In this document: piece by piece, positions 1-64,000 of the stretch | Numbering within the stretch: position 1 is the stretch's first letter | Layout: each line of letters opens with the position of its first letter | Assembly (NCBI GenBank): GCA_934655755.1 | Contig: CAKUHA010000003.1 | Span: 62,001-126,000 of the forward strand | Reading direction: 5' to 3' | Length of the DNA: 64,000 nt | Source: an uncultured Collinsella sp. | Lineage (GTDB): Bacteria > Actinomycetota > Coriobacteriia > Coriobacteriales > Coriobacteriaceae | Notes under the pieces: model-generated | Databases searched by the model: none | Told to the model about the DNA's origin: nothing | What the model saw: only the letters and a program-made list of their open reading frames with translations | Made by a program: the position numbers and the translations under genes

Positions 1-2
1 TC

Positions 3-863
3 GCGTCTCGTGACTCGCGTATTCATGTCCTGAGTCAGTTTAATTGTGGTGCCGGATCTGCCCGTAATAGGGCTATCGAACTTACCAGGGGCAAGCGCCT
101 AATTTTCATTGATCCAGACGACAAATTTGCCACTGACCATGTGTTTTCCGAATTATTCGATGCCATGGACAAGTCGGGAGCTCTCATCTGTGGCGGCTCT
201 CTTTCATTGTTAAAGCCGTCTGGAAAGATCAAGTCTGAGTTTTCATTCGATGAGTCTTTCTATCATGTTTCTTGCGAGCGCGAAGTGCCTCTCGAGCAGA
301 TTTGGACTGACTACGGTTGGATTCGCTTTATGTACGACTCGTCCCTGTTTGTCGACGGTACAGTTCGCTTCCCTCAACTGAATTGGTATGAAGATCCGGT
401 CTTTTTCTTGCGCGCGGTGAAAAAGGCAGGCGGCTGCAAGATCGTGCCGGTTGACGTGTACCACTATAGGGTCGGCTACAAAGAAACTGAATGGACGGTT
501 GCTAGAGTCAGGGACATGCTTTGGGGCATGGGACACAATCTTGCTGTTGCCGATAGGCTGAAAATGCACGAGTTATACGTGACAATCGTCAATCGATTTA
601 ACCGTGACTACTTAGATGCCATCTTAAAACAGATTAAGGATCCAGGAGTTTATGAACAGCTCGTCGCTATTCAGGCCTCCATCAACCATGGTCTGATAAA
701 TGAGCATTCTGCATACGATGAGCCCTATTACTATCTTTCGCCTTTATATGGAGATCGAAAGAAACGACCTGTTGCTGTTGAGAGGCTTGCCCATAGAATT
801 GCTGAGTCCAAGACGTATGTCTCTGTCCAACGTCTTATTTATAAGTTGACTGGACGCGGCTAA
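3..863 (+). CDS. Glycosyltransferase family 2, 5'-truncated by window edge
   Basis: The frame is open from base 3, so the true start lies upstream of the window. A GTG at 141 would remove the catalytic core and is not the start. The visible N-terminal part has the GT-A pattern: an RNRAIELTRGK stretch followed by IDPDD near 108-122, the usual D-x-D metal/nucleotide-sugar site of inverting GT2 enzymes. The stretch around 380-420 (WYEDPVFFLRAV) fits the conserved 'ED' catalytic-base region. Such enzymes add a sugar to a surface glycan on the cytoplasmic face of the membrane. The gene leads into the licD, cytidylyltransferase and epimerase genes on the same strand. Acceptor and sugar cannot be told from sequence. 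The family call is firm; the start is not visible. Confidence 0.85.
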   Translation, partial: ASRDSRIHVLSQFNCGAGSARNRAIELTRGKRLIFIDPDDKFATDHVFSELFDAMDKSGALICGGSLSLLKPSGKIKSEFSFDESFYHVSCEREVPLEQIWTDYGWIRFMYDSSLFVDGTVRFPQLNWYEDPVFFLRAVKKAGGCKIVPVDVYHYRVGYKETEWTVARVRDMLWGMGHNLAVADRLKMHELYVTIVNRFNRDYLDAILKQIKDPGVYEQLVAIQASINHGLINEHSAYDEPYYYLSPLYGDRKKRPVAVERLAHRIAESKTYVSVQRLIYKLTGRG

Positions 864-907
864 TAATTTTTATCCCGATTGGAAATTGGTAAAGAGGTTG
901 TTTGGTC

Positions 908-1999
908 ATGAAGAATTTTGTTAAGAAACTTCTGCCTGTTTCTTTATCACGCTTTGCGTTACTTTCGAAAGACGTCGAAGATATTAAGGCAAATATGCTA
1001 TCGGCTTCCGAGGCGCGCGGTATTCACGATGAGCTGCATTGGGATATAAGCGTTCAGCTTTTAAATGAAGTTAAAGCACTGAGGGGTGACCTTAAATCCC
1101 ATGACGAGAAGGCTATGCTCTTTGCCTGGGAAGGTTATCGCAAGGAAGGGGAGTCGCTCATCGAAGCCAAAAAGCGCTTCTTCACATCGCTCCCTGCTGC
1201 CACTGGCAGCTTGAGGCTGCTCCAACTTGGATCGGCTAAGTTGCTAGCCGACTTTGACTCGCTGTGCAGGGATAACGACATCCCATATTTCGCTACTTGT
1301 GGAACGTTGCTTGGGGCTGCGCGCCATGGTGGTTTTATCCCTTGGGATGACGATATCGATCTTGGAATGATGCGTGAGGATATTGAGCGTTTGGTTAGTC
1401 TAGTTCAATCTCACGACCGATTCTGTGTCTCAGTAGCTTTTGATGGATTTGTCCAGTGCCGTCAGGTGAGATTCCAATACGCGGACGACTCTATCCCCGT
1501 ATTCTTGGACATTTTTATTTTTGACTGGGCGTCAACCGACAACGTTGAGATCTACGACCAGCAACTTCAAATACGTGAGGCAATGGTCGAACGCATGCGC
1601 AGCGACTCTAGTCTTTCGTCTTGGATTGATAAGTCATGCGTTCCTGCTACTGATCCCAATATGGACATCGCCGATTCTTTATTTTCGAATGCGATAAATG
1701 AGGAAAGGGCAGTCGGTCTTGTGTGTGACAGGAGCGACGCTAAGGCAGTTATCTGGTCAATCGACAACACCGTTGGTGTTGACAATTTCCATTGGGTTTC
1801 GCCGCTAGACGAGATCTTCCCTCTTATCGACCTTGAGTTTGAGGGGATGCAAATCAAGGCGCCCTGCAAGTACATGGAATTGCTAACGAAGCATTATGGC
1901 GACCCTTTTAACCTTCCAAATGATATTGCTTCCCATTTTAAACATACTGATGTTGCTGATAGCGCTACCGCCGGCGCGCTTCGCCAGCTGCTTGGCTAG
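908..1999 (+). CDS. LicD family protein (phosphocholine/phospho-alditol transferase type)
   Basis: The LicD hallmark is clear around residues 127-153: a CGTLLGAARHGGFIPWDDD stretch followed by IDLGM, an acidic metal-binding site of the nucleotidyltransferase-like fold. LicD-family proteins transfer phosphocholine or other phospho-substituents from CDP-activated donors onto teichoic acids and capsular glycans. The next gene encodes a CTP-dependent nucleotidyltransferase, which fits a CDP-linked donor. I prefer ATG 908, with AGAGG about 10 nt upstream, over the in-frame TTG at 902. The first ~110 residues are not recognisable LicD and may be a linker or helical region. The actual substituent (choline, glycerol or ribitol phosphate) is not determinable here. 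Confidence 0.85.
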   Translation: MKNFVKKLLPVSLSRFALLSKDVEDIKANMLSASEARGIHDELHWDISVQLLNEVKALRGDLKSHDEKAMLFAWEGYRKEGESLIEAKKRFFTSLPAATGSLRLLQLGSAKLLADFDSLCRDNDIPYFATCGTLLGAARHGGFIPWDDDIDLGMMREDIERLVSLVQSHDRFCVSVAFDGFVQCRQVRFQYADDSIPVFLDIFIFDWASTDNVEIYDQQLQIREAMVERMRSDSSLSSWIDKSCVPATDPNMDIADSLFSNAINEERAVGLVCDRSDAKAVIWSIDNTVGVDNFHWVSPLDEIFPLIDLEFEGMQIKAPCKYMELLTKHYGDPFNLPNDIASHFKHTDVADSATAGALRQLLG

Positions 2000-2116
2000 C
2001 GCATGCACAAGTTGATTTTTGATTGCAATTTCGAGTGGTCCGTTCGTCTCTGTATGCCATTGAACGGCCTTTAAGTGTTTTGTGACAGCGGTTCGCTTAA
2101 GAGAAAGTAGAGCATC

Positions 2117-2839
2117 ATGGCGATTTGTGCAATCGTTATCGCGGGTGGAGTTGGCTCGCGTATGGGGCAGAAGATTCCTAAACAGTTTATTAATGTGGGG
2201 GAGAAGCCCGTCATTGTTTATACTCTCGAGGCCTTTCAGAACCATCCGCTTGTGGATGCAATCGAGGTTGTTTGCCTGGATGGATGGGAGCAAGTTCTTC
2301 TTGCATATGCGAGGCAATACAAGATTGATAAGTTAAAGTGGATCGTTAAAGGCGGTACTTCGGGTCAAGAGTCTATTCGTAACGGCGTGTACAATCTCGA
2401 GGGTAAACTCTCTGAGGATGATATTTGCATCGTGCACGACGGTGTGCGGCCGATGCTCGATCCCGAGGTAATTACTGACGTCATTCGTGTGGCGCAGAGT
2501 CATGGGAATGCCGTGACAAGTATGCCTTATAACGAGCAGATTTTTATCATTGATGAGGAGGACCCAACCACCACCACGCAGTATATTCCGCGCGAAACGC
2601 TCCGTCGTGTTTCAACCCCACAGGCATACCGTTTCGATCTCCTTGACTCCAAGTATCATGAGGCTTTCGAGAAAGGCGTGGGAATTGACGGGTCTAACTA
2701 CACGAACACGATGATGGTCCAGCTTGGCGTTAGGCTTAACTTTGCCGCTGGTTCTGACAGGAATATTAAGCTCACTACGCCCGAGAACCTTGAATTCTTC
2801 CGCGCATGGGCTGCGGAGAAAGAAGCTCGTGATGAATAG
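2117..2839 (+). CDS. IspD/TarI family cytidylyltransferase
   Basis: This is a 240-residue protein with the IspD/TarI signature: N-terminal IVIAGGVGSRMG (CTP-binding glycine-rich loop), IPKQF just after, a central HDGVRPML segment and a PQAYRFDLL segment. The family transfers CMP from CTP to a phosphorylated polyol, either methylerythritol 4-phosphate (isoprenoid synthesis) or ribitol/alditol 5-phosphate (wall polymer synthesis). Its position between licD and an epimerase gene in a surface-glycan locus argues for a CDP-alditol donor rather than isoprenoid duty, but this is contextual. Its 3' end overlaps the next gene by 8 nt, so the two are probably translationally coupled. An in-frame housekeeping IspD elsewhere in the genome would support the TarI-like role. 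Confidence 0.8.
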   Translation: MAICAIVIAGGVGSRMGQKIPKQFINVGEKPVIVYTLEAFQNHPLVDAIEVVCLDGWEQVLLAYARQYKIDKLKWIVKGGTSGQESIRNGVYNLEGKLSEDDICIVHDGVRPMLDPEVITDVIRVAQSHGNAVTSMPYNEQIFIIDEEDPTTTTQYIPRETLRRVSTPQAYRFDLLDSKYHEAFEKGVGIDGSNYTNTMMVQLGVRLNFAAGSDRNIKLTTPENLEFFRAWAAEKEARDE

Positions 2840-3899
2840 ATTGGCCTGCACTGAATACGTTGCCGATCTTGATGCCGTGTGCAATCTCGATCTTCCTTGG
2901 AATGACCTTAAGGAGAAGACGGTTGTTGTCTCCGGTGCGACCGGAATGATTGGTGCGTTTTTCATCGATGTTTTGATGCGAAAGAATGAGACGGACGGAT
3001 TGGGCTGCAACGTTGTCGCATTGGGCAGAAGCGCTGAGAAGGCTCGCTTGAGGCTTCCGTACTTTGGTGCGTCTTTCTTTTCATTTGAAGAGGACTCTAT
3101 TGTGACGCCTGGCTATCGCCCCGCCATTTCTGCAGATTACGTCTTGCATTTGGCAAGCTCCACGCATCCGCGGCAGTATTCAACCGATCCAATAGGCACA
3201 ATTCGAGCGAACGTCGATGGACTGCAGAATCTGCTCGAATTCTCTGCCGACAATGGCGCAAGATTACTCTTTGCTTCGTCTGTAGAGATTTACGGTCAGA
3301 ACCGTGGTGATGTTGAGCGCTTTGACGAACGATATTGTGGAAACATTGACTGCAATACATTGCGAGCGTGCTACAACGAATCTAAGCGCCTGGGCGAGGC
3401 AATGTGCCAGGCCTACCGCTCTCAGAGGGGTGTCGAGGCGGTAATTGCACGTATTGCGCGCATTTACGGACCGACGCTTTTGAACGATGACTCTAAGGCC
3501 CTATCGCAGTTTATTCGACGATCGCTTGACGGCGAAGATGTTGTCCTCAAAAGCGATGGGACGCAAAGGTTTTCGTATTTACACGTTGCGGATGCTGTGT
3601 CCGGCTTACTGTACGTGATGTTGCTTGGTATAGATGGCGAGGCATACAATCTTGCCGATACGGGGTCCGATATTTCCTTAAAGGATCTTGCCGGACTTGT
3701 TGCCGGCGTCGGAGGCGTAAGTGTTGTCTTTGATTTGCCCGATGCTCAAGAGGCGGCTGGTTACTCGGTGGCTACATTAGCTCTTATGAACGGTTCAAAG
3801 GCTCAAGGTCTTGGCTGGAGGGCTCGTTATACTATTGCAGATGGTTTGCGGTCGACTGTGCAGCAGATGCGCAAGATGGGTTGGGCGACGTCGGTTTAG
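2832..3899 (+). CDS. NAD-dependent epimerase/dehydratase (extended SDR)
   Basis: The start is ATG 2832, inside the end of the cytidylyltransferase gene, giving 355 residues. A longer reading from 2724 would only duplicate coding sequence of the upstream gene. The Rossmann motif is SGATGMIG (G-x-x-G-x-x-G) near residue 35. A FASSVEIYG strand and CYNESKRLGE follow, supplying the catalytic Y-x-x-x-K pair of extended SDRs, then the RIARIYGP segment typical of sugar-nucleotide epimerases, dehydratases and decarboxylases. It probably remodels a nucleotide sugar or a CDP-polyol precursor for the same glycan as its neighbours. The exact reaction cannot be assigned. Confidence 0.85.
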   Translation: MNRLACTEYVADLDAVCNLDLPWNDLKEKTVVVSGATGMIGAFFIDVLMRKNETDGLGCNVVALGRSAEKARLRLPYFGASFFSFEEDSIVTPGYRPAISADYVLHLASSTHPRQYSTDPIGTIRANVDGLQNLLEFSADNGARLLFASSVEIYGQNRGDVERFDERYCGNIDCNTLRACYNESKRLGEAMCQAYRSQRGVEAVIARIARIYGPTLLNDDSKALSQFIRRSLDGEDVVLKSDGTQRFSYLHVADAVSGLLYVMLLGIDGEAYNLADTGSDISLKDLAGLVAGVGGVSVVFDLPDAQEAAGYSVATLALMNGSKAQGLGWRARYTIADGLRSTVQQMRKMGWATSV

Positions 3900-4044
3900 T
3901 TGCCTTAGAGATTGGCTCGTAGCGAGCCTGTAGCCTAAATCAAAATGCTGCTATGCGCGTTAGACTGCTTTAGCCCGACCGTGGTCCCGAAGCCCCAGGG
4001 TTCGCATGCCGCCCATGGGGTTATCTTAGAAACAGGAAGAACGT

Positions 4045-5886
4045 ATGAACTTTAAACTGGCTAACATAATCTTGCGGGTCGATAAACACGCGGCCATGCA
4101 TCCCGAGCTTTACTATCGCGTGCTTTCTGGTGATGTCTCGTATAACGATGGCATTCATTCACTCCACATCAATGGTAACGTCGATTTTTTGACGTATGTA
4201 AATGGGCTATCTGCAGGCAAATGGCGTCGGTACGCGTCTGTTGGCCGCGTTATCTTGCATATGGCTTTATTTGGCCGAGGCCGGGTTGTCGTTCATGGAG
4301 TGAAATCTAGCGAGCTGGATTCTATCGAGCTTAAATCGACTTCTTTTGAGGGCGACCAGGTTGATGCTTGCGTGCTCAACATTGATATCGATACGACTGG
4401 CTATGACTTAATCGGTTTTATGGTTGAGAGTGATGAGGGCTATTCCGCTGACCTTTTGAGTGCTTCATATCTAACGGATGTTCCTGAGGGCTCAATTAAC
4501 CCGGTCAATCTTGCTCTTTCGACTACTACGTTTAAAAATGAGCAGTACATTCTTCCCAACATCGAGCTCGTCAAAGCCGGCATCTTCAAAGAGGGCGGTC
4601 CGATTCGCGACCACTTCCACATGTTCGTTGTCGACAATGGGCAGACGCTTGATCATACGTCGCTTTCCGATGAATTGGTCACCGTGCTTCCGAATCCCAA
4701 TACGGGCGGTTCGGGAGGCTTTGCGCGCGGAATGATGGCGGCTACCGAAACTCCTGGTCAGTTCACCCATATCATTTTGATGGATGATGATGTCTCCATC
4801 ATGCCCGAAAGCTTGATTCGTACGTTCAATCTTCTCTCTCTTGCTAAGGGTGAATATAAGGACGCCTTTATTAACGGGGCTATGCTCTCAATGGAAGATC
4901 CCACTCGCCAGTATGAGGATGTTTCATATGTGGACGCTTCTGGTATCTATCGTCGCGTAAAAGAAGATCTGAATGTTGGTAAGTTGTCCGATATTCTCGA
5001 AAACGAGCGCACGAGTGTCGAGGTTGAGCAGGCTTACGGAGCTTGGTGGTATAGCTGTATTCCGGTGAAGGCTATCGAAAAGAATGGCCTTCCCATGCCT
5101 TTCTTTATCCGCTGTGACGACGTTGAATTTGGCATGCGCAATAAGCCTGTCTACATGACTATGAATTGCATTTGTGTGTGGCATGCAAGCTTTGAGGGCC
5201 GTTTCCGCGCTTCGGTTGATTGCTACCAGTACTTCCGCAACTTCTTTGCCATGATTGCCCTTGATGATTGCGCTGATGAGAGGATGTTTGTCCTGCGTAT
5301 CCAGCGAGGGGTGCGTCAAAAGTTGCGCGATATGGACTATCAGGCTGCCGAGTTTATTCTTGATGGCTTTGAGGATTATCTTCGCGGCCCCGAGTATCTC
5401 CAGAAGCTTGATGGCGCCGCGACGATGATTGGCAAGGGCAAGCTAAACGAGAAACTGATCCCTGTTTCCGAAATGGCCCCAGAGCTTCTTCGCAGGGCCG
5501 GCGTTACGGAGCAGGTGCTCGCCAACGTTAACTTCGAATCCCATTCTTCGAAATTTATGAAGTATTGGAGATTCATTCCTTACGACAAGCATTATCTCCC
5601 CGATGCCCTGTTGCGCGGGAAGCCCGGCTATGTGGTCAAGAACGGCGGCTGCACGCTTGAGGGTGGCTCGACGCGTTGCAAGACGCTGGTTTTTCTCGAT
5701 CCGACTCGTGAGAAGGGGGCTGTTCGCACGATGGACCGAGCGCGGTTTAAGAGCATTCGCCGCCGAGAGCATGAGCTGATGGGACGCTATCGTAAAGAAG
5801 GCAAGAGCGTCAGGGGGGCATGGAAAGATGCCATGCCGTATATGACTTCGCGAGAGTTCTGGGAACAGTATTTAGGTCTTAAATAG
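4045..5886 (+). CDS. GlfT2-like galactofuranosyltransferase
   Basis: The 613-residue protein has the architecture of GlfT2, the polymerising galactofuranosyltransferase of mycobacteria: an N-terminal beta-rich domain, a central GT-A domain and a helical C-terminal part. Diagnostic elements are MDDDVSI (metal D-x-D, about residue 246), AWWYSCIP, FIRCDDVEFGMR (DD-x-E catalytic region) and VWHASFEGRF (metal-binding His). UDP-galactofuranose would be the donor, and UDP-galactopyranose mutase is encoded about 4.5 kb downstream at 10,417-11,541, which supports the call. AGGAAG lies upstream of ATG 4045. The stop codon falls at the edge of a bidirectional terminator shared with the converging gene. 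The product would be a galactofuran-type wall or capsule polymer. Linkage is unknown. Confidence 0.85.
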   Translation: MNFKLANIILRVDKHAAMHPELYYRVLSGDVSYNDGIHSLHINGNVDFLTYVNGLSAGKWRRYASVGRVILHMALFGRGRVVVHGVKSSELDSIELKSTSFEGDQVDACVLNIDIDTTGYDLIGFMVESDEGYSADLLSASYLTDVPEGSINPVNLALSTTTFKNEQYILPNIELVKAGIFKEGGPIRDHFHMFVVDNGQTLDHTSLSDELVTVLPNPNTGGSGGFARGMMAATETPGQFTHIILMDDDVSIMPESLIRTFNLLSLAKGEYKDAFINGAMLSMEDPTRQYEDVSYVDASGIYRRVKEDLNVGKLSDILENERTSVEVEQAYGAWWYSCIPVKAIEKNGLPMPFFIRCDDVEFGMRNKPVYMTMNCICVWHASFEGRFRASVDCYQYFRNFFAMIALDDCADERMFVLRIQRGVRQKLRDMDYQAAEFILDGFEDYLRGPEYLQKLDGAATMIGKGKLNEKLIPVSEMAPELLRRAGVTEQVLANVNFESHSSKFMKYWRFIPYDKHYLPDALLRGKPGYVVKNGGCTLEGGSTRCKTLVFLDPTREKGAVRTMDRARFKSIRRREHELMGRYRKEGKSVRGAWKDAMPYMTSREFWEQYLGLK

Positions 5887-5923
5887 GAAGAGGTCCGGAT
5901 TAAGTCCGGACCTCTTCTTATTT
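5881..5923. terminator. Bidirectional intrinsic terminator between convergent glycosyltransferase genes
   Basis: A perfect 13-bp stem (5887-5899 with 5905-5917) carries a 5-nt loop. It is flanked by an A-rich stretch on the left and TTATTTT on the right, so a U-tract is produced on both strands. The hairpin overlaps or abuts the stop codons of both converging genes. Confidence 0.9.
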
Positions 5924-6847
5924 TGAATAGGTTTTATAAGCTTGTAGCTCCCACTGCTTACGTTCCACTTTTGCAACTGAGTCGAGGATGAGTCCCGTTG
6001 CTAGACTTAGCCCGCATAGGAACATGAATGAGACGGCAAGCATTGCGGTGGGGAAGCGGGGGACTAGTCCTGTCTGGAAATACTCCACAACAATTGGCAT
6101 TCCGAGGGCAAGGCCTACGATGGCAAAGATGAGCGCAATAAGGCTAAAGAACTTAAGCGGACGATAGTCCTTAAAGAGTGTTCCGATCATTGCGATGACT
6201 TTGATGCCGTCGCTGACCGTGTTGAGCTTGGACACTGAGCCGGCCGGGCGATCGCGATATTCCACCGGCACGTCTTTAATGCGCCAGCGGTGATCGACGG
6301 CATGGATGGAGAGCTCGGTTTCGATCTGGAAGCCTTCGCTCAAAACGGGAAAGGTTTTGACGAAAGGTTTGCTCATGGCTCGGTATCCAGTCATCACGTC
6401 GTCAAAGCTGTAGCCATAAATCCACTTGATCATGGCGCGAACGAGGTTGTTACCAAAGCCGTGAAAGGCTCGTTTATTCTCTTCGGCATAGGTGCCATTA
6501 GAGAGACGGTCGCCAACGGTCATATCCGCTTCGCCGTTAAGGATGGGATTGCAGAGTGACTTGGCGGCTTCGGCGGGGTATGTATCGTCGCCGTCGACCA
6601 TCAAGTAGCACTCGGCATCGATATCACGGAACATTTGGCGGCACACGTTGCCCTTACCTTGCCTGGGTTCATGGCGTACTGTTGCACCGTGTTGTTTTGC
6701 GATTTGCGAAGTATCGTCGGACGAGTTGTTGTCGTAAACGTAGACAATTGCACCGGGCAGCTCTCGATGAAAATCATCAATAACTTTGCCAATCGTCAGC
6801 GCCTCGTTGTAACAGGGGATTATGACGGTGGTATTCGAATAGTCCAT
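5918..6847 (-). CDS. Membrane-anchored GT2 glycosyltransferase (DPM1/polyprenyl-phosphate type)
   Basis: The 309 residues begin with TVIIPCYNEALTIG, followed by YDNNSSDDT and MVDGDDTY (D-x-D near residue 86). This is the GT2 pattern of dolichol/polyprenyl-phosphate mannosyl- or glucosyltransferases. Two hydrophobic segments near the C-terminus (about 232-252 and 266-288) probably anchor it in the membrane, as in ArnC/GtrB-like enzymes that load a sugar onto a lipid carrier. A strong ribosome-binding site (AAGGAGGTCC) precedes the ATG, and TATACT (complement of 6881-6886) is a likely -10. It faces the opposite way from the surrounding glycan genes. The transferred sugar is unknown. Confidence 0.85.
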   Translation of the reverse strand: MDYSNTTVIIPCYNEALTIGKVIDDFHRELPGAIVYVYDNNSSDDTSQIAKQHGATVRHEPRQGKGNVCRQMFRDIDAECYLMVDGDDTYPAEAAKSLCNPILNGEADMTVGDRLSNGTYAEENKRAFHGFGNNLVRAMIKWIYGYSFDDVMTGYRAMSKPFVKTFPVLSEGFQIETELSIHAVDHRWRIKDVPVEYRDRPAGSVSKLNTVSDGIKVIAMIGTLFKDYRPLKFFSLIALIFAIVGLALGMPIVVEYFQTGLVPRFPTAMLAVSFMFLCGLSLATGLILDSVAKVERKQWELQAYKTYSK

Positions 6848-6880
6848 ATAGGACCTCCTTTAATGTCTCAACTGGTCGAA

Positions 6881-6886
6881 AGTATA
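6881..6886 (-). promoter_or_regulatory. Candidate -10 for the membrane GT2 gene
   Basis: TATACT on the minus strand lies 34 nt upstream of the ATG, placing transcription start roughly 25 nt before the gene with a strong SD in between. No convincing -35 is seen. Confidence 0.5.
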
Positions 6887-6965
6887 CCTATCGACTGTCC
6901 CTTTGATTAGATATGGGTTAGTTCTCCAGATTTGTCGCGGTGGGTTATCGCCTGCGCGGGAGGGC

Positions 6966-6971
6966 TATACT
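6966..6971 (+). promoter_or_regulatory. Candidate -10 for the ABC exporter operon
   Basis: TATACT lies 38 nt upstream of the GTG start of the permease gene, with AAGGAG in the resulting leader. The -35 is weak. It is divergent from the promoter of the minus-strand glycosyltransferase. Confidence 0.45.
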
Positions 6972-7008
6972 TTCCACTGTTATGTTTTACGAGACAAGGA
7001 GTTGGTCC

Positions 7009-7854
7009 GTGGCCGACAATCTTGAGAGTCAGAAAGCGGTGGCTAAACCGGCCTCTCACGCTAAAAATGATTTTGAAAAGGACAGGCTTATTCTTAAGCA
7101 GCTTGTCACGAAAGATTTTAAGATTAAATATCGTCGCAGCGTTCTGGGTGTGGCATGGTCCGTCCTCAATCCGCTGTTGATGATGGTTGTAATGTCAATT
7201 GTGTTCTCGACAATCTTCGCACAAGGCCGTAATGGCTCTATTACACCTGAGATGTATCCGCTTTATTTGATTGTCGGCAACGTGACGTTTTCTGTCATGT
7301 CCGAGTCGACGAACCAAGCGCTCATGTCCATTATTTGGGCGTCCTCGTTGCTGAAGAAAGTCAAAGTGCATCGTTGGGTATTCCCGGTGCAGAAGGTACT
7401 GTTCTCGCTCGTCAACTTTGCTTTTTCCTTGGTTGCCGTTGCCTTGGTCATGCTCTGGTTCCATGTAGTTCCTACTTGGCATTTAATTTTGTTGCCGGTT
7501 TGCCTGCTTTTGCTCATGTGCTTCTGCATGGGTTTGGGCATGATGCTGTCAGCATTGGCAGTTTTCTTCCGTGATGTTATGCATCTGTGGAGCGTTGTCA
7601 TTACTGCCTGGATGTATCTGACGCCGATTTTCTGGACGACTGACTTCATTGGCCAGATGGCTCACTGGATTCAGGTGTTGGTGGTCGTGAACCCCATGTA
7701 CAACTATCTCCAGTTTATGCGTGATATCTTCCTGTTTAACACCGTGCCGTCTGCGCTTACCTTTGGTCTGTGCGTTGTTTGGGCCGTTGTTGCTCTTGCC
7801 GTTGGCTATACCGTCTTCCATAAGACCGAGCACAAGTTTATTCTCTACATCTAA
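7009..7854 (+). CDS. ABC-2 type polysaccharide export permease (Wzm/TagG type)
   Basis: This is an integral membrane protein with about six hydrophobic segments (for example VLNPLLMMVVMSIVFSTIF, and the segments around residues 130-170 and at the C-terminus). The N-terminal motif FKIKYRRSVLGVAWSVLNP is characteristic of Wzm/TagG permeases that export lipid-linked polysaccharide or teichoic acid. I choose GTG 7009 because AAGGAG lies 7 nt upstream. The longer in-frame reading from 6940 crosses the promoter region and is not credible. The ATPase partner follows after 12 nt. With the glycan genes around it, this should move the assembled polymer from the cytoplasm to the outer face of the membrane. 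Confidence 0.9.
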   Translation: MADNLESQKAVAKPASHAKNDFEKDRLILKQLVTKDFKIKYRRSVLGVAWSVLNPLLMMVVMSIVFSTIFAQGRNGSITPEMYPLYLIVGNVTFSVMSESTNQALMSIIWASSLLKKVKVHRWVFPVQKVLFSLVNFAFSLVAVALVMLWFHVVPTWHLILLPVCLLLLMCFCMGLGMMLSALAVFFRDVMHLWSVVITAWMYLTPIFWTTDFIGQMAHWIQVLVVVNPMYNYLQFMRDIFLFNTVPSALTFGLCVVWAVVALAVGYTVFHKTEHKFILYI

Positions 7855-7866
7855 GGAGTGCTGTTC

Positions 7867-8634
7867 ATGACTGAATCTGCTATTGATTACAGCAAGCAGC
7901 CCCTTGCTGTTGAGGTCAAAGACGTCACCATGATCTTTAACATGGCGTCTGAGTCGCTTACAAACCTCAAGGAGTACTTTATTAAGCTCGCCAAGCACGA
8001 GCTGTTCTTTGAGGAGTTCCGTGCGCTTAAGCACATTTCGTTTGATGTGCATCGTGGCGAGGTTGTTGGTCTAGTTGGAACCAACGGCTCCGGTAAGTCC
8101 ACGATGCTCAAGATCATCGCTGGCGTTTTGGAGCCCAGCGAGGGTGAGGTTAAGGTCCACGGTAATATTGCACCGCTGATTGAGCTTGGCGCCGGCTTTG
8201 ATCCCGAGCTTACCGCTCGTGAGAACATCTACCTTAACGGTGCGCTGCTTGGATATACCAAGGAGTTTATCGACGCTAGTTTTGACGAGATCATTGAGTT
8301 CGCTGAGCTCAAGGACTTCGTTGATATGCCCTTGAAGAACTTCTCTTCGGGTATGGTCGCGCGTATCGCCTTTGCTATCGCCACGATTACTGAGCCCGAT
8401 ATTTTGATCGTCGATGAGACGCTTTCTGTTGGCGACGTCTTTTTTCAGCAGAAGTGCGAGCGTCGTATTCAGCACTTTATTGAGAGCGGCGACGTCACGG
8501 TTCTGTTCGTTTCTCACTCCATGGAGCAGGTTGAGCGTATTTGCCAGCGTGCTGTATGGATCGAGAAGGGCGACCTGCGCATGGATGGTCCCGTGGACGA
8601 GGTCTGCAAGGCGTACCACGACCAGTTCAAGTAG
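7867..8634 (+). CDS. ABC transporter ATP-binding protein for polysaccharide export (Wzt/TagH type)
   Basis: This is a 255-residue nucleotide-binding protein. Walker A is GTNGSGKST, the signature is NFSSGMVARIAFA, Walker B is ILIVDETLSVGD, and the H-loop is in VLFVSHSMEQV. The order and the NFSSGM signature are typical of the Wzt/TagH/KpsT subgroup. It lacks the long C-terminal carbohydrate-binding domain of some Wzt proteins, so export probably does not depend on recognition of a chain-end cap by this subunit. ATG 7867 has AAGGAG 8 nt upstream; the GTG at 7858 overlaps that SD and is rejected. It forms an operon with the permease. Confidence 0.92.
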   Translation: MTESAIDYSKQPLAVEVKDVTMIFNMASESLTNLKEYFIKLAKHELFFEEFRALKHISFDVHRGEVVGLVGTNGSGKSTMLKIIAGVLEPSEGEVKVHGNIAPLIELGAGFDPELTARENIYLNGALLGYTKEFIDASFDEIIEFAELKDFVDMPLKNFSSGMVARIAFAIATITEPDILIVDETLSVGDVFFQQKCERRIQHFIESGDVTVLFVSHSMEQVERICQRAVWIEKGDLRMDGPVDEVCKAYHDQFK

Positions 8635-8636
8635 GT

Positions 8637-8642
8637 TATAAT
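8637..8642 (+). promoter_or_regulatory. Candidate -10 (TATAAT) for tRNA-Arg(TCT)
   Basis: A perfect TATAAT just after the exporter ATPase stop lies 44 nt before the tRNA. No clear -35 is present. A small hairpin (8661-8676) lies in between. Confidence 0.4.
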
Positions 8643-8686
8643 TTATTGGCCGTGCGAACTGCGTCCGCTTGGACGCGCGGCTTTAT

Positions 8687-8763
8687 GCTCCATTAGCTCA
8701 GTTGGATAGAGCAGGGGACTTCTAATCCCAAGGTCGACGGTTCGAATCCGCCATGGAGCACCA
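8687..8763 (+). tRNA. tRNA-Arg (anticodon TCT)
   Basis: The cloverleaf can be drawn with acceptor GCTCCAT/ATGGAGC, D-stem GCTC/GAGC, anticodon loop CTTCTAA (anticodon TCT) and TTCGAAT in the T-loop. The CCA tail is encoded. An intrinsic terminator follows directly. Confidence 0.95.
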
Positions 8764-8774
8764 TCGAAACAGCA

Positions 8775-8799
8775 GGCCGGGCCATGTGCCCGGCCTTTT
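8775..8799 (+). terminator. Intrinsic terminator after tRNA-Arg(TCT)
   Basis: An 8-bp GC-only stem (8775-8782 with 8788-8795) and CATGT loop are followed by TTTT. Confidence 0.9.
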
Positions 8800-8952
8800 G
8801 CATAAAAATCGGCGCCCCACCGCGGCGTGCTATGGCTTCCTGTCGGGCATGATTCTATGCACCTCGCGGGTCGCCTACGCCATCTGCGCGATGCCCGGGC
8901 GGAGGTAGTGCCGGGTCTTTGCCTTACGGGACGTGTTGACGTGCTATTTTTT

Positions 8953-8988
8953 GGCTGTAAGACATGGGGATGACTTACAGCCTCTTTT
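8953..8988 (+). terminator. Terminator-like hairpin in the tRNA-ATPase gap
   Basis: Arms GGCTGTAAG and CTTACAGCC flank a 12-nt loop, followed by TCTTTT. A T-run also precedes the stem. No gene clearly ends here, so it may be a relic or act on read-through. Confidence 0.6.
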
Positions 8989-9063
8989 GTCTGATCCTTC
9001 CTGCCGCGTACCCTTTGTTGTCCATATCGTTTTATCGGTATATTGGTATTATGTGAGATGCTT

Positions 9064-9079
9064 TATCGGTCCACCGATA
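9064..9079. promoter_or_regulatory. Operator-like palindrome upstream of the AAA ATPase
   Basis: TATCGGT-CC-ACCGATA is a perfect 7+7 inverted repeat, 66 bp before the ATG. A related imperfect copy beginning TATCGGT lies at 9033-9048. Paired sites of this kind suit a dimeric repressor or the ATPase's own winged-helix domain. Function is inferred. Confidence 0.5.
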
Positions 9080-9144
9080 TTCTTTTTGGTGCTGCGGTAC
9101 GCCTTCTAGTGATAGCGGGCGGTCGTTTTTTCTAGGAGCTTGCA

Positions 9145-10326
9145 ATGATTGATTACCGCAATCCGTATACGCCCGGTGCTGGTGCGATGCCCAAATACCT
9201 TGCTGGGCGCGATGATATTCTTGAATCAGCTTCTCTTCAGCTTAAGGCCCTTGCAGCAAACTATCAGAGCCGCTCGCTTGTTCTGTACGGTCTTAGGGGC
9301 GTTGGCAAAACGGTATTGCTTAACTCAATCGAATCAATAGCCGAGGGGGAAGGTGTTCTTGTTCGCCATATCGAGGTCGAAGAGAAGAAAGGTCTAATCG
9401 CTCCCTTGGCTTCAGCCTGTTGTACGCTGTCTGCATCGCTTAACAAAATTGAACTCGTTAAGAGTAAATTGGAGCAGATAAAGAATCTATTCACCTCGTT
9501 AACGCTGTCAGTTGATGCGGGGGATGGTTCACTATCTTTGGGCTTTAATGAAGAGGTTCTTGGGGCATCTCTCGCCTCGTCTCATAATTTGTCGGGCGAC
9601 TTTACCGATGTGCTTGTTGTGCTTGGCAAATATGCTCAAGCTACGGGTTCCTCTATTTTTATTGGAATTGACGAGCTGCAGTATGCCAGCAAAGAAGAGC
9701 TTGAGGCCTTGACATGCGCACTTCATCGTGCGACCCAGCTTGGCCTTCCTGTTATGTTTGGCTGTGCTGGACTGCCTAAGCTTCTAAAGATGTTGGGCGA
9801 AGCTAAGACTTATTCCGAGAGACAGTTTAACTATGTGAAGGTTGATTCGCTCCCTCGTGATAAGGCTGTTGAGGCCATTGTCAAACCCGCTCAAAAACTC
9901 GACGTGAGTTATTCGGATGAGGCGGTCGATGCAATCATCGACTATACGGAAGGGTACCCGTATTTCATTCAGGAGCTTTGTTCGACCATTTGGACGTCGT
10001 CCGATAGCAAATGCATCTCGTTGGAGACCGTGCTCAAGTGTACCTCTTCAACGGATGATCGCCTTGACGAGGGCTTCTTTAGCGTTCGATACGATCGATG
10101 CACCCCAAGGCAAAAGGAGTTTTTGATTGCGATGGTTCGCTGTGGCGAGCTTCCTTGTACGATTGCAAATGTGGCTCATTATATGGAGAGTAATGTTTCG
10201 TCTATTGGACCCTTGCGTGCTCAGTTAATTAGCAAAGGCATGATTTATTCTGCCGCAAGGGGGGAAGTCGATTTTACTGTTCCTCAGTTTGATCGTTATC
10301 TGAGGCGAACGGAACAAATCGTCTAG
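9145..10326 (+). CDS. AAA family ATPase with C-terminal winged-helix-like region
   Basis: The 393-residue protein has Walker A GLRGVGKTVLL (residues about 49-59), Walker B SIFIGIDELQ (about 171-180) and a VMFGCAGLPKL sensor-like strand, as in the archaeal-ATPase/Orc1-Cdc6-like group of stand-alone bacterial AAA proteins. The C-terminal 90 residues look like a winged helix. Its cellular role is not known. The N-terminal YRNPYTPGAGAMPKYLAGRDD segment is common to this group. AGGAG precedes ATG 9145. The gene stands alone between terminators, next to a tRNA gene, with an operator-like palindrome upstream. It is more AT-rich than the housekeeping genes, which fits acquisition. Confidence 0.85.
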   Translation: MIDYRNPYTPGAGAMPKYLAGRDDILESASLQLKALAANYQSRSLVLYGLRGVGKTVLLNSIESIAEGEGVLVRHIEVEEKKGLIAPLASACCTLSASLNKIELVKSKLEQIKNLFTSLTLSVDAGDGSLSLGFNEEVLGASLASSHNLSGDFTDVLVVLGKYAQATGSSIFIGIDELQYASKEELEALTCALHRATQLGLPVMFGCAGLPKLLKMLGEAKTYSERQFNYVKVDSLPRDKAVEAIVKPAQKLDVSYSDEAVDAIIDYTEGYPYFIQELCSTIWTSSDSKCISLETVLKCTSSTDDRLDEGFFSVRYDRCTPRQKEFLIAMVRCGELPCTIANVAHYMESNVSSIGPLRAQLISKGMIYSAARGEVDFTVPQFDRYLRRTEQIV

Positions 10327-10335
10327 CTACTTAAG

Positions 10336-10377
10336 CAGGAAGCCCCGCACGGCAATGGTGCAGTGCGGGGCTTCCTG
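10336..10377 (+). terminator. Strong hairpin after AAA ATPase
   Basis: A perfect 15-bp stem (10336-10350 with 10363-10377) encloses a 12-nt loop. The following GTCTTGTG is only modestly U-rich. Confidence 0.75.
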
Positions 10378-10416
10378 GTCTTGTGTATGCGGCTGTCCGT
10401 TTCGGCCGTTGGGTCT

Positions 10417-11541
10417 CTACGCCCCCGCAGGCTCCATGCCCAGCTCGTTGCGGACGAGCTCGAAGGCCGCGGCGATGGCCTTGTCCATGTCGTAGTACTT
10501 GTAGCCGCCCAGGCGACCGGCGAAGATCACGTCGCCCTCCTGCGCCGCCAGCTCCTCGTATTGCTTGTACAGGGCCTCGTTCTTGGCGTCGTTGATGGGG
10601 TAGTAGGGCTCGTCGCCGGGCTTCCAGTCCGCCGGGTACTCGCGCGTGATGACGGTCTTGTCCTGCGTGCCAAACTCAAAGTGCTTGTGCTCGATGATGC
10701 GGGTGTAGGGGATCTCGCGCTCGGTGTAGTTGACCACGGCTACGCCCTGGTGGTCCTGCTCATCGAGCGTCTCGGTCTCAAAGCGCAGGCTGCGGTACTC
10801 GAGCGTGCCGAGCTTAAAGTCGTAGAACGCGTCGATGGGGCCGCAGTAGATCGTCTTGGCGGCGATGTCGGGCTCGGCGGCGATCAGCTCCTTGTACTCC
10901 ACGCCGCAGCGCACCTCGACGCCCTCGAGCATGTTGGCGACCATCTTGGTGTAGCCGCCCATAGGGATGCCCTGGTAGCGGTCGTTGAAGTAGTTATTGT
11001 CGTAGGTGAAGCGGCAGGGGAGGCGCTTAATGATGCTCGCGGGTAGGTCCTTGCAGTCGCGGCCCCACTGCTTCTCGGTGTAGCCCTTCACGAGCGTCTC
11101 GAAGATGTCGCGGCCCACAAGGGACAGCGCCTGCTCCTCGAGGTTCTGCGGCTCGCCGATATTCTCGGCGGCCACCTGCTCGGCGATCTTGGCCTTGGCG
11201 TCTGCCGGCGTGACGACACCCGGCCACATCTTGGCGAAGGTGTTCATGTTAAAGGGCATGTTGTACATGTTGCCATGGAAGTTGGCAACCGGCGAGTTGA
11301 CGTAGTTGTTGAACTCGGCGAAGCGGTTGACGTAGTCCCAGACGTCCTTCATGGAGGTGTGGAAGATGTGCGCGCCGTAGCGGTGGACCTGGATGCCCTC
11401 GACGTCCTCGGTGTAGATGTTGCCGGCGATGTGGTCGCGGCGGTCGATGACCAGGACCGACTTGCCGGCGCACTTGGCGGCATTGGCGAAGACTGCGCCC
11501 GAAAGGCCGGCACCGACGACGAGGTAATCGTACTGGGACAT
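10417..11541 (-). CDS. glf: UDP-galactopyranose mutase
   Basis: This flavoenzyme interconverts UDP-galactopyranose and UDP-galactofuranose, providing the donor for galactofuranosyltransferases. The N-terminus YLVVGAGLSGAVFANAA is the FAD-binding Rossmann motif (G-x-G-x-x-G). HIAGNIYTE and YGAHIFHTS follow, both diagnostic of Glf. TEKQWGRDCKDLPASIIKRLP and the ending GRLGGYKYYDMDKAI are family blocks. The 374-residue length is normal. I use ATG 11541 with AAGGAG upstream; the in-frame extension to 11592 has no homology. The GlfT2-like gene at 4,045 is the natural consumer of its product. It is oriented opposite to the exporter genes and has its own leader. Confidence 0.97.
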   Translation of the reverse strand: MSQYDYLVVGAGLSGAVFANAAKCAGKSVLVIDRRDHIAGNIYTEDVEGIQVHRYGAHIFHTSMKDVWDYVNRFAEFNNYVNSPVANFHGNMYNMPFNMNTFAKMWPGVVTPADAKAKIAEQVAAENIGEPQNLEEQALSLVGRDIFETLVKGYTEKQWGRDCKDLPASIIKRLPCRFTYDNNYFNDRYQGIPMGGYTKMVANMLEGVEVRCGVEYKELIAAEPDIAAKTIYCGPIDAFYDFKLGTLEYRSLRFETETLDEQDHQGVAVVNYTEREIPYTRIIEHKHFEFGTQDKTVITREYPADWKPGDEPYYPINDAKNEALYKQYEELAAQEGDVIFAGRLGGYKYYDMDKAIAAAFELVRNELGMEPAGA

Positions 11542-11583
11542 GGATGTACTCCTTTGTATGTCAATTGGACAGATACGTAAGAT

Positions 11584-11616
11584 TTGGGACAAGCGTTACT
11601 GGCGACTTTGTCCCAA
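11584..11616. repeat. GGGACAA-type palindromic intergenic element
   Basis: TTGGGACAA (11584-11592) pairs with TTGTCCCAA (11608-11616) around a 15-nt loop. It shares the TTTGGGAC start with the other palindromes in the window and lies just upstream of glf. Confidence 0.55.
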
Positions 11617-11632
11617 GGATTAGTGTAGCAGA

Positions 11633-11666
11633 TGCTCTTTCAACAGCTTCAGCGCGTGGGCGTAGC
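11633..11666 (-). repeat. Displaced 34-nt copy of the aroQ 3' end
   Basis: This matches 13,293-13,326 (inside aroQ) at 33 of 34 positions, in the same orientation and exactly 1,660 bases away. It lies outside any gene, just beyond the end of the ATPase gene. The two copies bracket the DUF4869/ATPase module. Confidence 0.85.
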
Positions 11667-11697
11667 GCTGGGGCATGAACCGCTTGGAGAGGCGTGG

Positions 11698-12699
11698 TTA
11701 TTCGGCCCTCAGGCACTCTGGCAAAACATTTGCTACTGAGTTCATCGCCTGCGGCTTTAGATACTGCTCATTGAGCTTTGCCTTTTTGTAGGCATAGCGG
11801 GTGTCTGATGAGTATTTGATCAGAACATCGGTGAAGAATCGCTCCCAGCTAAGGTAGTCGCGGCTTTCGATGTAGCTCGACGGGTCCTCGAGGATCTTTG
11901 GGATATCGTTACTGGGAATGAGGCCAGATTGTAGAAGTGTCCACTCGAATGATTCGGGGAGGAACAAACGAACGTTCTTGTAAACGCGCTGTCCGAGCAC
12001 TTTTTCGATGTAGGGACCAAACGCTGCGCCGTCTCCTATGGCAAGGATGTTTTGCTCGGGACATTCGTGAATCGTTCGTTTTAGGTTTGCTACGCCGGTG
12101 GCGGTATAGCAGGGGATTCCCAGTCTGTTGCAAAGGGCGCTGTAGAATTGATAGCCAGACTTGCTATCCTCGACAATTACGGCGTCGGGATTGTCGAACC
12201 CTACGTTGAGGTCCTGGTACAGCATGCTTGTCGTGTGGTTATAAAGCGGCTTGGTTACCGAGTAAAAACGCTTGTCGCTTTTACGGCCGTTAATAACTTT
12301 GCTCGTTGTGTTGACCAGTTTTAGGATCTCGTCGACGCTGTAGGGGAGCTCGTTGGCATCGCGTCGAGATATCAGAACAAAATAGTTGGACGATCCGTTA
12401 ACGGCTTTCGCGAAATCCTTCGAGTAGATAAACTCGTTGCCCTCATCCAAAAAGACAATTGAATCTTCGATAATCGAAAGCTCGCGCTCCCAGCGCCTGC
12501 CGGAAAGTGTTTCGCAAGGTACGTCGCAGCTGAGCGTAACGCCGCTTTCTTGCCCTCGGTCGTTGTAGTCGCGAATCATCGAGATGAGTGTTGTTTTGCC
12601 CGTGCCGCTGTTGCCACGGATGAAGGAAATATTGCGTTTAAAGGTGAGCGTGTACTTTACCTTTGCGCGCTCGACGACAACGGTATGCGTTCCCCTCAT
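11698..12699 (-). CDS. P-loop ATPase with possible TOPRIM-like C-terminal domain
   Basis: The 333 residues fall into two halves. The N-terminal half is a compact P-loop NTPase: Walker A GNSGTGKT at 29-36, Walker B SIVFLDE ending at D85-E86, then NYFVLISRRD. The C-terminal half starts with a hydrophobic strand ending in an acidic residue, DAVIVEDSKSG (E177), and continues with ILAIGDGAAFG (D223). This spacing recalls the E...D pattern of TOPRIM/OLD-type nucleases, but the second motif is not a clean D-x-D, so the domain call is tentative. The start ATG overlaps the upstream DUF4869 stop as ATGA, so translation is probably coupled. No established function is known to me. A defence or stress role is a hypothesis from architecture and context. 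Confidence 0.7.
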   Translation of the reverse strand: MRGTHTVVVERAKVKYTLTFKRNISFIRGNSGTGKTTLISMIRDYNDRGQESGVTLSCDVPCETLSGRRWERELSIIEDSIVFLDEGNEFIYSKDFAKAVNGSSNYFVLISRRDANELPYSVDEILKLVNTTSKVINGRKSDKRFYSVTKPLYNHTTSMLYQDLNVGFDNPDAVIVEDSKSGYQFYSALCNRLGIPCYTATGVANLKRTIHECPEQNILAIGDGAAFGPYIEKVLGQRVYKNVRLFLPESFEWTLLQSGLIPSNDIPKILEDPSSYIESRDYLSWERFFTDVLIKYSSDTRYAYKKAKLNEQYLKPQAMNSVANVLPECLRAE

Positions 12700-13148
12700 T
12701 GCTCATCAACATCCAAGAAGTCATTGGTGGCACCGACGAACTCCTGCATGTTTCTGACGATGCGGCCATCGTTGTCGATGCGAATCTCAAAACGCTTCCA
12801 AGGGAACTTCATGATGTGGTATAGGGTGACCAAGACATCTTGCTCTTTGCCAATTTTGAGCAGCCAGCGGGCGCAGTTGTCTCCGCAAGTGGATGCGTTG
12901 AACACCATGTCTGGGAGATTGCGTACCAGCAGCAGCGTCTTAACGCCGCCGGACAGTTCGAGTGGGGTAATCGACCCCAGTTGCTTGCTTACGATGTTGT
13001 GGGGACCGATCAACTCTGATCCGTCCACGCTTTTAATGATCTGTACGGCCATTGGGTCTTCGAACCACGAGTCCAAGTATGAGTTCCTAAAATAGGTCTC
13101 GGTATCGTAGATGGAACCGGGATAATCTCCCAGATGGATGCTTAGCAT
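12696..13148 (-). CDS. DUF4869-type protein
   Basis: This is a 150-residue soluble protein without signal peptide or membrane segment. The pattern MLSIHLGDYPGSIYDTETYF at the start, LSGGVKTLLL near the middle, then FNASTCGDNCARWLLKI and a closing FEIRIDNDG matches my memory of the DUF4869 family. The two Cys in TCGDNC are conspicuous. ATG 13148 has GGAG upstream and a perfect TATAAT (complement of 13,180-13,185) about 32 nt before it. It is the first gene of a two-gene unit with the P-loop ATPase. Biochemical function is unknown. The pairing suggests that the two proteins form a complex or a regulator/effector pair. Confidence 0.75.
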   Translation of the reverse strand: MLSIHLGDYPGSIYDTETYFRNSYLDSWFEDPMAVQIIKSVDGSELIGPHNIVSKQLGSITPLELSGGVKTLLLVRNLPDMVFNASTCGDNCARWLLKIGKEQDVLVTLYHIMKFPWKRFEIRIDNDGRIVRNMQEFVGATNDFLDVDEQ

Positions 13149-13179
13149 GCGAGTCTCCAGACGTTGTGTGGCTGCAACG

Positions 13180-13185
13180 ATTATA
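13180..13185 (-). promoter_or_regulatory. Candidate -10 (TATAAT) for the DUF4869/ATPase unit
   Basis: A perfect -10 hexamer on the minus strand would give a leader of about 25 nt containing GGAG. No consensus -35; that position falls in the strong hairpin. Confidence 0.5.
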
Positions 13186-13238
13186 AGCCAGTAATAAATT
13201 GCCGGCAGCAGCGAGGTTGCTGCTGCCGGCGCTGGCTT
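13185..13238. terminator. Strong hairpin between aroQ and the DUF4869 gene
   Basis: A perfect 12-bp GC stem (13201-13212 with 13219-13230) has a 6-nt loop. Outside it, a second pairing AAGCCAG (13185-13191) with CTGGCTT (13232-13238) is possible. The U-tract after it is poor on both strands. It probably ends aroQ transcription. Confidence 0.6.
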
Positions 13239-13279
13239 TATTCGCGTGCGAATCGGCGTTGATGAATATGTTCGCGAGG

Positions 13280-13717
13280 CTACTTTTCGAGGTGCTCTTT
13301 CAGCAGCTTCAGCGCGTGGGCGTAGCCTTGGAGGCCTTCGCCGGTGATGGTGGCGAAGCAGGCTAGGCGCGCGTAGCTCACCTGGCGGAAGTCCTCGCGG
13401 GTCTCGACGGCGCTAATGTGGACTTCGATGGCGGGGATGGCGACGGCCTTGAGGGCGTCCAGGATCGCCACGCTCGTGTGCGTGTAGGCTGCCGGGTTGA
13501 TGACGATGCCGTCGACCTTGCCGTAGGCCTCCTGGATCTTGTCAACGATGCTGCCTTCGTGGTTGGACTGGAACACCTCGACCTCGTCAAAGCCCTGGGC
13601 GGCGCCGGCTTCCTTGCAAATCTGGACCAGACGGTCGTAGTTGTCGCTGCCGTAGATGCCCGGCTCGCGAATGCCGAGCATGTTGAGGTTGGGGCCGTTG
13701 ATGACGAGTGCTTTCAT
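13280..13717 (-). CDS. aroQ: 3-dehydroquinate dehydratase, type II
   Basis: This enzyme catalyses the third step of the shikimate pathway, 3-dehydroquinate to 3-dehydroshikimate, in the dodecameric type II form. At 145 residues it has typical length. It shows ALVINGPNLNMLG, the lid-loop region following it (REPGIYG), FQSNHEG, NPAAYTHTSVA and EVHISAVETREDFR, all family blocks carrying the catalytic Tyr, Asn and His residues. ATG 13717 follows AAGGAAG; the longer frame to 13750 runs into the terminator hairpin. It is the last aromatic gene and is separated from aroE-aroK by a terminator, so it may be transcribed independently. Its 3' end is duplicated at 11,633-11,666. Confidence 0.97.
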   Translation of the reverse strand: MKALVINGPNLNMLGIREPGIYGSDNYDRLVQICKEAGAAQGFDEVEVFQSNHEGSIVDKIQEAYGKVDGIVINPAAYTHTSVAILDALKAVAIPAIEVHISAVETREDFRQVSYARLACFATITGEGLQGYAHALKLLKEHLEK

Positions 13718-13739
13718 GGTTGCTTCCTTTGCAATCGGG

Positions 13740-13781
13740 AAAACCACCACAAAGGTGCCTGTCTCCTTTGTGGTGGTTTTT
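13740..13781. terminator. Bidirectional-type terminator between aroE-aroK and aroQ
   Basis: A perfect 16-bp stem (13740-13755 with 13765-13780) carries a 9-nt loop. It starts with AAAA and ends with TTTTT, so it terminates on either strand. On the minus strand it directly follows the aroE-aroK stop codon. Confidence 0.9.
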
Positions 13782-13782
13782 G

Positions 13783-15033
13783 TTAGAGAGCGGGTGGGAG
13801 GGTGTCGAGGAGGGCTTGGGCGGTGTTGGCGGCGCAGTCGCGCGAGTCGATGATGTAATCGGCCCAGGCGCGGTAGCGCGGCATGCGCTGTTCGGCCAGC
13901 TTATCGATGCCGTCGCGGGCGGTGATGGGGCGGCCCTTGTGGGCGAGCTCGTCGAGCTTGCGGTTGAGCATCACGATCTGGCTGTTCTGGTGGAGCAGCG
14001 GGTAGTTCTCGTCGCGTGTGACCACGCCGCCTCCCGTGGACAGCACTAGGCCGCTGCGCTTGGAGATGTCGGCCAAAGCTGCCGTCTCCTGCTCGCGGAA
14101 GGCCGGCTCGCCGCGCTCGACGATAAAGTCGGCGCACGGCATGCCAAGGCGCTCTTCAAGGGCGCGGTCCAGGTCGATATGCTCGCGGCCGGTAAGCGCC
14201 GCCACCTGCTCGCCTACGCGGGTCTTGCCCGAGCCCGGCATGCCGATCAGGGCGATGTTCTGCTCGCGGTGGGATAGGCGTTCTGTCACGTCCAGGATGC
14301 GCTCGCGTGGGGTTACCTGGCCGGTGTAGCGTTCGACAGCCTGTGCCGCTTGGGCCACGAGCATCAGCAGGCCGCCGATGCAGGGGATACCGCGGCGCTC
14401 GGCCTCGAGCATGAGGCCCGTGCGGGCGGGGTTGTAGACGATGTCGATGACGCCCTCGAGCGCGTCGAGGCCCTCGAGCGTACAGGGAGCGTCGGGGCAG
14501 TGGGGGAACATGCCGGCGGGCGTGCAGTTGACGAGCAATGTGGCGTCGGACTGCTGTGCAATGTTGTCGTAGTTGACCTCGCTCGTGCGGCCCACGGGCA
14601 CGACGATGGCGCCCAGGTCGCCGAGCACCATGCTGGCCGTAGTTCCGGCACCGCCGGTGGCCCCGAGCACGAGGGCCTTCTTACCGGCAACCTCCACGCC
14701 TAGCTTCTCGACCAGACACTGGAAACCGAAGTAATCGGTATTGTCGCCGCGCAGGCGGCCGTCGGCCATGCGCGTGATGGTGTTGACGTTGCCCATGCGC
14801 TCGGCGAGCGGGCTCAGCTCGTCCAGGTACTCCATGACGGCGCGCTTGTAGGGGATGGTCACGTTGGTACCCTCCCACTCGTCGCCGGCCATAAAGGCGG
14901 CGAGGTCCTCGGGCTCGCGCTCAAAACGCACGTACTCCAGGTCCGCGAGCTCCTTGTAGATGGTCGGGGTGTAGCTGTGGCCCAGCACACGGCCCAGCAC
15001 GCCGTAGGGGCGGGTTGCGGCGGTATCGGTCAT
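13783..15033 (-). CDS. aroE-aroK: Fused shikimate dehydrogenase - shikimate kinase
   Basis: This 416-residue bifunctional protein covers two consecutive shikimate steps. Residues 1 to about 255 are shikimate dehydrogenase: YGVLGRVLGHSYTP (substrate side), TNVTIPYK with the catalytic Lys, GDNTDYFGF with the catalytic Asp, VLGATGGAG for NADPH, and GLLMLVAQAAQA at the end. From about residue 260 it is shikimate kinase: IALIGMPGSGKTRVG (Walker A), DLDRALEERLG (substrate/Mg), RGEPAFREQE and LSTGGGVV. The join is short and in frame, with no internal stop or second start needed. The ATG directly follows the pheA stop (TAGATG). Domain order is dehydrogenase then kinase, so dehydroshikimate could be handed on to shikimate 3-phosphate within one polypeptide. 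Confidence 0.95.
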   Translation of the reverse strand: MTDTAATRPYGVLGRVLGHSYTPTIYKELADLEYVRFEREPEDLAAFMAGDEWEGTNVTIPYKRAVMEYLDELSPLAERMGNVNTITRMADGRLRGDNTDYFGFQCLVEKLGVEVAGKKALVLGATGGAGTTASMVLGDLGAIVVPVGRTSEVNYDNIAQQSDATLLVNCTPAGMFPHCPDAPCTLEGLDALEGVIDIVYNPARTGLMLEAERRGIPCIGGLLMLVAQAAQAVERYTGQVTPRERILDVTERLSHREQNIALIGMPGSGKTRVGEQVAALTGREHIDLDRALEERLGMPCADFIVERGEPAFREQETAALADISKRSGLVLSTGGGVVTRDENYPLLHQNSQIVMLNRKLDELAHKGRPITARDGIDKLAEQRMPRYRAWADYIIDSRDCAANTAQALLDTLPPAL

Positions 15034-16179
15034 CTAGAGCACCTCCGTGTAGCTTCCAAAGTAGGTGAAGCTCTCGCACACGTCGTCGATGGAATCGAGC
15101 AGGTCGTCGAGGGCCTTGCTGCCAAAGGGGCAGTCCAGGTCAAAGTAGAACATAAACTCAAAGTCGTGTCCGGGGATGGGGCGGCTCTCGAGCTTGATGA
15201 GGTTGATGTTGAGTGCATAGAAGCGCTCGAGCACGCGGTAGAGGGCGCCCGGCTCGTTGGCCGTGGTGATCATGAGCGAGGTGCGGTTGGCGCCGGGGTA
15301 GATGCGCAGCTCGCGGCTGATGACGACAAAGCGCGTGTAGTTGTTGTCCGAGTCCTGGATGTTGGGCTCCAACACCTCCAGGCCGTAGAGCGCCGCGCAG
15401 CTGCGCGAGGCGATGGCGGCGACGTCGGTTCGCTCGGAGTTGGCGACCATCTCGGCCGACATGGCCGTGTTGGGGTACTTGGTGGCGTGCAGGTCGTGCG
15501 CCTCGATAAAGCCGGCGCACTGGGCGATGGCCTGGCCATGGCTGTAGACCTCGCGCACGTCCTGAAGCTTGGTGCCGGGTTTGACGAGCAGATTATGGTC
15601 GATCTTGAGGCGCAGCGAGCGCACGATGTGGAAATCGAATTGTGCGAGCAGGTCGTAGACGGCGTTGACCGAGCCGGCGGTGGAGTTCTCGATGGGCAGA
15701 ACGCCAAACTCGCAGAAGCCGTCGCGCACGGCGCGCATGACGCCCTCGAAGGTCTCGAAGAACGCGATATCGGGCACGTCGAAGAGCTTGCATGCGGCAA
15801 TCTGGCTGTAAGCACCCTCGACGCCCTGGCAGGCGACGTTGGCCGTCTGGGGGAAGGGCGTGTCGAGGGGCGCGGCCGTGGCGTGGGCCTTTTGCGACAC
15901 CGTGATGCCCTTGAGCTCGTTGATGTAGCGCTGCTGCTCGGCCTTGCTCATGCTCATGAGGAGACGGAACAGGGTGATGGTCTGCGCCTCGTAGCGCTCG
16001 GGCGCGCGGCTGGCAAGGTTGTTGAGCTTGGAGCGCTCGCGGGCGGGGTCGAAGACGGCCTTACCCGTCTCGATTTTTGACTTGGCGACCTCGGTGGCAA
16101 TGTCCATGCGCTCGATAAAGCTGTTGAGGAGCGTGGTATCGATGCCATCGATGGTCTGGCGAATATCGGCAAGGTCCAT
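15034..16179 (-). CDS. pheA: Bifunctional chorismate mutase / prephenate dehydratase
   Basis: The 381-residue P-protein has three parts. Residues 1 to about 90 form an AroQ-class chorismate mutase (DIRQTIDGIDTTLLNSFIER, VAKSKIETGK, with the helical pattern of the family). From about 112 it is prephenate dehydratase (VACQGVEGAYSQIAA; the conserved region around FCEFGVLPIENSTAGSV). A C-terminal ACT domain (NRTSLMITTANEPGALYRVL, LIKLESRPIPG) carries the ESRP-like Phe-binding motif, so feedback inhibition by phenylalanine is expected. It converts chorismate to prephenate and then phenylpyruvate. It lies between aroC, with a palindromic element in the gap, and aroE-aroK. Confidence 0.96.
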   Translation of the reverse strand: MDLADIRQTIDGIDTTLLNSFIERMDIATEVAKSKIETGKAVFDPARERSKLNNLASRAPERYEAQTITLFRLLMSMSKAEQQRYINELKGITVSQKAHATAAPLDTPFPQTANVACQGVEGAYSQIAACKLFDVPDIAFFETFEGVMRAVRDGFCEFGVLPIENSTAGSVNAVYDLLAQFDFHIVRSLRLKIDHNLLVKPGTKLQDVREVYSHGQAIAQCAGFIEAHDLHATKYPNTAMSAEMVANSERTDVAAIASRSCAALYGLEVLEPNIQDSDNNYTRFVVISRELRIYPGANRTSLMITTANEPGALYRVLERFYALNINLIKLESRPIPGHDFEFMFYFDLDCPFGSKALDDLLDSIDDVCESFTYFGSYTEVL

Positions 16180-16206
16180 AGGGACCCCTTTCGTGAATCG
16201 TTGCCT

Positions 16207-16319
16207 GGGGTAGTTAATTTGGGACGGGGCTTTATTAGCTACCCCGGCAGTTGGTGCGACGGTTTGGCCGATTCGCGGCCGGGGCAGCTAAAATAGCCCC
16301 GTCCCAAATTAACTACCCC
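16207..16319. repeat. Paired REP-like palindromes forming a long inverted repeat
   Basis: Two 41-nt arms (16207-16247 and 16279-16319) are near-perfect inverted copies around a 31-nt spacer. Each arm is itself a palindromic unit: GGGGTAG(T/C)TAA ends around a TTGGGACGGGGC core. It fills the gap between aroC and pheA and would form a large cruciform or RNA hairpin within the operon transcript. Confidence 0.85.
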
Positions 16320-16332
16320 TAATGTGGGCGGG

Positions 16333-17430
16333 TTAGCGCTGGGCGGCGTCCTCCAGGAGGGCGTCCCAGATGGCTAGCGCTGCGGCTGCTTCGGCTACGG
16401 GGACGGCTCGTGGAACGATGCAGGGATCGTGGCGGCCGTGGACCGAGAGCTCGGCATTTTCCATAGCGTCCATGTCCACGGTCTGCTGCTCGCGGCCAAT
16501 TGAAGGCGTCGGCTTTACGGCCATGCGCCACATGACGGGCGCGCCGGTCGAGATGCCGCCGAGGATGCCGCCTGCGTTGTTGGATTCGACCTCGATCTCG
16601 CCGGTCTCGGCATCGATGCGATACGGGTCGTTATTCTCGCTGCCGCGCATAGCGGCCACAGCAAAGCCCATGCCAAACTCAACGCCCTTTACGGCGGGAA
16701 TGCCAAACGCGATCTGCGCTATGCGGTTCTCAATGCCGTCGAACATCGGGTCGCCGATGCCCGCGGGCAGGCCGTAGATGCCGCACTCCACGATGCCGCC
16801 GATGCTGTCGAGCTCATCGCGTGCGGCAAGAATCTCCTCGCGCATACGGCCGGCAGCCGCCGCGTCGATGCACGGCAGGTCGTTCGAAAGGATCGCCTTG
16901 CGGTCGGACTTGCGATAGACCATGTCGTCCATTGGCAGGTCGGAGATGCCGCCGATCTGTGCGACGTGTGCCATCACTTTAATGCCGCGGGCCTCGAGCG
17001 CCTGCAGCGCGATGCCGCCGGCGATGCACAAGGGCGCCGTCAGGCGACCGGAGAAGTGCCCACCGCCGGCAACGTCATGCATGTTGTGGTACTTCACGCG
17101 CGCCGGGAAATCCGCATGGCCCGGGCGGGGCTTGCGGCGCAGCTCGGAGTAGTCCTTGGAGCGCGTGTTAGTGTTTTCGATAATCGCTGCGATGGGCGCG
17201 CCGGTGGTGTGTCCATCGACCACGCCGGCGATAATGTGCGCGGCGTCGGCCTCGCGGCGCTTGGTCGCGGTCTCGTCGCGGCCGGGGGCGCGACGGTCCA
17301 AAAATGCCTGCAGCTGCTCCTGATCAACGGCGATACCTGCCGGAATGCCATCGAGCGAGCAGCCGATGGCGGGGGAGTGCGACTGGCCGAAAATGCTCAG
17401 ATGCAAGACGTTGCCAAAGGTCGAGGACAT
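16333..17430 (-). CDS. aroC: Chorismate synthase
   Basis: This FMN-dependent enzyme converts EPSP to chorismate. The 365-residue sequence has the expected blocks: FGQSHSPAIGCSLDGIPAG (signature 1, with catalytic His), RKPRPGHADFPARVKY (signature region) and GGGHFSGRLTAPLCIAGGIA, with RMAVKPTPSI near the C-terminus. The ATG is one base downstream of the aroA stop, so the two genes are coupled. A 150-bp gap with a REP-like inverted repeat separates it from pheA. Confidence 0.97.
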   Translation of the reverse strand: MSSTFGNVLHLSIFGQSHSPAIGCSLDGIPAGIAVDQEQLQAFLDRRAPGRDETATKRREADAAHIIAGVVDGHTTGAPIAAIIENTNTRSKDYSELRRKPRPGHADFPARVKYHNMHDVAGGGHFSGRLTAPLCIAGGIALQALEARGIKVMAHVAQIGGISDLPMDDMVYRKSDRKAILSNDLPCIDAAAAGRMREEILAARDELDSIGGIVECGIYGLPAGIGDPMFDGIENRIAQIAFGIPAVKGVEFGMGFAVAAMRGSENNDPYRIDAETGEIEVESNNAGGILGGISTGAPVMWRMAVKPTPSIGREQQTVDMDAMENAELSVHGRHDPCIVPRAVPVAEAAAALAIWDALLEDAAQR

Positions 17431-17431
17431 G

Positions 17432-18751
17432 CTATTCCTCCTCGAGCGTGACCTTGCCGCCCAGCAGGCGGTAGTGGTCGAAGAAATCGGGATAGGACTT
17501 GTTGACGGCTTCGGCGCCGTGGATCACGACCTCGCCGGTGGCGCGGCTCGCGGCGATGGCGGCCATCATGGCGATGCGGTGGTCGTTGTGCGAATCGACC
17601 TCGCCGCCGGTAAAGGCATCGACGCCCTTGATGATGAGGTCGTCACCGGCGATGCGCACCTGCGCGCCCAGCGCGGTGAGCTCGCGGGTGGTGGTGACCA
17701 GGCGGTCGGATTCCTTGATGCGCAGACGCGCGCAGTCGCGGATGAACGTGCGGCCCTGTGCCAGCGAAGCGACGGCCGAGATAACGGGCACCAGGTCGGG
17801 AATATCATGGGCGCTCATCTCAAAGCCGGCCAGCTTGTCAGACTGCACAGTGGCGGCGTTGGTCGAGCGCACGATGCGGGCGCCAAAGCGCGAAAGCGCG
17901 GCGAGCACGTTGCGGTCGCCCTGCGCGGAGCTCAGCGACACGCCCTCCACGGTGATGGGGTCGGTGCCGATGGCGCCGGCGCACAGCCAAAAGGCGGCGT
18001 TGGACCAGTCGCCCTCGACGGCCACGCTGCCGGGCGTGCGGTACGAGCCGCTGCTCACGCGGAAATTCGTGACCTCGGGCTGGCCGTCCCTGGCGGGAAT
18101 GCGCTCGACGTTGACCTCGACGCCAAAGGCCTTCATGGCCTGAATCGTCAGGTTGATGTAGGGGCGGCTCTCAATGAGGCCGGTCACCTGCACGCAGGAG
18201 GGCTGCGCCAGCAGCGGGGCCGCCAGCAGCAGGCCCGAGATGTACTGCGAGCTCACGTTGCCCGGCAGCACAAAGGTGCCCGGGCGCATGCGGCCGCTCG
18301 TCTTGAGCGGAAAGCCGCCCAGGCCCTGCAGGTCGCAGCCGGCGGCGATGATCTCGTCCGAAAGCGGGGAGAGCGGGCGGGCGCCCAGGCGGCCCTGACC
18401 CACAAAGGTGGCCTCCGCACCCAGCGCGCAGGCGACGGGTAGCATAAAGCGGAGTGTGGAGCCGCTCTCACCGCAGTCGAGCGTACCGCCGGCAAGGGCC
18501 TTGAGCAGGCCAAACTCAACGCTCTTCATGGTGGGGTGGACCTGGAAACCGTCCTCGACGGTCTCGATGCGGGCGCCGAGCGCCGTAAGGCAGCGCACCG
18601 TCGCCTCGATATCGGCGCAGGTGGTATTGCAGGCGACGTGCGTCTCGCCGTTGGCGAGCGCGGCGCAGATGATCAGGCGGTGTGCCATCGACTTGGACGC
18701 GATGGCGGGAACGGTGCCCTTGAGCGGGGACGGGGTGATGCGGGCTAGCAT
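17432..18751 (-). CDS. aroA: 3-phosphoshikimate 1-carboxyvinyltransferase (EPSP synthase)
   Basis: This enzyme condenses shikimate 3-phosphate with phosphoenolpyruvate. Start ATG 18751 gives 439 residues beginning MLARITPSPLKGTVPAIASKS; the extra 81 codons open upstream lie in the aroB gene and are Arg-rich shadow sequence. Motifs are SKSMAHRLIICAAL (N-terminal phosphate site), CGESGSTLRFMLPVA (signature 1; GES-GST in place of the GNAGTAxRP-type loop), and RLRIKESDRL and SHNDHRIAMMAA (signature 2). The GESGST form is typical of the more divergent EPSP synthases; glyphosate sensitivity was not assessed. It overlaps aroB by 7 nt and is followed by aroC after one base. Confidence 0.96.
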   Translation of the reverse strand: MLARITPSPLKGTVPAIASKSMAHRLIICAALANGETHVACNTTCADIEATVRCLTALGARIETVEDGFQVHPTMKSVEFGLLKALAGGTLDCGESGSTLRFMLPVACALGAEATFVGQGRLGARPLSPLSDEIIAAGCDLQGLGGFPLKTSGRMRPGTFVLPGNVSSQYISGLLLAAPLLAQPSCVQVTGLIESRPYINLTIQAMKAFGVEVNVERIPARDGQPEVTNFRVSSGSYRTPGSVAVEGDWSNAAFWLCAGAIGTDPITVEGVSLSSAQGDRNVLAALSRFGARIVRSTNAATVQSDKLAGFEMSAHDIPDLVPVISAVASLAQGRTFIRDCARLRIKESDRLVTTTRELTALGAQVRIAGDDLIIKGVDAFTGGEVDSHNDHRIAMMAAIAASRATGEVVIHGAEAVNKSYPDFFDHYRLLGGKVTLEEE

Positions 18752-19851
18752 GCGGAAGCGTCTCCCTTCTGGCCGAGGCCCTCGGCAATTAAATCGTGGA
18801 AGGTGGAAAGCGGCGTGCGGTCGATGCTGCAGCGGCCAATGCCGTGCGGAATCACCAGGTCGATGGTGTCGCCCGCGCGCTTCTTGTCGTGAAGCGCCTC
18901 GGCAAAGACGGCGTCGGCATCCAAGTCGCAGCGGGTCTTGAGGCCGTGGCGAGCGCAGAGCTCCTCGATACGGCCGGGCAGTGCAGCATCGCAAACGCCA
19001 TGCAGGGCCGCCGCGCGCGTGATGATGCCCATGCCGATCGACACGCAGTTGCCGTGGCCGAGCTCAAAGTGCTCGCAGGCTTCGACGGCGTGCCCGGCGC
19101 TATGTCCAAAGTTGAGGAGCTTGCGCTGGTTGGTCTCGCGCTCGTCGGCGACGACCACGGCGCGCTTAATGTCGATATTACGGGCGATGATGAGCGCCAC
19201 GCGGGCCACATCCTGATTGAGCAGCTCCAGCGTAAGTGGGGTCTTCTCCAGCTCGGTGAACAGCTCGGGGTCGGCGATCACGGCATGTTTGACGACCTCG
19301 CCGCAGCCGTCGGCGAACTGCTCGGGCGTGAGGGTGGCGAGACACCCCACGTCGGCGATAACCACACTCGGCTGCCAAAAGGCGCCGGCCAGGTTCTTGC
19401 CGGCGGCGAGATCGATGGCCGTCTTGCCGCCCACCGACGAATCCACCATGGCGAGCAGGCTCGTCGGGATCTGTACAAACTTGCAGCCGCGCATGTAGGT
19501 AGCGGCCACAAAGCCCGCCACGTCGCCCACGACGCCGCCGCCGAGTGCCACGATCACGTCGGAGCGCGAAAGCTCATGCTCGGCCACAAACTCCAAAATG
19601 GCAACGTAGGTCTCGGCGCGCTTATGGGCCTCGCCGGCCTCGAAGGTGCAGATGCTCACCGTATACCCCGCGGCCTCCAGGCTCTGCTTAACGGGCATCT
19701 GGTAGAGCGGGCCCACGTTGGTGTCGGTCACAATGACGGCACGCGAGCCGCCGGCAGTGGCGCGAACTAGCTCACCCGCCTGCTCCAGCAAAAACGTGCC
19801 GACGTGTACCTGGTAGGGGCGTGCGGTGTCGATATCGATGGTAATCGCCAT
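18745..19851 (-). CDS. aroB: 3-dehydroquinate synthase
   Basis: This NAD- and metal-dependent enzyme cyclises DAHP to 3-dehydroquinate. The 368 residues show VIALGGGVVGDVAGFVAATY (NAD-binding Gly-rich block), QIPTSLLAMVDSSVGGKTA (substrate/NAD site), CGEVVKHAVI (metal Glu), and NFGHSAGHAVEAC and HGNCVSIGM with the metal-binding His residues. A 36-bp gap to tyrA contains a GAAAGGA-type SD. Its last bases overlap the aroA start, so the cluster is probably read as one transcript. Confidence 0.97.
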   Translation of the reverse strand: MAITIDIDTARPYQVHVGTFLLEQAGELVRATAGGSRAVIVTDTNVGPLYQMPVKQSLEAAGYTVSICTFEAGEAHKRAETYVAILEFVAEHELSRSDVIVALGGGVVGDVAGFVAATYMRGCKFVQIPTSLLAMVDSSVGGKTAIDLAAGKNLAGAFWQPSVVIADVGCLATLTPEQFADGCGEVVKHAVIADPELFTELEKTPLTLELLNQDVARVALIIARNIDIKRAVVVADERETNQRKLLNFGHSAGHAVEACEHFELGHGNCVSIGMGIITRAAALHGVCDAALPGRIEELCARHGLKTRCDLDADAVFAEALHDKKRAGDTIDLVIPHGIGRCSIDRTPLSTFHDLIAEGLGQKGDASAC

Positions 19852-19887
19852 AAGCTTCGGTCCTTTCGACCTGGCGTGATAGGTGGT

Positions 19888-20802
19888 CTAATGGGATGCC
19901 TCGTCGTCGAGCGCGCGCTTGATGCGATCGCCCTCGGCAAGGAGGTTCTCCAGATAGCGCTGGTCGCGGTCCTTGAGCGCACGGCTGTAGGCGCCGAGCG
20001 ACTCGATCAGATGGTCGATCTCGAAGGCGAGTGCGTCGGCGTCGTCGATCATGAGCTCGGACCACATCTGCGGGTTGAGGTGCGCCACGCGGGTGAGGTC
20101 GCGGTAGCTGCCGGCCGAAAAGCCGTGGTGCACCTGGGCGGTCGGGCTCTTAACGTAGGCGTTGGAGACGACGTGCGCCAGCTGGCTCGTAAAGGCGATG
20201 ACGCGGTCGTGCTCGGCGGCGCTGGTCACGCTGAACTTGCCAAAGCCTAAGGGGCGCACCATCTCGCGCACCTGGCCCAAGAGCTCCAACTTAAGCGCGT
20301 CGTCCACCGCGGGCGGCACGAGCACGAGCGGAGCGTCCTGGAACAGGTCGGCGCGGGAGTGCGCGTAGCCCGAGAACTGGGTGCCCGCCATGGGGTGCGC
20401 GCCCACAAAGTAAAAACCGTGCTTGCGGGCGAGTTCAAAGGCGCGCTCGCACACGATGCCCTTGACGCCCACGGTGTCGATCACCACGGGACCCATGATG
20501 GCCTCGGTGTCGGTGGCATCGGCGAGCGCCTGGGCGTGCGCCTCGAGCCACTCGATGCAGGCCTCGGGGTAGCAGGCCAGCACGATGATGTCGCATTCGC
20601 CGAGCGTCTCGTCGTTGAGCTCGCCGGCGACGGTGCCCATGCTGGCGGCCGTCATAACGTCATCGTCGGGGTCCCAGGCCAGCACGCGGACGCCCGCCTG
20701 AGCATAGCCGCGGGCAAAGCTGCCGCCGATCAGTCCCAGGCCCACGATGCCGGCGCACTTGGGGCCGCCCTGGTTCACGCGTGCGTTTCTCACCGTACCC
20801 AT
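19888..20802 (-). CDS. tyrA: Prephenate dehydrogenase
   Basis: The 304-residue oxidoreductase has an N-terminal Rossmann motif IVGLGLIGGSFARGY (G-x-G-x-x-G near residue 22). YFVGAHPMAGTQFSGY carries the conserved His and Gly of the TyrA family, and VTSAAEHDRVIAFTSQLAHVV is the next block. It oxidatively decarboxylates prephenate to 4-hydroxyphenylpyruvate (or arogenate to tyrosine; specificity not determinable). No chorismate mutase domain is fused, in agreement with mutase activity being on PheA. No ACT domain is seen at this length. It starts 3 nt after the DAHP synthase stop. Confidence 0.95.
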   Translation of the reverse strand: MGTVRNARVNQGGPKCAGIVGLGLIGGSFARGYAQAGVRVLAWDPDDDVMTAASMGTVAGELNDETLGECDIIVLACYPEACIEWLEAHAQALADATDTEAIMGPVVIDTVGVKGIVCERAFELARKHGFYFVGAHPMAGTQFSGYAHSRADLFQDAPLVLVPPAVDDALKLELLGQVREMVRPLGFGKFSVTSAAEHDRVIAFTSQLAHVVSNAYVKSPTAQVHHGFSAGSYRDLTRVAHLNPQMWSELMIDDADALAFEIDHLIESLGAYSRALKDRDQRYLENLLAEGDRIKRALDDEASH

Positions 20803-20805
20803 GTG

Positions 20806-21831
20806 CTACTCCTGAACGGTCTCTTGGCAAACGACCTCGCGAATGGCGCGGATGCGGCGCATGGTGTCGTCGAACTGGTCGGGGGTGAGGGCCTGAGCGC
20901 CGTCGGACCAAGCATGGCTCGGGTCGTCGTGGACCTCGATCTCCAGGCCGTTGGCGCCGCAGGCGGTCGCGGCGAGCGCCATGGGCTCAACGTAGCGGGT
21001 GTAGCCGGTGGCGTGGCTGGGATCGGCGACGACGGGCAGGTGCGAGAGGTGGTGCAGCACCGGCACGGCGTTGAGGTCGAAGGTGTTGCGGGTGCGGGTC
21101 TCGAAGGTACGGATGCCGCGCTCGCACAGGATAACGTTGTCGTTGCCCTCGCTCATGATGTACTCGGCTGCCATGAGCAGCTCATCGACGGTGCCGGACA
21201 TGCCGCGCTTGAGCAGGATCGGGGTCTTGGTCTTGCCGACCTCCTTGAGCAGGGGGAAGTTCTGGGCGTTGCGGGCGCCGATCTGCATGACGTCGATCTT
21301 CTTGTCCAGGAAGACCTGCACGTCGCGCGGGTCCATGATCTCGGTGACGATCGGCATGTCGAGCTCGGCCGATGCTTCGCATAGCAGGTCGAGGCCGGCG
21401 GGACCCATACCCTGGTAGGCGTACGGGGAGGTACGGGGCTTGTAGGCGCCACCGCGCAGCATCGTGGCGCCGGCGGCTTTTACGCGGCGGGCGATGCGGA
21501 TGAGGTTCTCGCCCTCGACGGAGCACGGGCCGGCGATGACCTGGAACTGGTCGCCGCCGATCTTGACGCCGTGACCGCAGTCGATGATAGAGTCCTCGGG
21601 ATGGAACTTGCGGTTGGCGCGCTTGAACGGCTCGGAGACGCGCTGCACGCGCTCGACGACGTCCATGGACTCGAGCAGGAACGGGTCGATCTTGGTCGTA
21701 TCGCCCACGAGGCCGATGATGGTCTCGTGCTCGCCGCGCGAGACGTCGGTTTTCAGGCCCTTTTTCTCAATCCAGCTGACGATATGGCTGACTGCCTCGT
21801 CGCTGGCGCTCTGCTTTAGAATTGCAATCAT
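20806..21831 (-). CDS. aroF: DAHP synthase, type I beta
   Basis: This enzyme condenses phosphoenolpyruvate and erythrose 4-phosphate, the committed step of aromatic synthesis. The 341 residues comprise an N-terminal ferredoxin-like regulatory domain (MIAILKQSASDEAVSHIVSW through about residue 75) and a TIM barrel with FQVIAGPCSVEGENLI, LRGGAYKPRTSPYAYQG, MQIGARNAQNFPLLKEVG, PILLKRGMSGT and PVVADPSHATG. The regulatory domain is the kind that binds Tyr/Phe in Thermotoga-type enzymes. I use ATG 21831; an in-frame extension upstream to 21879 lacks homology. It is the first gene of the aromatic cluster, with a terminator-like hairpin in its leader. Confidence 0.96.
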   Translation of the reverse strand: MIAILKQSASDEAVSHIVSWIEKKGLKTDVSRGEHETIIGLVGDTTKIDPFLLESMDVVERVQRVSEPFKRANRKFHPEDSIIDCGHGVKIGGDQFQVIAGPCSVEGENLIRIARRVKAAGATMLRGGAYKPRTSPYAYQGMGPAGLDLLCEASAELDMPIVTEIMDPRDVQVFLDKKIDVMQIGARNAQNFPLLKEVGKTKTPILLKRGMSGTVDELLMAAEYIMSEGNDNVILCERGIRTFETRTRNTFDLNAVPVLHHLSHLPVVADPSHATGYTRYVEPMALAATACGANGLEIEVHDDPSHAWSDGAQALTPDQFDDTMRRIRAIREVVCQETVQE

Positions 21832-21841
21832 GGTGTGCCTC

Positions 21842-21904
21842 TCACCTCGATGGATAACCCTTGCAAAAACGGCCCGCATCGCGAGCCGTGTATATATGGT
21901 GCAT
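21842..21904 (-). CDS. Possible 20-codon leader ORF upstream of DAHP synthase
   Basis: This ATG...TGA frame encodes MHHIYTARDAGRFCKGYPSR, with two Tyr, one Phe and two His, just after a candidate -10. It has no SD, so it would have to be translated leaderless. It spans the terminator hairpin at 21,869-21,889, so ribosomes could open it. The evidence is weak: short ORFs arise by chance, and the aromatic codons are not clustered as in classic attenuators. Confidence 0.25.
   Translation of the reverse strand: MHHIYTARDAGRFCKGYPSR
21865..21889 (-). terminator. Intrinsic terminator/attenuator in the aroF leader
   Basis: On the minus strand a 9-bp stem with GAT loop is followed at once by UUUUU. 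It lies between the likely promoter (AGTATAAAC near 21,910-21,918) and the DAHP synthase start, so it would cut the transcript of the whole aromatic cluster before its first gene. Confidence 0.65.
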
Positions 21905-21994
21905 GAGAGTTTATACTATCTGACTCACTTTTGCCTTCTAAAGTGTGTCGCTGCGCCGCGTCTCCCACGGAATTGCAAAGCTTTTTCTTTTATT

Positions 21995-22024
21995 TTGATA
22001 GCCCATGGTGCACTTGGGTATAAT
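21995..22024 (+). promoter_or_regulatory. Promoter of tRNA-Arg(CCG)
   Basis: -35 TTGATA (21995-22000), 18-bp spacer and -10 TATAAT (22019-22024) place transcription start near 22,031, about 5 nt before the mature tRNA. Confidence 0.85.
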
Positions 22025-22035
22025 GCCAAACGTTG

Positions 22036-22112
22036 GCCCTATTAGCTCAGGGGATTAGAGCGTCTGCCTCCGGAGCAGAAGGCCGTTGGTTCGAATCCAA
22101 CATGGGGCACCA
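22036..22112 (+). tRNA. tRNA-Arg (anticodon CCG)
   Basis: Acceptor GCCCTAT/ATGGGGC has one G-U pair, D-stem GCTC/GAGC, anticodon stem TCTGC/GCAGA with loop CTCCGGA (anticodon CCG), and T-arm GTTGG/CCAAC with TTCGAAT. CCA is encoded. A near-consensus promoter precedes it and a terminator follows. Confidence 0.95.
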
Positions 22113-22123
22113 TCGAACGTAAG

Positions 22124-22157
22124 ACCGTCCGAACCTCGCATGGTCCGGGCGGTTTTT
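22124..22157 (+). terminator. Intrinsic terminator after tRNA-Arg(CCG)
   Basis: A 12-bp stem with one mismatch (22124-22135 with 22142-22153) is followed by TTTTT. Confidence 0.85.
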
Positions 22158-22188
22158 CTTATACCGACGCGACGTGATGGGACGTGGT

Positions 22189-24924
22189 ATGGCAGCAACG
22201 GATATCGAGCGCGGACTTTCGACCGTCGAGGTCGAGGAGCGCATCGCCGCCGGTAAGATCAACCGCAACATGGAGCTCAAGACCAAGTCGGTCAAAGAGC
22301 TCATCATCGAGAACCTCTGCACGCTGTTTAACTTAATCAACGTGGTCTTGGCGATTCTGGTCCTGTTGACGTGGTCGTTTAAGAACCTGACATTCTTGTT
22401 CGTGGTGTTTTTGAACACTGCTATCGGCGTCATTCAGTCCATGCGCTCCAAGCGGATGGTCGATAAGCTCACGCTGCTAACCTCCAAGAAGGCCATTGCC
22501 GTACGCGACGGCGCCGAGGTGGAGCTCGACCTGGACCAGATCGTGCTCGACGACATCATTCGCTTGGGGCGCGGCGACCAGATTCCCGCCGACGCCGTGG
22601 TGGTGTCGGGCGAGGCGCTCGTTAACGAGAGCTTGCTGACGGGCGAGAGCGACCTTATTAAGAAGCAACCCGGCTCCGAGCTCATGAGCGGCAGCTTTAT
22701 CGACTCGGGCTTGCTGCGCGCTCGCGTGATCCACGTTGGCGCCGACAACTACGTGGCCAAGATCAACAACGAGGCCAAGTACGTCAAAAAGGTCAATTCC
22801 GAGATCATGAACGCACTCAACGCCATCGTGCGGTTCGCGAGCATCATCATGATTCCGCTCGGCCTGGCGTTGTTTGCCTCAAGCGTGAGCGGCCTGTGGG
22901 ACGCCGCCGGTACCCCGGGCGATAGCGCGCTTTTGTGGTGTTTTTCCGAGCTGCTGGCCGGCCGCGTGCCTTCGTCGGCGCTGCTGTCCACGGTTGGTGC
23001 CCTACTGGGCATGATTCCGCAGGGCCTGGTGCTGCTGACCTCGTCGGTGCTTGCCATCGCCACGGTGCGACTCGCGCGCCGCAAGGTACTGGCGCAGCAG
23101 CTCTACTGTATCGAGACGCTCGCCCGTGTCGACGTGCTGTGCCTGGATAAGACCGGTACCATCACGTCGGGCCGCATGGAGGTCGAAGGCACCTACCCGC
23201 TGCCGTTCGAGGGCGTGAGCGTGGGGGAGGGCGACGTTTCCGTTCCCGTCGATACCACGGTGCTCGATTTTGCCCTGGCCAACGTGGCACGCGCGACCTC
23301 GGCTGATGCCAACGAGACCTGCCAGGCGCTGCTCAATTACTATGCCGACCGCCCGGTCGAGGTGTCCGAGCCGCTGTCGGTCATTCCGTTCTCGTCGTCC
23401 AAAAAGTGGAGTGGTGCCTCGTTTGCACAGGGCTCCTATGTGATGGGCGCGGCGCAGTTTGTGCTTTCGGACCGCGTGTTTGCACAGGTCGAGAATCGCG
23501 TGGCCGAGCTTGCCGACACCTGCCGCGTGCTCGTGGTGGCGCGTGTTGACGGTTTTACGCCCGACGGCGATATGGTGGGCGAGGCCGAGCCCGTGGGCTT
23601 TGTGACCATTCGCGACGAGATCCGCACCTCGGCGGCCGAGACCATCGGCTACTTTAACGAGCAGGGCGTGACCCTCAACGTGATCAGCGGCGACGACCCC
23701 CGCACGGTGTCGTCGATTGCGCGCGTGGTGGGCGTGCCCGGGGCGGACGCCTATGTGGACGCCACGACGCTCGATACACCTGCCAAGCTCGATGCGGCGG
23801 TGGATCGCTATCACGTCTTTGGGCGTGTGACGCCGCAGCAAAAGCGTGAGCTCGTGCAGGCGCTCAAGCGCCGCGGGCACACCGTGGCCATGACGGGTGA
23901 CGGCGTCAACGACGTGCTGGCGCTCAAGGAGGCCGACTGTTCCGTGGCGATGGCCGCTGGCTCCGATGCCGCGCGTAACGTAGCCGAGATCGTGCTGGTC
24001 GACAACGACTTTGCCTCGATGCCCGCCGTGGTGGCCGAGGGCCGCCGCTCCATTAACAACCTGCAGCGCTCCGCCTCGCTGTTCCTGACCAAGACGCTGT
24101 TCTCGATGGGCCTGGCGGCGCTGTGCATCGCGCTGCCGCCGTATCCCTTTGAGCCCATCCAGATGACGCTCATCAACTTCTTCTGCATCGGCGCGCCGGG
24201 CTTTGTGCTGGGCCTGGAGCCCAACAACGCCCGCGTGAAGGGGTCGTTCCTGACCAACGTGCTCAAGCGTGCGCTTCCTGCGTCGGTTGCGGTCATTTTG
24301 GCCGCGATGCTCGATATCTTCGTGGCCCGCGTGTTTGGGTTTAGCCAGCTCACGCTGTCCACGATGTGCCTGCTCACGTCGTGTGCGGCGAGCGTCAGCC
24401 TGATCTGGCGCATCTCCCAGCCGCTCACGCCCCTGCGCGTGGTGCTCTTTGTGTTTGTCGTCGCCGGCATTTTGACGGGTGTTATCGGGTTCCCGGCGCT
24501 GCTGTCCATCGCCAACCTGTCCATCAGCCAGATGGTCATTTTGGCGGTCATCATAGTCTTTACCTGCTCGGTGTTCTTTAAGCTCGCCACGATGATGGAT
24601 TCGCTCAAGCCGCGCCGTCGCCATGCGGCCACGGGTTTTGGCCGCGGCGTGCGCGTTCGCCTGGGTCGCGGCGGCGGCAAGGTGAGCTCGACGGGGTCGA
24701 CGGCCGAGCGTTTTGCCAGGCGCGTTGCCGCCGACATGGCCCAGCGTCGTGAGGAGCGCGCCACCCGCGAGGCTGAGGATCGCGCGCTCGAGGGCGTGGC
24801 CCAGACGCAGCCCCAGCCCAAGAAAAAGGAGAGTACGGGAGCCAAACGTTCCCGCGTGACCAAATCCGCCCAAGGCATCAAAGTCTCGATGCCCAGTAAG
24901 AAGAAGCCAACCAAGAAGGCCTAA
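22189..24924 (+). CDS. P-type cation-transporting ATPase
   Basis: This polytopic membrane pump of about 911 residues has the full P-type set: actuator-domain LLTGESD, phosphorylation site CLDKTGTITSG (Asp near residue 320) and hinge MTGDGVNDVLALKEADCSVAM. Membrane helices lie before the actuator domain, around GLVLLTSSVLAIAT and in the last 250 residues. The overall form, with no N-terminal metal-binding domain, resembles CtpE/MgtA-like HAD-IC pumps, so Ca2+ or Mg2+ are plausible ions, but the ion is not proven. ATG 22189 has a weak GGGA upstream; GTG 22174 and ATG 22177 are alternatives. The last 80 residues form a very basic, Lys/Arg-rich cytoplasmic tail not usual for the family. Confidence 0.9.
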   Translation: MAATDIERGLSTVEVEERIAAGKINRNMELKTKSVKELIIENLCTLFNLINVVLAILVLLTWSFKNLTFLFVVFLNTAIGVIQSMRSKRMVDKLTLLTSKKAIAVRDGAEVELDLDQIVLDDIIRLGRGDQIPADAVVVSGEALVNESLLTGESDLIKKQPGSELMSGSFIDSGLLRARVIHVGADNYVAKINNEAKYVKKVNSEIMNALNAIVRFASIIMIPLGLALFASSVSGLWDAAGTPGDSALLWCFSELLAGRVPSSALLSTVGALLGMIPQGLVLLTSSVLAIATVRLARRKVLAQQLYCIETLARVDVLCLDKTGTITSGRMEVEGTYPLPFEGVSVGEGDVSVPVDTTVLDFALANVARATSADANETCQALLNYYADRPVEVSEPLSVIPFSSSKKWSGASFAQGSYVMGAAQFVLSDRVFAQVENRVAELADTCRVLVVARVDGFTPDGDMVGEAEPVGFVTIRDEIRTSAAETIGYFNEQGVTLNVISGDDPRTVSSIARVVGVPGADAYVDATTLDTPAKLDAAVDRYHVFGRVTPQQKRELVQALKRRGHTVAMTGDGVNDVLALKEADCSVAMAAGSDAARNVAEIVLVDNDFASMPAVVAEGRRSINNLQRSASLFLTKTLFSMGLAALCIALPPYPFEPIQMTLINFFCIGAPGFVLGLEPNNARVKGSFLTNVLKRALPASVAVILAAMLDIFVARVFGFSQLTLSTMCLLTSCAASVSLIWRISQPLTPLRVVLFVFVVAGILTGVIGFPALLSIANLSISQMVILAVIIVFTCSVFFKLATMMDSLKPRRRHAATGFGRGVRVRLGRGGGKVSSTGSTAERFARRVAADMAQRREERATREAEDRALEGVAQTQPQPKKKESTGAKRSRVTKSAQGIKVSMPSKKKPTKKA

Positions 24925-24935
24925 GCCGGACATTG

Positions 24936-24973
24936 GGGGTAGCTAAAAAAGCCCCGTCCCAAATTAGCTACCC
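24936..24973. repeat. REP-like palindromic unit with GGGACGGGG core (reverse orientation)
   Basis: GGGGTAGCTAA and TTAGCTACCC ends flank GCCCCGTCCC. It is the same unit as the arms at 16,207-16,319, lying 12 bases after the P-type ATPase stop. Confidence 0.8.
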
Positions 24974-25066
24974 TAGCGATGTTGAATTGGTGCCTTGTCC
25001 ATGTGGGGGCGTAGCGATGCTATGCTCTAACCTCAATTGTTCGAATGATTCCGAAAAGAGGATGCC

Positions 25067-26221
25067 GTGATCTGCCCGCATTGTCTCAAGACCATAGAGG
25101 ACGGCTCCTCGTTCTGCCCCTATTGCAATGCCTACGTTGGGCCCGGCGACGGCCCCGAGCACACTGAGTTCGTGTTTTGTGACGGCTGCGGCGCCCGCCT
25201 GTCTCCGCATGACCGTACCTGTCCCAAGTGCGGCCGTCCCGCGCCGGGTATTCTTTCTAAGGACGCCGCCGCATCTGACCTGGCAGCAGGCCGTACGGCT
25301 GGTTTTCCGCGTCTGACCCAGGAGCAGATCGATACCGAGGTCCCTCATGCGCCGGCTTCTGCCGCCGCGGTGCTCTCGGATGCCGCCGACCCCAACGAGA
25401 CCTGCGTGTTGCCGGCCTTCGACAAGGACTTCGGCATCCCCAAGGTCGATATCCCCCTGCCGGTGTCCCTGCGCGACGACGCCCAGTCCAAAACTCAAAA
25501 ACCCAAGCGCAAGGTGCATCCGGACGAGGATGCCTATCACAAGCATAAGCGCCACGTCCCTAAGCCGCTCATCGTCATCGCGGTGCTTGCCGCCGTGTGC
25601 GGCGGTGCCTATTGGTTTGTGACGGCGGACCCCATGGGCGTCATGCCGGGCTTCTACGACCAGTTTGGCCAGGCCGCCAAGACCGCCTTCCCCTCGCGTC
25701 AGAAGGGCGAGGCCACCGAAGACGAAACCAAGGCCGACGATACCGCCGAGGTCGTCCAGGAGGAGACGGTCCTTTCCGATGACCAGCTCTATACCAAGCT
25801 CGACGGCCTGTACCAGACCATCGTGTCGTATAGCGACGACGATCAGATTGGCGAGGTCATCGACTCGTTTAACAGCGGCTACCTGCGCACGCCGCTGTCC
25901 ACGCGTCAGGAGCTGTCTCAGAGTGCCTATGACCTGCGCGACCAGATCAAAAAGACCCAAGACGAGCTCAACAACCTTAAGGTTCAGGACGATACCGCCT
26001 ACGCGGAGGACATTGACCACTTAAAGCAGCTTGCCGAGTGGATGTACGAGCGTGTCGATATGATCTGCCAGAGCTGGGATATCTCGCTGTCCATTCCCGA
26101 CGGCGAGTCGTTGAGCGCCCGCCAGAGCGAGATTCTGGCGCCCATCGCGCAGGGCGGCAACAGCGCCCTTAACCAGTACGATGCCAACGTGAGTGCCTGG
26201 AAACCGCAGCCGCGTTCGTAA
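25067..26221 (+). CDS. Zinc-ribbon membrane protein of unknown function
   Basis: The 384 residues start with two zinc ribbons: CPHC...CPYC (residues 3-22) and CDGCG...CPKCG (about 43-60), as in many zinc-ribbon domain proteins of Gram-positive bacteria. A low-complexity acidic/basic linker follows, then one membrane helix (PLIVIAVLAAVCGGAYWFVTA, about 165-185). The remaining 200 residues are extracytoplasmic, largely helical and possibly coiled-coil (region of QSAYDLRDQIKKTQDELNNL). The GTG start has AGAGG upstream. A cytoplasmic zinc-binding head with an outside sensor-like domain suggests a membrane-associated signalling or envelope role; no specific function is recognisable. Confidence 0.75.
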   Translation: MICPHCLKTIEDGSSFCPYCNAYVGPGDGPEHTEFVFCDGCGARLSPHDRTCPKCGRPAPGILSKDAAASDLAAGRTAGFPRLTQEQIDTEVPHAPASAAAVLSDAADPNETCVLPAFDKDFGIPKVDIPLPVSLRDDAQSKTQKPKRKVHPDEDAYHKHKRHVPKPLIVIAVLAAVCGGAYWFVTADPMGVMPGFYDQFGQAAKTAFPSRQKGEATEDETKADDTAEVVQEETVLSDDQLYTKLDGLYQTIVSYSDDDQIGEVIDSFNSGYLRTPLSTRQELSQSAYDLRDQIKKTQDELNNLKVQDDTAYAEDIDHLKQLAEWMYERVDMICQSWDISLSIPDGESLSARQSEILAPIAQGGNSALNQYDANVSAWKPQPRS

Positions 26222-26257
26222 TTTGTTCGCCATCGGCGGCATATCCTGCGTGCGCAA

Positions 26258-26287
26258 TTGATGGAAGCCCGTGCTTATTGCTACAAT
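26258..26287 (+). promoter_or_regulatory. Promoter of the cyclophilin-TPR gene pair
   Basis: -35 TTGATG (26258-26263), 18-bp spacer and -10 TACAAT (26282-26287) predict a start near 26,294 and a short leader with AGGAAGG. Confidence 0.75.
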
Positions 26288-26326
26288 TCGTACAAATATG
26301 CTTTAAACGCACGAGGAAGGAACCAC

Positions 26327-26869
26327 ATGTTTGGTTTTAAGAAAGAGCTTTACACGCCCGAGTACCAGCTCGCTGGTGACGAGTGCGCGATTATCGAGAC
26401 CTCGAAGGGCACGATCAAGGTCAAGTTTGACGGCGAGGGCGCTCCCATCCATGTGGCGAACTTCTGCGAGCTTTCCACGATGGGCTTCTATGACGGCCTT
26501 AAGTTCCATCGCTATGTACCCGGCTTTGTGATTCAGGGCGGCGACCCCAACACCCGCGATATGTCCGGTGCCGACGTCGCCGCCGGCCTTGAGGGTCCCG
26601 ACGGCATGCCCGGAACCGGTGGCCCCGGCTACTGCATCAAGGGCGAGTTCGCCACCAACCCGCGCAACAGCCATGTGGACGGCGCGCTCGCCATGGCGCG
26701 TTCCATGGATCCCGATTCCGCGGGCTCGCAGTTCTACTTCTGCCTGGGCGCCCAGCACAACCTCGACTCCGGCTATACCGTCTTCGGTACCACGGTCGAG
26801 GGCCTCGACGTGATTTCGCAGCTGCGTGCCGGCGACGAGATCGTCCACGTCGAGATCGTTCACGAGTAA
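26327..26869 (+). CDS. Peptidyl-prolyl cis-trans isomerase, cyclophilin type
   Basis: The start is ATG 26327 with AGGAAGG upstream; the longer frame from 26258 begins inside the promoter. The 180-residue product has no signal peptide and is probably cytoplasmic. Cyclophilin blocks present are FHRYVPGFVIQGGDP, SHVDGALAMARSMDPDSAGSQFYF and YTVFGTTVEGLDVI. The catalytic Arg is in FHRYVPGF. The Trp that gives cyclosporin binding in CypA is not evident. It assists proline isomerisation during folding. It is co-transcribed with the TPR protein gene 12 nt downstream. Confidence 0.93.
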   Translation: MFGFKKELYTPEYQLAGDECAIIETSKGTIKVKFDGEGAPIHVANFCELSTMGFYDGLKFHRYVPGFVIQGGDPNTRDMSGADVAAGLEGPDGMPGTGGPGYCIKGEFATNPRNSHVDGALAMARSMDPDSAGSQFYFCLGAQHNLDSGYTVFGTTVEGLDVISQLRAGDEIVHVEIVHE

Positions 26870-26881
26870 AAGGGGACTTCC

Positions 26882-28177
26882 TTGAATAGCCAGCTGATTC
26901 AACAGGGCCGCGCCGCTTATCGCGCGGGTGATTTTTCCGCTGCCGCCCAGATGCTCGGTGCGGCAAAGACCCCCAGCGAGATCATGGGCGAGGCCGACCA
27001 TCTGCGCGGCAACGCCCTGATGCACCTGGGCATGTACGCCGAGGCCGCCGAGGCCTATGCCGCCGCCCTCAACGACGGCACCTACGGCAAGCGCGGCGCG
27101 CTGCTCACCAACCGCGGTAAGGCGCTTGCCGCCGTGGGCGATTACACCACGGCTGCCCAGGCCTTCTCCGCCGCCACCCAGGACGCATCCTACGCAACGC
27201 CCTTTAAGGCCTACCTGGGGCTTGGCAACGCGCTCTTCCAGTCGGGCGACTACGCCAACGCCGGCACCGCCTTCCGTCAGGCCGCCATCGATGGCGCCAA
27301 CCCGGCTCCTGCTGCTGCTCTTGGCGAGCTCGGCCGCTGCTTCATCAAGCTTGGCCGCCCGGCAGACGCCGTGGAGACCTATCGCACGGCCATCGACTTT
27401 GCCGGTCCGCGCGACGACAGCCGCGCACTGAACGCCGGCATGGGCGAGGCACTCTCTGCCGCCGGTCGTCCTTCAGAGGCACTCGACGCCTTTAACGCCG
27501 CCACCGCAGACGGCATCTACCAGCTCACGCCCGAGCAGTCCGACGAGCTCGCCCGCGTACACGATTCGCTTGCCGCGCTTTCGGCCCAGACCGCCATGGC
27601 TACGGCTCCGGCGCCCTCGATGGACGCGCCTGCCGTCGACCCGCTCGATCCCACGGGCGCGACCGGCCAATTTATGCCCGACCCCTCGGACACCGGCTTC
27701 TTTACGCTGTCTGAGTCCGAGATGGTCCAGCAGGACCGCAAGCAGGCCAAGGTCCGCCGCCGTCACCGTCACACGGGTCTCAAGGTGTTTTTGGTCCTGC
27801 TTCTGCTGATCGTGATCGCCGCAGGCGGTCTGGGCTTTGCCTACACGCGCGGCCTGGGCTTCCCCTCGCAGGAGTCCGTCATCACCGATCTGTTCCAGGC
27901 TGCCGGCGACGGTGACACCGCCAAGGCCGAGTCCTGCCTGGCCTCGAGCCTGTCCGAGGACGCCAAGGCGATGATCATCTCCTCGATTCCGCAGGGCGCC
28001 ACCGTCTCTGTCGAGGGCATGGATCAGTCCATGACCGAGACCACCGCCAAGGTGAAGGCTTCGCTGTCCAAGGGCGGCGAGCAGGAGTACACCGTCAAAT
28101 TCGTGCGCTCCGACAACCATATCGGTTGGGCCGTGTCCTCGTTCGATATCGATTTCTCGGCTGCCGATAACCAGTAG
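26882..28177 (+). CDS. TPR-repeat membrane protein
   Basis: This 431-residue protein starts at TTG 26882 after AAGGGG. Residues 1 to about 225 are tandem tetratricopeptide-like repeats (AYRAGDFSAAAQML, ALMHLGMYAEAAEAYAAAL, ALAAVGDYTTAAQAFSAAT, LFQSGDYANAGTAFRQAA, CFIKLGRPADAVETYRTAI), a scaffold for protein contacts. A Pro/Ala linker and a basic stretch (KQAKVRRRHRHTGLK) precede one membrane helix (VFLVLLLLIVIAAGGLGFAY, about 303-322). The remaining ~110 residues outside resemble small DUF-type domains but are not assignable. The topology mirrors that of the zinc-ribbon protein two genes upstream. Confidence 0.8.
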   Translation: MNSQLIQQGRAAYRAGDFSAAAQMLGAAKTPSEIMGEADHLRGNALMHLGMYAEAAEAYAAALNDGTYGKRGALLTNRGKALAAVGDYTTAAQAFSAATQDASYATPFKAYLGLGNALFQSGDYANAGTAFRQAAIDGANPAPAAALGELGRCFIKLGRPADAVETYRTAIDFAGPRDDSRALNAGMGEALSAAGRPSEALDAFNAATADGIYQLTPEQSDELARVHDSLAALSAQTAMATAPAPSMDAPAVDPLDPTGATGQFMPDPSDTGFFTLSESEMVQQDRKQAKVRRRHRHTGLKVFLVLLLLIVIAAGGLGFAYTRGLGFPSQESVITDLFQAAGDGDTAKAESCLASSLSEDAKAMIISSIPQGATVSVEGMDQSMTETTAKVKASLSKGGEQEYTVKFVRSDNHIGWAVSSFDIDFSAADNQ

Positions 28178-28200
28178 TGACCTTATGGGGTTTGGCCATG

Positions 28201-28231
28201 CCCGGTGCCTCGCCGCGAGCGGGGTGCCGGG
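28201..28231 (+). terminator. Probable terminator hairpin after TPR gene
   Basis: A 13-bp stem including some G-U pairs (28201-28213 with 28219-28231) is followed only by TTTGCG, so its strength is uncertain. Confidence 0.5.
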
Positions 28232-28290
28232 TTTGCGCTAGTATGAGCTATTAGGTTTTCCAGCAATCATCCAACACATCAGGAGTTGCG

Positions 28291-29334
28291 TTGTTTTCTT
28301 TGATGGATATGTTCTTCGGTAGCTACGCGGGCGATCTTGCCATCGACCTCGGCACCGCCAACACGCTTGTCTCCGTGCGCGGCAAGGGTATCGTCATCCG
28401 CGAGCCCTCTGTCGTTGCCATCGACAAAAACGACGAGCGCATTCTGGCGGTCGGCATCGAGGCCAAGCGCATGCTCGGCCGTACGCCCGGCAACATCGTG
28501 GCCGTTCGCCCCCTTAAGGACGGCGTCATCGCCGACTTCGATGTTACCGAGGCCATGCTTCGCTATTTTATCGACAAGGCGTCCGAGAAGCGCTATCCGT
28601 GGACCCCGCGTCCGCGCGTCGTCGTGTGCGTCCCCTCCGGCGTCACGTCGGTCGAGAAGCGCGCCGTCTTTGAGGCCACGATCCAGGCCGGCGCTCGCCA
28701 GGCCTACCTGATCGAGGAGCCCATGGCGGCCGCCATCGGCGCCGACCTGCCCGTCGAGGAGCCCACCGGTTCCATGGTCATCGACATCGGCGGCGGTACC
28801 ACCGAGGTCGCCGTTATCGCCATGGGCGGTATCGTCGTTTCCCAGTCTATTCGTATTGCCGGCGACGAGTTCGATCAGGCAATCCTCACGCATGTTCGCG
28901 ATGCCTATAACCTGGCGATCGGCGAGCGTACAGCCGAGGACATTAAGATCAAGGTCGGTTCCGCCGTGCCGCTTAAGGACGAGCTCGATGTCGAGGTCAA
29001 CGGCCGCGATGTCATCACGGGCCTGCCCAAGACGGTTCGTATTGAGAGCGAGGAGATCCGCCGCGCCCTCAACAAGCCGCTCGACGAGATGGCCAAGGCC
29101 GTCAAGGACGCGCTCGACGCCACGCCGCCCGATCTGGCCTCGGACCTTATGTACTACGGCATCTTGCTGACCGGCGGCGGCGCGTTGTTGCGCGGCCTTG
29201 ACGTGCGCCTGCGCGACGAGACCGGCGTTTCGGTCAACGTCAGCCCCACGGCGCTCGACAACGTCGTCAACGGCTGTGCCCGCGTGCTCGAGGCCAACGC
29301 ATTTGACGGCGGCTTCGTCCAGACCAATGCTTAA
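28291..29334 (+). CDS. mreB: Rod-shape determining protein MreB
   Basis: This actin-like ATPase polymerises under the membrane and directs lateral wall growth. The 347 residues include DLAIDLGTANTLV (phosphate 1), VIDIGGGTTEVAVI (phosphate 2), LTGGGALLRGL (adenosine loop) and the MreB-typical EPMAAAIGADLP. The N-terminal MFSLMDMFFG is a short amphipathic membrane-binding stretch. TTG 28291 has AGGAG 5 nt upstream; ATG 28303 would remove part of this helix. It is the first gene of the mreBCD-PBP2-rodA elongation operon. Confidence 0.96.
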   Translation: MFSLMDMFFGSYAGDLAIDLGTANTLVSVRGKGIVIREPSVVAIDKNDERILAVGIEAKRMLGRTPGNIVAVRPLKDGVIADFDVTEAMLRYFIDKASEKRYPWTPRPRVVVCVPSGVTSVEKRAVFEATIQAGARQAYLIEEPMAAAIGADLPVEEPTGSMVIDIGGGTTEVAVIAMGGIVVSQSIRIAGDEFDQAILTHVRDAYNLAIGERTAEDIKIKVGSAVPLKDELDVEVNGRDVITGLPKTVRIESEEIRRALNKPLDEMAKAVKDALDATPPDLASDLMYYGILLTGGGALLRGLDVRLRDETGVSVNVSPTALDNVVNGCARVLEANAFDGGFVQTNA

Positions 29335-29355
29335 TTTCCAAAAGGTGGATTCCAT

Positions 29356-30354
29356 TTGGCACGATCTTCGGGTTTCTCTTCAAATCTGAATACCAAGCGA
29401 CAATCAACGGGTATGCGCCCGTTGATTGTTTTCAGCGTGATTTCGGTCTTGCTGCTCACGTTTTATATTCGTGAGGGCGAAGCGGGACCGATTCATGCCG
29501 TGCGCTCAGGCGTGACGACGATTACCTCGCCGGTGCGCTTTGTGGGCTCGGCGGTGGCGACGCCGTTTAACGCCATCGGCAACGTTTTTTCGAACCTCAC
29601 GGCCTCGCAGGACACGCTTGCAGACCTTAAAAAGCAAAACGAGGAGCTGACCTCCAAGGTTGCCGAGCTCTCCGAGGCGCAAAAGACCGCCGAGCGCCTG
29701 GAGGGCCTGGTCGGCCTGCAGTCGACCTATAACCTCAAGTCGACCGCCGCGCGCATCGTGGGCGCTTCGGGCGATGCCTGGACCTCGACGGTCACCATCG
29801 ACAAAGGTTCTGCCGACGGTCTTGCCATCAATATGCCCGTGACGAGCTCCGCCGGTGTTATCGGCCAGATTATCGAGGTCTCGGCCAAGACATCCACCGT
29901 GCGCCTGATTGGTGACGAGAACTCGGGCGTGTCCGCCATGGTGCAGGATACGCGCGCTCAGGGCATGCTTCAGGGCCAGCCCGACGGCACCCTGCGTCTC
30001 GATTACGTGAGCGTCGACTCCGATGTCAAGGTGGGCGACATCATCGTGACCTCGGGCATCGGCGGCGTGTTTCCCAAGGGCCTGCCGCTGGGTACCGTGT
30101 CCTCGGTCGAAAAGTCGGCCAACGACGTGTACTACACCATTGTGGTGCGCGCGCAGACCACGGCCGAGAACAACGAGGAAGTGCTCGTCATCACCTCGCT
30201 GACCGATGAACAGTCGGCGTCGGACGATGACGTGAACACGGCCAACAGCACGCCGCAGGGCACCTCGCGCGATGCGGCGACCAAGACCAAGGACGAGAGT
30301 TCGGACGACAGCGCCGATTTGTCCGATACGACCGACTCGGGTTCGAGCGAATAG
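29356..30354 (+). CDS. mreC: Rod-shape determining protein MreC
   Basis: This bitopic membrane protein of the elongasome has a cytoplasmic N-terminus, a membrane helix (PLIVFSVISVLLLTFYI, about 22-38), a coiled-coil (LADLKKQNEELTSKVAELSEAQKTAE region, about 88-115) and then the extracellular double beta-barrel (RIVGASGDAWTSTVTIDKG; the GVIGQIIEVS region; VGDIIVTSGIGGVFPKGLP). The C-terminal 45 residues are low-complexity Ser/Asp/Thr. The TTG start follows AAAGGTGG. It links MreB filaments to PBP2. Length is normal. Confidence 0.93.
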   Translation: MARSSGFSSNLNTKRQSTGMRPLIVFSVISVLLLTFYIREGEAGPIHAVRSGVTTITSPVRFVGSAVATPFNAIGNVFSNLTASQDTLADLKKQNEELTSKVAELSEAQKTAERLEGLVGLQSTYNLKSTAARIVGASGDAWTSTVTIDKGSADGLAINMPVTSSAGVIGQIIEVSAKTSTVRLIGDENSGVSAMVQDTRAQGMLQGQPDGTLRLDYVSVDSDVKVGDIIVTSGIGGVFPKGLPLGTVSSVEKSANDVYYTIVVRAQTTAENNEEVLVITSLTDEQSASDDDVNTANSTPQGTSRDAATKTKDESSDDSADLSDTTDSGSSE

Positions 30355-30366
30355 GGAGGCACGTCC

Positions 30367-30933
30367 ATGGATCTTCACGAGCAGGGGGCGAGCTCCCGTA
30401 CGTTTGCGATTGCAGCCGTCGTGTGCGTGCTGCTGCAGGTGGGCCTGGCGCCGCAGATCTCTATCGCGGGCGGGCGCGTCAATTTTATGATCATTTTGGT
30501 GTGCCTGGGCGTCTTCTCGGGAGATCCCACGCGCGCCGTCGTCTGCGGATTCTGCAGCGGCCTGTTCTATGACCTGTCGGCATCGGTGCCGGTGGGCGTT
30601 ATGTCGCTGCTGCTGACGGTGGGAAGCTTTGCCCTGGTGCATAGCGCCGCCGGCCAGGTGGGCGGCAGTCCGAGCGCGCGCGGCATCACCGTTGGCGCCT
30701 TCGCGCTCGCCATCAACGTGGTGTACAGCATCATCTTGCTCTTTATGGGTTTGGAGACGAGCTTTGTGGTTGCCATTTTTGGGCACGCCCTGCCGTCTTC
30801 GATCCTGACGGGCCTGGTCGCCATCCCGTTTTTGATGTCCGGCGCCGCGCCGCAGGCCGGTTATGGATTCTCCGCACGCGGCAATCGCCAGACGGGCATG
30901 CGCTTTAAGCCCAAGACCCGAAAGCTCAAATAG
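30367..30933 (+). CDS. mreD: Rod-shape determining protein MreD
   Basis: This is a 188-residue integral membrane protein with about five hydrophobic segments (FAIAAVVCVLLQVGLAPQ, MIILVCLGVFSGD, MSLLLTVGSFALVH, the segment around LAINVVYSIILLF, ILTGLVAIPFL). Size, topology and position between mreC and the PBP2 gene identify it; sequence conservation in MreD is low. A short basic C-terminal tail is cytoplasmic. GGGAGG precedes ATG 30367. Confidence 0.85.
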   Translation: MDLHEQGASSRTFAIAAVVCVLLQVGLAPQISIAGGRVNFMIILVCLGVFSGDPTRAVVCGFCSGLFYDLSASVPVGVMSLLLTVGSFALVHSAAGQVGGSPSARGITVGAFALAINVVYSIILLFMGLETSFVVAIFGHALPSSILTGLVAIPFLMSGAAPQAGYGFSARGNRQTGMRFKPKTRKLK

Positions 30934-30946
30934 GGGAGGCCCATAG

Positions 30947-33016
30947 ATGTCTTCCCAGCTGACGGTCATCATCGCCGGTATCGTGTTGGTCGTGGCCATT
31001 GTGGTCGCGCTCGTCATCATGCGCCGCGGTGATTCCCGTTTTACCTACGATACGCAGCACGGCACCAGTCCTCGCGCCACCGAGGGCGAGGGTAATACGG
31101 CCGCGACGGCATTTAAGGGCCGTTTCTCTATCCTCACCACCGGCGTGGGCGCGATGTTTGCCGCGCTCGCCGTCAAGCTGTGGGGCATGCAGATGGTCTC
31201 GTCGGACTATTACGACAAGCAGGCCAAGAGCAATCAGACCCGCACCGTCACCACGCCTGCCGTGCGCGGGCGCATCCTCGACCGCAACGGCGTGGCGCTC
31301 GTGCAAAACCGCCCCTCGCTTGCCGTCGTCGCCTATCGCGACCTGGCCGACGACACCGTGCTGGTGCATCATCTGGCCAATGTGCTCGGCATGCCCTACG
31401 TGGCGGTGCTGCGCAACATTCAGGACAATTCCGAGGGCGCGCAGAGCCTTCACACCATCGCTACCGACGTGCGACGCTCTACGGTCGCCTATATCCAGGA
31501 ACATGCCGGCGAGTTTCCGGGCGTGAAGATCGCCGAGCGCACCGAGCGTCAGTATCCGTATGGCGAGACCGCCTGCCACATCTTGGGTTACACCGGCACC
31601 ATTACCTCCGAGCAGCTCGAGGCGCAGAATAAGAAGTCCTCTGGCAACGACGACGCCTCTGCCGGTCAAATTACGTACCAGTCGGGCGATATCGTGGGCC
31701 AGGCGGGCGTCGAGAGCTACTACGAGAACCTGCTGCAGGGTATCCGCGGTGAGCAGACCGTCAAGGTCGATGCCTCGGGTAACGTGACCGGTCAGGCCGG
31801 CGCCGTGCCCGCCAAAGCCGGCTCGGATATTAAGCTCACGCTCGACCTCAAGATTCAGCAGGCTTGCGAGACGGCGCTGGCAAGTGCCATCGAGCTTGCC
31901 AAGACCACGGGTTACAGCAACGCCGGCAACGGCGCCGTGGTGTGCCTCGATCCCAATAACGGCGAGATCTTGGGTATGGCGAGCGAGCCCAAGTTCGACC
32001 CGTCGGTGTTTATCGGCGGTGTCTCCAACGACGTGTGGACCGAGCTCAACGATGACGAAGGCTCGCATCCGCTGCTCAACCGCGCCATCAGCGGCCAGTA
32101 CATGTCGGCCTCGACCATTAAGCCGCTTTCGGCTTTGGCAGGGCTTGAGTTTGGCACCTACACATCGGGCCAGACGACCGACTGCACGGGCTATTGGACC
32201 GGCTTGGGCAAATCTTGGGGTAAGTACTGCTGGCTGCACTCCGGTCACGGCACGATGACGCTTCAGTCCGGCATCGCCAACTCCTGCGACCCCGTGTTCT
32301 ACGACATGGGCAAGGCGTTTTTTTACGACGATCAGCATTCCGAGGGCCTTCAGGAGGTCTTTCGCCGCTGGGGTCTGGGCAAGACCTGCGGTATCGACCT
32401 GCCAAGTGAGGGCGCGGGCCGCATTCCCGATGCCGAGTGGAAAGAGTCGTACTTTACCGACGCCTCGGCCGAAGACCGCAAGTGGAACGCCGGCGACATG
32501 ACCAACATTGCCATTGGCCAGGGCGACATTTTGGTGACACCGCTGCAGATGGCGTGCGCCTACATGGGCCTTGCCAACGGCGGCAAGCAGTACGTGCCGC
32601 ATGTGTTTTTGTCGGCCGTCTCGCGCGATGGCGACGGCGACGCCTACAAGTACAACGGCAAGGGCAAAAAGAAGCGCCTGGAGGCTCAAATTAACAGCGA
32701 TGCCGACCTGACGCTGGTCCGTAACGGCATGCACGACGTGATCTACTCGGCGTCGACTTCGACCGCCGCGCACTTTAACTCCCTGACCCCTACGGTCTAC
32801 GGCAAGTCCGGCACGGGCGAGAAAAGCGGCGAGGACGATTACGCGTGGTTTTGCGCCTATGCGCCAGCCGACGACCCCAAGTACGTGATCGTCACCGTCT
32901 TGGAGCAGGGCGGCGGCGGTTCCGATACCGCGCTGCATGTCGTGCGCGATGTCCTCGGTGCGATTTATGACGAGCCCGACACGTCGACGGCTACGGGCGA
33001 TTCCTCGGTTCGATAG
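30947..33016 (+). CDS. mrdA: Penicillin-binding protein 2 (class B transpeptidase of elongation)
   Basis: This 689-residue class B PBP crosslinks peptidoglycan with RodA during side-wall growth. It has an N-terminal hydrophobic helix (LTVIIAGIVLVVAIVVALVI) and a second near residues 60-80. The dimerisation domain starts VRGRILDRNGVAL. The transpeptidase domain contains SASTIKPLSALAG (SxxK, Ser near 389), GIANSCDPVFYDMG (SxD/SxN position) and YGKSGTGEK (KSG, Lys near 620). Two membrane segments rather than one is slightly unusual; the first could be an additional anchor. It lies between mreD and rodA. Confidence 0.94.
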   Translation: MSSQLTVIIAGIVLVVAIVVALVIMRRGDSRFTYDTQHGTSPRATEGEGNTAATAFKGRFSILTTGVGAMFAALAVKLWGMQMVSSDYYDKQAKSNQTRTVTTPAVRGRILDRNGVALVQNRPSLAVVAYRDLADDTVLVHHLANVLGMPYVAVLRNIQDNSEGAQSLHTIATDVRRSTVAYIQEHAGEFPGVKIAERTERQYPYGETACHILGYTGTITSEQLEAQNKKSSGNDDASAGQITYQSGDIVGQAGVESYYENLLQGIRGEQTVKVDASGNVTGQAGAVPAKAGSDIKLTLDLKIQQACETALASAIELAKTTGYSNAGNGAVVCLDPNNGEILGMASEPKFDPSVFIGGVSNDVWTELNDDEGSHPLLNRAISGQYMSASTIKPLSALAGLEFGTYTSGQTTDCTGYWTGLGKSWGKYCWLHSGHGTMTLQSGIANSCDPVFYDMGKAFFYDDQHSEGLQEVFRRWGLGKTCGIDLPSEGAGRIPDAEWKESYFTDASAEDRKWNAGDMTNIAIGQGDILVTPLQMACAYMGLANGGKQYVPHVFLSAVSRDGDGDAYKYNGKGKKKRLEAQINSDADLTLVRNGMHDVIYSASTSTAAHFNSLTPTVYGKSGTGEKSGEDDYAWFCAYAPADDPKYVIVTVLEQGGGGSDTALHVVRDVLGAIYDEPDTSTATGDSSVR

Positions 33017-33025
33017 GAGGTTGCG

Positions 33026-34252
33026 ATGGACTTTTCGCCGGCGGACCTGTTCCGCTCTACCAAGACCGGCTCTCGCAGCAGCCTGGACCGCGTCAACAAG
33101 CAGATTTCCGCATCGCGCGGAACGTTTCGTCAAAAGGTGCACATCGGCGTGTTGCTGGCGACCGTGGCGCTCGTTACCTACGGCGCCATCATTATCTGGT
33201 CGGCCTCGCAGTTTAAGGCCGATGCCTCGTTCTCACGCCATCTGCTGGGTATTGGCATCGGTGCCGTTTTAGCTGTGCTCGTGTGGCGCACCGACCTGCG
33301 CGGCATCTCCAATTTCTCGACGGCATTGCTCGTGATCGACCTTATCGTGATCTTTTCGCCCAAGATTCCGGGCCTGTCCTACACGGGCGGCTTGGGAATG
33401 ACGGGTTGGATCAAGATTCCCGGTATCGGATTGACCTTCCAACCCGTTGAGCTTGCCAAGCTCATTACGATCTTCTTTATCGCCACGCTCGGTTCGCAGT
33501 ACAACGGGCGCATCGATTCCGCTCGCGATTACGTCAAGCTCTGCGGCATGCTCTCCATTCCGTTTTTGGCCGTCGTCGCCATGGGTGACTTGGGCTCCGG
33601 CTTGGTCGTCTTGGTCTCGGGCGCTATCGTCATCTGCATGAGTGGCGCGCGCCGCGAATGGGTACTGTCGACCTTGGCCCTGCTCGTGGGCCTTGTCGCG
33701 CTCATCTTGGCGCTCGACTCGGTCTTCGACTCGATCCTGGGCCACGACGTACTCATCAAGCAGTACCAGATGAACCGCTTGACGGTCTTCATCGACCCCG
33801 AGAATGCTGATTCGGACGATGCCTATAACCTGCAGCAGTCACTTATCGCGGTTGGTTCTGGTGGCTTCTTTGGTAAGGGACTGGGCCATGCGACGCAGTC
33901 GGCCGGCGGCTTTTTGCCCGAGTTCCACACCGACTTCGTCTTCGCTTTTCTGTCCGAGACGTTCGGCTTCTGCGGCTCCTTTTTGCTCCTGTGCCTCTAC
34001 GTGCTGCTCATCTTTTCGACGATTCGCGTCGCCTTTAAGTGCGAGTCGCTCTTCTTGCGCCTGTCGTGCGTGGGCATCGTCGGCATGTGGGCATTCCAGA
34101 CGTTCGAGAATATCGGCATGTGCATTGGCATGATGCCGATTACCGGTATTCCGCTGCCGTTTATTAGCTTTGGTTCGTCGTCGATGATGATTCAGCTTCT
34201 GACGGTGGGTATCGTACAATCCATATGGCGGCATCGTTCGGGCGCCGCGTAA
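33026..34252 (+). CDS. rodA: Peptidoglycan glycosyltransferase RodA
   Basis: This SEDS-family polymerase has 408 residues and about ten membrane helices. Signature stretches include GWIKIPGIGLTFQPVELAKL (conserved Pro-Glu-Lys), GDLGSGLVVLVSG (catalytic Asp region), FLPEFHTDFVFAFLSETFGF and GIPLPFISFGSSSMMI. It polymerises lipid II together with PBP2, encoded 9 nt upstream. ATG 33026 follows AGGAGG. An N-terminal cytoplasmic extension of about 35 residues precedes the first helix. Confidence 0.95.
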   Translation: MDFSPADLFRSTKTGSRSSLDRVNKQISASRGTFRQKVHIGVLLATVALVTYGAIIIWSASQFKADASFSRHLLGIGIGAVLAVLVWRTDLRGISNFSTALLVIDLIVIFSPKIPGLSYTGGLGMTGWIKIPGIGLTFQPVELAKLITIFFIATLGSQYNGRIDSARDYVKLCGMLSIPFLAVVAMGDLGSGLVVLVSGAIVICMSGARREWVLSTLALLVGLVALILALDSVFDSILGHDVLIKQYQMNRLTVFIDPENADSDDAYNLQQSLIAVGSGGFFGKGLGHATQSAGGFLPEFHTDFVFAFLSETFGFCGSFLLLCLYVLLIFSTIRVAFKCESLFLRLSCVGIVGMWAFQTFENIGMCIGMMPITGIPLPFISFGSSSMMIQLLTVGIVQSIWRHRSGAA

Positions 34253-34270
34253 CCGCTGGAGGGGTTTGCT

Positions 34271-35200
34271 ATGAAGATTCCCGTAGACAAGCTGACCCGC
34301 GTCTTTAAGATGGGCGCGACCACCAAGAAGGACTCCGATACGCCGGTGCGCGTTTCGGTCTACCTGGATTCGACTGCCTCGCGTTTTTTGGTCGAGACGG
34401 TTCGCGATGCCTTTGTTCCGCAGACGACCTCGGGCATTGTCCGCGTTGAGCGCCTGGGGGAGGATCGCATCGTTCCCAAGGCCGATACGGACGTGGTGCT
34501 GGTGCTTTCGTGCGGCTCCGACCGCTTGGAGAGCGCCGTTCAGGAGCTTGTGATTGCCGGCGCGCCCGTATGCGTGCTTGCCGAGTCTGCCGTCGAGGTG
34601 CCGTTCGTCGAGGCTCCCACGCCCATGCTCGGCGTGGTGGCGGCTACCGACAAGACGTATCTGCTCGAGACGCTTGCCCGCTGGATCCTCGATCGCACGG
34701 ACAAGGAGACGGCCTTTGCGGCCAACTTTGCCTTTATGCGCATCGCCGCCGCCAACCGCATTATCACCTCGTGCGCGCTGACCAATATGGCGACCGGTGC
34801 GCTCGTGTTTTTGCCGGGCGCCGACTATCCCGTTATGGCGCTCGCGCAGGTGGGCATGGTCTTTGAGCTCGCGGCGATCTTCGGGCGCGGCATTAAGCCC
34901 GAGCGCGGCTATGAGGTCGCGGGCGTGCTCGCCGGCGGCCTGGCGATCCGCGCCGTGACCCGTGCGCTGGTGAAGCAGACGCCGCATATCGGCTTTGCCG
35001 TCAAGGCGCTCTCCGCCGCCGTCGGCACCTACGGCATGGGTCGTGCGCTCGTTTCGCTCTACGAGCGCGACATCGACTACAGCCGCGCCAACGAGGTGGC
35101 CGCCGCTACCTTTTCGCGCGTCCGTGACCTGGTGACCACGGTTGCCGGCGCCACCCGTCCCATGAATCCTTTTGAGGATGCATCCGATCTCGCTGCTTAG
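34271..35200 (+). CDS. Conserved protein with DUF697-like hydrophobic region
   Basis: I do not recognise this 309-residue protein with certainty. Residues 25-125 form an alpha/beta domain (VRVSVYLDSTASRFLVETVR; DVVLVLSCGSDRLESAVQEL; GAPVCVLAESAVEVPF) reminiscent of a regulatory or degenerate nucleotide-binding fold without a P-loop. Residues about 155-260 contain alternating small hydrophobic helices (IITSCALTNMATGALVFLPG; GMVFELAAIFG; GVLAGGLAIRAVTRAL), resembling the DUF697/YcjF-type membrane-associated region often fused to GTPases. The gene sits between rodA and the radical SAM gene with a GGAGG SD. A membrane-associated role linked to growth is possible but unproven. Confidence 0.65.
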   Translation: MKIPVDKLTRVFKMGATTKKDSDTPVRVSVYLDSTASRFLVETVRDAFVPQTTSGIVRVERLGEDRIVPKADTDVVLVLSCGSDRLESAVQELVIAGAPVCVLAESAVEVPFVEAPTPMLGVVAATDKTYLLETLARWILDRTDKETAFAANFAFMRIAAANRIITSCALTNMATGALVFLPGADYPVMALAQVGMVFELAAIFGRGIKPERGYEVAGVLAGGLAIRAVTRALVKQTPHIGFAVKALSAAVGTYGMGRALVSLYERDIDYSRANEVAAATFSRVRDLVTTVAGATRPMNPFEDASDLAA

Positions 35201-35209
35201 GGGTTTCTT

Positions 35210-37087
35210 TTGCGCGTTCCATACCAAGACTGTTTCCATCTGATCGAGCCGCTGCTCGCCAAGGTCGAAAAGCCGAGCCGCTATATCGACCACGAGTGGG
35301 GCACCCTCTCCAAGGCCGATGCTGACTATCGCTGCTGCATGATCTATCCGGACGTGTACGAGGTCGGCCTGCCCAACCAGGGCATCGCCATCCTCTACAA
35401 CATCCTCAACCAGGCCGAGGGCATTTCCTGCGAGCGCGGCTATGTGCCGTGGCCCGATATGGGCGACGCCATGCGCGAAGCGGGCATCCCGCTGCTGTCG
35501 CTCGAGGGCGCGGCGCCGGTCGCTTCGTTCGATATCGTCGGCATGCACGTGCCGCACGAGATGGCCGTCACGAACTTCCTCGAGGCGCTCGATCTCGCCG
35601 GCATTCCGCTGCTGGCGGCCGACCGCACCGAGGACGATCCCATCATCGTCGCCGGCGGTCCCTCGGTCTATAACCCCGAGCCGTATGCGGCTTTCTTTGA
35701 TGCCATCCTGATCGGCGAGGGCGAGGAGTCGCTGCTCGAGATCTGCCAGCTGCATCGTCGTCTGCGCGACGAGGGCGTCTCGCGTGCCCAGATTGTCGAG
35801 CAGCTTGCGACCGTCGCCGGAACCTATGTGCCGTCCCTGTACGAGGTGTGCCACGACGAACCCTGCTCGCCGCATGGCTATACCGTGCCGCGCGAGGGCA
35901 AGGACGTGCCGCCGGTGGTGTACAAGCGCGTCGTCGAGGATTTTGGTGCCACCAATCCACTCTCGCAGTCGTGCGTGCCGTATGCTCAGCTGGTCCACGA
36001 CCGCCTATCCATCGAGATCCTGCGCGGCTGTGCGCGCGGCTGTCGTTTTTGCCAGGCGGGCATGACGTATCGTCCGGTGCGTGAGCGTTCGGCAGACCAG
36101 ATCGTGTCTTCGGTGATTCAGGGCCTGGAAAAGACCGGCTATGACGAGGTGTCGCTCACCTCGCTTTCGACCACCGACCACTCGTGCATCCGCGACGTGC
36201 TCGGAAGGCTTAACCGCCGCCTGGAGGACACGGGCATCCGCGTGTCCATTCCGTCGCAGCGCCTGGATTCGTTTGGCGTCGATATGGCTGAGTCGGTCGC
36301 AGGCGAAAAGAAGGGCGGCCTGACGTTTGCCCCCGAGGCCGGCAGCCAGCGCATGCGCGACATCATCAATAAGAACGTGACCGAGGAGGACCTGGACCGT
36401 GCGGCCAAGGCGGCCTTCGAGGCCGGCTGGAACCGCATGAAGCTCTACTTTATGATGGGCCTTCCCGGTGAGCGTGACGAGGACATCGTGGCTATCGCCA
36501 ACCTGGCCGATCACGTGCTGGAGCTTGGCCGCTCCGTAGTGCCCAAGGCGCGCCGCGGTTCCATCTCGGTGTCTATCTCGGTTTCTGTCTTTATCCCCAA
36601 GGCCGCCACCGCGTTTCAGTGGTGCCCGCAGCTCGACTACGACGACGTCAAACGCCGTCAGAAGCTGCTTATCACGAGCGTACGCAACCGTGCTGTCCGC
36701 GTACATTACCACGATGCCGAGACCTCCCTTATCGAGGCCGCGCTGTCCCGCGCCGGTCGCGATATGACGCCCGTCATCATTGATGCCTGGCGTGCGGGCT
36801 CGCGCTTTGACGCCTGGGTGGAGCACTTCTCGCTCGACAACTGGAAGGCAGCCGCCGCCAAAAACGGCATCGATCTCAACGAGCTCGTGCACCTGCCCTA
36901 CGAGCTGGATTGGCGCCTGCCCTGGGAGCACGTGAGCCCCGGCTGCTCGCGCGGCTTCCTCGAGCGCGAGTACCGTCGCTCGCTCGAGGGCGTCACGACC
37001 CCCGATTGCACCCGCACGTCGTGCACCGGCTGCGGTATCTGTCCCACGCTCCATGCCAAGAATGTATTGATGGGTGATCGCGCATGA
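35210..37087 (+). CDS. TIGR03960-type B12-binding/radical SAM protein
   Basis: This 625-residue radical SAM protein has a B12-binding-like N-terminal region (CCMIYPDVYEVGLPNQGIAI; IVAGGPSVYNPEPYAAFFDA; GEGEESLLEI) followed by the radical SAM core with CARGCRFCQAG, the C-x3-C-x2-C [4Fe-4S] site, and TFAPEAGSQRMRDIINKNV. The end CTRTSCTGCGICPTL adds a second Cys cluster. Related proteins are usually encoded beside a DUF2344 protein, RNase E/G and rplU, as here except that no RNase E/G gene is present. The reaction is unknown; tRNA or ribosome modification has been suggested by context only. TTG start after AGGGG. Confidence 0.88.
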   Translation: MRVPYQDCFHLIEPLLAKVEKPSRYIDHEWGTLSKADADYRCCMIYPDVYEVGLPNQGIAILYNILNQAEGISCERGYVPWPDMGDAMREAGIPLLSLEGAAPVASFDIVGMHVPHEMAVTNFLEALDLAGIPLLAADRTEDDPIIVAGGPSVYNPEPYAAFFDAILIGEGEESLLEICQLHRRLRDEGVSRAQIVEQLATVAGTYVPSLYEVCHDEPCSPHGYTVPREGKDVPPVVYKRVVEDFGATNPLSQSCVPYAQLVHDRLSIEILRGCARGCRFCQAGMTYRPVRERSADQIVSSVIQGLEKTGYDEVSLTSLSTTDHSCIRDVLGRLNRRLEDTGIRVSIPSQRLDSFGVDMAESVAGEKKGGLTFAPEAGSQRMRDIINKNVTEEDLDRAAKAAFEAGWNRMKLYFMMGLPGERDEDIVAIANLADHVLELGRSVVPKARRGSISVSISVSVFIPKAATAFQWCPQLDYDDVKRRQKLLITSVRNRAVRVHYHDAETSLIEAALSRAGRDMTPVIIDAWRAGSRFDAWVEHFSLDNWKAAAAKNGIDLNELVHLPYELDWRLPWEHVSPGCSRGFLEREYRRSLEGVTTPDCTRTSCTGCGICPTLHAKNVLMGDRA

Positions 37088-37896
37088 GTGAGCGCCTGAC
37101 CGACAATCCCACGCTCTTTAGGCTGCGCGTTCGCTACGGCAAGCGCGACCGCCTTAAGTACCTGGGCCATCTCGAAGTAATTCATACCATTGAGCGCATC
37201 GTGCGCCGTGCGGGGCTGCCCTATGCCGTCACGCAGGGTTTCTCTCCGCACATGCGCGTGGGCTTCTCGTCGGCGCTGCCGGTGGGTACATCGTCGACCT
37301 GCGAGTGGTATGACCTGTTCATGACCGAGTTCGTCGCGCTCGACGAGGCGTTTGAACGCCTGGCCGCGGCGTCCCCGGCCGATCTGGCGCCCATCGAGGC
37401 CTCCTACATTGACGTGCGCACGCCGGCACTGACGGCGCAGCTCACGCGCCTGTCGTATCGCATCGACCTGCATCTGGATCCCGAGGCTCCCGTGAGCGCC
37501 GATGAGGTGCGCGCCGCGATCGATACGCTGCGCGCGGGCCATGGCATCGACTACGCGCGCGGCAAAAAGAGCAAGCGCCTGGATCTGGACCATACGCTCG
37601 TGGGCTATGAGCTCACGGCGGGGGAGAGCTCGGACCATCTGGTACTCATGCTCGACACCCATGCCGACAACGAGGGCTCCATGCGTCCGGAAATTTTGCT
37701 TTCTGCTGCTGATGTTTTGTTGCAGGGCTTGACCTCGGGCGTCGATGCACCTATTGTTTCCACCGGTATGCAAGACCTCGTGACCATCTGCTCCTACGAT
37801 GTCGAGCGTCAGAATCAAGCATGCGAGGACGACGAGGGCCGACTCGTCAGCCCCATACCTGTGCGAACTTGTGGATTTGCTCCACATACTCGTTGA
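37084..37896 (+). CDS. DUF2344/TIGR03936 radical SAM-associated protein
   Basis: The 270 residues begin with FRLRVRYGKRDRLKYLGHLE, then GLPYAVTQGFSPHMRVGFSSALPVG, the hallmark of DUF2344 partners of TIGR03960 radical SAM proteins. The start ATG overlaps the upstream stop (ATGA), so translation is coupled. In other bacteria the two can be fused. No enzymatic motif of its own is visible. The promoter of rplU overlaps its last codons. Confidence 0.88.
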   Translation: MSERLTDNPTLFRLRVRYGKRDRLKYLGHLEVIHTIERIVRRAGLPYAVTQGFSPHMRVGFSSALPVGTSSTCEWYDLFMTEFVALDEAFERLAAASPADLAPIEASYIDVRTPALTAQLTRLSYRIDLHLDPEAPVSADEVRAAIDTLRAGHGIDYARGKKSKRLDLDHTLVGYELTAGESSDHLVLMLDTHADNEGSMRPEILLSAADVLLQGLTSGVDAPIVSTGMQDLVTICSYDVERQNQACEDDEGRLVSPIPVRTCGFAPHTR

Positions 37897-37921
37897 CGGG
37901 GGTATTTTCGCCTGCTACTAT
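37893..37921 (+). promoter_or_regulatory. Promoter of rplU-rpmA
   Basis: -35 TTGACG (37893-37898), 17-bp spacer and -10 TACTAT (37916-37921) lie across the stop codon of the DUF2344 gene. Predicted start near 37,928 gives a 36-nt leader. Confidence 0.85.
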
Positions 37922-37963
37922 ATTCGGCTGTTGCACTAACTGATGCATGAAGGGCAAGTAAAC

Positions 37964-38338
37964 ATGTACGCAATCGTTAACACGGGCGGCAAGCAGTACA
38001 AGGTCGCCACCGACGATGTCATCACCGTCGAGAAGATCGAGGGCAATGAGGGCGACAAGGTCACCCTGCCGGTCATCTTCCTCAACGATGGTAAGAAGAT
38101 CGTCACCGATCCCGACAAGCTGGCCAAGGCCAAGGTTACCGCTCAGATCGTTGAGCAGTTCAAGGGCGAGAAGCAGCTGGTCTTCAAGTTCCACAAGCGT
38201 AAGCGCTATCGTCGTCTGAAGGGTCACCGTCAGCAGCTCACCAAGCTGAAGATCGTGAAGGTCCAGGCTACGTCCCGCGCCAAGAAGGCTGTCAAGGCAG
38301 AGGCCGAGGCTGTTGCCGAGGCTCCCGTCGCCGAGTAG
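37964..38338 (+). CDS. rplU: 50S ribosomal protein L21
   Basis: L21 is a 23S rRNA-binding protein. ATG 37964 begins MYAIVNTGGKQYKVATDD, the standard N-terminus; an in-frame ATG at 37943 adds seven unrelated residues. Core motifs are FKFHKRKRYRRLKGHRQ and QQLTKLKIVKV. L21 normally ends near residue 103; here about 20 more residues (Lys/Ala then Ala/Glu/Val-rich) extend the C-terminus, a feature shared with S16 and Obg in this window. It is followed by rpmA with a 33-nt gap. Confidence 0.97.
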   Translation: MYAIVNTGGKQYKVATDDVITVEKIEGNEGDKVTLPVIFLNDGKKIVTDPDKLAKAKVTAQIVEQFKGEKQLVFKFHKRKRYRRLKGHRQQLTKLKIVKVQATSRAKKAVKAEAEAVAEAPVAE

Positions 38339-38371
38339 ATTACACTCGTAACGAAAGAGTAGGTATACACA

Positions 38372-38629
38372 ATGGCACACAAAAAAGGACTCGGTTCCTC
38401 CCGTAATGGCCGTGACTCCCGCGGTCAGCGCCTTGGCACGAAGCGCTTCGCCGGCCAGACGGTAACCACGGGCACGATTCTCGTCCGTCAGCACGGCACG
38501 CACATCCACCCGGGTGAGAACGTTGGCCGTGGCAAGGACGACACGCTGTTCGCGCTGGTCGACGGTACCGTTGAGTTCCACAAGGGTATCAAGCACAGGG
38601 TCAGCGTACGCCCGCTCGCGAACGCGTAA
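38372..38629 (+). CDS. rpmA: 50S ribosomal protein L27
   Basis: The 85-residue L27 has the classic [21 protein letters not shown]-terminus, which reaches the peptidyl transferase centre, and [19 protein letters not shown]. There is no N-terminal cleavage extension of the Firmicutes type; the mature Ala-His-Lys-Lys start follows the initiator Met directly. It is in an operon with rplU and is followed by a strong terminator. Confidence 0.98.
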
Positions 38630-38654
38630 TTCACCCTTCATAGAGCACATATGT

Positions 38655-38698
38655 GGGAGGCACTTGAGTTTTAGGATTCAAGGGTCTCCCTCTTTTTT
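38655..38698 (+). terminator. Intrinsic terminator after rpmA
   Basis: A 13-bp stem with one mismatch (38655-38667 with 38678-38690) is followed by TCTTTTTT. It separates rplU-rpmA from obgE. Confidence 0.9.
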
Positions 38699-38702
38699 GT
38701 AG

Positions 38703-40172
<1,470 letters not shown>

Positions 40173-40175
40173 GCC

Positions 40176-40853
40176 ATGTCGCTGCGCGGTGGAATCGGTT
40201 TGCCCGAGCTGCCCATCGAGGATGGGCGGGATTATAGGCTTGGCATTATGGGCGGCACCTTTGATCCGATCCATTACGGCCATCTGGTGACCGCCGAGCA
40301 GGCGCGCGAGTCGCTCGACCTGGATGCCGTGCTCTTTATGCCGGCCGGCTCTCCTGCCTTTAAGCTCGATAAACCGGTGACGCCGGCCGAGGACCGTTAT
40401 GCCATGACGGTCCTCGCGACTGCCGCGAATCCCGCTTTTTTGGCGAGCAGGTTCGAAATCGATCGTGCCGGTGTCACCTATACGGCCGATACGCTGCGCG
40501 CCCTGCGCGAGTTTTACCCGCCACAGGTAAAGCTCTACTTTATTACGGGCGCCGATGCGATCATCGATATTGTGACCTGGCACCATGCTGACGAGATTGC
40601 CGAGCTGGCAACGTTTATTGCCGCAACACGTCCCGGTTTCGATATCGATACGGCTCGCGCGCGGATCAAAGAGTCGGGCCTGCCGTTCGACGTGCGCTAT
40701 ATCCAGATTCCGGCGCTGGCGATTAGCTCGACCAACATTCGCAAGCGAGTTGCCCGCGGCATGAGCGCGCGCTATCTTACGAGCGAGTCCGTGCTCGGCT
40801 ACATTCGCAAACGCGGTCTGTATGCCGATCTGGGCCAAGAAGATTTTGAGTGA
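40176..40853 (+). CDS. nadD: Nicotinate-nucleotide adenylyltransferase
   Basis: This enzyme makes deamido-NAD from nicotinate mononucleotide and ATP. The 225 residues show LGIMGGTFDPIHYGHLVTAEQA (ATP-binding GxFxPxHxGH motif) and IPALAISSTNIRKRVARG (the ISSTxIR block). A roughly 20-residue N-terminal segment precedes the core, and the ATG lies 3 nt after obgE. The gene order obgE-nadD-yqeK-rsfS is common in Gram-positive bacteria. Confidence 0.96.
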   Translation: MSLRGGIGLPELPIEDGRDYRLGIMGGTFDPIHYGHLVTAEQARESLDLDAVLFMPAGSPAFKLDKPVTPAEDRYAMTVLATAANPAFLASRFEIDRAGVTYTADTLRALREFYPPQVKLYFITGADAIIDIVTWHHADEIAELATFIAATRPGFDIDTARARIKESGLPFDVRYIQIPALAISSTNIRKRVARGMSARYLTSESVLGYIRKRGLYADLGQEDFE

Positions 40854-40865
40854 TGGGGGAGAACG

Positions 40866-41474
40866 TTGTCGGTAGAGGATCAGTTTGAGGGCGATCAGCG
40901 CGCGCTGCTCCAGCGCATTCACGAGCTGCTCGACGTGCGCATGAAGGATAAGCGCAAGCGCTATGTGCATTCGTTGGGTGTTGCCGAGACTGCGCTGCAT
41001 CTGGCCGAGGTGTACGGTGTCGATCGCTTTGACGCCGCAGCTGCCGGTCTGATCCACGACTGGGACAAGGTGCTCTCCGATGATGAGCTCGTGGCCCGCG
41101 CACTGCACTATGGCATCAAGGTCGCCGGCTCGCCCTCTGCAGCGACGCCGCTGCTGCATGGCCCGGTTGCCGCCTATGAGCTTCCGCAGCTCTTTCCCGA
41201 GCTTTCGCCGGCGGTCTTTCAGGCTGTCGACCGTCACACCGTGGGTGCCTGCGACATGACACCGCTCGATATGGTGGTCTTTGTGGCCGATGCCATCGAG
41301 CCCAACCGTCACGGCGATTATGCCCATGCGCTGCGCAAGATGGTGGGGGAGTCGACGCTTGACGAGTTGTTCTTCTCCTGTTTTGCGCAGGGTCTGGTCT
41401 ACGTGATCCAGTCCGGGCGCTATCTTTATCCCACGGCAATTACGATTTACAACCATTACGCCCAGCTGCGCTAG
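40866..41474 (+). CDS. yqeK: HD-domain hydrolase YqeK (symmetrical Ap4A hydrolase type)
   Basis: The 202-residue HD-domain protein has KRYVHSLGVAETALHLA (first metal His), AAGLIHDWDKVL (HD motif) and the VFVADAIEPNR block with the distal Asp. YqeK members cleave diadenosine tetraphosphate symmetrically to ADP. The Trp in HDWDK replaces the usual small or hydrophobic residue of this motif but leaves the His-Asp pair intact. TTG 40866 follows GGGAGAA. It sits between nadD and rsfS as expected. Confidence 0.92.
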   Translation: MSVEDQFEGDQRALLQRIHELLDVRMKDKRKRYVHSLGVAETALHLAEVYGVDRFDAAAAGLIHDWDKVLSDDELVARALHYGIKVAGSPSAATPLLHGPVAAYELPQLFPELSPAVFQAVDRHTVGACDMTPLDMVVFVADAIEPNRHGDYAHALRKMVGESTLDELFFSCFAQGLVYVIQSGRYLYPTAITIYNHYAQLR

Positions 41475-41501
41475 CTTGGGCTGTCGAGAAAGAGGTATTC
41501 C

Positions 41502-41957
41502 ATGGCCGACGAGACCATGACCGACGAGCAGATTTTTAAGGATGTAGAGCATAAGAGTTTCGTTGCCACGTCCGACCGCACCGCTGCCTCGCTGTCCGCG
41601 AGCGGCGTGGCAGCCGAGGATGTCGCCCGCGCCGCCGCACAGGCCGCCTACGACAAGAAGGGCGAGGATGTGCAGGTGCTCGACCTGACTGAGCTCTCCG
41701 ACGTGTGCGACTACTTTGTCCTTGCCACCGGCACCAACAACCGTCAGGTCGATTCGATCGTCGATGAGATTGAGGAAAAGGTCGCCGAGGCTTGCGGTGA
41801 GCACCCGTTCTCCATCGAGGGCCGCGAGCAGAAGACCTGGATGCTCATGGACTACGGCTCGGTCGTCGTTCATGTCTTCACCCCCGAGGCCCGCGAGTTC
41901 TATCGCCTCGAGAAGCTCTGGGGCGACGCTCCCCAGCTCCCCCTCGACCTCCTCTAA
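41502..41957 (+). CDS. rsfS: Ribosome silencing factor RsfS
   Basis: This 151-residue member of the RsfS/Iojap family binds L14 and blocks subunit joining in starved cells. The core is AAYDKKGEDVQVLDLTELSD, CDYFVLATGTNNRQVDSI, WMLMDYGSVVVHVF and FYRLEKLWGDAP. About 35 residues precede the core, longer than usual; the start at ATG 41502 is supported by AGAGG upstream. The last four codons and stop are included in a 36-bp tandem duplication that belongs to the adjoining palindromic element. Confidence 0.95.
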   Translation: MADETMTDEQIFKDVEHKSFVATSDRTAASLSASGVAAEDVARAAAQAAYDKKGEDVQVLDLTELSDVCDYFVLATGTNNRQVDSIVDEIEEKVAEACGEHPFSIEGREQKTWMLMDYGSVVVHVFTPEAREFYRLEKLWGDAPQLPLDLL

Positions 41958-42017
41958 ATGATTTTTCTGGGACGGGGATAAGACCTCCTCTAAATGATTT
42001 TTCTGGGACGGGGATAA
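41946..42017 (+). repeat. Exact 36-bp tandem duplication covering the rsfS stop codon
   Basis: Unit 1 is 41946-41981 and unit 2 is 41982-42017, identical base for base. Each carries the last rsfS codons plus stop (GACCTCCTCTAA) and a palindrome half with the CTGGGACGGGGAT core. Confidence 0.95.
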
Positions 42018-42038
42018 AATAATCATTCCTACCGTTCG

Positions 42039-42075
42039 CCGAACCGCTCATCTATGTTGGGCGGTTCGGTTTTTT
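42039..42075 (+). terminator. Intrinsic terminator after rsfS
   Basis: Stem CCGAACCGC/GCGGTTCGG (42039-42047 with 42061-42069) has a 13-nt loop and is followed by TTTTTT. Confidence 0.9.
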
Positions 42076-42129
42076 CTTAACCTTCCTTTTGTATGCTGAG
42101 CTGTTGCAAACTCGGAAGGGAGGGCTTCG

Positions 42130-42870
42130 ATGACTCGCGTTGCCCGTGTGTTATCCGAACTCGGTCATTATCATGTTATGGTCAAGGGCTGTGCCGACCA
42201 GCTGATCTTTGAGGACGATGACGACCGCTACTATTTCCTCAATCTGATGAATCGGCGTTTTACATCCGACCATATTCGACTGTTTGCTTGGTGCTTGATG
42301 GACAATCATGTGCATCTGTTATTTGATGATCCCGATAACCAAATGAGCACTGCGATGCACGCTATAGATACAGCGTATGCAATACGTTTTAATTTGAAAA
42401 CGGGGCGGCGCGGGCCAGTTTTTCAAGAACGTTTTAAGAGCGTGGTAATTTCCGATGATGAGCAGCTGCTTCGTTGCGTTCGTTACATCCACGACAATCC
42501 TGCAAAAGCAGGTGTATCTTCTGCCCCTATGTATCGATGGAGCAGTTTCCACGAGTATTTCGGTACGCCCGAAATCTGCGATTGCAGTGATATTGTCGAG
42601 CTGTTTGGTGGCTCGGAGTCGTTTTACCTTACGAGTACTGACGGAAAACCCAATTCGTATTATCTGCCCGAGGGCAAACACGTTTCCGATATGGATGCAT
42701 TGGAAGTCGCACAGGCTCTATTGGCTCCACTTGAGCCTCATCAGCTCAAGACGCTTCCGAAGCAAGAGCGGAATCGCCTGTTGGCAATGCTGAAACATCG
42801 AGGATTTACGATTGCCCAGATTTCGCGCATTACGGGAATTGGCACAAATATAATTCAGAGGGCGAAATGA
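42130..42870 (+). CDS. REP-associated tyrosine transposase (RAYT, Y1_Tnp domain)
   Basis: This 246-residue single-strand nuclease/transposase relative is of the IS200/IS605 Y1 class. The core motifs are WCLMDNHVHLLF (metal-binding His-x-His at residues 60-62) and LRCVRYIHDNPAKAG with the presumed catalytic Tyr at 119. HYHVMVKGCADQ and GPVFQERFKSV are typical RAYT blocks. The C-terminal 40 residues (FTIAQISRITGIGTNIIQR) look like a helix-turn-helix. ATG 42130 follows GGAAGGGAGGG. It is flanked on both sides by the palindromes that such proteins bind and nick. Catalytic residues are intact, so it may be active. Confidence 0.93.
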   Translation: MTRVARVLSELGHYHVMVKGCADQLIFEDDDDRYYFLNLMNRRFTSDHIRLFAWCLMDNHVHLLFDDPDNQMSTAMHAIDTAYAIRFNLKTGRRGPVFQERFKSVVISDDEQLLRCVRYIHDNPAKAGVSSAPMYRWSSFHEYFGTPEICDCSDIVELFGGSESFYLTSTDGKPNSYYLPEGKHVSDMDALEVAQALLAPLEPHQLKTLPKQERNRLLAMLKHRGFTIAQISRITGIGTNIIQRAK

Positions 42871-42877
42871 GGCCTGA

Positions 42878-42965
42878 AATGATTAATTCATCCCCGTCCC
42901 AAAATAATCAAAAACACCGATAGCGCCAGAATGATTTTTTAATCCCCGTCCCAGAAAAATCATTT
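42878..42965. repeat. REP-like palindromes downstream of the RAYT gene
   Basis: Two units, 42878-42911 and 42930-42964, have AATGATT/AATCA(TT) ends around ATCCCCGTCCC cores, the reverse complement of the copies left of the gene. Confidence 0.85.
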
Positions 42966-42978
42966 TGCCCAAAAGCAA

Positions 42979-44232
42979 TTAATCGTTAAAGCGGGATTGG
43001 CGGCCGAAGGTTAGGGCTGCGTCGCCGAATTTGTCTCGGACGGCGTCGATGGCGACGGAGAGATCTCGGCGGTCGCTCGACTGGGCTCCGCGGTCATCGA
43101 CTTCGCAGAACAGGTCGGTTTGGATACCGCCTTGGTGGTTGAAGTCACTCATGCCGATGCCGGCCAGGCGCACGTGCATGCCTTCCTGCCAGATGTTATC
43201 GAGCAGCTCGAGCGCTACGGCCACAAAGATGTTCTCGTCATCGGTGGGGTGGGGAAGCCTGCGCTGTGCCGTGCGCCCGCTGCCGTAAGAGTATTTGAGC
43301 TTGAGCGTTACGGTGCCACCTGTCAGTCCCTGACGGCGCAGACGGCGACCGACCGACTCGCCCAGCAGCGCGATCGCCGCTTCGATATCCCCGCGCTCGG
43401 TCAAATCCTTCGCAAAGGTGCGCTCATTGCTCACCGATTTGACCTCGCGCTCCTCGTCCAGGCTCGTGACCTCGGAAATCTCGAGACCCAACGCACGTTG
43501 GCGCATGCGCTCGCCGTTTACGCCAAAAATCGAGGCCAGCGTGGACTCCGGAGCACGTGACAGCTCGCCCAGCGTATAGATTCGCATGCGGCGCAGCCGC
43601 TCCTCGGCCGAGCGCCCGATACCGCTCATCGCAGACACCGGCAGCGCGGCCAAGAAGCGCTGCTCCGTGCCGGGGCGTACGATGGTCAGACCAAACGGTT
43701 TGTCGCGCTCGCTTGCGATCTTGGCAACTGTCTTGTTGCAGCCGACGCCAATGGAGCAGGTCACCCCCAGCGCCGCCACGCGGTCACTGATGCGCCGCGC
43801 CACCAGCAGCGGATCCTCGGGCGCAAAGCGGCCCGGCGTGATATCGATAAAGGCCTCGTCGATGGACACGCGCTCCACACGCGGCGTCTCATCGGCAAGA
43901 ATCGCCATGACCTGCGCGCTCACCTCGCGGTAGCGATCGAAGTGCCCGTGCGTCCAAATGGCTTGCGGGCACAAGCGCCGCGCCTCGGCCGAGGCCATGG
44001 CGGAATGCACGCCAAAACGACGCGCCTCATACGAACATGTGGACACGACGCCGCGTGATTCGGCATCGCCGCCCACAATGAGCGGCTTTCCGCGCCACTC
44101 GGGGTGGTCGAGCATCTCCACGCTTGCAAAAAACGCATCGAGGTCCATCAGGCCCACCGCCGGACCCGTCCAGGGCGGCGGCGTGACGCCCGCAGCATCC
44201 TCATAACCGTATGTATGTTCGCGTCTTTCCAT
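42979..44232 (-). CDS. dinB: DNA polymerase IV
   Basis: This 417-residue Y-family translesion polymerase has VGLMDLDAFFASVEML (first catalytic Asp), STCSYEARRFGVHSAM, VERVSIDEAFIDIT (catalytic Asp-Glu) and CSIGVGCNKTVAKIAS. Little-finger domain and C-terminal part follow. It carries the first 30 residues in front of the polymerase core. No LexA-like palindrome is evident upstream. TATACT ends six bases before the ATG, so the mRNA may have almost no 5' leader. No ribosome-binding site is visible. Confidence 0.95.
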   Translation of the reverse strand: MERREHTYGYEDAAGVTPPPWTGPAVGLMDLDAFFASVEMLDHPEWRGKPLIVGGDAESRGVVSTCSYEARRFGVHSAMASAEARRLCPQAIWTHGHFDRYREVSAQVMAILADETPRVERVSIDEAFIDITPGRFAPEDPLLVARRISDRVAALGVTCSIGVGCNKTVAKIASERDKPFGLTIVRPGTEQRFLAALPVSAMSGIGRSAEERLRRMRIYTLGELSRAPESTLASIFGVNGERMRQRALGLEISEVTSLDEEREVKSVSNERTFAKDLTERGDIEAAIALLGESVGRRLRRQGLTGGTVTLKLKYSYGSGRTAQRRLPHPTDDENIFVAVALELLDNIWQEGMHVRLAGIGMSDFNHQGGIQTDLFCEVDDRGAQSSDRRDLSVAIDAVRDKFGDAALTFGRQSRFND

Positions 44233-44238
44233 GTCATG

Positions 44239-44244
44239 AGTATA
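44239..44244 (-). promoter_or_regulatory. Candidate -10 of dinB (leaderless configuration)
   Basis: TATACT on the minus strand is followed by six bases and then the dinB ATG, so the start of transcription would coincide with the start codon. The -35 is poor. Confidence 0.45.
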
Positions 44245-44276
44245 CCGCGCAGCTCATGTGGGGTGCGTGTATGTGC

Positions 44277-44304
44277 TTGCAAATCCCGAATTCTTGTCTA
44301 AGAT
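44277..44304 (+). promoter_or_regulatory. Upstream candidate promoter of the rpsP operon
   Basis: -35 TTGCAA (44277-44282), 16-bp spacer and -10 TAAGAT (44299-44304). Confidence 0.45.
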
Positions 44305-44348
44305 ATGGATTTGCCCTCGACTACACCGAAGAAGTTGGTCTCACGGAC

Positions 44349-44377
44349 TTCACCTGCCCGCGTCGATGGCGTATTAT
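44349..44377 (+). promoter_or_regulatory. Proximal candidate promoter of the rpsP operon
   Basis: -35 TTCACC (44349-44354), 17-bp spacer and -10 TATTAT (44372-44377), giving a leader of about 50 nt with a GCAGC/GCTGC mini-hairpin before the SD. Confidence 0.55.
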
Positions 44378-44433
44378 GTTCAACTGTTTGTTTGTAGTTG
44401 CAGCCTAAAGCTGCTTGGTTGGAGGAGTTTCCT

Positions 44434-44775
44434 TTGGCAGTCAAGATTCGCCTTGCTCGTCACGGCGCTAAGAAGCGTCCGTACTACCGTGTCGTCGTCG
44501 CCGATTCCCGCGCCCCGCGTGACGGTCGTATCATCGAGGAGGTTGGCCGCTACAACCCGATGACCGCCCCCAAGACCATCAACCTCGACCTCGAGAAGAT
44601 TGCCGACTGGCAGTCCAAGGGCGCTCAGCTCACCGACGCCGTCGCCGCTCTGGTCAAGGCCGCCAACGAGGGCGAGAAGACCGAGACCGTCGTCAAGAAG
44701 TCCAAGAAGCAGCTCGCCAAAGAGGCCGAGGCCGCTAAGGCTGCCGCTGAGGCCGCTGAGGGCGCCGAGGAGTAA
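44434..44775 (+). CDS. rpsP: 30S ribosomal protein S16
   Basis: TTG 44434, six bases after GGAGGAG, gives the canonical start (initiator Met)[19 protein letters not shown]. The earlier in-frame ATG at 44398 adds 12 residues upstream of the SD and is rejected. The core ends near residue 80; the remaining ~30 residues are Lys/Ala/Glu-rich. It is the first gene of the rpsP-khpA-rimM-trmD-lepB operon. Confidence 0.97.
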
Positions 44776-44778
44776 ATC

Positions 44779-45063
44779 GTGCCTGAGGTTGACGCTGCAC
44801 AGCTCGAGGGTGAGGCAATGCTCTCAGATCGCATCGCCGATCTCGTCGAATATCTCGTTGTTCAGATCGTCGACGACCCGGATTCCGTGAGCCTTGAGGT
44901 CATCGATGGTGACGACGCCTCTACGATTGAGGTTTCGGTTGCCGAGGATGACGTCGCTAAGGTCATCGGCCGTCGTGGCCGTACCATCAAGGCCATTCGC
45001 ACGCTCGCCCGTGCACTGGCCGCTCGCCTCGACACCGCTGTCGAGGTAGAGGTTCTGGGCTAG
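44779..45063 (+). CDS. khpA: KH-domain RNA-binding protein KhpA
   Basis: This small single-KH protein is usually encoded between rpsP and rimM. The core is DRIADLVEYLVVQIVDDPDSV and AKVIGRRGRTIKAIRTLA, with the GRRG loop (GxxG) that grips single-stranded RNA. GTG 44779 follows GAGGAG and gives 94 residues. ATG 44818, after GAGGGTGAGG, would give the more usual 81-residue form; both have acceptable SDs. In other Gram-positives KhpA partners KhpB in sRNA binding and in the control of cell elongation. Confidence 0.92.
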   Translation: MPEVDAAQLEGEAMLSDRIADLVEYLVVQIVDDPDSVSLEVIDGDDASTIEVSVAEDDVAKVIGRRGRTIKAIRTLARALAARLDTAVEVEVLG

Positions 45064-45067
45064 GACC

Positions 45068-45589
45068 TTGAGGTCCCAGTACAAAAACATCGCCCGTGTG
45101 GTCAAGCCGCACGGAAGGAAGGGGGAGGTCCTCGCGCAGCCGCTGCGGGGGCTTCCTTCTGTATTGACGCCGGGTATGCGCGTCGCCCTTACGCCGCCCG
45201 CGCTCAAGCGTGACCGTTTTTGCACGGTCATGTCCGTTACCGATACGGGCGATGGCGATCTGGTCTCGTTTGAGGGCATTGACGACTTGACGGCCGCCGA
45301 GGGCATCACCGGTTGCTATGTTCTGGCTAACCGTGATGACTTTGAGCTCGATTCGCTCGACGCCGCCTATGCCGACCTGATGGGTCGCGAGGTGGTCGAC
45401 GAGCGCTTTGGCTCGCTCGGCTCGATCGTCGAGATCATGTCGACGCCCGCCAACGATGTTTGGGTTGTCGAGGGCGATCGGTACGGCGAGGTGCTGATTC
45501 CCGTGATCGAGCAGGTCGTGCTCGATCTTCCCGACACAGGAACAATTTCCGTCCACGTTATGGACGGCTTGATCGATATGGACAAGTAG
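45068..45589 (+). CDS. rimM: Ribosome maturation factor RimM
   Basis: This factor binds S19 and assists 30S head assembly. The 173 residues show IARVVKPHGRKGEVLAQPL (N-terminal RimM block), the LEGIDD-like VSFEGIDDLTAAEGITG region, and the PRC-barrel part with NDVWVVEGDRYGEVLIPVIE and IEQVVLDLPDTGTISV. It uses a TTG start only 4 nt after khpA, the SD overlapping the khpA stop. Position before trmD is standard. Confidence 0.94.
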   Translation: MRSQYKNIARVVKPHGRKGEVLAQPLRGLPSVLTPGMRVALTPPALKRDRFCTVMSVTDTGDGDLVSFEGIDDLTAAEGITGCYVLANRDDFELDSLDAAYADLMGREVVDERFGSLGSIVEIMSTPANDVWVVEGDRYGEVLIPVIEQVVLDLPDTGTISVHVMDGLIDMDK

Positions 45590-45599
45590 GGAGGACAAC

Positions 45600-46358
45600 A
45601 TGCTGATTGAGACCCTTTCGGTCTTTCCCGAGATGTTTGAGCCCGTTATGTCCACGTCGATCTTGGGCCGTGCCCGCAAGGCCGGCCTTTTTGATTTTAA
45701 GGCGTATAACCTGCGCGACTGGACGCACGACCGCCATCGCACCGTCGATGACGAGCCGTACGGCGGCGGGCAGGGCATGCTCATGAAGGTCGAGCCTATT
45801 GCCGAGGCCATCGAGGCTATTAGCTCCGAGGGCCCCAAGCCCACCGTGGTGTTTTTTACCCCCTGTGGCGAGCCCTTTACGCAGCATGTGGCCGAGCGCC
45901 TGCTCAAAAGCGAGCGTCTGCTGTTTGTGTGCAGCCGCTACGAAGGCGTCGACGAGCGCGCGTATGCATATGCCGACGAGCGTCTGTCGATCGGCGACTA
46001 CGTGCTTACGGGTGGCGAGCTACCCGCCATGGTCGTTGCCGATGCCGTCGTGCGCCTCATTCCCGGCGCCCTGGGCGATGAGATGAGCAACGTGGACGAG
46101 TCGTTCTCGACCGCAGAGGACGGAGGCCTGCTCGAGTACGCGCAGTACACGCGTCCTGCCGAGTTTAACGGTGAGGGCGTGCCTCCGGTGCTCGTGAGCG
46201 GCGACCACGCCAAGGTCGATGCTTGGCGTCGCAAGAACGCCATCGAGCGTACCTGTCGTTGGCGTCCCGATCTGATCGAGACGGCACGGCTCACGCCCGA
46301 GGAGCGCGCGTACGCTCAGGATATCCTGGACGCTTCGTATTCGCAGAGCGAGGAGTGA
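45600..46358 (+). CDS. trmD: tRNA (guanine-N1)-methyltransferase TrmD
   Basis: This SPOUT methylase makes m1G37 in tRNAs reading CNN codons. The 252 residues include LSVFPEMFEPVMSTSILGRA, RTVDDEPYGGGQGMLMKVEP, LLFVCSRYEGVDERA and SIGDYVLTGGELPAMV, which form the trefoil-knot SAM site. A GGGAGG SD lies upstream of ATG 45600. lepB starts 2 nt after its stop. In many genomes rplS follows trmD directly; here rplS lies 8 kb away. Confidence 0.97.
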   Translation: MLIETLSVFPEMFEPVMSTSILGRARKAGLFDFKAYNLRDWTHDRHRTVDDEPYGGGQGMLMKVEPIAEAIEAISSEGPKPTVVFFTPCGEPFTQHVAERLLKSERLLFVCSRYEGVDERAYAYADERLSIGDYVLTGGELPAMVVADAVVRLIPGALGDEMSNVDESFSTAEDGGLLEYAQYTRPAEFNGEGVPPVLVSGDHAKVDAWRRKNAIERTCRWRPDLIETARLTPEERAYAQDILDASYSQSEE

Positions 46359-46360
46359 GT

Positions 46361-46924
46361 ATGGTTTCATCGCAGCATTCCGCGCTGAGGAGCGCTTTCG
46401 AGTGGATCGCGGTCGTCGCAATCGCGCTCGCCGCCACCTTCCTGATCCGCACGTTTGTGATCGAGCCCTTTGTGGTGCCCACCGGCTCCATGGAGTCCAC
46501 GATCGAGATTGGCGATCAGATTCTGGCGCAAAAGGTGACGCTTGAGCTTGGGCAGCCTGTCAGCCAAGGCGACATCGTGGTGTTCCACAACCCCGACGCC
46601 ACGTCCGAGCATGATGTGCTGGTAAAGCGCGTTATCGCCACGGCCGGCCAGACGGTTGACCTCCAGGATGGCAAGGTCGTTGTCGACGGCCAGGCGCTCG
46701 ACGAGGACTATACGACTGGCATGAGCTGGCCGCTTTCGGTCCAGGCGCCCTCCGCCCAGGTGAGTTATCCCTACACCGTCCCCGACGATTGTGTGTGGGT
46801 GATGGGCGACAACCGCGAGAACTCAGCCGACTCCCGCTACTTTGGCCCGGTCGACCGCTCCGATCTGATTGCCGTGGCACTTGTGCGCTACTGGCCGCTC
46901 AACCGCATCGGCGCTATCGACTAA
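46361..46924 (+). CDS. lepB: Signal peptidase I
   Basis: This membrane serine protease cleaves signal peptides outside the cytoplasmic membrane. ATG 46361 gives 187 residues: a short cytoplasmic N-terminus, one membrane helix (WIAVVAIALAATFLIRTFVI, about 15-34), the catalytic Ser43 in VPTGSMEST, the general-base Lys89 in VLVKRVIATAGQ, and VMGDNRENSADSRYFGPV (box E). This is the single-helix type common in Gram-positives. The longer frame upstream (46,223) overlaps trmD and is a shadow. Confidence 0.96.
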   Translation: MVSSQHSALRSAFEWIAVVAIALAATFLIRTFVIEPFVVPTGSMESTIEIGDQILAQKVTLELGQPVSQGDIVVFHNPDATSEHDVLVKRVIATAGQTVDLQDGKVVVDGQALDEDYTTGMSWPLSVQAPSAQVSYPYTVPDDCVWVMGDNRENSADSRYFGPVDRSDLIAVALVRYWPLNRIGAID

Positions 46925-46983
46925 AAACCGCTATAGTACAGTACCTAACCGTGTAATCGTTTCGACGAGGGGATATTAGAGGC

Positions 46984-47895
46984 ATGAACGCTTCACCGCT
47001 TTCCTTCCAAGACATCATCCTGCGCCTCCAGCAGTACTGGGGCGAGCAGGGCTGCGTCATTATGCAGCCCTATGACTCCGAGGTCGGTGCCGGTACCTTC
47101 CATACCGCGACCACGCTGCGCTCGCTCGGTCCCGCCGAGTGGCGCACCTGCTATGCGCAGCCCTGCCGCCGTCCTGCCGACGGCCGCTACGGCGAGAACC
47201 CCAACCGCATGCAGCACTACTATCAGTTCCAGGTGCTCATCAAGCCCTCGCCGGTCAACGCCCAGGAGCTTTACTTGGGTTCGCTGGCCGCCATCGGCCT
47301 GGACCCCAACGACCATGACGTCCGTTTTGTCGAGGACGACTGGGAGAGCCCGACGCTCGGTGCTTGGGGCCTTGGCTGGGAGGTCTGGCTCAACGGCATG
47401 GAGGTCACGCAGTTCACGTACTTCCAGCAGGTGGGCGGCATCGAGGTCGACCCCGTGCCCGTCGAGATCACCTACGGTCTGGAGCGTATCGCCATGTACG
47501 CCCAGGGCGTTAACTCCGTCTACGACTTGGTGTGGAGCTACCTGCCCGACGGTACGCCCATGACCTACGGTGACGTGTTCCTGGAGAACGAGCGCGAGTT
47601 CAGCGCCTACAACTTTGAGGTCGCCAACGTCGAGATGATGCGTCAGAAGTTTGACGACTACGAGGCCGAGTGCCACTCCTGCCTTGAGCGCAAGCTGCCG
47701 CTGCCGGCATACGACTGCGTTATGAAGTGCAGCCATGCCTTCAACCTGCTCGATGCCCGCGGTGCACTGTCTGCAGTCGAGCGCGCCAACTACATCCTGC
47801 GCGTCCGCGCCGTCGCCAAGGCGTGCTGCGAGGCCTACATGGCCGAGGTCGCCGGAATCAACGAGAATGCCGACCAGGAAGGCGAGGTGGCGTAA
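46984..47895 (+). CDS. glyQ: Glycine-tRNA ligase alpha subunit
   Basis: This is the catalytic subunit of the bacterial-type alpha2-beta2 GlyRS. The 303 residues begin [20 protein letters not shown] and include [39 protein letters not shown], the FQVLIKPSP block and [20 protein letters not shown]. The beta-subunit gene starts 3 nt downstream. Only 59 bases separate it from lepB, too short for a T-box. Many other actinobacteria use the single-chain GlyRS instead, so this form is informative for classification. Confidence 0.97.
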
Positions 47896-47898
47896 GCC

Positions 47899-49995
47899 AT
47901 GGCAGACGCTAAGGATTTCCTGTTTGAGATCGGTACGGAGGAAATGCCCTCCGCGCCGCTGAACAATGCCGTCAAGCAGCTTGGTACCATGATTGCCAAG
48001 GGTCTCGACGAGGCCGGTCTGGCCCACGGCGAGGTCCGCGTGATCTCGAGCCCGCGTCGTCTGGCTGCGCTCGTTGCCGATGTCGCCACCGCGACCGATG
48101 AGGTCCACGAGGTCAAGCGTGGCCCCGCGGCCAACATCGCCTTCGACGCCGACGGTAACGCCACCAAGGCCGCCCAGGGCTTTGCCCGCAAGTGCGGCGT
48201 GGCTGCCGAGGACCTGGTCCGTCGCGAGGACACCGACGGTCGCGAGTACGTTTTTGCCGAGAAGAACATTCCTTCCGCCCCGGCCACCCCGATCCTGACG
48301 GCCCTGTGCGAGAAGACCATCGCCGGCCTGCAGTGGCCCAACTACCGCTCTCAGCGCTGGGGTCACGAGCACGCCACGTTCGTGCGTCCGGTCCGCTGGA
48401 TCTGCTGCCTTCTGGGCGAGGACGTCGTGCCCGTGTCGTTTGCCGACGTGACGAGCGGCAACACCACGCGCGGCCATCGCGTCCTGGGCCCCGGTGACCA
48501 CGTGGTCGCCAGCCCCGCCGTCTACGAGCAGGTGCTCGAGGACGCCGGCGTGCTTTCCGCCGAGCGCCGTCGCGAGGCCATCCTCGCCGGCATCGCCGAG
48601 GTCGAGGCTGCCCGTCCCGGTTGCCACGTCGACACGCCCAAGAAGGTCTTCGAGGAGGTCATCAACCTCTGCGAGTGGCCGACGGTCCTCGTCGGAACCT
48701 TCGACGAGGAGTTCCTCAAGGTTCCGCACGAGATCATCTGCGAGTCCATGCTCACCAACCAGCGCTACTTCCCGATTTATGACGGCGAGGGCAAGCTGAC
48801 GCGTGAGTTCGTGATCGTGTCCAACAGCAAGCCCGAGAACGCCGAGCGCGTGATTGATGGTAACGAGCGCGTCGTGCGCGCCCGCCTGGACGACGCCAAG
48901 TTCTTCTACGAGGAGGATCTGAAGATCTCCCTCGACGAGTTCCGTGAGCGTCTGGCCAAGGTCGCCTTCCAGGAGAAGCTCGGCAGCGTGCTCGCCAAGT
49001 CCGAGCGCATTGAGCAGCTCGCGCTTGCCATTGCCCGCGAGGCCCATCTCGGTGCTCACCTGGCCGCCGATGCCGGCCGCGCCGCGCATCTGTGCAAGGC
49101 CGACCTGGTTTCCAACGCCGTCGTCGAGTTCACGAGCCAGCAGGGCGTGATGGGCGGCTACTACGCCACCGCGATGGGGGAGAACGACGAGGTCGCCCAC
49201 GCCATCCGCGATCACTATCGTCCCCGCTTTGCCGGCGACGAGCTGCCCGAGGGCACCGCTGGCTGCATCGTGGCCTGCGCCGACAAACTCGATACCATCG
49301 CCGGTATCTTTGCCATCGGCGAGCCCCCGACCGGCTCCTCCGACCCGTACGCGCTGCGCCGCGCCGCCATCGGCATCATCAACATCCTGCGCGATCGTCT
49401 GCCGATCGAACCCACGTCGCTCATCGACTTTGCCCTTGAGCTCTATACCGAGCAGGGCATTGCCTTTGACGCCGCCGAGGTCGCCCAGCAGGTTCGCGAC
49501 TTCTTCCATGGCCGTCTGGTGAGCATGGCCCGTGACGAGAAGATCCCGGCCGATACCGTTGCCGCCGTCTCCGCGGTGCACATCATCGCTCCGTCCGTCT
49601 TCTTCGCCCGCTGCGCCGCGCTCGACGAGGCCCGCAAGAACGATGCCGAGACCTTCGACAACCTGGCGACCGCCTATGCCCGTGCCGCGCATATCTCCAA
49701 GCCCGAGCTGGGCGCGGAGTATGACCGCAGCCTGATGGGCGAGGTCGAGCTTGCGCTTGCCGACGCCTCCGAGGCCGCTCAGACCGCCGTCGACGCCGCT
49801 CTCGCCGCCGAGGATTACCCGGCCGCGTTTGCCGCCCTGGCAGCCCTGCGCGCGCCCATTGACCGTTTCTTCGATGAGGTCATGGTCATGGACAAGGACG
49901 AGCAGCTCCGCGATAATCGCCTTAAGCTGCTCAACCGCTTCGAGGCCGTTTTCTCCGGCATCGCCAACATCGGTGAGCTTGCCCGCAAAAAGTAA
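47899..49995 (+). CDS. glyS: Glycine-tRNA ligase beta subunit
   Basis: The 698-residue beta subunit contacts tRNA-Gly and is required for activity with GlyQ. It starts FLFEIGTEEMPSAPLNNA, with GHRVLGPGDHVV, LTNQRYFPIYDGEGKL and the HD-like/anticodon-binding C-terminal part (DPYALRRAAIGIINIL; FFDEVMVMDKDEQLRDNRL). Domain set and length are normal. The long minus-strand frame across it is a GC-rich shadow. Confidence 0.97.
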   Translation: MADAKDFLFEIGTEEMPSAPLNNAVKQLGTMIAKGLDEAGLAHGEVRVISSPRRLAALVADVATATDEVHEVKRGPAANIAFDADGNATKAAQGFARKCGVAAEDLVRREDTDGREYVFAEKNIPSAPATPILTALCEKTIAGLQWPNYRSQRWGHEHATFVRPVRWICCLLGEDVVPVSFADVTSGNTTRGHRVLGPGDHVVASPAVYEQVLEDAGVLSAERRREAILAGIAEVEAARPGCHVDTPKKVFEEVINLCEWPTVLVGTFDEEFLKVPHEIICESMLTNQRYFPIYDGEGKLTREFVIVSNSKPENAERVIDGNERVVRARLDDAKFFYEEDLKISLDEFRERLAKVAFQEKLGSVLAKSERIEQLALAIAREAHLGAHLAADAGRAAHLCKADLVSNAVVEFTSQQGVMGGYYATAMGENDEVAHAIRDHYRPRFAGDELPEGTAGCIVACADKLDTIAGIFAIGEPPTGSSDPYALRRAAIGIINILRDRLPIEPTSLIDFALELYTEQGIAFDAAEVAQQVRDFFHGRLVSMARDEKIPADTVAAVSAVHIIAPSVFFARCAALDEARKNDAETFDNLATAYARAAHISKPELGAEYDRSLMGEVELALADASEAAQTAVDAALAAEDYPAAFAALAALRAPIDRFFDEVMVMDKDEQLRDNRLKLLNRFEAVFSGIANIGELARKK

Positions 49996-50029
49996 GCTAG
50001 CCTGCGCGTAAGCGCAAAAGGAGCCCTGC

Positions 50030-50905
50030 ATGGATTGCCCGGTCACCGCTCGTCCCACCGTCATCGTTATCTCCGACTCGCTCGGAGATACCGCTTGCGA
50101 GGTGGTGCTTGCGGCGTCCGGGCAATTTGATGAAGGGGCTTTTCGTGTATTGCGCCTGCCCAAGGTGACATCGGTGGAACAGGTCGAGGCGTTTGTCGGT
50201 CCGCGCGTGGATGCCGACCATCGCGATATCGCCGTGTTCCACACGATCGTCGATCCGGCGCTTCGTGCCCGCGTGCTCGACTACTTGGGCATGCTGCATA
50301 TTCGTTCGGTCGATTTGATCGGGCCGACGCTCGCCGTGCTATCGTCGCTTATCGGTGTTGCGCCCAAGGGCGTGGCCGGCGTGATCCACAAGACCGATGA
50401 TCGCTACTTCCATCGTATCGAGGCCATGGAGTACTTTGTCGAGCACGATGACGGGCGCGGCTGCGACGATCTGTCTGGCGCCGATATCGTGCTGTTGGGC
50501 GTGTCGCGTACATCTAAGACGCCCTTGTCGATGTATCTGGCCTATCAGGGCTACAAGGTCGCCAACGTTCCGCTGGCACACGGCATGGAGCCGCCCAAGT
50601 CGATTTACGAGGTCGATCCGATGCGTCTGTTCGGTTTGATTTCGACCGTCGATGTGATTTCCGAGATTCGTGATAGCCGCCTGGGCGATGACTACGCTCG
50701 CGCCGTTGCCGGCTCCTACGCCGAGCCCGAGAGCGTGCGTAGCGAACTTGAGGAAGCCCGTGCGCTCATGAAGCGTCTGGGCTGTTTTGTGGTGCGCACC
50801 GACGGCAAGGCGATCGAGGAGAGCGCCTCCGAGATTATCGCCCATCTTGAACAGATCCAAGAAGCAAGGGCCCGTCGAGCCGCCCGCCGCGCCCAACAAC
50901 AGTAA
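50030..50905 (+). CDS. Pyruvate, phosphate dikinase regulatory protein (DUF299)
   Basis: This 291-residue bifunctional kinase/phosphorylase of the PDRP/PpsR family inactivates PPDK by ADP-dependent phosphorylation of an active-site Thr and reactivates it by phosphate-dependent dephosphorylation. Motifs are VIVISDSLGDTACEVV at the start, a P-loop-like VLLGVSRTSKTPLSMYLA and PLAHGMEPPKSIYEVDP. ppdK lies 338 bp downstream on the same strand, a pairing that explains which dikinase it regulates. Confidence 0.94.
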   Translation: MDCPVTARPTVIVISDSLGDTACEVVLAASGQFDEGAFRVLRLPKVTSVEQVEAFVGPRVDADHRDIAVFHTIVDPALRARVLDYLGMLHIRSVDLIGPTLAVLSSLIGVAPKGVAGVIHKTDDRYFHRIEAMEYFVEHDDGRGCDDLSGADIVLLGVSRTSKTPLSMYLAYQGYKVANVPLAHGMEPPKSIYEVDPMRLFGLISTVDVISEIRDSRLGDDYARAVAGSYAEPESVRSELEEARALMKRLGCFVVRTDGKAIEESASEIIAHLEQIQEARARRAARRAQQQ

Positions 50906-51243
50906 TCACTGAGCAGTCAATTTGGGACAAATACTTCTGATAGATTTGTCCTACCTGGCAATTGAGCATTTTCGCAACGTTCAATATCATATTTTATTGG
51001 CCTATTTGCTAAAGCGTTTTAGCAGTTTATACCGCTTTTGACCTGCAATTACGTTGTAGTGGTATCTTCATAAGGTAACCACCTTTACCTACCGTTTACC
51101 GTCAGTTTTAGCACGTTTACCAAACCGCGCATCCTCTGCTTAAGCTTGCCCAAAACCCGCCGTATAGTTCCCTCACGGCCTGCATCCGGCGGGTCGATTC
51201 GTTACCACGGTCGTGTGTGCGAACACATGGAAGGGGATGTATC
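50906..51243 (+). promoter_or_regulatory. Long ppdK upstream region with repeats
   Basis: These 338 AT-richer bases have no ORF. They contain a GGGACAAAT/ATTTGTCC palindrome (50918-50964), then two related 17-18-nt direct repeats starting GTTTTAGCA (51016-51033 and 51105-51121), and extra TTTACC steps between them. A possible -35 TTGACC (51038-51043) lies near the first copy. The layout looks like a regulated promoter for PPDK, with repeated binding sites. Confidence 0.6.
50918..50964. repeat. GGGACAAAT-type palindromic intergenic element
   Basis: The inner arms are 50925-50932 and 50944-50951, and the outer ends are CAATT/AATTG. It resembles the element at 11,584-11,616. Confidence 0.6.
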
Positions 51244-53994
51244 GTGAGCGATTGCAAGAGGGTTTACCGTTTTGGCACCGATGCCCAGGGCACTTGCGTT
51301 ACCGAGGGCGACAAGTCCATGAACTTCGTCCTTGGCGGCAAGGGCGCGAACCTTGCCGAGATGAGCCGTATCGGCCTGCCGGTTCCCGGCGGCTTTACCA
51401 TTACCTGCCAGACCTGCGTCGAGTACTCTGGTGCCGGCAATGTTTGGCCTACCGGCGCGCTTGACGAGATCGTTGCCGCCGAGGCTGACCTCGAGGCCCG
51501 TTGCGACAAAAAGCTCGGCGACGCCAGCGATCCGCTGCTCGTGTCGGTGCGCTCGGGCGCTCCGTTCTCCATGCCCGGTATGATGGACACGGTCCTCAAC
51601 CTGGGCCTCAACGACGATTCCGTCCAGGGTCTCATCGCCCAGACGCAAAATCCGCGCTTTGCCTGGGACAGCTATCGTCGCTTTATCCAGATGTTCTCCA
51701 ACGTCGTCATGGGCGTCGACGCCGACTTGTTCGAGAATGCCCTGACTCAGGCCCGTCTGGTTGCCGGCGTCCGCGTCGACTCCGAGCTTTCGGCCGAGGA
51801 CCTGCAGGAGCTCGTCGAGACCTTCAAGGGCATCTTCTCCGAAAACGTCGAGGCCGCCCTGTACCCCGAGCTCGAGGTCGTCGATGGTAAGCCCGTCTTC
51901 CCGCACGATCCGGAGCTCCAGCTGCGCCTTGCCATCCAGGCCGTCTTTGGCAGCTGGATGAACGAGCGCGCTTGCATCTACCGCAAGCAGCACGGCATTT
52001 CCGATGATCTGGGCACTGCCGTCAACGTCCAGGCCATGGCATTTGGCAACAAGGGTGAGACTTCCGCGACCGGCGTCGCCTTCACCCGCAACCCCGCCGA
52101 TGGCACCAAGGAGTTCTACGGCGACTTTCTGGTCAACGCCCAGGGCGAGGACGTCGTTGCCGGCATCCGCAACACCGAGCCCATCTCCGACCTCAAGACC
52201 ACCCCGGGCCTCGAGTCCGCAGGCGAGGAGCTCGAGCGCGTGTTCCTGACGCTCGAGGACCACTATCGCGACATGTGCGACATCGAGTTCACCATCGAGC
52301 AGGGTAAGCTCTGGATGCTCCAGACCCGCGTGGGCAAGCGTACCGCCACCGCCGCTTTGCGCATCGCCATCGAGATGGTCGAGGAGGGCCTCATCACCCG
52401 CGAGGAGGCCGTGAGCCGCATCGACCCCGCACAGCTCGATCAGCTCCTGCACCCGCAGTTCGACTCCTCCAAGAAGTACGAGGCGCTCGCGCGCGGCCTT
52501 AACGCCAGCCCCGGTGCCGCCGTGGGTGAGGTCGTGTTCTCGAGCGATGACGCCGTTGCGCGTGCGAACGAGGGCCACAAGGTCATCCTGGTCCGCTGGG
52601 AAACCAACCCCGACGACCTGAAGGGCATGGTTGCCGCCGAGGGCATCCTGACCAGCCACGGCGGCAAGACGAGCCACGCCGCCGTTATCGCGCGCGGCAT
52701 GGGTACGCCCTGCGTCTGCGGTGTCGAGCGCTTCCATATCGACGCCGCCGAGAAGGTCGTGCGCATCGAGGGCAGCGATCGCGTGCTGCACGAGGGCGAC
52801 GTCATCTCCATCGACGGCACCCAGGGCATCGTCGTCGACGGTGCGGTCGATCTGGTTTCCGCCGAGCTCACCGGCGACCTGGACACTATCCTGTCCTGGG
52901 CCGATGAGATTCGTCTGGATGAGACCTGCGGCCACGCCAACCACGTGCGCGTCAACGCCGACAACCCCGAGGATGCCGAGCTCGCGCTTGAGTTTGGCGC
53001 CGAGGCCATCGGCCTGTGCCGCACCGAGCATATGTTCCTGGGCGATCGCAAGAACATCATCCAGAGCTTCATCCTCTCCGATGACGAGGCCGTGAAGCAG
53101 CAGGCGCTGGCCGATCTGCTCAAGGTCCAGACCGAGGACTTCCTGGCCATGTTCAAGACCATGACCGGCCGCGACGTGGTCGTTCGCCTGATCGACCCGC
53201 CGTTGCATGAGTTCCTGGACGATCCCCGCGAGCTCGAGGTCGCCATCACCAAGAAGGAGGCCGCTGGCGCTCCCGAGGAGGAACTCGCCGCTCTGCGCGC
53301 CCGCCTGCGTCGTATCGACGGCATGGTCGAGTCGAACCCCATGCTCGGCCTGCGCGGCGTGCGCCTGTCCGTCGTCTTCGGCGACCTGCCGCTCATGCAG
53401 GTTCGCGCCGTTGCCACGGCCGCTGCGCGCCTCATTAAGGAAGGCATCGACCCGCGTCCTGAGATCATGGTCCCGCTCGTCTCCATCACGGCCGAGCACG
53501 TCCAGACCCGTGAGGTCATCGAGCGCGTGATCGTCGAGGTTTCCGCCGAGGAGGGCGTGGAGCTCAACATTCCCGTGGGCACGATGCTCGAGCTGCCGCG
53601 CGCCTGCATGGTTGCCGACGAGATCGCCCAGCACGCCGACTTCTTCTGCTTTGGCACCAACGACCTCACGCAGACGACCTTCGGCTTCTCCCGCGACGAC
53701 GCCGAGGCCAAGTTCATCCCGCTGTACCTGCATAAGAAGATCCTGAAGGACAACCCCTTCGAGACCATCGACACGGCGGTACTCGAGCTGGTGCGCATGG
53801 CCGTGGCCAAGGGCCGTGCCACCAACCCCGGCATGCACTTTGGTGTGTGCGGTGAGCACGGCGGCGACCCCAAGTCCATCAAGGGCCTGTTTAACGTCGC
53901 CGACGTGGACTATGTGTCCTGCTCGCCCTACCGCGTGCCGCTCGCGCGTCTTGCCGCCGCCCAGGCTAAGCTCGAAGCCAAGCGTTCCGCTTAG
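51244..53994 (+). CDS. ppdK: Pyruvate, phosphate dikinase
   Basis: This enzyme interconverts pyruvate + ATP + Pi and PEP + AMP + PPi, serving glycolysis or gluconeogenesis in anaerobes. The 916 residues comprise the ATP-grasp N-domain (GGKGANLAEMSRIGLPVPGG), the phospho-His swivelling domain (LTSHGGKTSHAAVIARGMG; His near 478, with the regulatory Thr two residues before it) and the PEP-binding TIM barrel (GLCRTEHMFL; FGVCGEHGGDP). GTG 51244 has GGAAGGGG 9 nt upstream; the frame back to 51217 is not supported. The partner regulator is encoded just upstream. Confidence 0.97.
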   Translation: MSDCKRVYRFGTDAQGTCVTEGDKSMNFVLGGKGANLAEMSRIGLPVPGGFTITCQTCVEYSGAGNVWPTGALDEIVAAEADLEARCDKKLGDASDPLLVSVRSGAPFSMPGMMDTVLNLGLNDDSVQGLIAQTQNPRFAWDSYRRFIQMFSNVVMGVDADLFENALTQARLVAGVRVDSELSAEDLQELVETFKGIFSENVEAALYPELEVVDGKPVFPHDPELQLRLAIQAVFGSWMNERACIYRKQHGISDDLGTAVNVQAMAFGNKGETSATGVAFTRNPADGTKEFYGDFLVNAQGEDVVAGIRNTEPISDLKTTPGLESAGEELERVFLTLEDHYRDMCDIEFTIEQGKLWMLQTRVGKRTATAALRIAIEMVEEGLITREEAVSRIDPAQLDQLLHPQFDSSKKYEALARGLNASPGAAVGEVVFSSDDAVARANEGHKVILVRWETNPDDLKGMVAAEGILTSHGGKTSHAAVIARGMGTPCVCGVERFHIDAAEKVVRIEGSDRVLHEGDVISIDGTQGIVVDGAVDLVSAELTGDLDTILSWADEIRLDETCGHANHVRVNADNPEDAELALEFGAEAIGLCRTEHMFLGDRKNIIQSFILSDDEAVKQQALADLLKVQTEDFLAMFKTMTGRDVVVRLIDPPLHEFLDDPRELEVAITKKEAAGAPEEELAALRARLRRIDGMVESNPMLGLRGVRLSVVFGDLPLMQVRAVATAAARLIKEGIDPRPEIMVPLVSITAEHVQTREVIERVIVEVSAEEGVELNIPVGTMLELPRACMVADEIAQHADFFCFGTNDLTQTTFGFSRDDAEAKFIPLYLHKKILKDNPFETIDTAVLELVRMAVAKGRATNPGMHFGVCGEHGGDPKSIKGLFNVADVDYVSCSPYRVPLARLAAAQAKLEAKRSA

Positions 53995-54033
53995 CGTTTT
54001 GCGTTCAGACGCTTGATGTAGCCCCCCTTAATG

Positions 54034-54061
54034 CCGCCCGTCTCATTCGTGAGGCGGGCGG
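54034..54061 (+). terminator. Terminator hairpin after ppdK
   Basis: An 11-bp GC-rich stem (54034-54044 with 54051-54061) has a 6-nt loop; the tail TTGTC is weak, but a TTTTGTCTTTTT tract follows 15 bases later. Confidence 0.65.
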
Positions 54062-54107
54062 TTGTCATGTGCGGGTTTTGTCTTTTTGTCTGCGTAAAAA
54101 ATTGTTC

Positions 54108-54135
54108 TTGCAGCAGAAACGCGCGCGTGTATACT
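54108..54135 (+). promoter_or_regulatory. Promoter of rplS
   Basis: -35 TTGCAG (54108-54113), 16-bp spacer and -10 TATACT (54130-54135). The leader of about 60 nt holds a GTGCCG/CGGCAC hairpin (54157-54180) close to the SD, possibly an autoregulatory leader. Confidence 0.65.
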
Positions 54136-54204
54136 CGAATACGTTTGTTCAACTACGTGCCGGCCAAGGTGGTACGGCACCTCTAGAAGAGTAAGGAATT
54201 GCAC

Positions 54205-54546
54205 ATGGATTACATCCGCGCAATCGAGCGCCAGCAGATCCGCGAGGACATCCCGCAGGTTCGCGTCGGCGACAACGTCAAGGTCCACTACCGCATTAAG
54301 GAAGGCGACCGCGAGCGCATCCAGGTCTTCCAGGGCGACGTCATCCGCATGGCTGGTGCCGGTTCCCGCGAGACCTTCACCGTCCGCAAGATCTCCTTCG
54401 GTGTCGGTGTCGAGCGTACCTTCCCGCTTCACAGCCCCAAGATCGGCAAGCTGGAGGTTGTCCGTCATGGTCGCGTCCGTCGCGCCAAGCTGTACTACCT
54501 CCGCGACAAGGTGGGCAAGGCTGCTCGTATTCCCGAGAAGCGCTAA
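54205..54546 (+). CDS. rplS: 50S ribosomal protein L19
   Basis: The 113-residue L19 at the subunit interface has [49 protein letters not shown] and [23 protein letters not shown] 54205 has AAGGA 7 nt upstream; a TTG two codons earlier overlaps that SD. It has its own promoter and a following terminator, so it is not tied to trmD as in many bacteria. Confidence 0.98.
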
Positions 54547-54580
54547 GACGATCGCAGCGTCTGTCCGCTCATTTGGACAA

Positions 54581-54610
54581 AAGGGTCACCTTCGGGTGGC
54601 CCTTCTTTTT
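54581..54610 (+). terminator. Intrinsic terminator after rplS (UUCG tetraloop)
   Basis: A 10-bp stem (54581-54590 with 54595-54604) is closed by TTCG and followed by CTTTTT. Confidence 0.92.
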
Positions 54611-54638
54611 ACTGATTCGCATGCAAGGAGGCCCCGGT

Positions 54639-55427
54639 ATGGCCAACATGACAAGCTCGGTTTCGGCGTCTCAGGTTGCCGGCGAGCTGGCGAGTGCCAC
54701 GTTTGAGGAGATTCCCGCCCTGGTCGAGCATTATCGCGAGGACCCACGCCAACAGGTCATCAAGGCCTGCGAGCGCGCCATGAAGCGTCATGCCAAGGAA
54801 CTCGCCGAACGCGAGCGCGTCAATGGCATGTACGAGCTGATGCACGAGCTGGGCGGCGACGGCATTGTCGTGGGCGTTGACGAGGTCGGACGAGGGTCGG
54901 TGGCCGGGCCCCTGACGGTATGTGCGGTGTGCCTGCCCATGGAGCCGCGCGTTTGGGGCATCAACGATTCCAAAAAGCTCACGCCTGCCCGCCGTGAACT
55001 GCTGGCGGTAAAGATTGCCGAGGTGGCGACCGCCATCGGGTACTGCCATATACCGCCGGCGGACATCGACGAGATGGGCATGGCGCGTGCCATTCGCGCC
55101 GCCGTTGCGGGCGCCGTTGCCGATACGGGTCTTGAGCCGGACTGCGTGCTTATGGATGGCAACCCGCTGGGCGCCGTTCCCAACGAGCGCGACGTGGTCA
55201 AGGGCGATGCCAAGATCGCCTGTATCGCCGCTGCCTCCATCATGGCCAAGGTCACCCGTGACGAGATGATGGTCGAGTACGATGCCGAGTATCCCGAGTA
55301 CCATTTGGCCGAGTCGAAGGGCTATGCGAGCCCCGAGCACATTGAGGCCATTCGCAAACATGGACTTTGTCCGCTGCACCGCGTGAGTTTTTGCGGAAAC
55401 TTTCTGCAGACTGAACGGCTTTTCTAG
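54639..55427 (+). CDS. rnhB: Ribonuclease HII
   Basis: This enzyme removes ribonucleotides from DNA-RNA hybrids. ATG 54639 has AAGGAGG 7 nt upstream and gives 262 residues. The catalytic block is IVVGVDEVGRGSVAGPL (DE-x-GRG), then NDSKKLTPARREL and KGDAKIACIAAASIMAKVTRD with the distal Asp residues. An N-terminal extension of about 75 residues precedes the core, longer than in the E. coli enzyme and similar to that of Gram-positive RNase HII. A strong terminator follows at 55,476. Confidence 0.96.
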   Translation: MANMTSSVSASQVAGELASATFEEIPALVEHYREDPRQQVIKACERAMKRHAKELAERERVNGMYELMHELGGDGIVVGVDEVGRGSVAGPLTVCAVCLPMEPRVWGINDSKKLTPARRELLAVKIAEVATAIGYCHIPPADIDEMGMARAIRAAVAGAVADTGLEPDCVLMDGNPLGAVPNERDVVKGDAKIACIAAASIMAKVTRDEMMVEYDAEYPEYHLAESKGYASPEHIEAIRKHGLCPLHRVSFCGNFLQTERLF

Positions 55428-55475
55428 GTCAATTGTGGAGACAGGGACCTCAGGGGTTTTACAAACCTGCTGGTA

Positions 55476-55518
55476 GCGGGCCATGCGCAACGCGATTGTT
55501 GCGCATGGCCCGCTTTTT
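55476..55518 (+). terminator. Intrinsic terminator after rnhB
   Basis: A perfect 16-bp stem (55476-55491 with 55498-55513), 6-nt loop and TTTTT. Confidence 0.95.
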
Positions 55519-55616
55519 GTCGGCATTTGGTCAGCTTTTGGTTTGCTTCCGGTACTTACCCGCATGAAACGTGCCCTCATCATCGGGGCAATGCAGTGTG
55601 CGGGAAAGGAGACCCC

Positions 55617-56102
55617 ATGTGTGCCGCAAGCAAAAAGAGCAAGACGCAGCAGCTCAAGGAACGTTGGGAAGACGGCGAGCTCGACTGCGGGGCGATTACG
55701 CCCGAGTTTATCAAGGCACTCAGCCCGCGCGAACTCGGCATGTTGGGCGAGCTGATCACCATCGATTACTTTAACGAGCGCGGCTACACCTTGCTGGAGC
55801 AGGGCTATCGCTGTACCGAGGGCGAGGCCGATCTGGTGCTGCTCGACGAACTCGATGACATCGTGGTGATGGCCGAGGTCAAGACGAGGCGTGTCGCCCT
55901 TGACTGCACCACGCGGGTCTTTCCCGAGGAGGCTGTGGATGCCCAAAAACAGCGTCGGTATCGTCGCATCGCGAGCTGCTATCTCATGGAGCACTATCCG
56001 CTCAAGGCGATTCGCTTCGATGCCGTGGGCGTGACCATCCGCGGCGGGCATATCGCCGAGATCGAGCATCAGTACAACGCGTTCGATTGGCAGGTGTCGT
56101 GA
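55617..56102 (+). CDS. YraN family (UPF0102) nuclease-fold protein
   Basis: ATG 55617, with AAAGGAG 5 nt upstream, gives 161 residues. The PD-(D/E)xK-like core of the family is present: LGELITIDYFNERGYTLLEQ, YRCTEGEADLVLLDELDDIV and VMAEVKTRR (E-x-K). RRIASCYL and IRFDAVGVTI follow. The N-terminal 50 residues are a charged extension that is not conserved in shorter homologues. YraN is usually next to rnhB and comM; its substrate is unknown. It overlaps comM by one base. Confidence 0.9.
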   Translation: MCAASKKSKTQQLKERWEDGELDCGAITPEFIKALSPRELGMLGELITIDYFNERGYTLLEQGYRCTEGEADLVLLDELDDIVVMAEVKTRRVALDCTTRVFPEEAVDAQKQRRYRRIASCYLMEHYPLKAIRFDAVGVTIRGGHIAEIEHQYNAFDWQVS

Positions 56103-57625
56103 TGGCTTTCGATACCTTCGCCGTCCACGCCGCCTGTATTCGCGGCGTCGAGGCAATTCCCGTTACCGTCGAGGTCTCGCTTGCCGGGGGCGTCCCGGGC
56201 ATTCAGATGCTCGGTATTCCCAGTATGGAAGTAATGGAATCGCGTGGGCGCATCCGGTGCGCCATGCGCTCAGCCGGTTTTGAGATTCCGCGGTCGGGCA
56301 TTACCGTCAATCTGGCACCCGGCGATATCCGTAAAACCGGCAGTGGTTTTGACCTGCCGATTGCCATCGCGGTGTTGGCAGCCGACGGGCAGATTCCCCG
56401 CGACAACCTCGATCGCTGCCTTATTGCGGGCGAGCTTGGCCTGGACGGCACGGTGCTGCCTGTCAAGGGCGAGGTGGCGTTCCAGCTGCTGGCGCGTGAT
56501 ATGGGGCTTTCCTTTATCGCCGGCAAGTCCGATCAGCATGTGCCGCTCGCGGGCGTGGACTGCGGGTTTATCGGCCACCTGTCGCAACTTGCCCAGGGCA
56601 TGGGTGAGGCTGCACGACATTATCTGGACTCCGAGGGCGTGGAGGCCACCTTTGAGCCCGAGCTCGATTATGCCGACGTCTTGGGGCAGGAGGTCGCCAA
56701 GCGCGGTATGGCGCTTGCGGCGGCAGGTGAGCTTGGCTTGCTTATGATCGGCTCGCCCGGTTCGGGCAAGACGATGCTCGCGCGGCGTATGACCGGCATT
56801 TTGCCCGAGCTTTCCCTCGAGGACCAGCAGGAAGCGCTGTGCATCCATTCGGTGCTGGGAGAGAACATCGACGGGCTGCTGGCGGGACACCGACCATTTC
56901 GCAGCCCTCACCACAGCATCTCGACCGCGGGCCTTATCGGCGGCGGACGCCCGGTGCATCCGGGCGAGATTAGCCTGGCTCATGGCGGCGTGCTCTTTTT
57001 GGACGAACTTGCCGAGTTTCCCACCGGCGTGTTGCAGACGCTTCGTCAGCCTATCGAGCGCGGCTACGTCAAGATCGTACGTGTCGACGGCGCCTTTACC
57101 TTTCCGTCGCGCTTTCAGCTGCTTGCCGCGAGCAATCCCTGTCCCTGCGGCTTTTTGGGCGATCGCGAGGTCCCGTGTCGCTGCTCGGCCTCGATGGTCG
57201 AGCGCTACCGGTCCAAGCTGCGCGGTCCTTTGGCAGACCGTATCGACATGATGCTCGACGTGACCCGCCCCGACCCCCAGGTGATTATCGAGGGCGCGGA
57301 GGGCATGTCATCGGCCGAGCTGCGCGACTACGTTGTGCGCGGCCGAGCCTTTCGCGCGTGGCGTGAGGCCCGCATGGACGATGCGGATACCGAGGCCGAA
57401 GATGATGAGTCGCGCTCCATTGACGGCGTCGTGTCGACCTTTGCGCTCGACGATGCGGCGGAGAAGTGCGTGCTGGGCCTGTCGAAGCGCACGCATCTCA
57501 CGGGCCGCGGTATCGTGCGCCTGGTGCGTATCGCGCGCACGATCGCCGATGTCGCCGAAAGCGAGCGGGTGACCCAGGATCACGTGCTCGAGGCTGCGAT
57601 GTACCAGGGGAGGAGGGATCAATAA
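56102..57625 (+). CDS. comM: ComM-like Mg-chelatase family AAA+ ATPase
   Basis: This 507-residue protein has an N-terminal ChlI-like fold (FAVHAACIRGVEAIPVTVEV; AGGVPGIQMLGIP), the AAA+ module (MIGSPGSGKTMLARRM Walker A near residue 218; GVLFLDELAEF Walker B), NPCPCGFLGD with CRC a little further on, a possible metal-binding Cys cluster, and the C-terminal Mg_chelatase_C (RIVRLVRIARTIADV). ComM is a branch-migration helicase acting in transformation and recombination. It overlaps yraN and dprA by a single base on each side, so the three are coupled. Confidence 0.95.
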   Translation: MAFDTFAVHAACIRGVEAIPVTVEVSLAGGVPGIQMLGIPSMEVMESRGRIRCAMRSAGFEIPRSGITVNLAPGDIRKTGSGFDLPIAIAVLAADGQIPRDNLDRCLIAGELGLDGTVLPVKGEVAFQLLARDMGLSFIAGKSDQHVPLAGVDCGFIGHLSQLAQGMGEAARHYLDSEGVEATFEPELDYADVLGQEVAKRGMALAAAGELGLLMIGSPGSGKTMLARRMTGILPELSLEDQQEALCIHSVLGENIDGLLAGHRPFRSPHHSISTAGLIGGGRPVHPGEISLAHGGVLFLDELAEFPTGVLQTLRQPIERGYVKIVRVDGAFTFPSRFQLLAASNPCPCGFLGDREVPCRCSASMVERYRSKLRGPLADRIDMMLDVTRPDPQVIIEGAEGMSSAELRDYVVRGRAFRAWREARMDDADTEAEDDESRSIDGVVSTFALDDAAEKCVLGLSKRTHLTGRGIVRLVRIARTIADVAESERVTQDHVLEAAMYQGRRDQ

Positions 57626-58557
57626 TGGATGAGGTGACCTTTGAACTGCATCCCGGCGATGCGTTGTATCCCAAGACCGTTCTTGAGCTTTCGGATGTGC
57701 CCCGGACGCTCTACGTGCGCGGGGACCCCGCGGTGTTATCGAAGCCCGCGCTTTCCATCATCGGTGCTCGCAAGGCCTCGCCCTATGGCCTTGCCGTGGC
57801 GGAGCTTGCGGCAAAGGTGGCCGTAGAGGCGGGCGTCACGGTGGTTTCGGGCGGCGCGGTCGGCTGCGACCAGGCATCGGGCTGGGCTGCGGTCAATGCC
57901 GGGGGTAAGCATGTGGTGGTGCTGGGAACAGGCGCCGACGTGGTCTACCCGCGCTCGAGTGCGGGGCTTATCACGCGCACGCTCGATACGGGCGGCGCGA
58001 TCGTGTCGATCTCGCCATGGGGGATGGGGCCGCGTAAGTTCGCCTTTCCGCGGCGTAATCGCGTGATCGCCGCCCTGTCGCAGGCGCTCTTTGTTTCCGA
58101 GGCGGGCATGCCTTCGGGTACGTTCTCGACGGCCGAGGCCGCTATGGACCTGGGGCGCGAACTGCTCGCGGTGCCGGGGTCCATCCTATCGCCCGAGTCG
58201 CGCGGCACCAACTACCTCATCGCCAACGGAGCCTGTTGCATCATCGACGAGGAGTCTATCGAGATGGCCATCTCGCGTATTTACGGCACCCTGCGCTACT
58301 CGCGCCCCGACGCGCCCGGTATCGCGGACCTCGACCCCGCGCAGCAAGCCGTGATGCACGCGCTGATCGCCTCGCCGCTCAAGGTCGACGACATCGCCGC
58401 GCTCGTTTCGCTCGATGCCGTCGGCGTGCTCAAACTCCTGGGCTCACTCGAGCTCGAGGGCCTTATCGAGCGCATGATGGATGGAAGGTATGCGCCCTCA
58501 AAGTTTGCGCTTCACGCTCAGACGCCGTTCGGTCACAATGGAAAGCGTGTCAATTAG
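57625..58557 (+). CDS. dprA: DNA-processing protein DprA
   Basis: ATG 57625 (overlapping the comM stop as TAATG) gives 310 residues. The Rossmann-like core contains ALSIIGARKASPYG, VVSGGAVGCDQASGW, HVVVLGTGADVVYP and FPRRNRVIAALSQAL, then VPGSILSPESRGTNYLI. A C-terminal winged-helix (VMHALIASPLKVDDIAALV) follows. DprA loads RecA on incoming single-stranded DNA. Adjacent comM and yraN suggest transformation or recombination functions; no com uptake genes are in the window. Confidence 0.95.
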   Translation: MDEVTFELHPGDALYPKTVLELSDVPRTLYVRGDPAVLSKPALSIIGARKASPYGLAVAELAAKVAVEAGVTVVSGGAVGCDQASGWAAVNAGGKHVVVLGTGADVVYPRSSAGLITRTLDTGGAIVSISPWGMGPRKFAFPRRNRVIAALSQALFVSEAGMPSGTFSTAEAAMDLGRELLAVPGSILSPESRGTNYLIANGACCIIDEESIEMAISRIYGTLRYSRPDAPGIADLDPAQQAVMHALIASPLKVDDIAALVSLDAVGVLKLLGSLELEGLIERMMDGRYAPSKFALHAQTPFGHNGKRVN

Positions 58558-58571
58558 AAAGGTGTTTGCAG

Positions 58572-59909
58572 ATGCAGTTCGATCAGGTGACGGTTATCGG
58601 TGGCGGTCTGGCGGGTTCGGAATGCGCGATCCAGCTGGCAGACCGCGGTTTTGCCGTAAAGCTGTGCGAGATGCGCCCCCAGGTGAGCTCCCCAGCCCAC
58701 CATACCGATCATCTGGCCGAACTCGTCTGTTCCAATTCGTTTAAATCGACCCGTCCGGACTCTGCGGCAGGCTTGTTAAAGGCCGAGCTTGAGCGCATGG
58801 GCTCGGTCTTGCTCGATTGTGCCCACCGCGCGGCCGTTCCCGCCGGCGGCGCCCTGGCGGTTGACCGCGTCAAGTTTTCCGAGCTTGTCGAGGCCGAGGT
58901 TGCCTCCCGCTCCAATATCGAGATAGTTCACGGCGAGGTCACCCAGATTCCCGAGGGCCATGTAGTCATTGCCGCTGGCCCCCTTTGCTCGCCCGCTCTG
59001 AGCGAGGAGGTCATGAAGCTCGTCGGTGGCGACGCCCTGGCGTTCTTTGATGCCGCGGCCCCGATTGTCGACGCCTCCACGCTCGACATGGACGTGCTGT
59101 TCTCGCAGTCGCGCTACGAGGAGCAGGGGAGCGGCGACTATCTCAACGCCCCGCTCAATAAGGAGGAGTACGAGGCCTTTATCGAGGCGCTCACCACCGC
59201 CGATCGCGTGGTACTCAAGGACTTTGAGGGCGGCGACCTGTTCCAGGCCTGTCAGCCTGCCGAGGAGGTTGCCCGTACCGGCAAGGACGCCATCCGCTTT
59301 GGCGCCATGAAGCCCGTCGGACTCACCGACCCGCGCACGGGGCGTCGTCCCTGGGCGGCGATTCAGCTGCGCGCCGAGAACAAGGAGAAGACCGCTTATA
59401 ACCTGGTGGGGTTCCAGACCAATCTGACCTTTGGCGAGCAGAAGCGCGTCTTCCACATGGTCCCCGGCCTGGAGAACGCCGAATTCTTCCGCTATGGCGT
59501 CATGCACCGCAATACCTTTGTCGATGCTCCGCACGTGCTCGACGGCACTTTTGCCGTGCCCGGCACGAGCGTGCGCCTTGCCGGCCAGATTACCGGCACC
59601 GAGGGGTACATGGAAGCGGTGGCGACCGGTCTGCTCGCGGCGCTCAACACTTATGCCGAGGCTATTGAGGTCGCTCCCGTCGAGTTGCCGCGCGAGGGTG
59701 CCCTAGGTGCGCTCGTGGGCTATGCGACCGATCCGGCCACCGTGGGCTACCAGCCCATGCATGTCAACTTTGGCCTGGTGCCGCCGCTCGAGGATGGCAA
59801 GCGCCGCAGCAAGCGCGATCGCTACCAGGCCTATGCGGACCGCGCCCTCGAGGCCCTCGATGCCTACTTGGCCACGCGTTCCGACCTGTTTGGAGGCGAC
59901 CGGTCATAG
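58572..59909 (+). CDS. trmFO: Folate/FAD-dependent tRNA-m5U54 methyltransferase TrmFO
   Basis: This flavoprotein methylates U54 of tRNAs using methylenetetrahydrofolate. ATG 58572 follows AAAGGTG, 445 residues. VTVIGGGLAGSECAIQLA binds FAD, then CEMRPQVSSPAHHTDHLAEL, CSNSFKSTRPDSAAGLLKAE (conserved), FGAMKPVGLTDPRTGRRPWA and LAGQITGTEGYMEAVATGLL. The frame is open further upstream inside dprA, but this is Arg-rich shadow sequence. Its last bases contain a GGAGG that probably serves xerC, whose frame overlaps by about 4 nt. Confidence 0.96.
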   Translation: MQFDQVTVIGGGLAGSECAIQLADRGFAVKLCEMRPQVSSPAHHTDHLAELVCSNSFKSTRPDSAAGLLKAELERMGSVLLDCAHRAAVPAGGALAVDRVKFSELVEAEVASRSNIEIVHGEVTQIPEGHVVIAAGPLCSPALSEEVMKLVGGDALAFFDAAAPIVDASTLDMDVLFSQSRYEEQGSGDYLNAPLNKEEYEAFIEALTTADRVVLKDFEGGDLFQACQPAEEVARTGKDAIRFGAMKPVGLTDPRTGRRPWAAIQLRAENKEKTAYNLVGFQTNLTFGEQKRVFHMVPGLENAEFFRYGVMHRNTFVDAPHVLDGTFAVPGTSVRLAGQITGTEGYMEAVATGLLAALNTYAEAIEVAPVELPREGALGALVGYATDPATVGYQPMHVNFGLVPPLEDGKRRSKRDRYQAYADRALEALDAYLATRSDLFGGDRS

Positions 59910-60826
59910 CGTTTGACCTGTACGACACCGTCGACTCGTTTGTCGCCTATATCGCACGTGTCGAAGGACTTTCTCCCAACACGGTGACCGCCTATGGGTC
60001 GCGACTGGAACGTTTTGCGGCTTGGTGCCAGCGTACGGGCACCGACGCGCGCGCGGCCGACGTGCGCACCGTTCGAACCTATCTCGCCAAGCTCTCGCGT
60101 GAGAAGGTGGCTCCGCGCACGATTGCCGCGCACCTGTCTGCCATTCGTTCGCTCTATCGGTGGATGGCCGCCGAAGGGATCGTTGAGGGCGATGCGGTCT
60201 CGGCGATCTCCTCGCCCAAACTCCCGCGTGACTTGCCCGTGGTGCTGACGACCCAGCAGGTCGAGGAGCTGCTCCGTGCCCCCGACACCGCGACGCCCGC
60301 GGGATTGCGCGATGCGGCGATGCTCGAGCTGCTCTATGCCTCTGGAGCACGCATCTCGGAGCTCGCGGCGCTCAACGTGGAGTCCATTGCATGGTCCGAG
60401 CGCACGCTGCGGCTATGGGGCAAGGGCAGCAAGGAGCGCATCGTGCCCCTGTATCGCCGCGCTCTCGAGGCGACCCGCACCTATATCGAGGAAGGGAGAC
60501 CGGCACTGCTCGCCCAGGCAAAGCGCCGCGATGCCGCAGGTGGTCCGCATCCGCTGTTTATCTCGGCGCGCGGCAACCGCATGAGTGCCGCCATGCTCAG
60601 GCGACGCTTTCATATGTTGGCGACGCTCGCCGGCATTCCGGCCGACATCGCCCCGCATGCGGTGCGCCACACGTTCGCGACCGATCTGCTCGAGGGCGGC
60701 GCGGACCTGCGTTCGGTTCAGGAGCTGCTGGGACACGCGAGCCTGTCCACGACGCAGATTTATACGCATCTCACGCCCGATCGGCTCAAGAACGCCGTGG
60801 CCCAGGCCCATCCCCGTGGCGAGTAG
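59906..60826 (+). CDS. xerC: Tyrosine recombinase XerC/XerD family; non-canonical start likely
   Basis: This site-specific recombinase resolves chromosome dimers. The catalytic set is complete: Arg in GARISELAAL, Lys in WGKGSKERIVPL, HxxR in PHAVRHTFATDL, His in ELLGHASLSTTQIYTH and the Tyr nucleophile in IYTHL. The first ordinary start in frame is GTG 59984, but the conserved N-terminal SAM-like domain continues upstream (TVDSFVAYIARVEGLSPNTV) and no ATG, GTG or TTG precedes it before the frame runs into trmFO. ATA 59906 is 9 nt after GGAGG, overlaps the trmFO stop, and would give 306 residues, the normal length. CTG 59918 is the alternative. The family call is firm; the start is inferred. 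Confidence 0.85.
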   Translation: MAFDLYDTVDSFVAYIARVEGLSPNTVTAYGSRLERFAAWCQRTGTDARAADVRTVRTYLAKLSREKVAPRTIAAHLSAIRSLYRWMAAEGIVEGDAVSAISSPKLPRDLPVVLTTQQVEELLRAPDTATPAGLRDAAMLELLYASGARISELAALNVESIAWSERTLRLWGKGSKERIVPLYRRALEATRTYIEEGRPALLAQAKRRDAAGGPHPLFISARGNRMSAAMLRRRFHMLATLAGIPADIAPHAVRHTFATDLLEGGADLRSVQELLGHASLSTTQIYTHLTPDRLKNAVAQAHPRGE

Positions 60827-60875
60827 AAAAGGCGTCCCGTGCAAAACCGCCAAGGTGTGTGGTTTTGATTGCGGG

Positions 60876-60904
60876 TTGGCAGGAAGAGGTAATCCTGCTA
60901 TCAT
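60876..60904 (+). promoter_or_regulatory. Promoter of rpsB-tsf
   Basis: -35 TTGGCA (60876-60881), 17-bp spacer and -10 TATCAT (60899-60904). Predicted start near 60,911 leaves a leader of about 135 nt with a GTTGC/GCAAC hairpin and GC-rich stems, long enough for ribosomal-protein autoregulation. Confidence 0.75.
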
Positions 60905-61045
60905 TCATTGGGTTGCTTCACGGCAACAGGTTTTTATCACGCACGCGCGGCTACTTCATATCGTGGTGCCCGGGCTTTGGTAGCACATGTCCGGGTTGGT
61001 TTTGGAGGATGACCCCGCGCGGAGGCAAACCACAGGAGGTTTAAC

Positions 61046-61774
61046 ATGGCTACCAAGATTAATATCCGCACCCTGCTCGAGGCCGGCTGCCACTTCGGTC
61101 ACCAGACCCGTCGCTGGAACCCCAAGATGAAGCCGTTCATTTTCGGTGAGCGCAACGGCATCTACATCCTCGACCTCAAGCAGACCATCCTTGACGCCGA
61201 TCAGGCCTACACCTTCGTCAAGAACGTCGCCAAGGGTGGCAACGTGCTGTTCGTCGGCACCAAGAAGCAGGCTCAGGAGGCCGTCAAGAACGCTGCTGAG
61301 CGCGCCAACATGCCTTACATCAACCAGCGTTGGCTCGGCGGTATGCTGACCAACTTCGTGACCATCCGCTCCCGCATCAACCGCATGGAGGAGCTCGAGG
61401 CCATGGTCGAGGACGGCCGCATGGCTGTTCTGCCCAAGAAGGAGCAGGCAGTGCTCGGTAAGGAGCTCGCTAAGCTTCAGACCAACCTCGGTGGCGCCCG
61501 CGACATGAAGGGTCTGCCCCAGGCTCTCTTCGTCATCGACACCAAGCGCGAGGAGAACGCCATCAAGGAGGCCCAGCGCCTGAACATCCCCGTCGTCGCC
61601 CTGATCGATACCAACTCCGATCCCGACGAGGTCGAGTACGGCATCCCCTGCAACGATGATGCTATCTCCGCTGTCACCCTTATGTGCGAGCTCATGGCTG
61701 ACGCCTGCCTCGCTGGCTCCGGCAAGGAGCAGGTCTCCGAGGCCGAGATGGCCGCTGAGCCCAAGGCCGAGTAA
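61046..61774 (+). CDS. rpsB: 30S ribosomal protein S2
   Basis: The 242-residue S2 has [50 protein letters not shown] and [19 protein letters not shown] with [21 protein letters not shown] strong SD (AGGAGG) precedes ATG 61046. The last ~15 residues are acidic Glu/Ala-rich. It is followed by tsf, the usual pair. Confidence 0.98.
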
Positions 61775-61819
61775 ATCAGTCTTAGTTCATTCTTTTTCAT
61801 CTCTTTGAAAGGAACCACA

Positions 61820-62689
61820 ATGGCCCAGATTACCGCCGCTATGGTCAAGCAGCTCCGCGAGATGACCGACTCCCCGATGATGGAGTGCAAGAAGGCTCTC
61901 GTCGAGGCTGACGGCGACATGGACGCCGCTGTCGACGTTCTGCGCAAGAACGGCCTCGCCAAGGCTGCCAAGAAGGCTGGCCGTGAGACCAACGAGGGCG
62001 CTGTCGCCGCGTTCGTCTCCGAGGACGGCAAGTCCGGCGCTCTGCTCGAGCTCTCCTGCGAGACCGACTTCGTCGGCTCCAACGCCAAGTTCACCGGCTT
62101 TGCTTCCAAGGTCGCTGAGGTTGTCGCCACCACCGAGCCGGCTGACGTCGACGCTCTGCTCGAGAAGCCGATGGGCGAGGAGACCGTTTCCTCCGAGCTC
62201 ACCGAGATGATCCACATCATGGGCGAGAACATGAAGGTCGCTCGTTTCGCCGCCCGCAAGGCCGAGAACGGCGCCCTCGCTTCTTACATCCACATGGGTG
62301 GTAAGATCGGCGTCCTCGTCGAGTTCGCTTTCGAGAAGGCCGAGACCGCTCAGGCCGAGTCCTTCAAGACCTTCGCTCACGACGTTGCCCTTCAGGTTGC
62401 CGCCGTCGCCCCGATCTGCGCTACCCGCGAGCAGGTTCCGGCCGAGACCGTCGAGCACGAGAAGCAGATCTACATGGCTCAGGCTGCCGAGTCCGGTAAG
62501 CCCGAGGCCATCCAGGAGAAGATGGCTGTTGGCCGTCTGGAGAAGTTCTACAAGCAGTCCGTGCTCACCGAGCAGGAGTTCATCAAGGACAGCTCCCTCA
62601 CCATCAAGAAGTACGCTGAGCAGGTCTCCAAGGAGCTCGGCGATACCATTACCGTCGTTGCCTTCGACCGTCTGGTCCGTGGCGAGTAA
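61820..62689 (+). CDS. tsf: Elongation factor Ts
   Basis: This is the guanine nucleotide exchange factor for EF-Tu. ATG 61820 after AAAGGAA gives 289 residues starting MAQITAAMVKQLREMTDSPM. The N-terminal UBA-like motif continues into MECKKALVEADGDMDAAVDV; the core has ELSCETDFVGSNAKF (EF-Tu contact) and the C-terminal GRLEKFYKQSVLTEQEFI. TTG 61805 lies before the SD and is rejected. A strong terminator follows. Confidence 0.98.
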   Translation: MAQITAAMVKQLREMTDSPMMECKKALVEADGDMDAAVDVLRKNGLAKAAKKAGRETNEGAVAAFVSEDGKSGALLELSCETDFVGSNAKFTGFASKVAEVVATTEPADVDALLEKPMGEETVSSELTEMIHIMGENMKVARFAARKAENGALASYIHMGGKIGVLVEFAFEKAETAQAESFKTFAHDVALQVAAVAPICATREQVPAETVEHEKQIYMAQAAESGKPEAIQEKMAVGRLEKFYKQSVLTEQEFIKDSSLTIKKYAEQVSKELGDTITVVAFDRLVRGE

Positions 62690-62712
62690 ATAAGCTCTTG
62701 TAGCTGGTAATG

Positions 62713-62747
62713 AGCAGGCTGTGGGTTTTACTCACAGCCTGCTTTTT
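62713..62747 (+). terminator. Intrinsic terminator after tsf
   Basis: A stem of up to 13 bp (62713-62725 with 62731-62743) is followed by TTTTT. Confidence 0.93.
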
Positions 62748-62806
62748 CATGGCTCTCAGCAGAGCCTTTGCTATCATATTGTGAGTCTAATTAAAGGAGG
62801 ATCGTT

Positions 62807-63529
62807 TTGTCCGACATCCGATATAAACGCGTGCTTCTGAAGCTTTCCGGCGAAGCGCTGATGGGCGACGGCCACTATGGCATCGACCCCAAGGTTACCG
62901 ACCATCTTGCCAAGCAGGTCAAGGAGCTGCTCGCCGTTGGCCATGAGGTCGGCGTCGTTGTCGGCGGCGGCAACATTTTCCGCGGCATGGCCGGCGCTGC
63001 CGGTGGCATGGAGCGCGCCCAGGCCGACTACATGGGCATGCTTGCAACCGTCATGAACGCGCTTGCCCTGCAGGATGCCTTCGAGCATAACGATGTTCCC
63101 TGCCGCGTGATGAGCGCCATACAGATGAACGAGATCTGCGAGCCTTATATTCGTCGTCGCGCCATCAATCACCTGTCCAAGGGCAACGTCGTTATCTTCG
63201 CTGCCGGTTCGGGCAATCCGTACTTTACGACCGACACCGCTGCCGCCCTTCGCGCTTGCGAGATCGGTGCCGAGATTCTGATCAAGGCCACCAAGGTCGA
63301 CGGTATCTACGACAAAGATCCCGTCAAGTGCGCTGACGCCGTCCGCTTTGACAAGATCACCTATCATGAGGTGCTCGTCCGCGGCCTGCAGGTTATGGAT
63401 TCCACGGCTACGGCTCTTTGCCAGGACAACCGTATGCCCATTTTGGTCCTCAACATCGATGGCGAGGACACCGTCAAGCGCGCGCTCGCGGGTGAGCCCG
63501 TCGGCACGCTCGTCTATCAGGAGGATTAA
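62807..63529 (+). CDS. pyrH: Uridylate kinase
   Basis: This hexameric UMP kinase (UMP to UDP) of the amino-acid-kinase fold has 240 residues. [74 protein letters not shown] and [13 protein letters not shown] are the family blocks. TTG 62807 has AAAGGAGG 6 nt upstream. It is transcribed with frr. Confidence 0.98.
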
Positions 63530-63531
63530 GC

Positions 63532-64000
63532 ATGGCAGAGAACATCACCGCCCACATGGACAAGTCGCTCGAGTCCCTCAAGCACAACTTCTCCAAGGTC
63601 CGTACCGGCCGCGCCAACGCCAACATTCTGTCTGACATCACCGTCGACTACTATGGTGTTCCCACTCCGGTCACGCAGGTTGCCGCCGTCAAGACCCCCG
63701 AGGCCCACATGCTGCTTATCGAGCCGTGGGACAAGGCGCTCATCAACGCCATCGTCAAGGCCATCAGCGCCTCCGATCTGGGCATTACCCCCAACTCCGA
63801 TGGCACCGTCGTGCGTCTGCCTTTCCCGGCTCCCACCGAGGAGCGTCGTCGCGAGCTCGTCAAGGAGTGCCGCGAGTACGCCGAGCAGGCCAAGGTTTCC
63901 ATCCGCAACATCCGTCGCGACTTTAACAACAAGCTCGAGCGCGACGAGGAGCTCACCGAGGATGATGTCCGCCGCGAGCAGGCCAAGGTTCAGAAGCATA
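63532..64000 (+). CDS. frr: Ribosome recycling factor, 3'-truncated by window end
   Basis: ATG 63532 is 2 nt after the pyrH stop. The 156 visible codons encode MAENITAHMDKSLESLKHNF, KVRTGRANANILSDITVDYY, TPVTQVAAV, IVKAISASDLGITPNSDGTV and RLPFPAPTEERRRELVK, and end in a long helix. This is RRF, which with EF-G splits post-termination ribosomes. The expected length is about 185, so roughly 30 residues lie beyond the window. No frameshift is seen. Confidence 0.97.
   Translation, partial: MAENITAHMDKSLESLKHNFSKVRTGRANANILSDITVDYYGVPTPVTQVAAVKTPEAHMLLIEPWDKALINAIVKAISASDLGITPNSDGTVVRLPFPAPTEERRRELVKECREYAEQAKVSIRNIRRDFNNKLERDEELTEDDVRREQAKVQKH

Follow-up and report, generated by a model that had tools for sequence, protein, structure and literature searches.

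A paired DUF4869 protein and P-loop ATPase–TOPRIM-like protein beside aroQ in Collinsella: a possible OLD-like switch with an ATP site divided between two chains

What are two overlapping genes doing between glf and aroQ in an uncultured Collinsella sp.? A sequence-only reading of the window, by which we mean the whole stretch of 64,000 nucleotides that was analysed, had proposed that they form a minimal defence unit, pairing a DUF4869 protein with a P-loop protein whose second half resembles OLD-type nucleases. The two open reading frames lie exactly where that reading placed them and overlap by ATGA, and Pfam matches confirm the neighbours as glf (GLF, 4.3e-84) and aroQ (DHquinase_II, 6.5e-54). 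The features of the locus are as follows.

12696–13148, minus strand: DUF4869 gene, 150 amino acids, proposed ABC-signature subunit (open reading frame, PF16163, structure model, weak fold matches)
11698–12699, minus strand: P-loop ATPase and TOPRIM-like domain in one chain, 333 amino acids (open reading frame, model, folds, profile)
12696–12699, minus strand: ATGA, the stop/start overlap of the DUF4869 and ATPase genes
13180–13185, minus strand: TATAAT, a possible -10 element without a consensus -35
13201–13230, minus strand: terminator-like hairpin with a 12-bp stem at the boundary between aroQ and the pair (RNA fold)

The pair had also been credited with its own TATAAT. The hexamer is present, but a consensus scan of the minus strand found no -35 element paired with it, and the promoter count from consensus scanning is one, which is below the shuffle mean of 1.5 and not higher. 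RNA folding over 13180–13240 gives z = -8.2.

The two genes are an obligate unit. Scanning one genome from each species yielded at least 193 confirmed ATPase stretches, the best 80 of which were kept; their hosts are, we presume, members of the Actinomycetota, Bacillota and Spirochaetota together with a Victivallales bacterium. A DUF4869 frame adjoins the ATPase at 79 of these best 80 loci, and at the exception (L061) the ATPase is broken into two frames. DUF4869 comes first in all of the 79 pairs except L032, L076 and L077, where the gene order is reversed. The distance matrices of the two proteins correlate with r = 0.742 over the 77 loci with a DUF score above 140 and an ATPase score above 350, while 999 permutations reach at most 0.182, and the correlation is 0.602 once pairs with a DUF distance of 0.35 or less are removed. 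Purifying selection acts on both genes, with dN/dS values of 0.03–0.05 between the window and its near relatives and of 0.03–0.08 across all compared pairs.

The sequence motifs of the two proteins are distributed in opposite ways. Those that bear on the ATP site are listed here.

12592–12615, minus strand: Walker A GNSGTGKT, ATPase residues 29–36 (G29, G34 and K35 in 55 of 55 sequences)
12442–12447, minus strand: Walker B D85-E86 (55 of 55)
12939–12956, minus strand: LSGGVK, DUF4869 codons 65–70, an ABC-signature-like motif at the start of helix 67–77 (pattern and model)

The DUF4869 protein belongs to PF16163 with 160 bits (E 3.2e-47), against a curated cut-off of 28.9 bits, and its structure model has a pLDDT of 92.9. 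The ATPase, modelled with a pLDDT of 93.6, has weak Pfam matches of P-loop type, the best of them to AAA_22 at 8.3e-5, below the cut-off of that family. Each window protein was aligned with relatives, the ATPase with 54 of 120 listed (1205 found) and DUF4869 with 39 of 120 listed (473 found). The name 'translation initiation factor 2' carried by two of the listed relatives finds no support in the motifs. Walker A is present in all 55 ATPases, in none of the 40 DUF4869 proteins and in none of 102 members of the wider DUF4869-like superfamily, and with the invariance of D85 and E86 this bears out the earlier assignment of a P-loop NTPase. The LSxG-K pattern occurs in 40 of 40 DUF4869 proteins and 98 of 102 superfamily members, and in 0 of 55 ATPases. 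Within the superfamily alignment (100–102 sequences per column) the signature residues S66, G68 and K70 are kept in 97, 101 and 99 of 101 sequences, respectively; further positions that hardly vary are G89 (101/101), N91 (100/101), F20 (100/100) and D42 (102/102).

No member of the 55-sequence ATPase alignment has a full ABC signature. Before Walker B, ahead of helix 70–76, there is a V-L-x-G stretch which reads LSG in the window; [LIV][ST]G is found there in 26 of 55 sequences and LSxG in none. This LSG-like stretch may be a decayed signature. If so, the two proteins would form a heterodimer, each having lost what the other retained, and would not be halves of a single split domain; under both views the shared ATP site would be unchanged. 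The ATPase half is small, at about 155 residues, and in the model a span of about 28 residues separates the helix of Walker A from the strand of Walker B. The best Foldseek rows for this domain are of MutS type, but p97/Cdc48 structures make up 11 of the 50 VIA rows, with Z scores like those of the ABC rows, and the domain may be of either ABC or AAA+ type.

In our view, offered tentatively and at somewhat less than an even chance, the pair is a two-protein OLD-like ATPase–nuclease switch whose ABC ATP site is split between the chains and which most likely acts against mobile elements. The larger protein would bring Walker A, Walker B and the TOPRIM-like nuclease domain, its own signature being missing or degenerate, and DUF4869 would be a shortened, ABC-like protein lacking Walker A, which gives the signature (LSxG-K) and the D-loop in trans. 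ATP would bind the Walker protein first, DUF4869 would cap the bound ATP through LSGG and the conserved G-x-N segment, and this closure would switch the TOPRIM active site on or off; a phage or plasmid signal would shift the balance between the two states. A literature search for precedents of a signature given in trans matched unrelated papers only.

The part of this model that concerns DUF4869 has a rival which we regard as unlikely, yet the strongest of those considered: that DUF4869 has no ABC relationship, its LSGG being a coincidence, and that it serves as a sensor, adaptor or enzyme, through its conserved Cys, Asn and His, beside a self-sufficient ATPase–TOPRIM partner. The ABC reading leans mostly on the signature block. 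Fold matches of the DUF4869 model are weak and are to ABC/SMC heads; a BFVD search with the model gave weak hits only, the best being SMC- or ATPase-like. Searches of the sequence against Pfam, PADLOC, NCBIfam and the PDB returned its own family and chance matches only. The C-terminal half of AAA_21, tried as a template for DUF4869, aligned over 17 columns only, and its profile thus gives no support. One sequence that is really an ATPase relative was taken out of the ABC set. No paper naming DUF4869 or PF16163 appeared in the literature searched, the ABC classification of Krishnan (2020) lying outside that search. Against coincidence, the best 50 PDB folds among the matches listed are nearly all ABC-class, and LSxG-K is kept in distant members whose STCGDNCA segment is partly altered. 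The absence of a full signature from all 55 aligned ATPases likewise argues for the ABC reading.

The second half of the larger protein is supported as a TOPRIM-like fold. Its candidate active-site residues are the following.

12166–12171, minus strand: E177-D178, first acidic site of TOPRIM (each 55 of 55)
12031–12033, minus strand: D223, first Asp of the TOPRIM DxD (Asp in 54 of 55; profile alignment)
11944–11952, minus strand: S250-F251-E252, the S-x-E ligands of OLD metal B by motif (S250 and E252 55 of 55)

The conservation of E177 and D223 agrees with their earlier placement as in TOPRIM and OLD-type nucleases, and the comparison of folds points the same way. Residues 170–331 match the C-terminal region of OLD (6nk8), which ranks, among the matches listed, behind receivers and one designed Rossmann fold. 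A profile of the OLD TOPRIM, built from the 14 of 29 loci with a clear first motif, scores higher against this half than against 100 of 100 shuffles. The 18 Pfam families listed for the ATPase at E values up to 10 do not include OLD-like_TOPRIM (PF20469). Passages of PMC7049728 give the metal ligands of Thermus scotoductus (Ts) OLD as E377, D381, D431, D433, S478 and E480. Four of the six are matched here, by E177, D223, S250 and E252, with the register of S250 and E252 set by motif and not by superposition. The other two positions differ, being S181 and A225 in the window protein.

These two substitutions favour a second alternative, which we think rather unlikely, that the TOPRIM-like domain is not a nuclease but has a metal- or nucleic-acid-binding role, or serves only to gate a partner. 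The second Asp of the DxD is Ala in all 55 sequences, and the position four residues after the first acidic site is Ser in 38 and Ala in 17. E177, D178, S250 and E252 are nevertheless invariant and D223 is nearly so, a pattern that fits an altered metal site.

Several known systems resemble the pair in part. ABC heterodimers with one degenerate site combine the Walker motifs of one chain with the signature of the other, and both chains are complete folds. Here, unlike in those heterodimers, Walker A is wholly absent from DUF4869, and its partner lacks a full signature. Class 1 OLD proteins, such as P2 Old and that of T. scotoductus, have an ABC-like P-loop ATPase followed by a C-terminal TOPRIM, as the larger protein may, but they hold a whole ABC domain and an inserted dimerization domain in one chain; the ATPase described here has no room for the insert, and the full signature is strict and lies on the separate DUF4869 protein. 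PARIS, too, combines an ABC ATPase and a TOPRIM in two genes, as the pair may, AriA being the ATPase and AriB the TOPRIM nuclease according to passages of PMC12839542. The difference is that here the ABC motif set itself is split, with the TOPRIM fused to the Walker half save in a distant three-gene form. The AriA model matches our ATPase around the P-loop only (residues 12–47, E 0.041). Gabija (GajA and GajB) likewise has an ATPase–TOPRIM protein, in its case of ABC type, within a two-gene unit, but GajB is a UvrD-like helicase and the partner here is DUF4869, which has no PADLOC match; the two GajB models each match only one of 119 neighbour proteins. The passages of the BREX survey (PMC12839542) describe OLD-ABC combined with TOPRIM and other nucleases, encoded by one gene or by two, and a divided ABC core is not described in those passages. 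We judge the pair to be a probable new variant within the ABC ATPase–TOPRIM kind.

More distant relatives show other arrangements of the same parts. From a genome scan of the Schaedlerella family we took 20 regions with weak PF16163 hits, and in 18 of them a small P-loop protein of about 85–160 amino acids adjoins the DUF4869-like protein. Many of these P-loop proteins have DN in place of the DE of the window. In at least 14 of the 20, judged by eye, a third gene shows the pattern seen in the TOPRIM half, namely ED, D and S/C-x-E. It precedes the other two genes in L286, L287, L289, L293, L300 and L303 and follows them, in some cases shortened, in L290, L291, L292, L295, L296, L297, L299 and L301. 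The third genes of L287, L289, L290, L295, L299 and L300 have no convincing Pfam match, so the TOPRIM label is our own reading of the pattern. At L284 a type I specificity gene lies on one side, and an HsdR gene on the other, of the pair and a DUF4238 gene. Rarely, the two halves also occur joined: P0243, a metagenomic protein of 463 amino acids, is a single chain with both full halves, and P0244 and P0246 are fusions from which parts are absent. These three fusions, each on one contig, may be recent accidents. A further locus, L250, is a deletion hybrid and is itself a recent accident.

At aroQ, the pair is an accessory insert, bracketed by two copies of the aroQ 3' end.

13290–13331, minus strand: aroQ 3' end, replacement copy of a 42-nt direct repeat
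11630–11671, minus strand: remnant of the native aroQ 3' end adjoining glf, second repeat copy (like the end in six insert-free genomes)

The two copies are 90% identical. Among 22 close Collinsella regions, aroQ is followed directly by glf, with no insert, in six, and the aroQ end in these six genomes resembles the glf-side copy of the window (GAGCATCTGCTACACTAA or close variants), whereas the aroQ copy adjoining the pair has a different end. The GC content of the pair is 51%, compared with 62% for glf and aroQ and 67% for aroE. The repeat, the aroQ ends of the insert-free genomes and the difference in GC together indicate that the pair was gained along with a foreign aroQ end, and recombination is the simplest route; there is no integrase gene within the insert. 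The full pair stands at aroQ in three of the 22 regions, one of which (L154) has the arrangement of the window, including the remnant and glf. Ten regions have no pair at aroQ and carry, as judged by eye, ABC transporter and glycosyltransferase-like genes instead. The last three (L134, L141 and L151) have DUF4869 without the ATPase, followed by a tail which we read as an ATPase remnant.

These orphans, and three more open DUF4869 frames without an ATPase among 29 Schaedlerella-family loci (L260, L263 and L275), are the best evidence for a third alternative, improbable in our estimate, in which the ATPase–TOPRIM protein is toxic and DUF4869 restrains it, as in a toxin–antitoxin system or a guarded effector, the LSGG resemblance being minor. 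The asymmetry is in the expected direction: none of the best 80 ATPase loci has an intact ATPase without DUF4869, yet DUF4869 orphans exist. The usual gene order, DUF4869 first, is also as such a reading would have it, and the orphan alleles of L141 and L151 have a deletion junction in common (by eye) and have diverged with a dN/dS of 0.044 at a dS of 0.70. A search found no ATPase relative in the genomes that hold L134 and L151 (G031 and G035), which may be incomplete. An orphan DUF4869 could either be useful by itself, as a protection from incoming effector copies for instance, or be refreshed by recombination. Set against this, the 80 ATPase loci are best matches and biased toward intact ones, lone ATPases would decay too if they merely depended on DUF4869, and restraint by DUF4869 leaves its conserved LSxG-K block unexplained. 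The divided ATP site remains the reading that we tentatively prefer.

The occurrence of the pair is that of an accessory unit. It was found in 18 of 43 Collinsella genomes (in one as fragments only), in 39 of 200 genomes of the Schaedlerella family (37 of them above the cut-off, and as many as 13 hits in a single genome) and in two of 296 genomes sampled from the phylum (in one as a fragment). With occurrence so patchy and neighbours so varied, it is not a conserved core gene set in a fixed housekeeping context, and exchange of an accessory unit between genomes is the best explanation. Several Collinsella pairs do lie in or beside the polysaccharide region, but a housekeeping or envelope-polysaccharide role tied to aroQ, glf or a glycan cluster is very improbable, given that the pair is missing from the same site in the six insert-free genomes, is rare in the phylum, and that no Pfam family exceeds three of 119 neighbour proteins, a tally which shows no linked function.

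Records of mobile elements contain a few relatives. ATPase relatives occur on three of 72,556 plasmid records, namely a Ruminococcus albus conjugative plasmid, where the gene is beside IS66, a 252-kb Agathobacter rectalis plasmid record with translation genes nearby and a 900-kb Collinsella record. Of 50,697 phage records five carry such a relative, and all five are short faecal records that have no annotation. A scan of IMG/VR with the ATPase alignment gave no confirmed relative; one with DUF4869 gave a single contig, on which genes for a phage integrase and a minor capsid protein are also present and the ATPase frame is 201 amino acids only.

An association with known defence islands, which the sequence-only reading had named as a check, did not emerge. 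We compared 119 neighbour proteins (of 123 at 64 loci, leaving out two at L061 and one each at L072 and L075) with 119 of 162 distant genes, drawn at random within size limits from 32 of the same loci at 6.5 kb or more from the pair. At E 1e-10 the neighbours matched 118 PADLOC families and the distant genes 148, a crude measure because families are counted, and there is thus no measurable clustering with known defence genes. Individual neighbours match AriA (two of 119) and the GajB, ZorD and MTase models (one each). Class 1 OLD genes are likewise not proximal to defence genes, as stated in a passage of a review (PMC10568477). We infer that the pair probably defends against invading DNA, whether of phages, plasmids or other mobile elements.

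Taken more widely, DUF4869 would be a free-standing ABC-signature subunit in a gut-bacterial radiation of divided ABC ATPases, in which the ATP site forms only if both proteins are there and, as a two-key site, controls exchangeable nuclease domains (a fused TOPRIM, a separate TOPRIM and possibly DUF4238) against mobile elements; this, too, we hold as a working possibility falling just short of an even chance. The division of the motifs between two proteins permits sharp and cheap mutant tests. If the proposal is true, it would supply a mechanism for DUF4869, a domain of many gut Firmicutes and of Collinsella, would make the ABC ATPase a divisible machine whose ATP site is a two-protein lock, and would extend the ABC ATPase–TOPRIM systems by a branch with two- and three-gene forms.

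A divergent pair of DUF4869 and ATPase genes was found in a glycan gene cluster near aroQ in five of the 22 close Collinsella regions that we read around this gene (L139, L141, L142, L145 and L146), with an identity of 39-40% for its ATPase. Only one of these five, L141, also carries DUF4869 at aroQ itself. We note that in three of the regions (L134, L141 and L151) the DUF4869 frame is open and the deletion of the ATPase is old, with purifying selection on DUF4869 persisting. At another locus (L250:1426-2121), DUF4869 has been joined to the middle part of the ATPase by an in-frame deletion, giving a hybrid. Among the regions with distant relatives, a type I restriction operon (L284) contains a DUF4869-like gene together with a P-loop gene and a DUF4238 gene.

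Two further features of the window were noted:

9145-10326, + strand, AAA_16 ATPase gene (PF13191, 1.8e-9)
13740-13780, inverted repeat (16 bp, perfect) in the aroE-aroQ interval

The AAA_16 gene, with a GC content of 48%, is located on the opposite side of glf from the pair and is likely to be a further accessory gene. A C. aerofaciens-like genome has some 25-38 matches to the stretch around the inverted repeat, and each of the other genomes has only 1-4; most of the matches listed are short pieces of the element.

DUF4869 itself has eight matches in one single genome (G334) and thirteen in another (G445), several of them decayed or distant; these numbers represent an unusual expansion.
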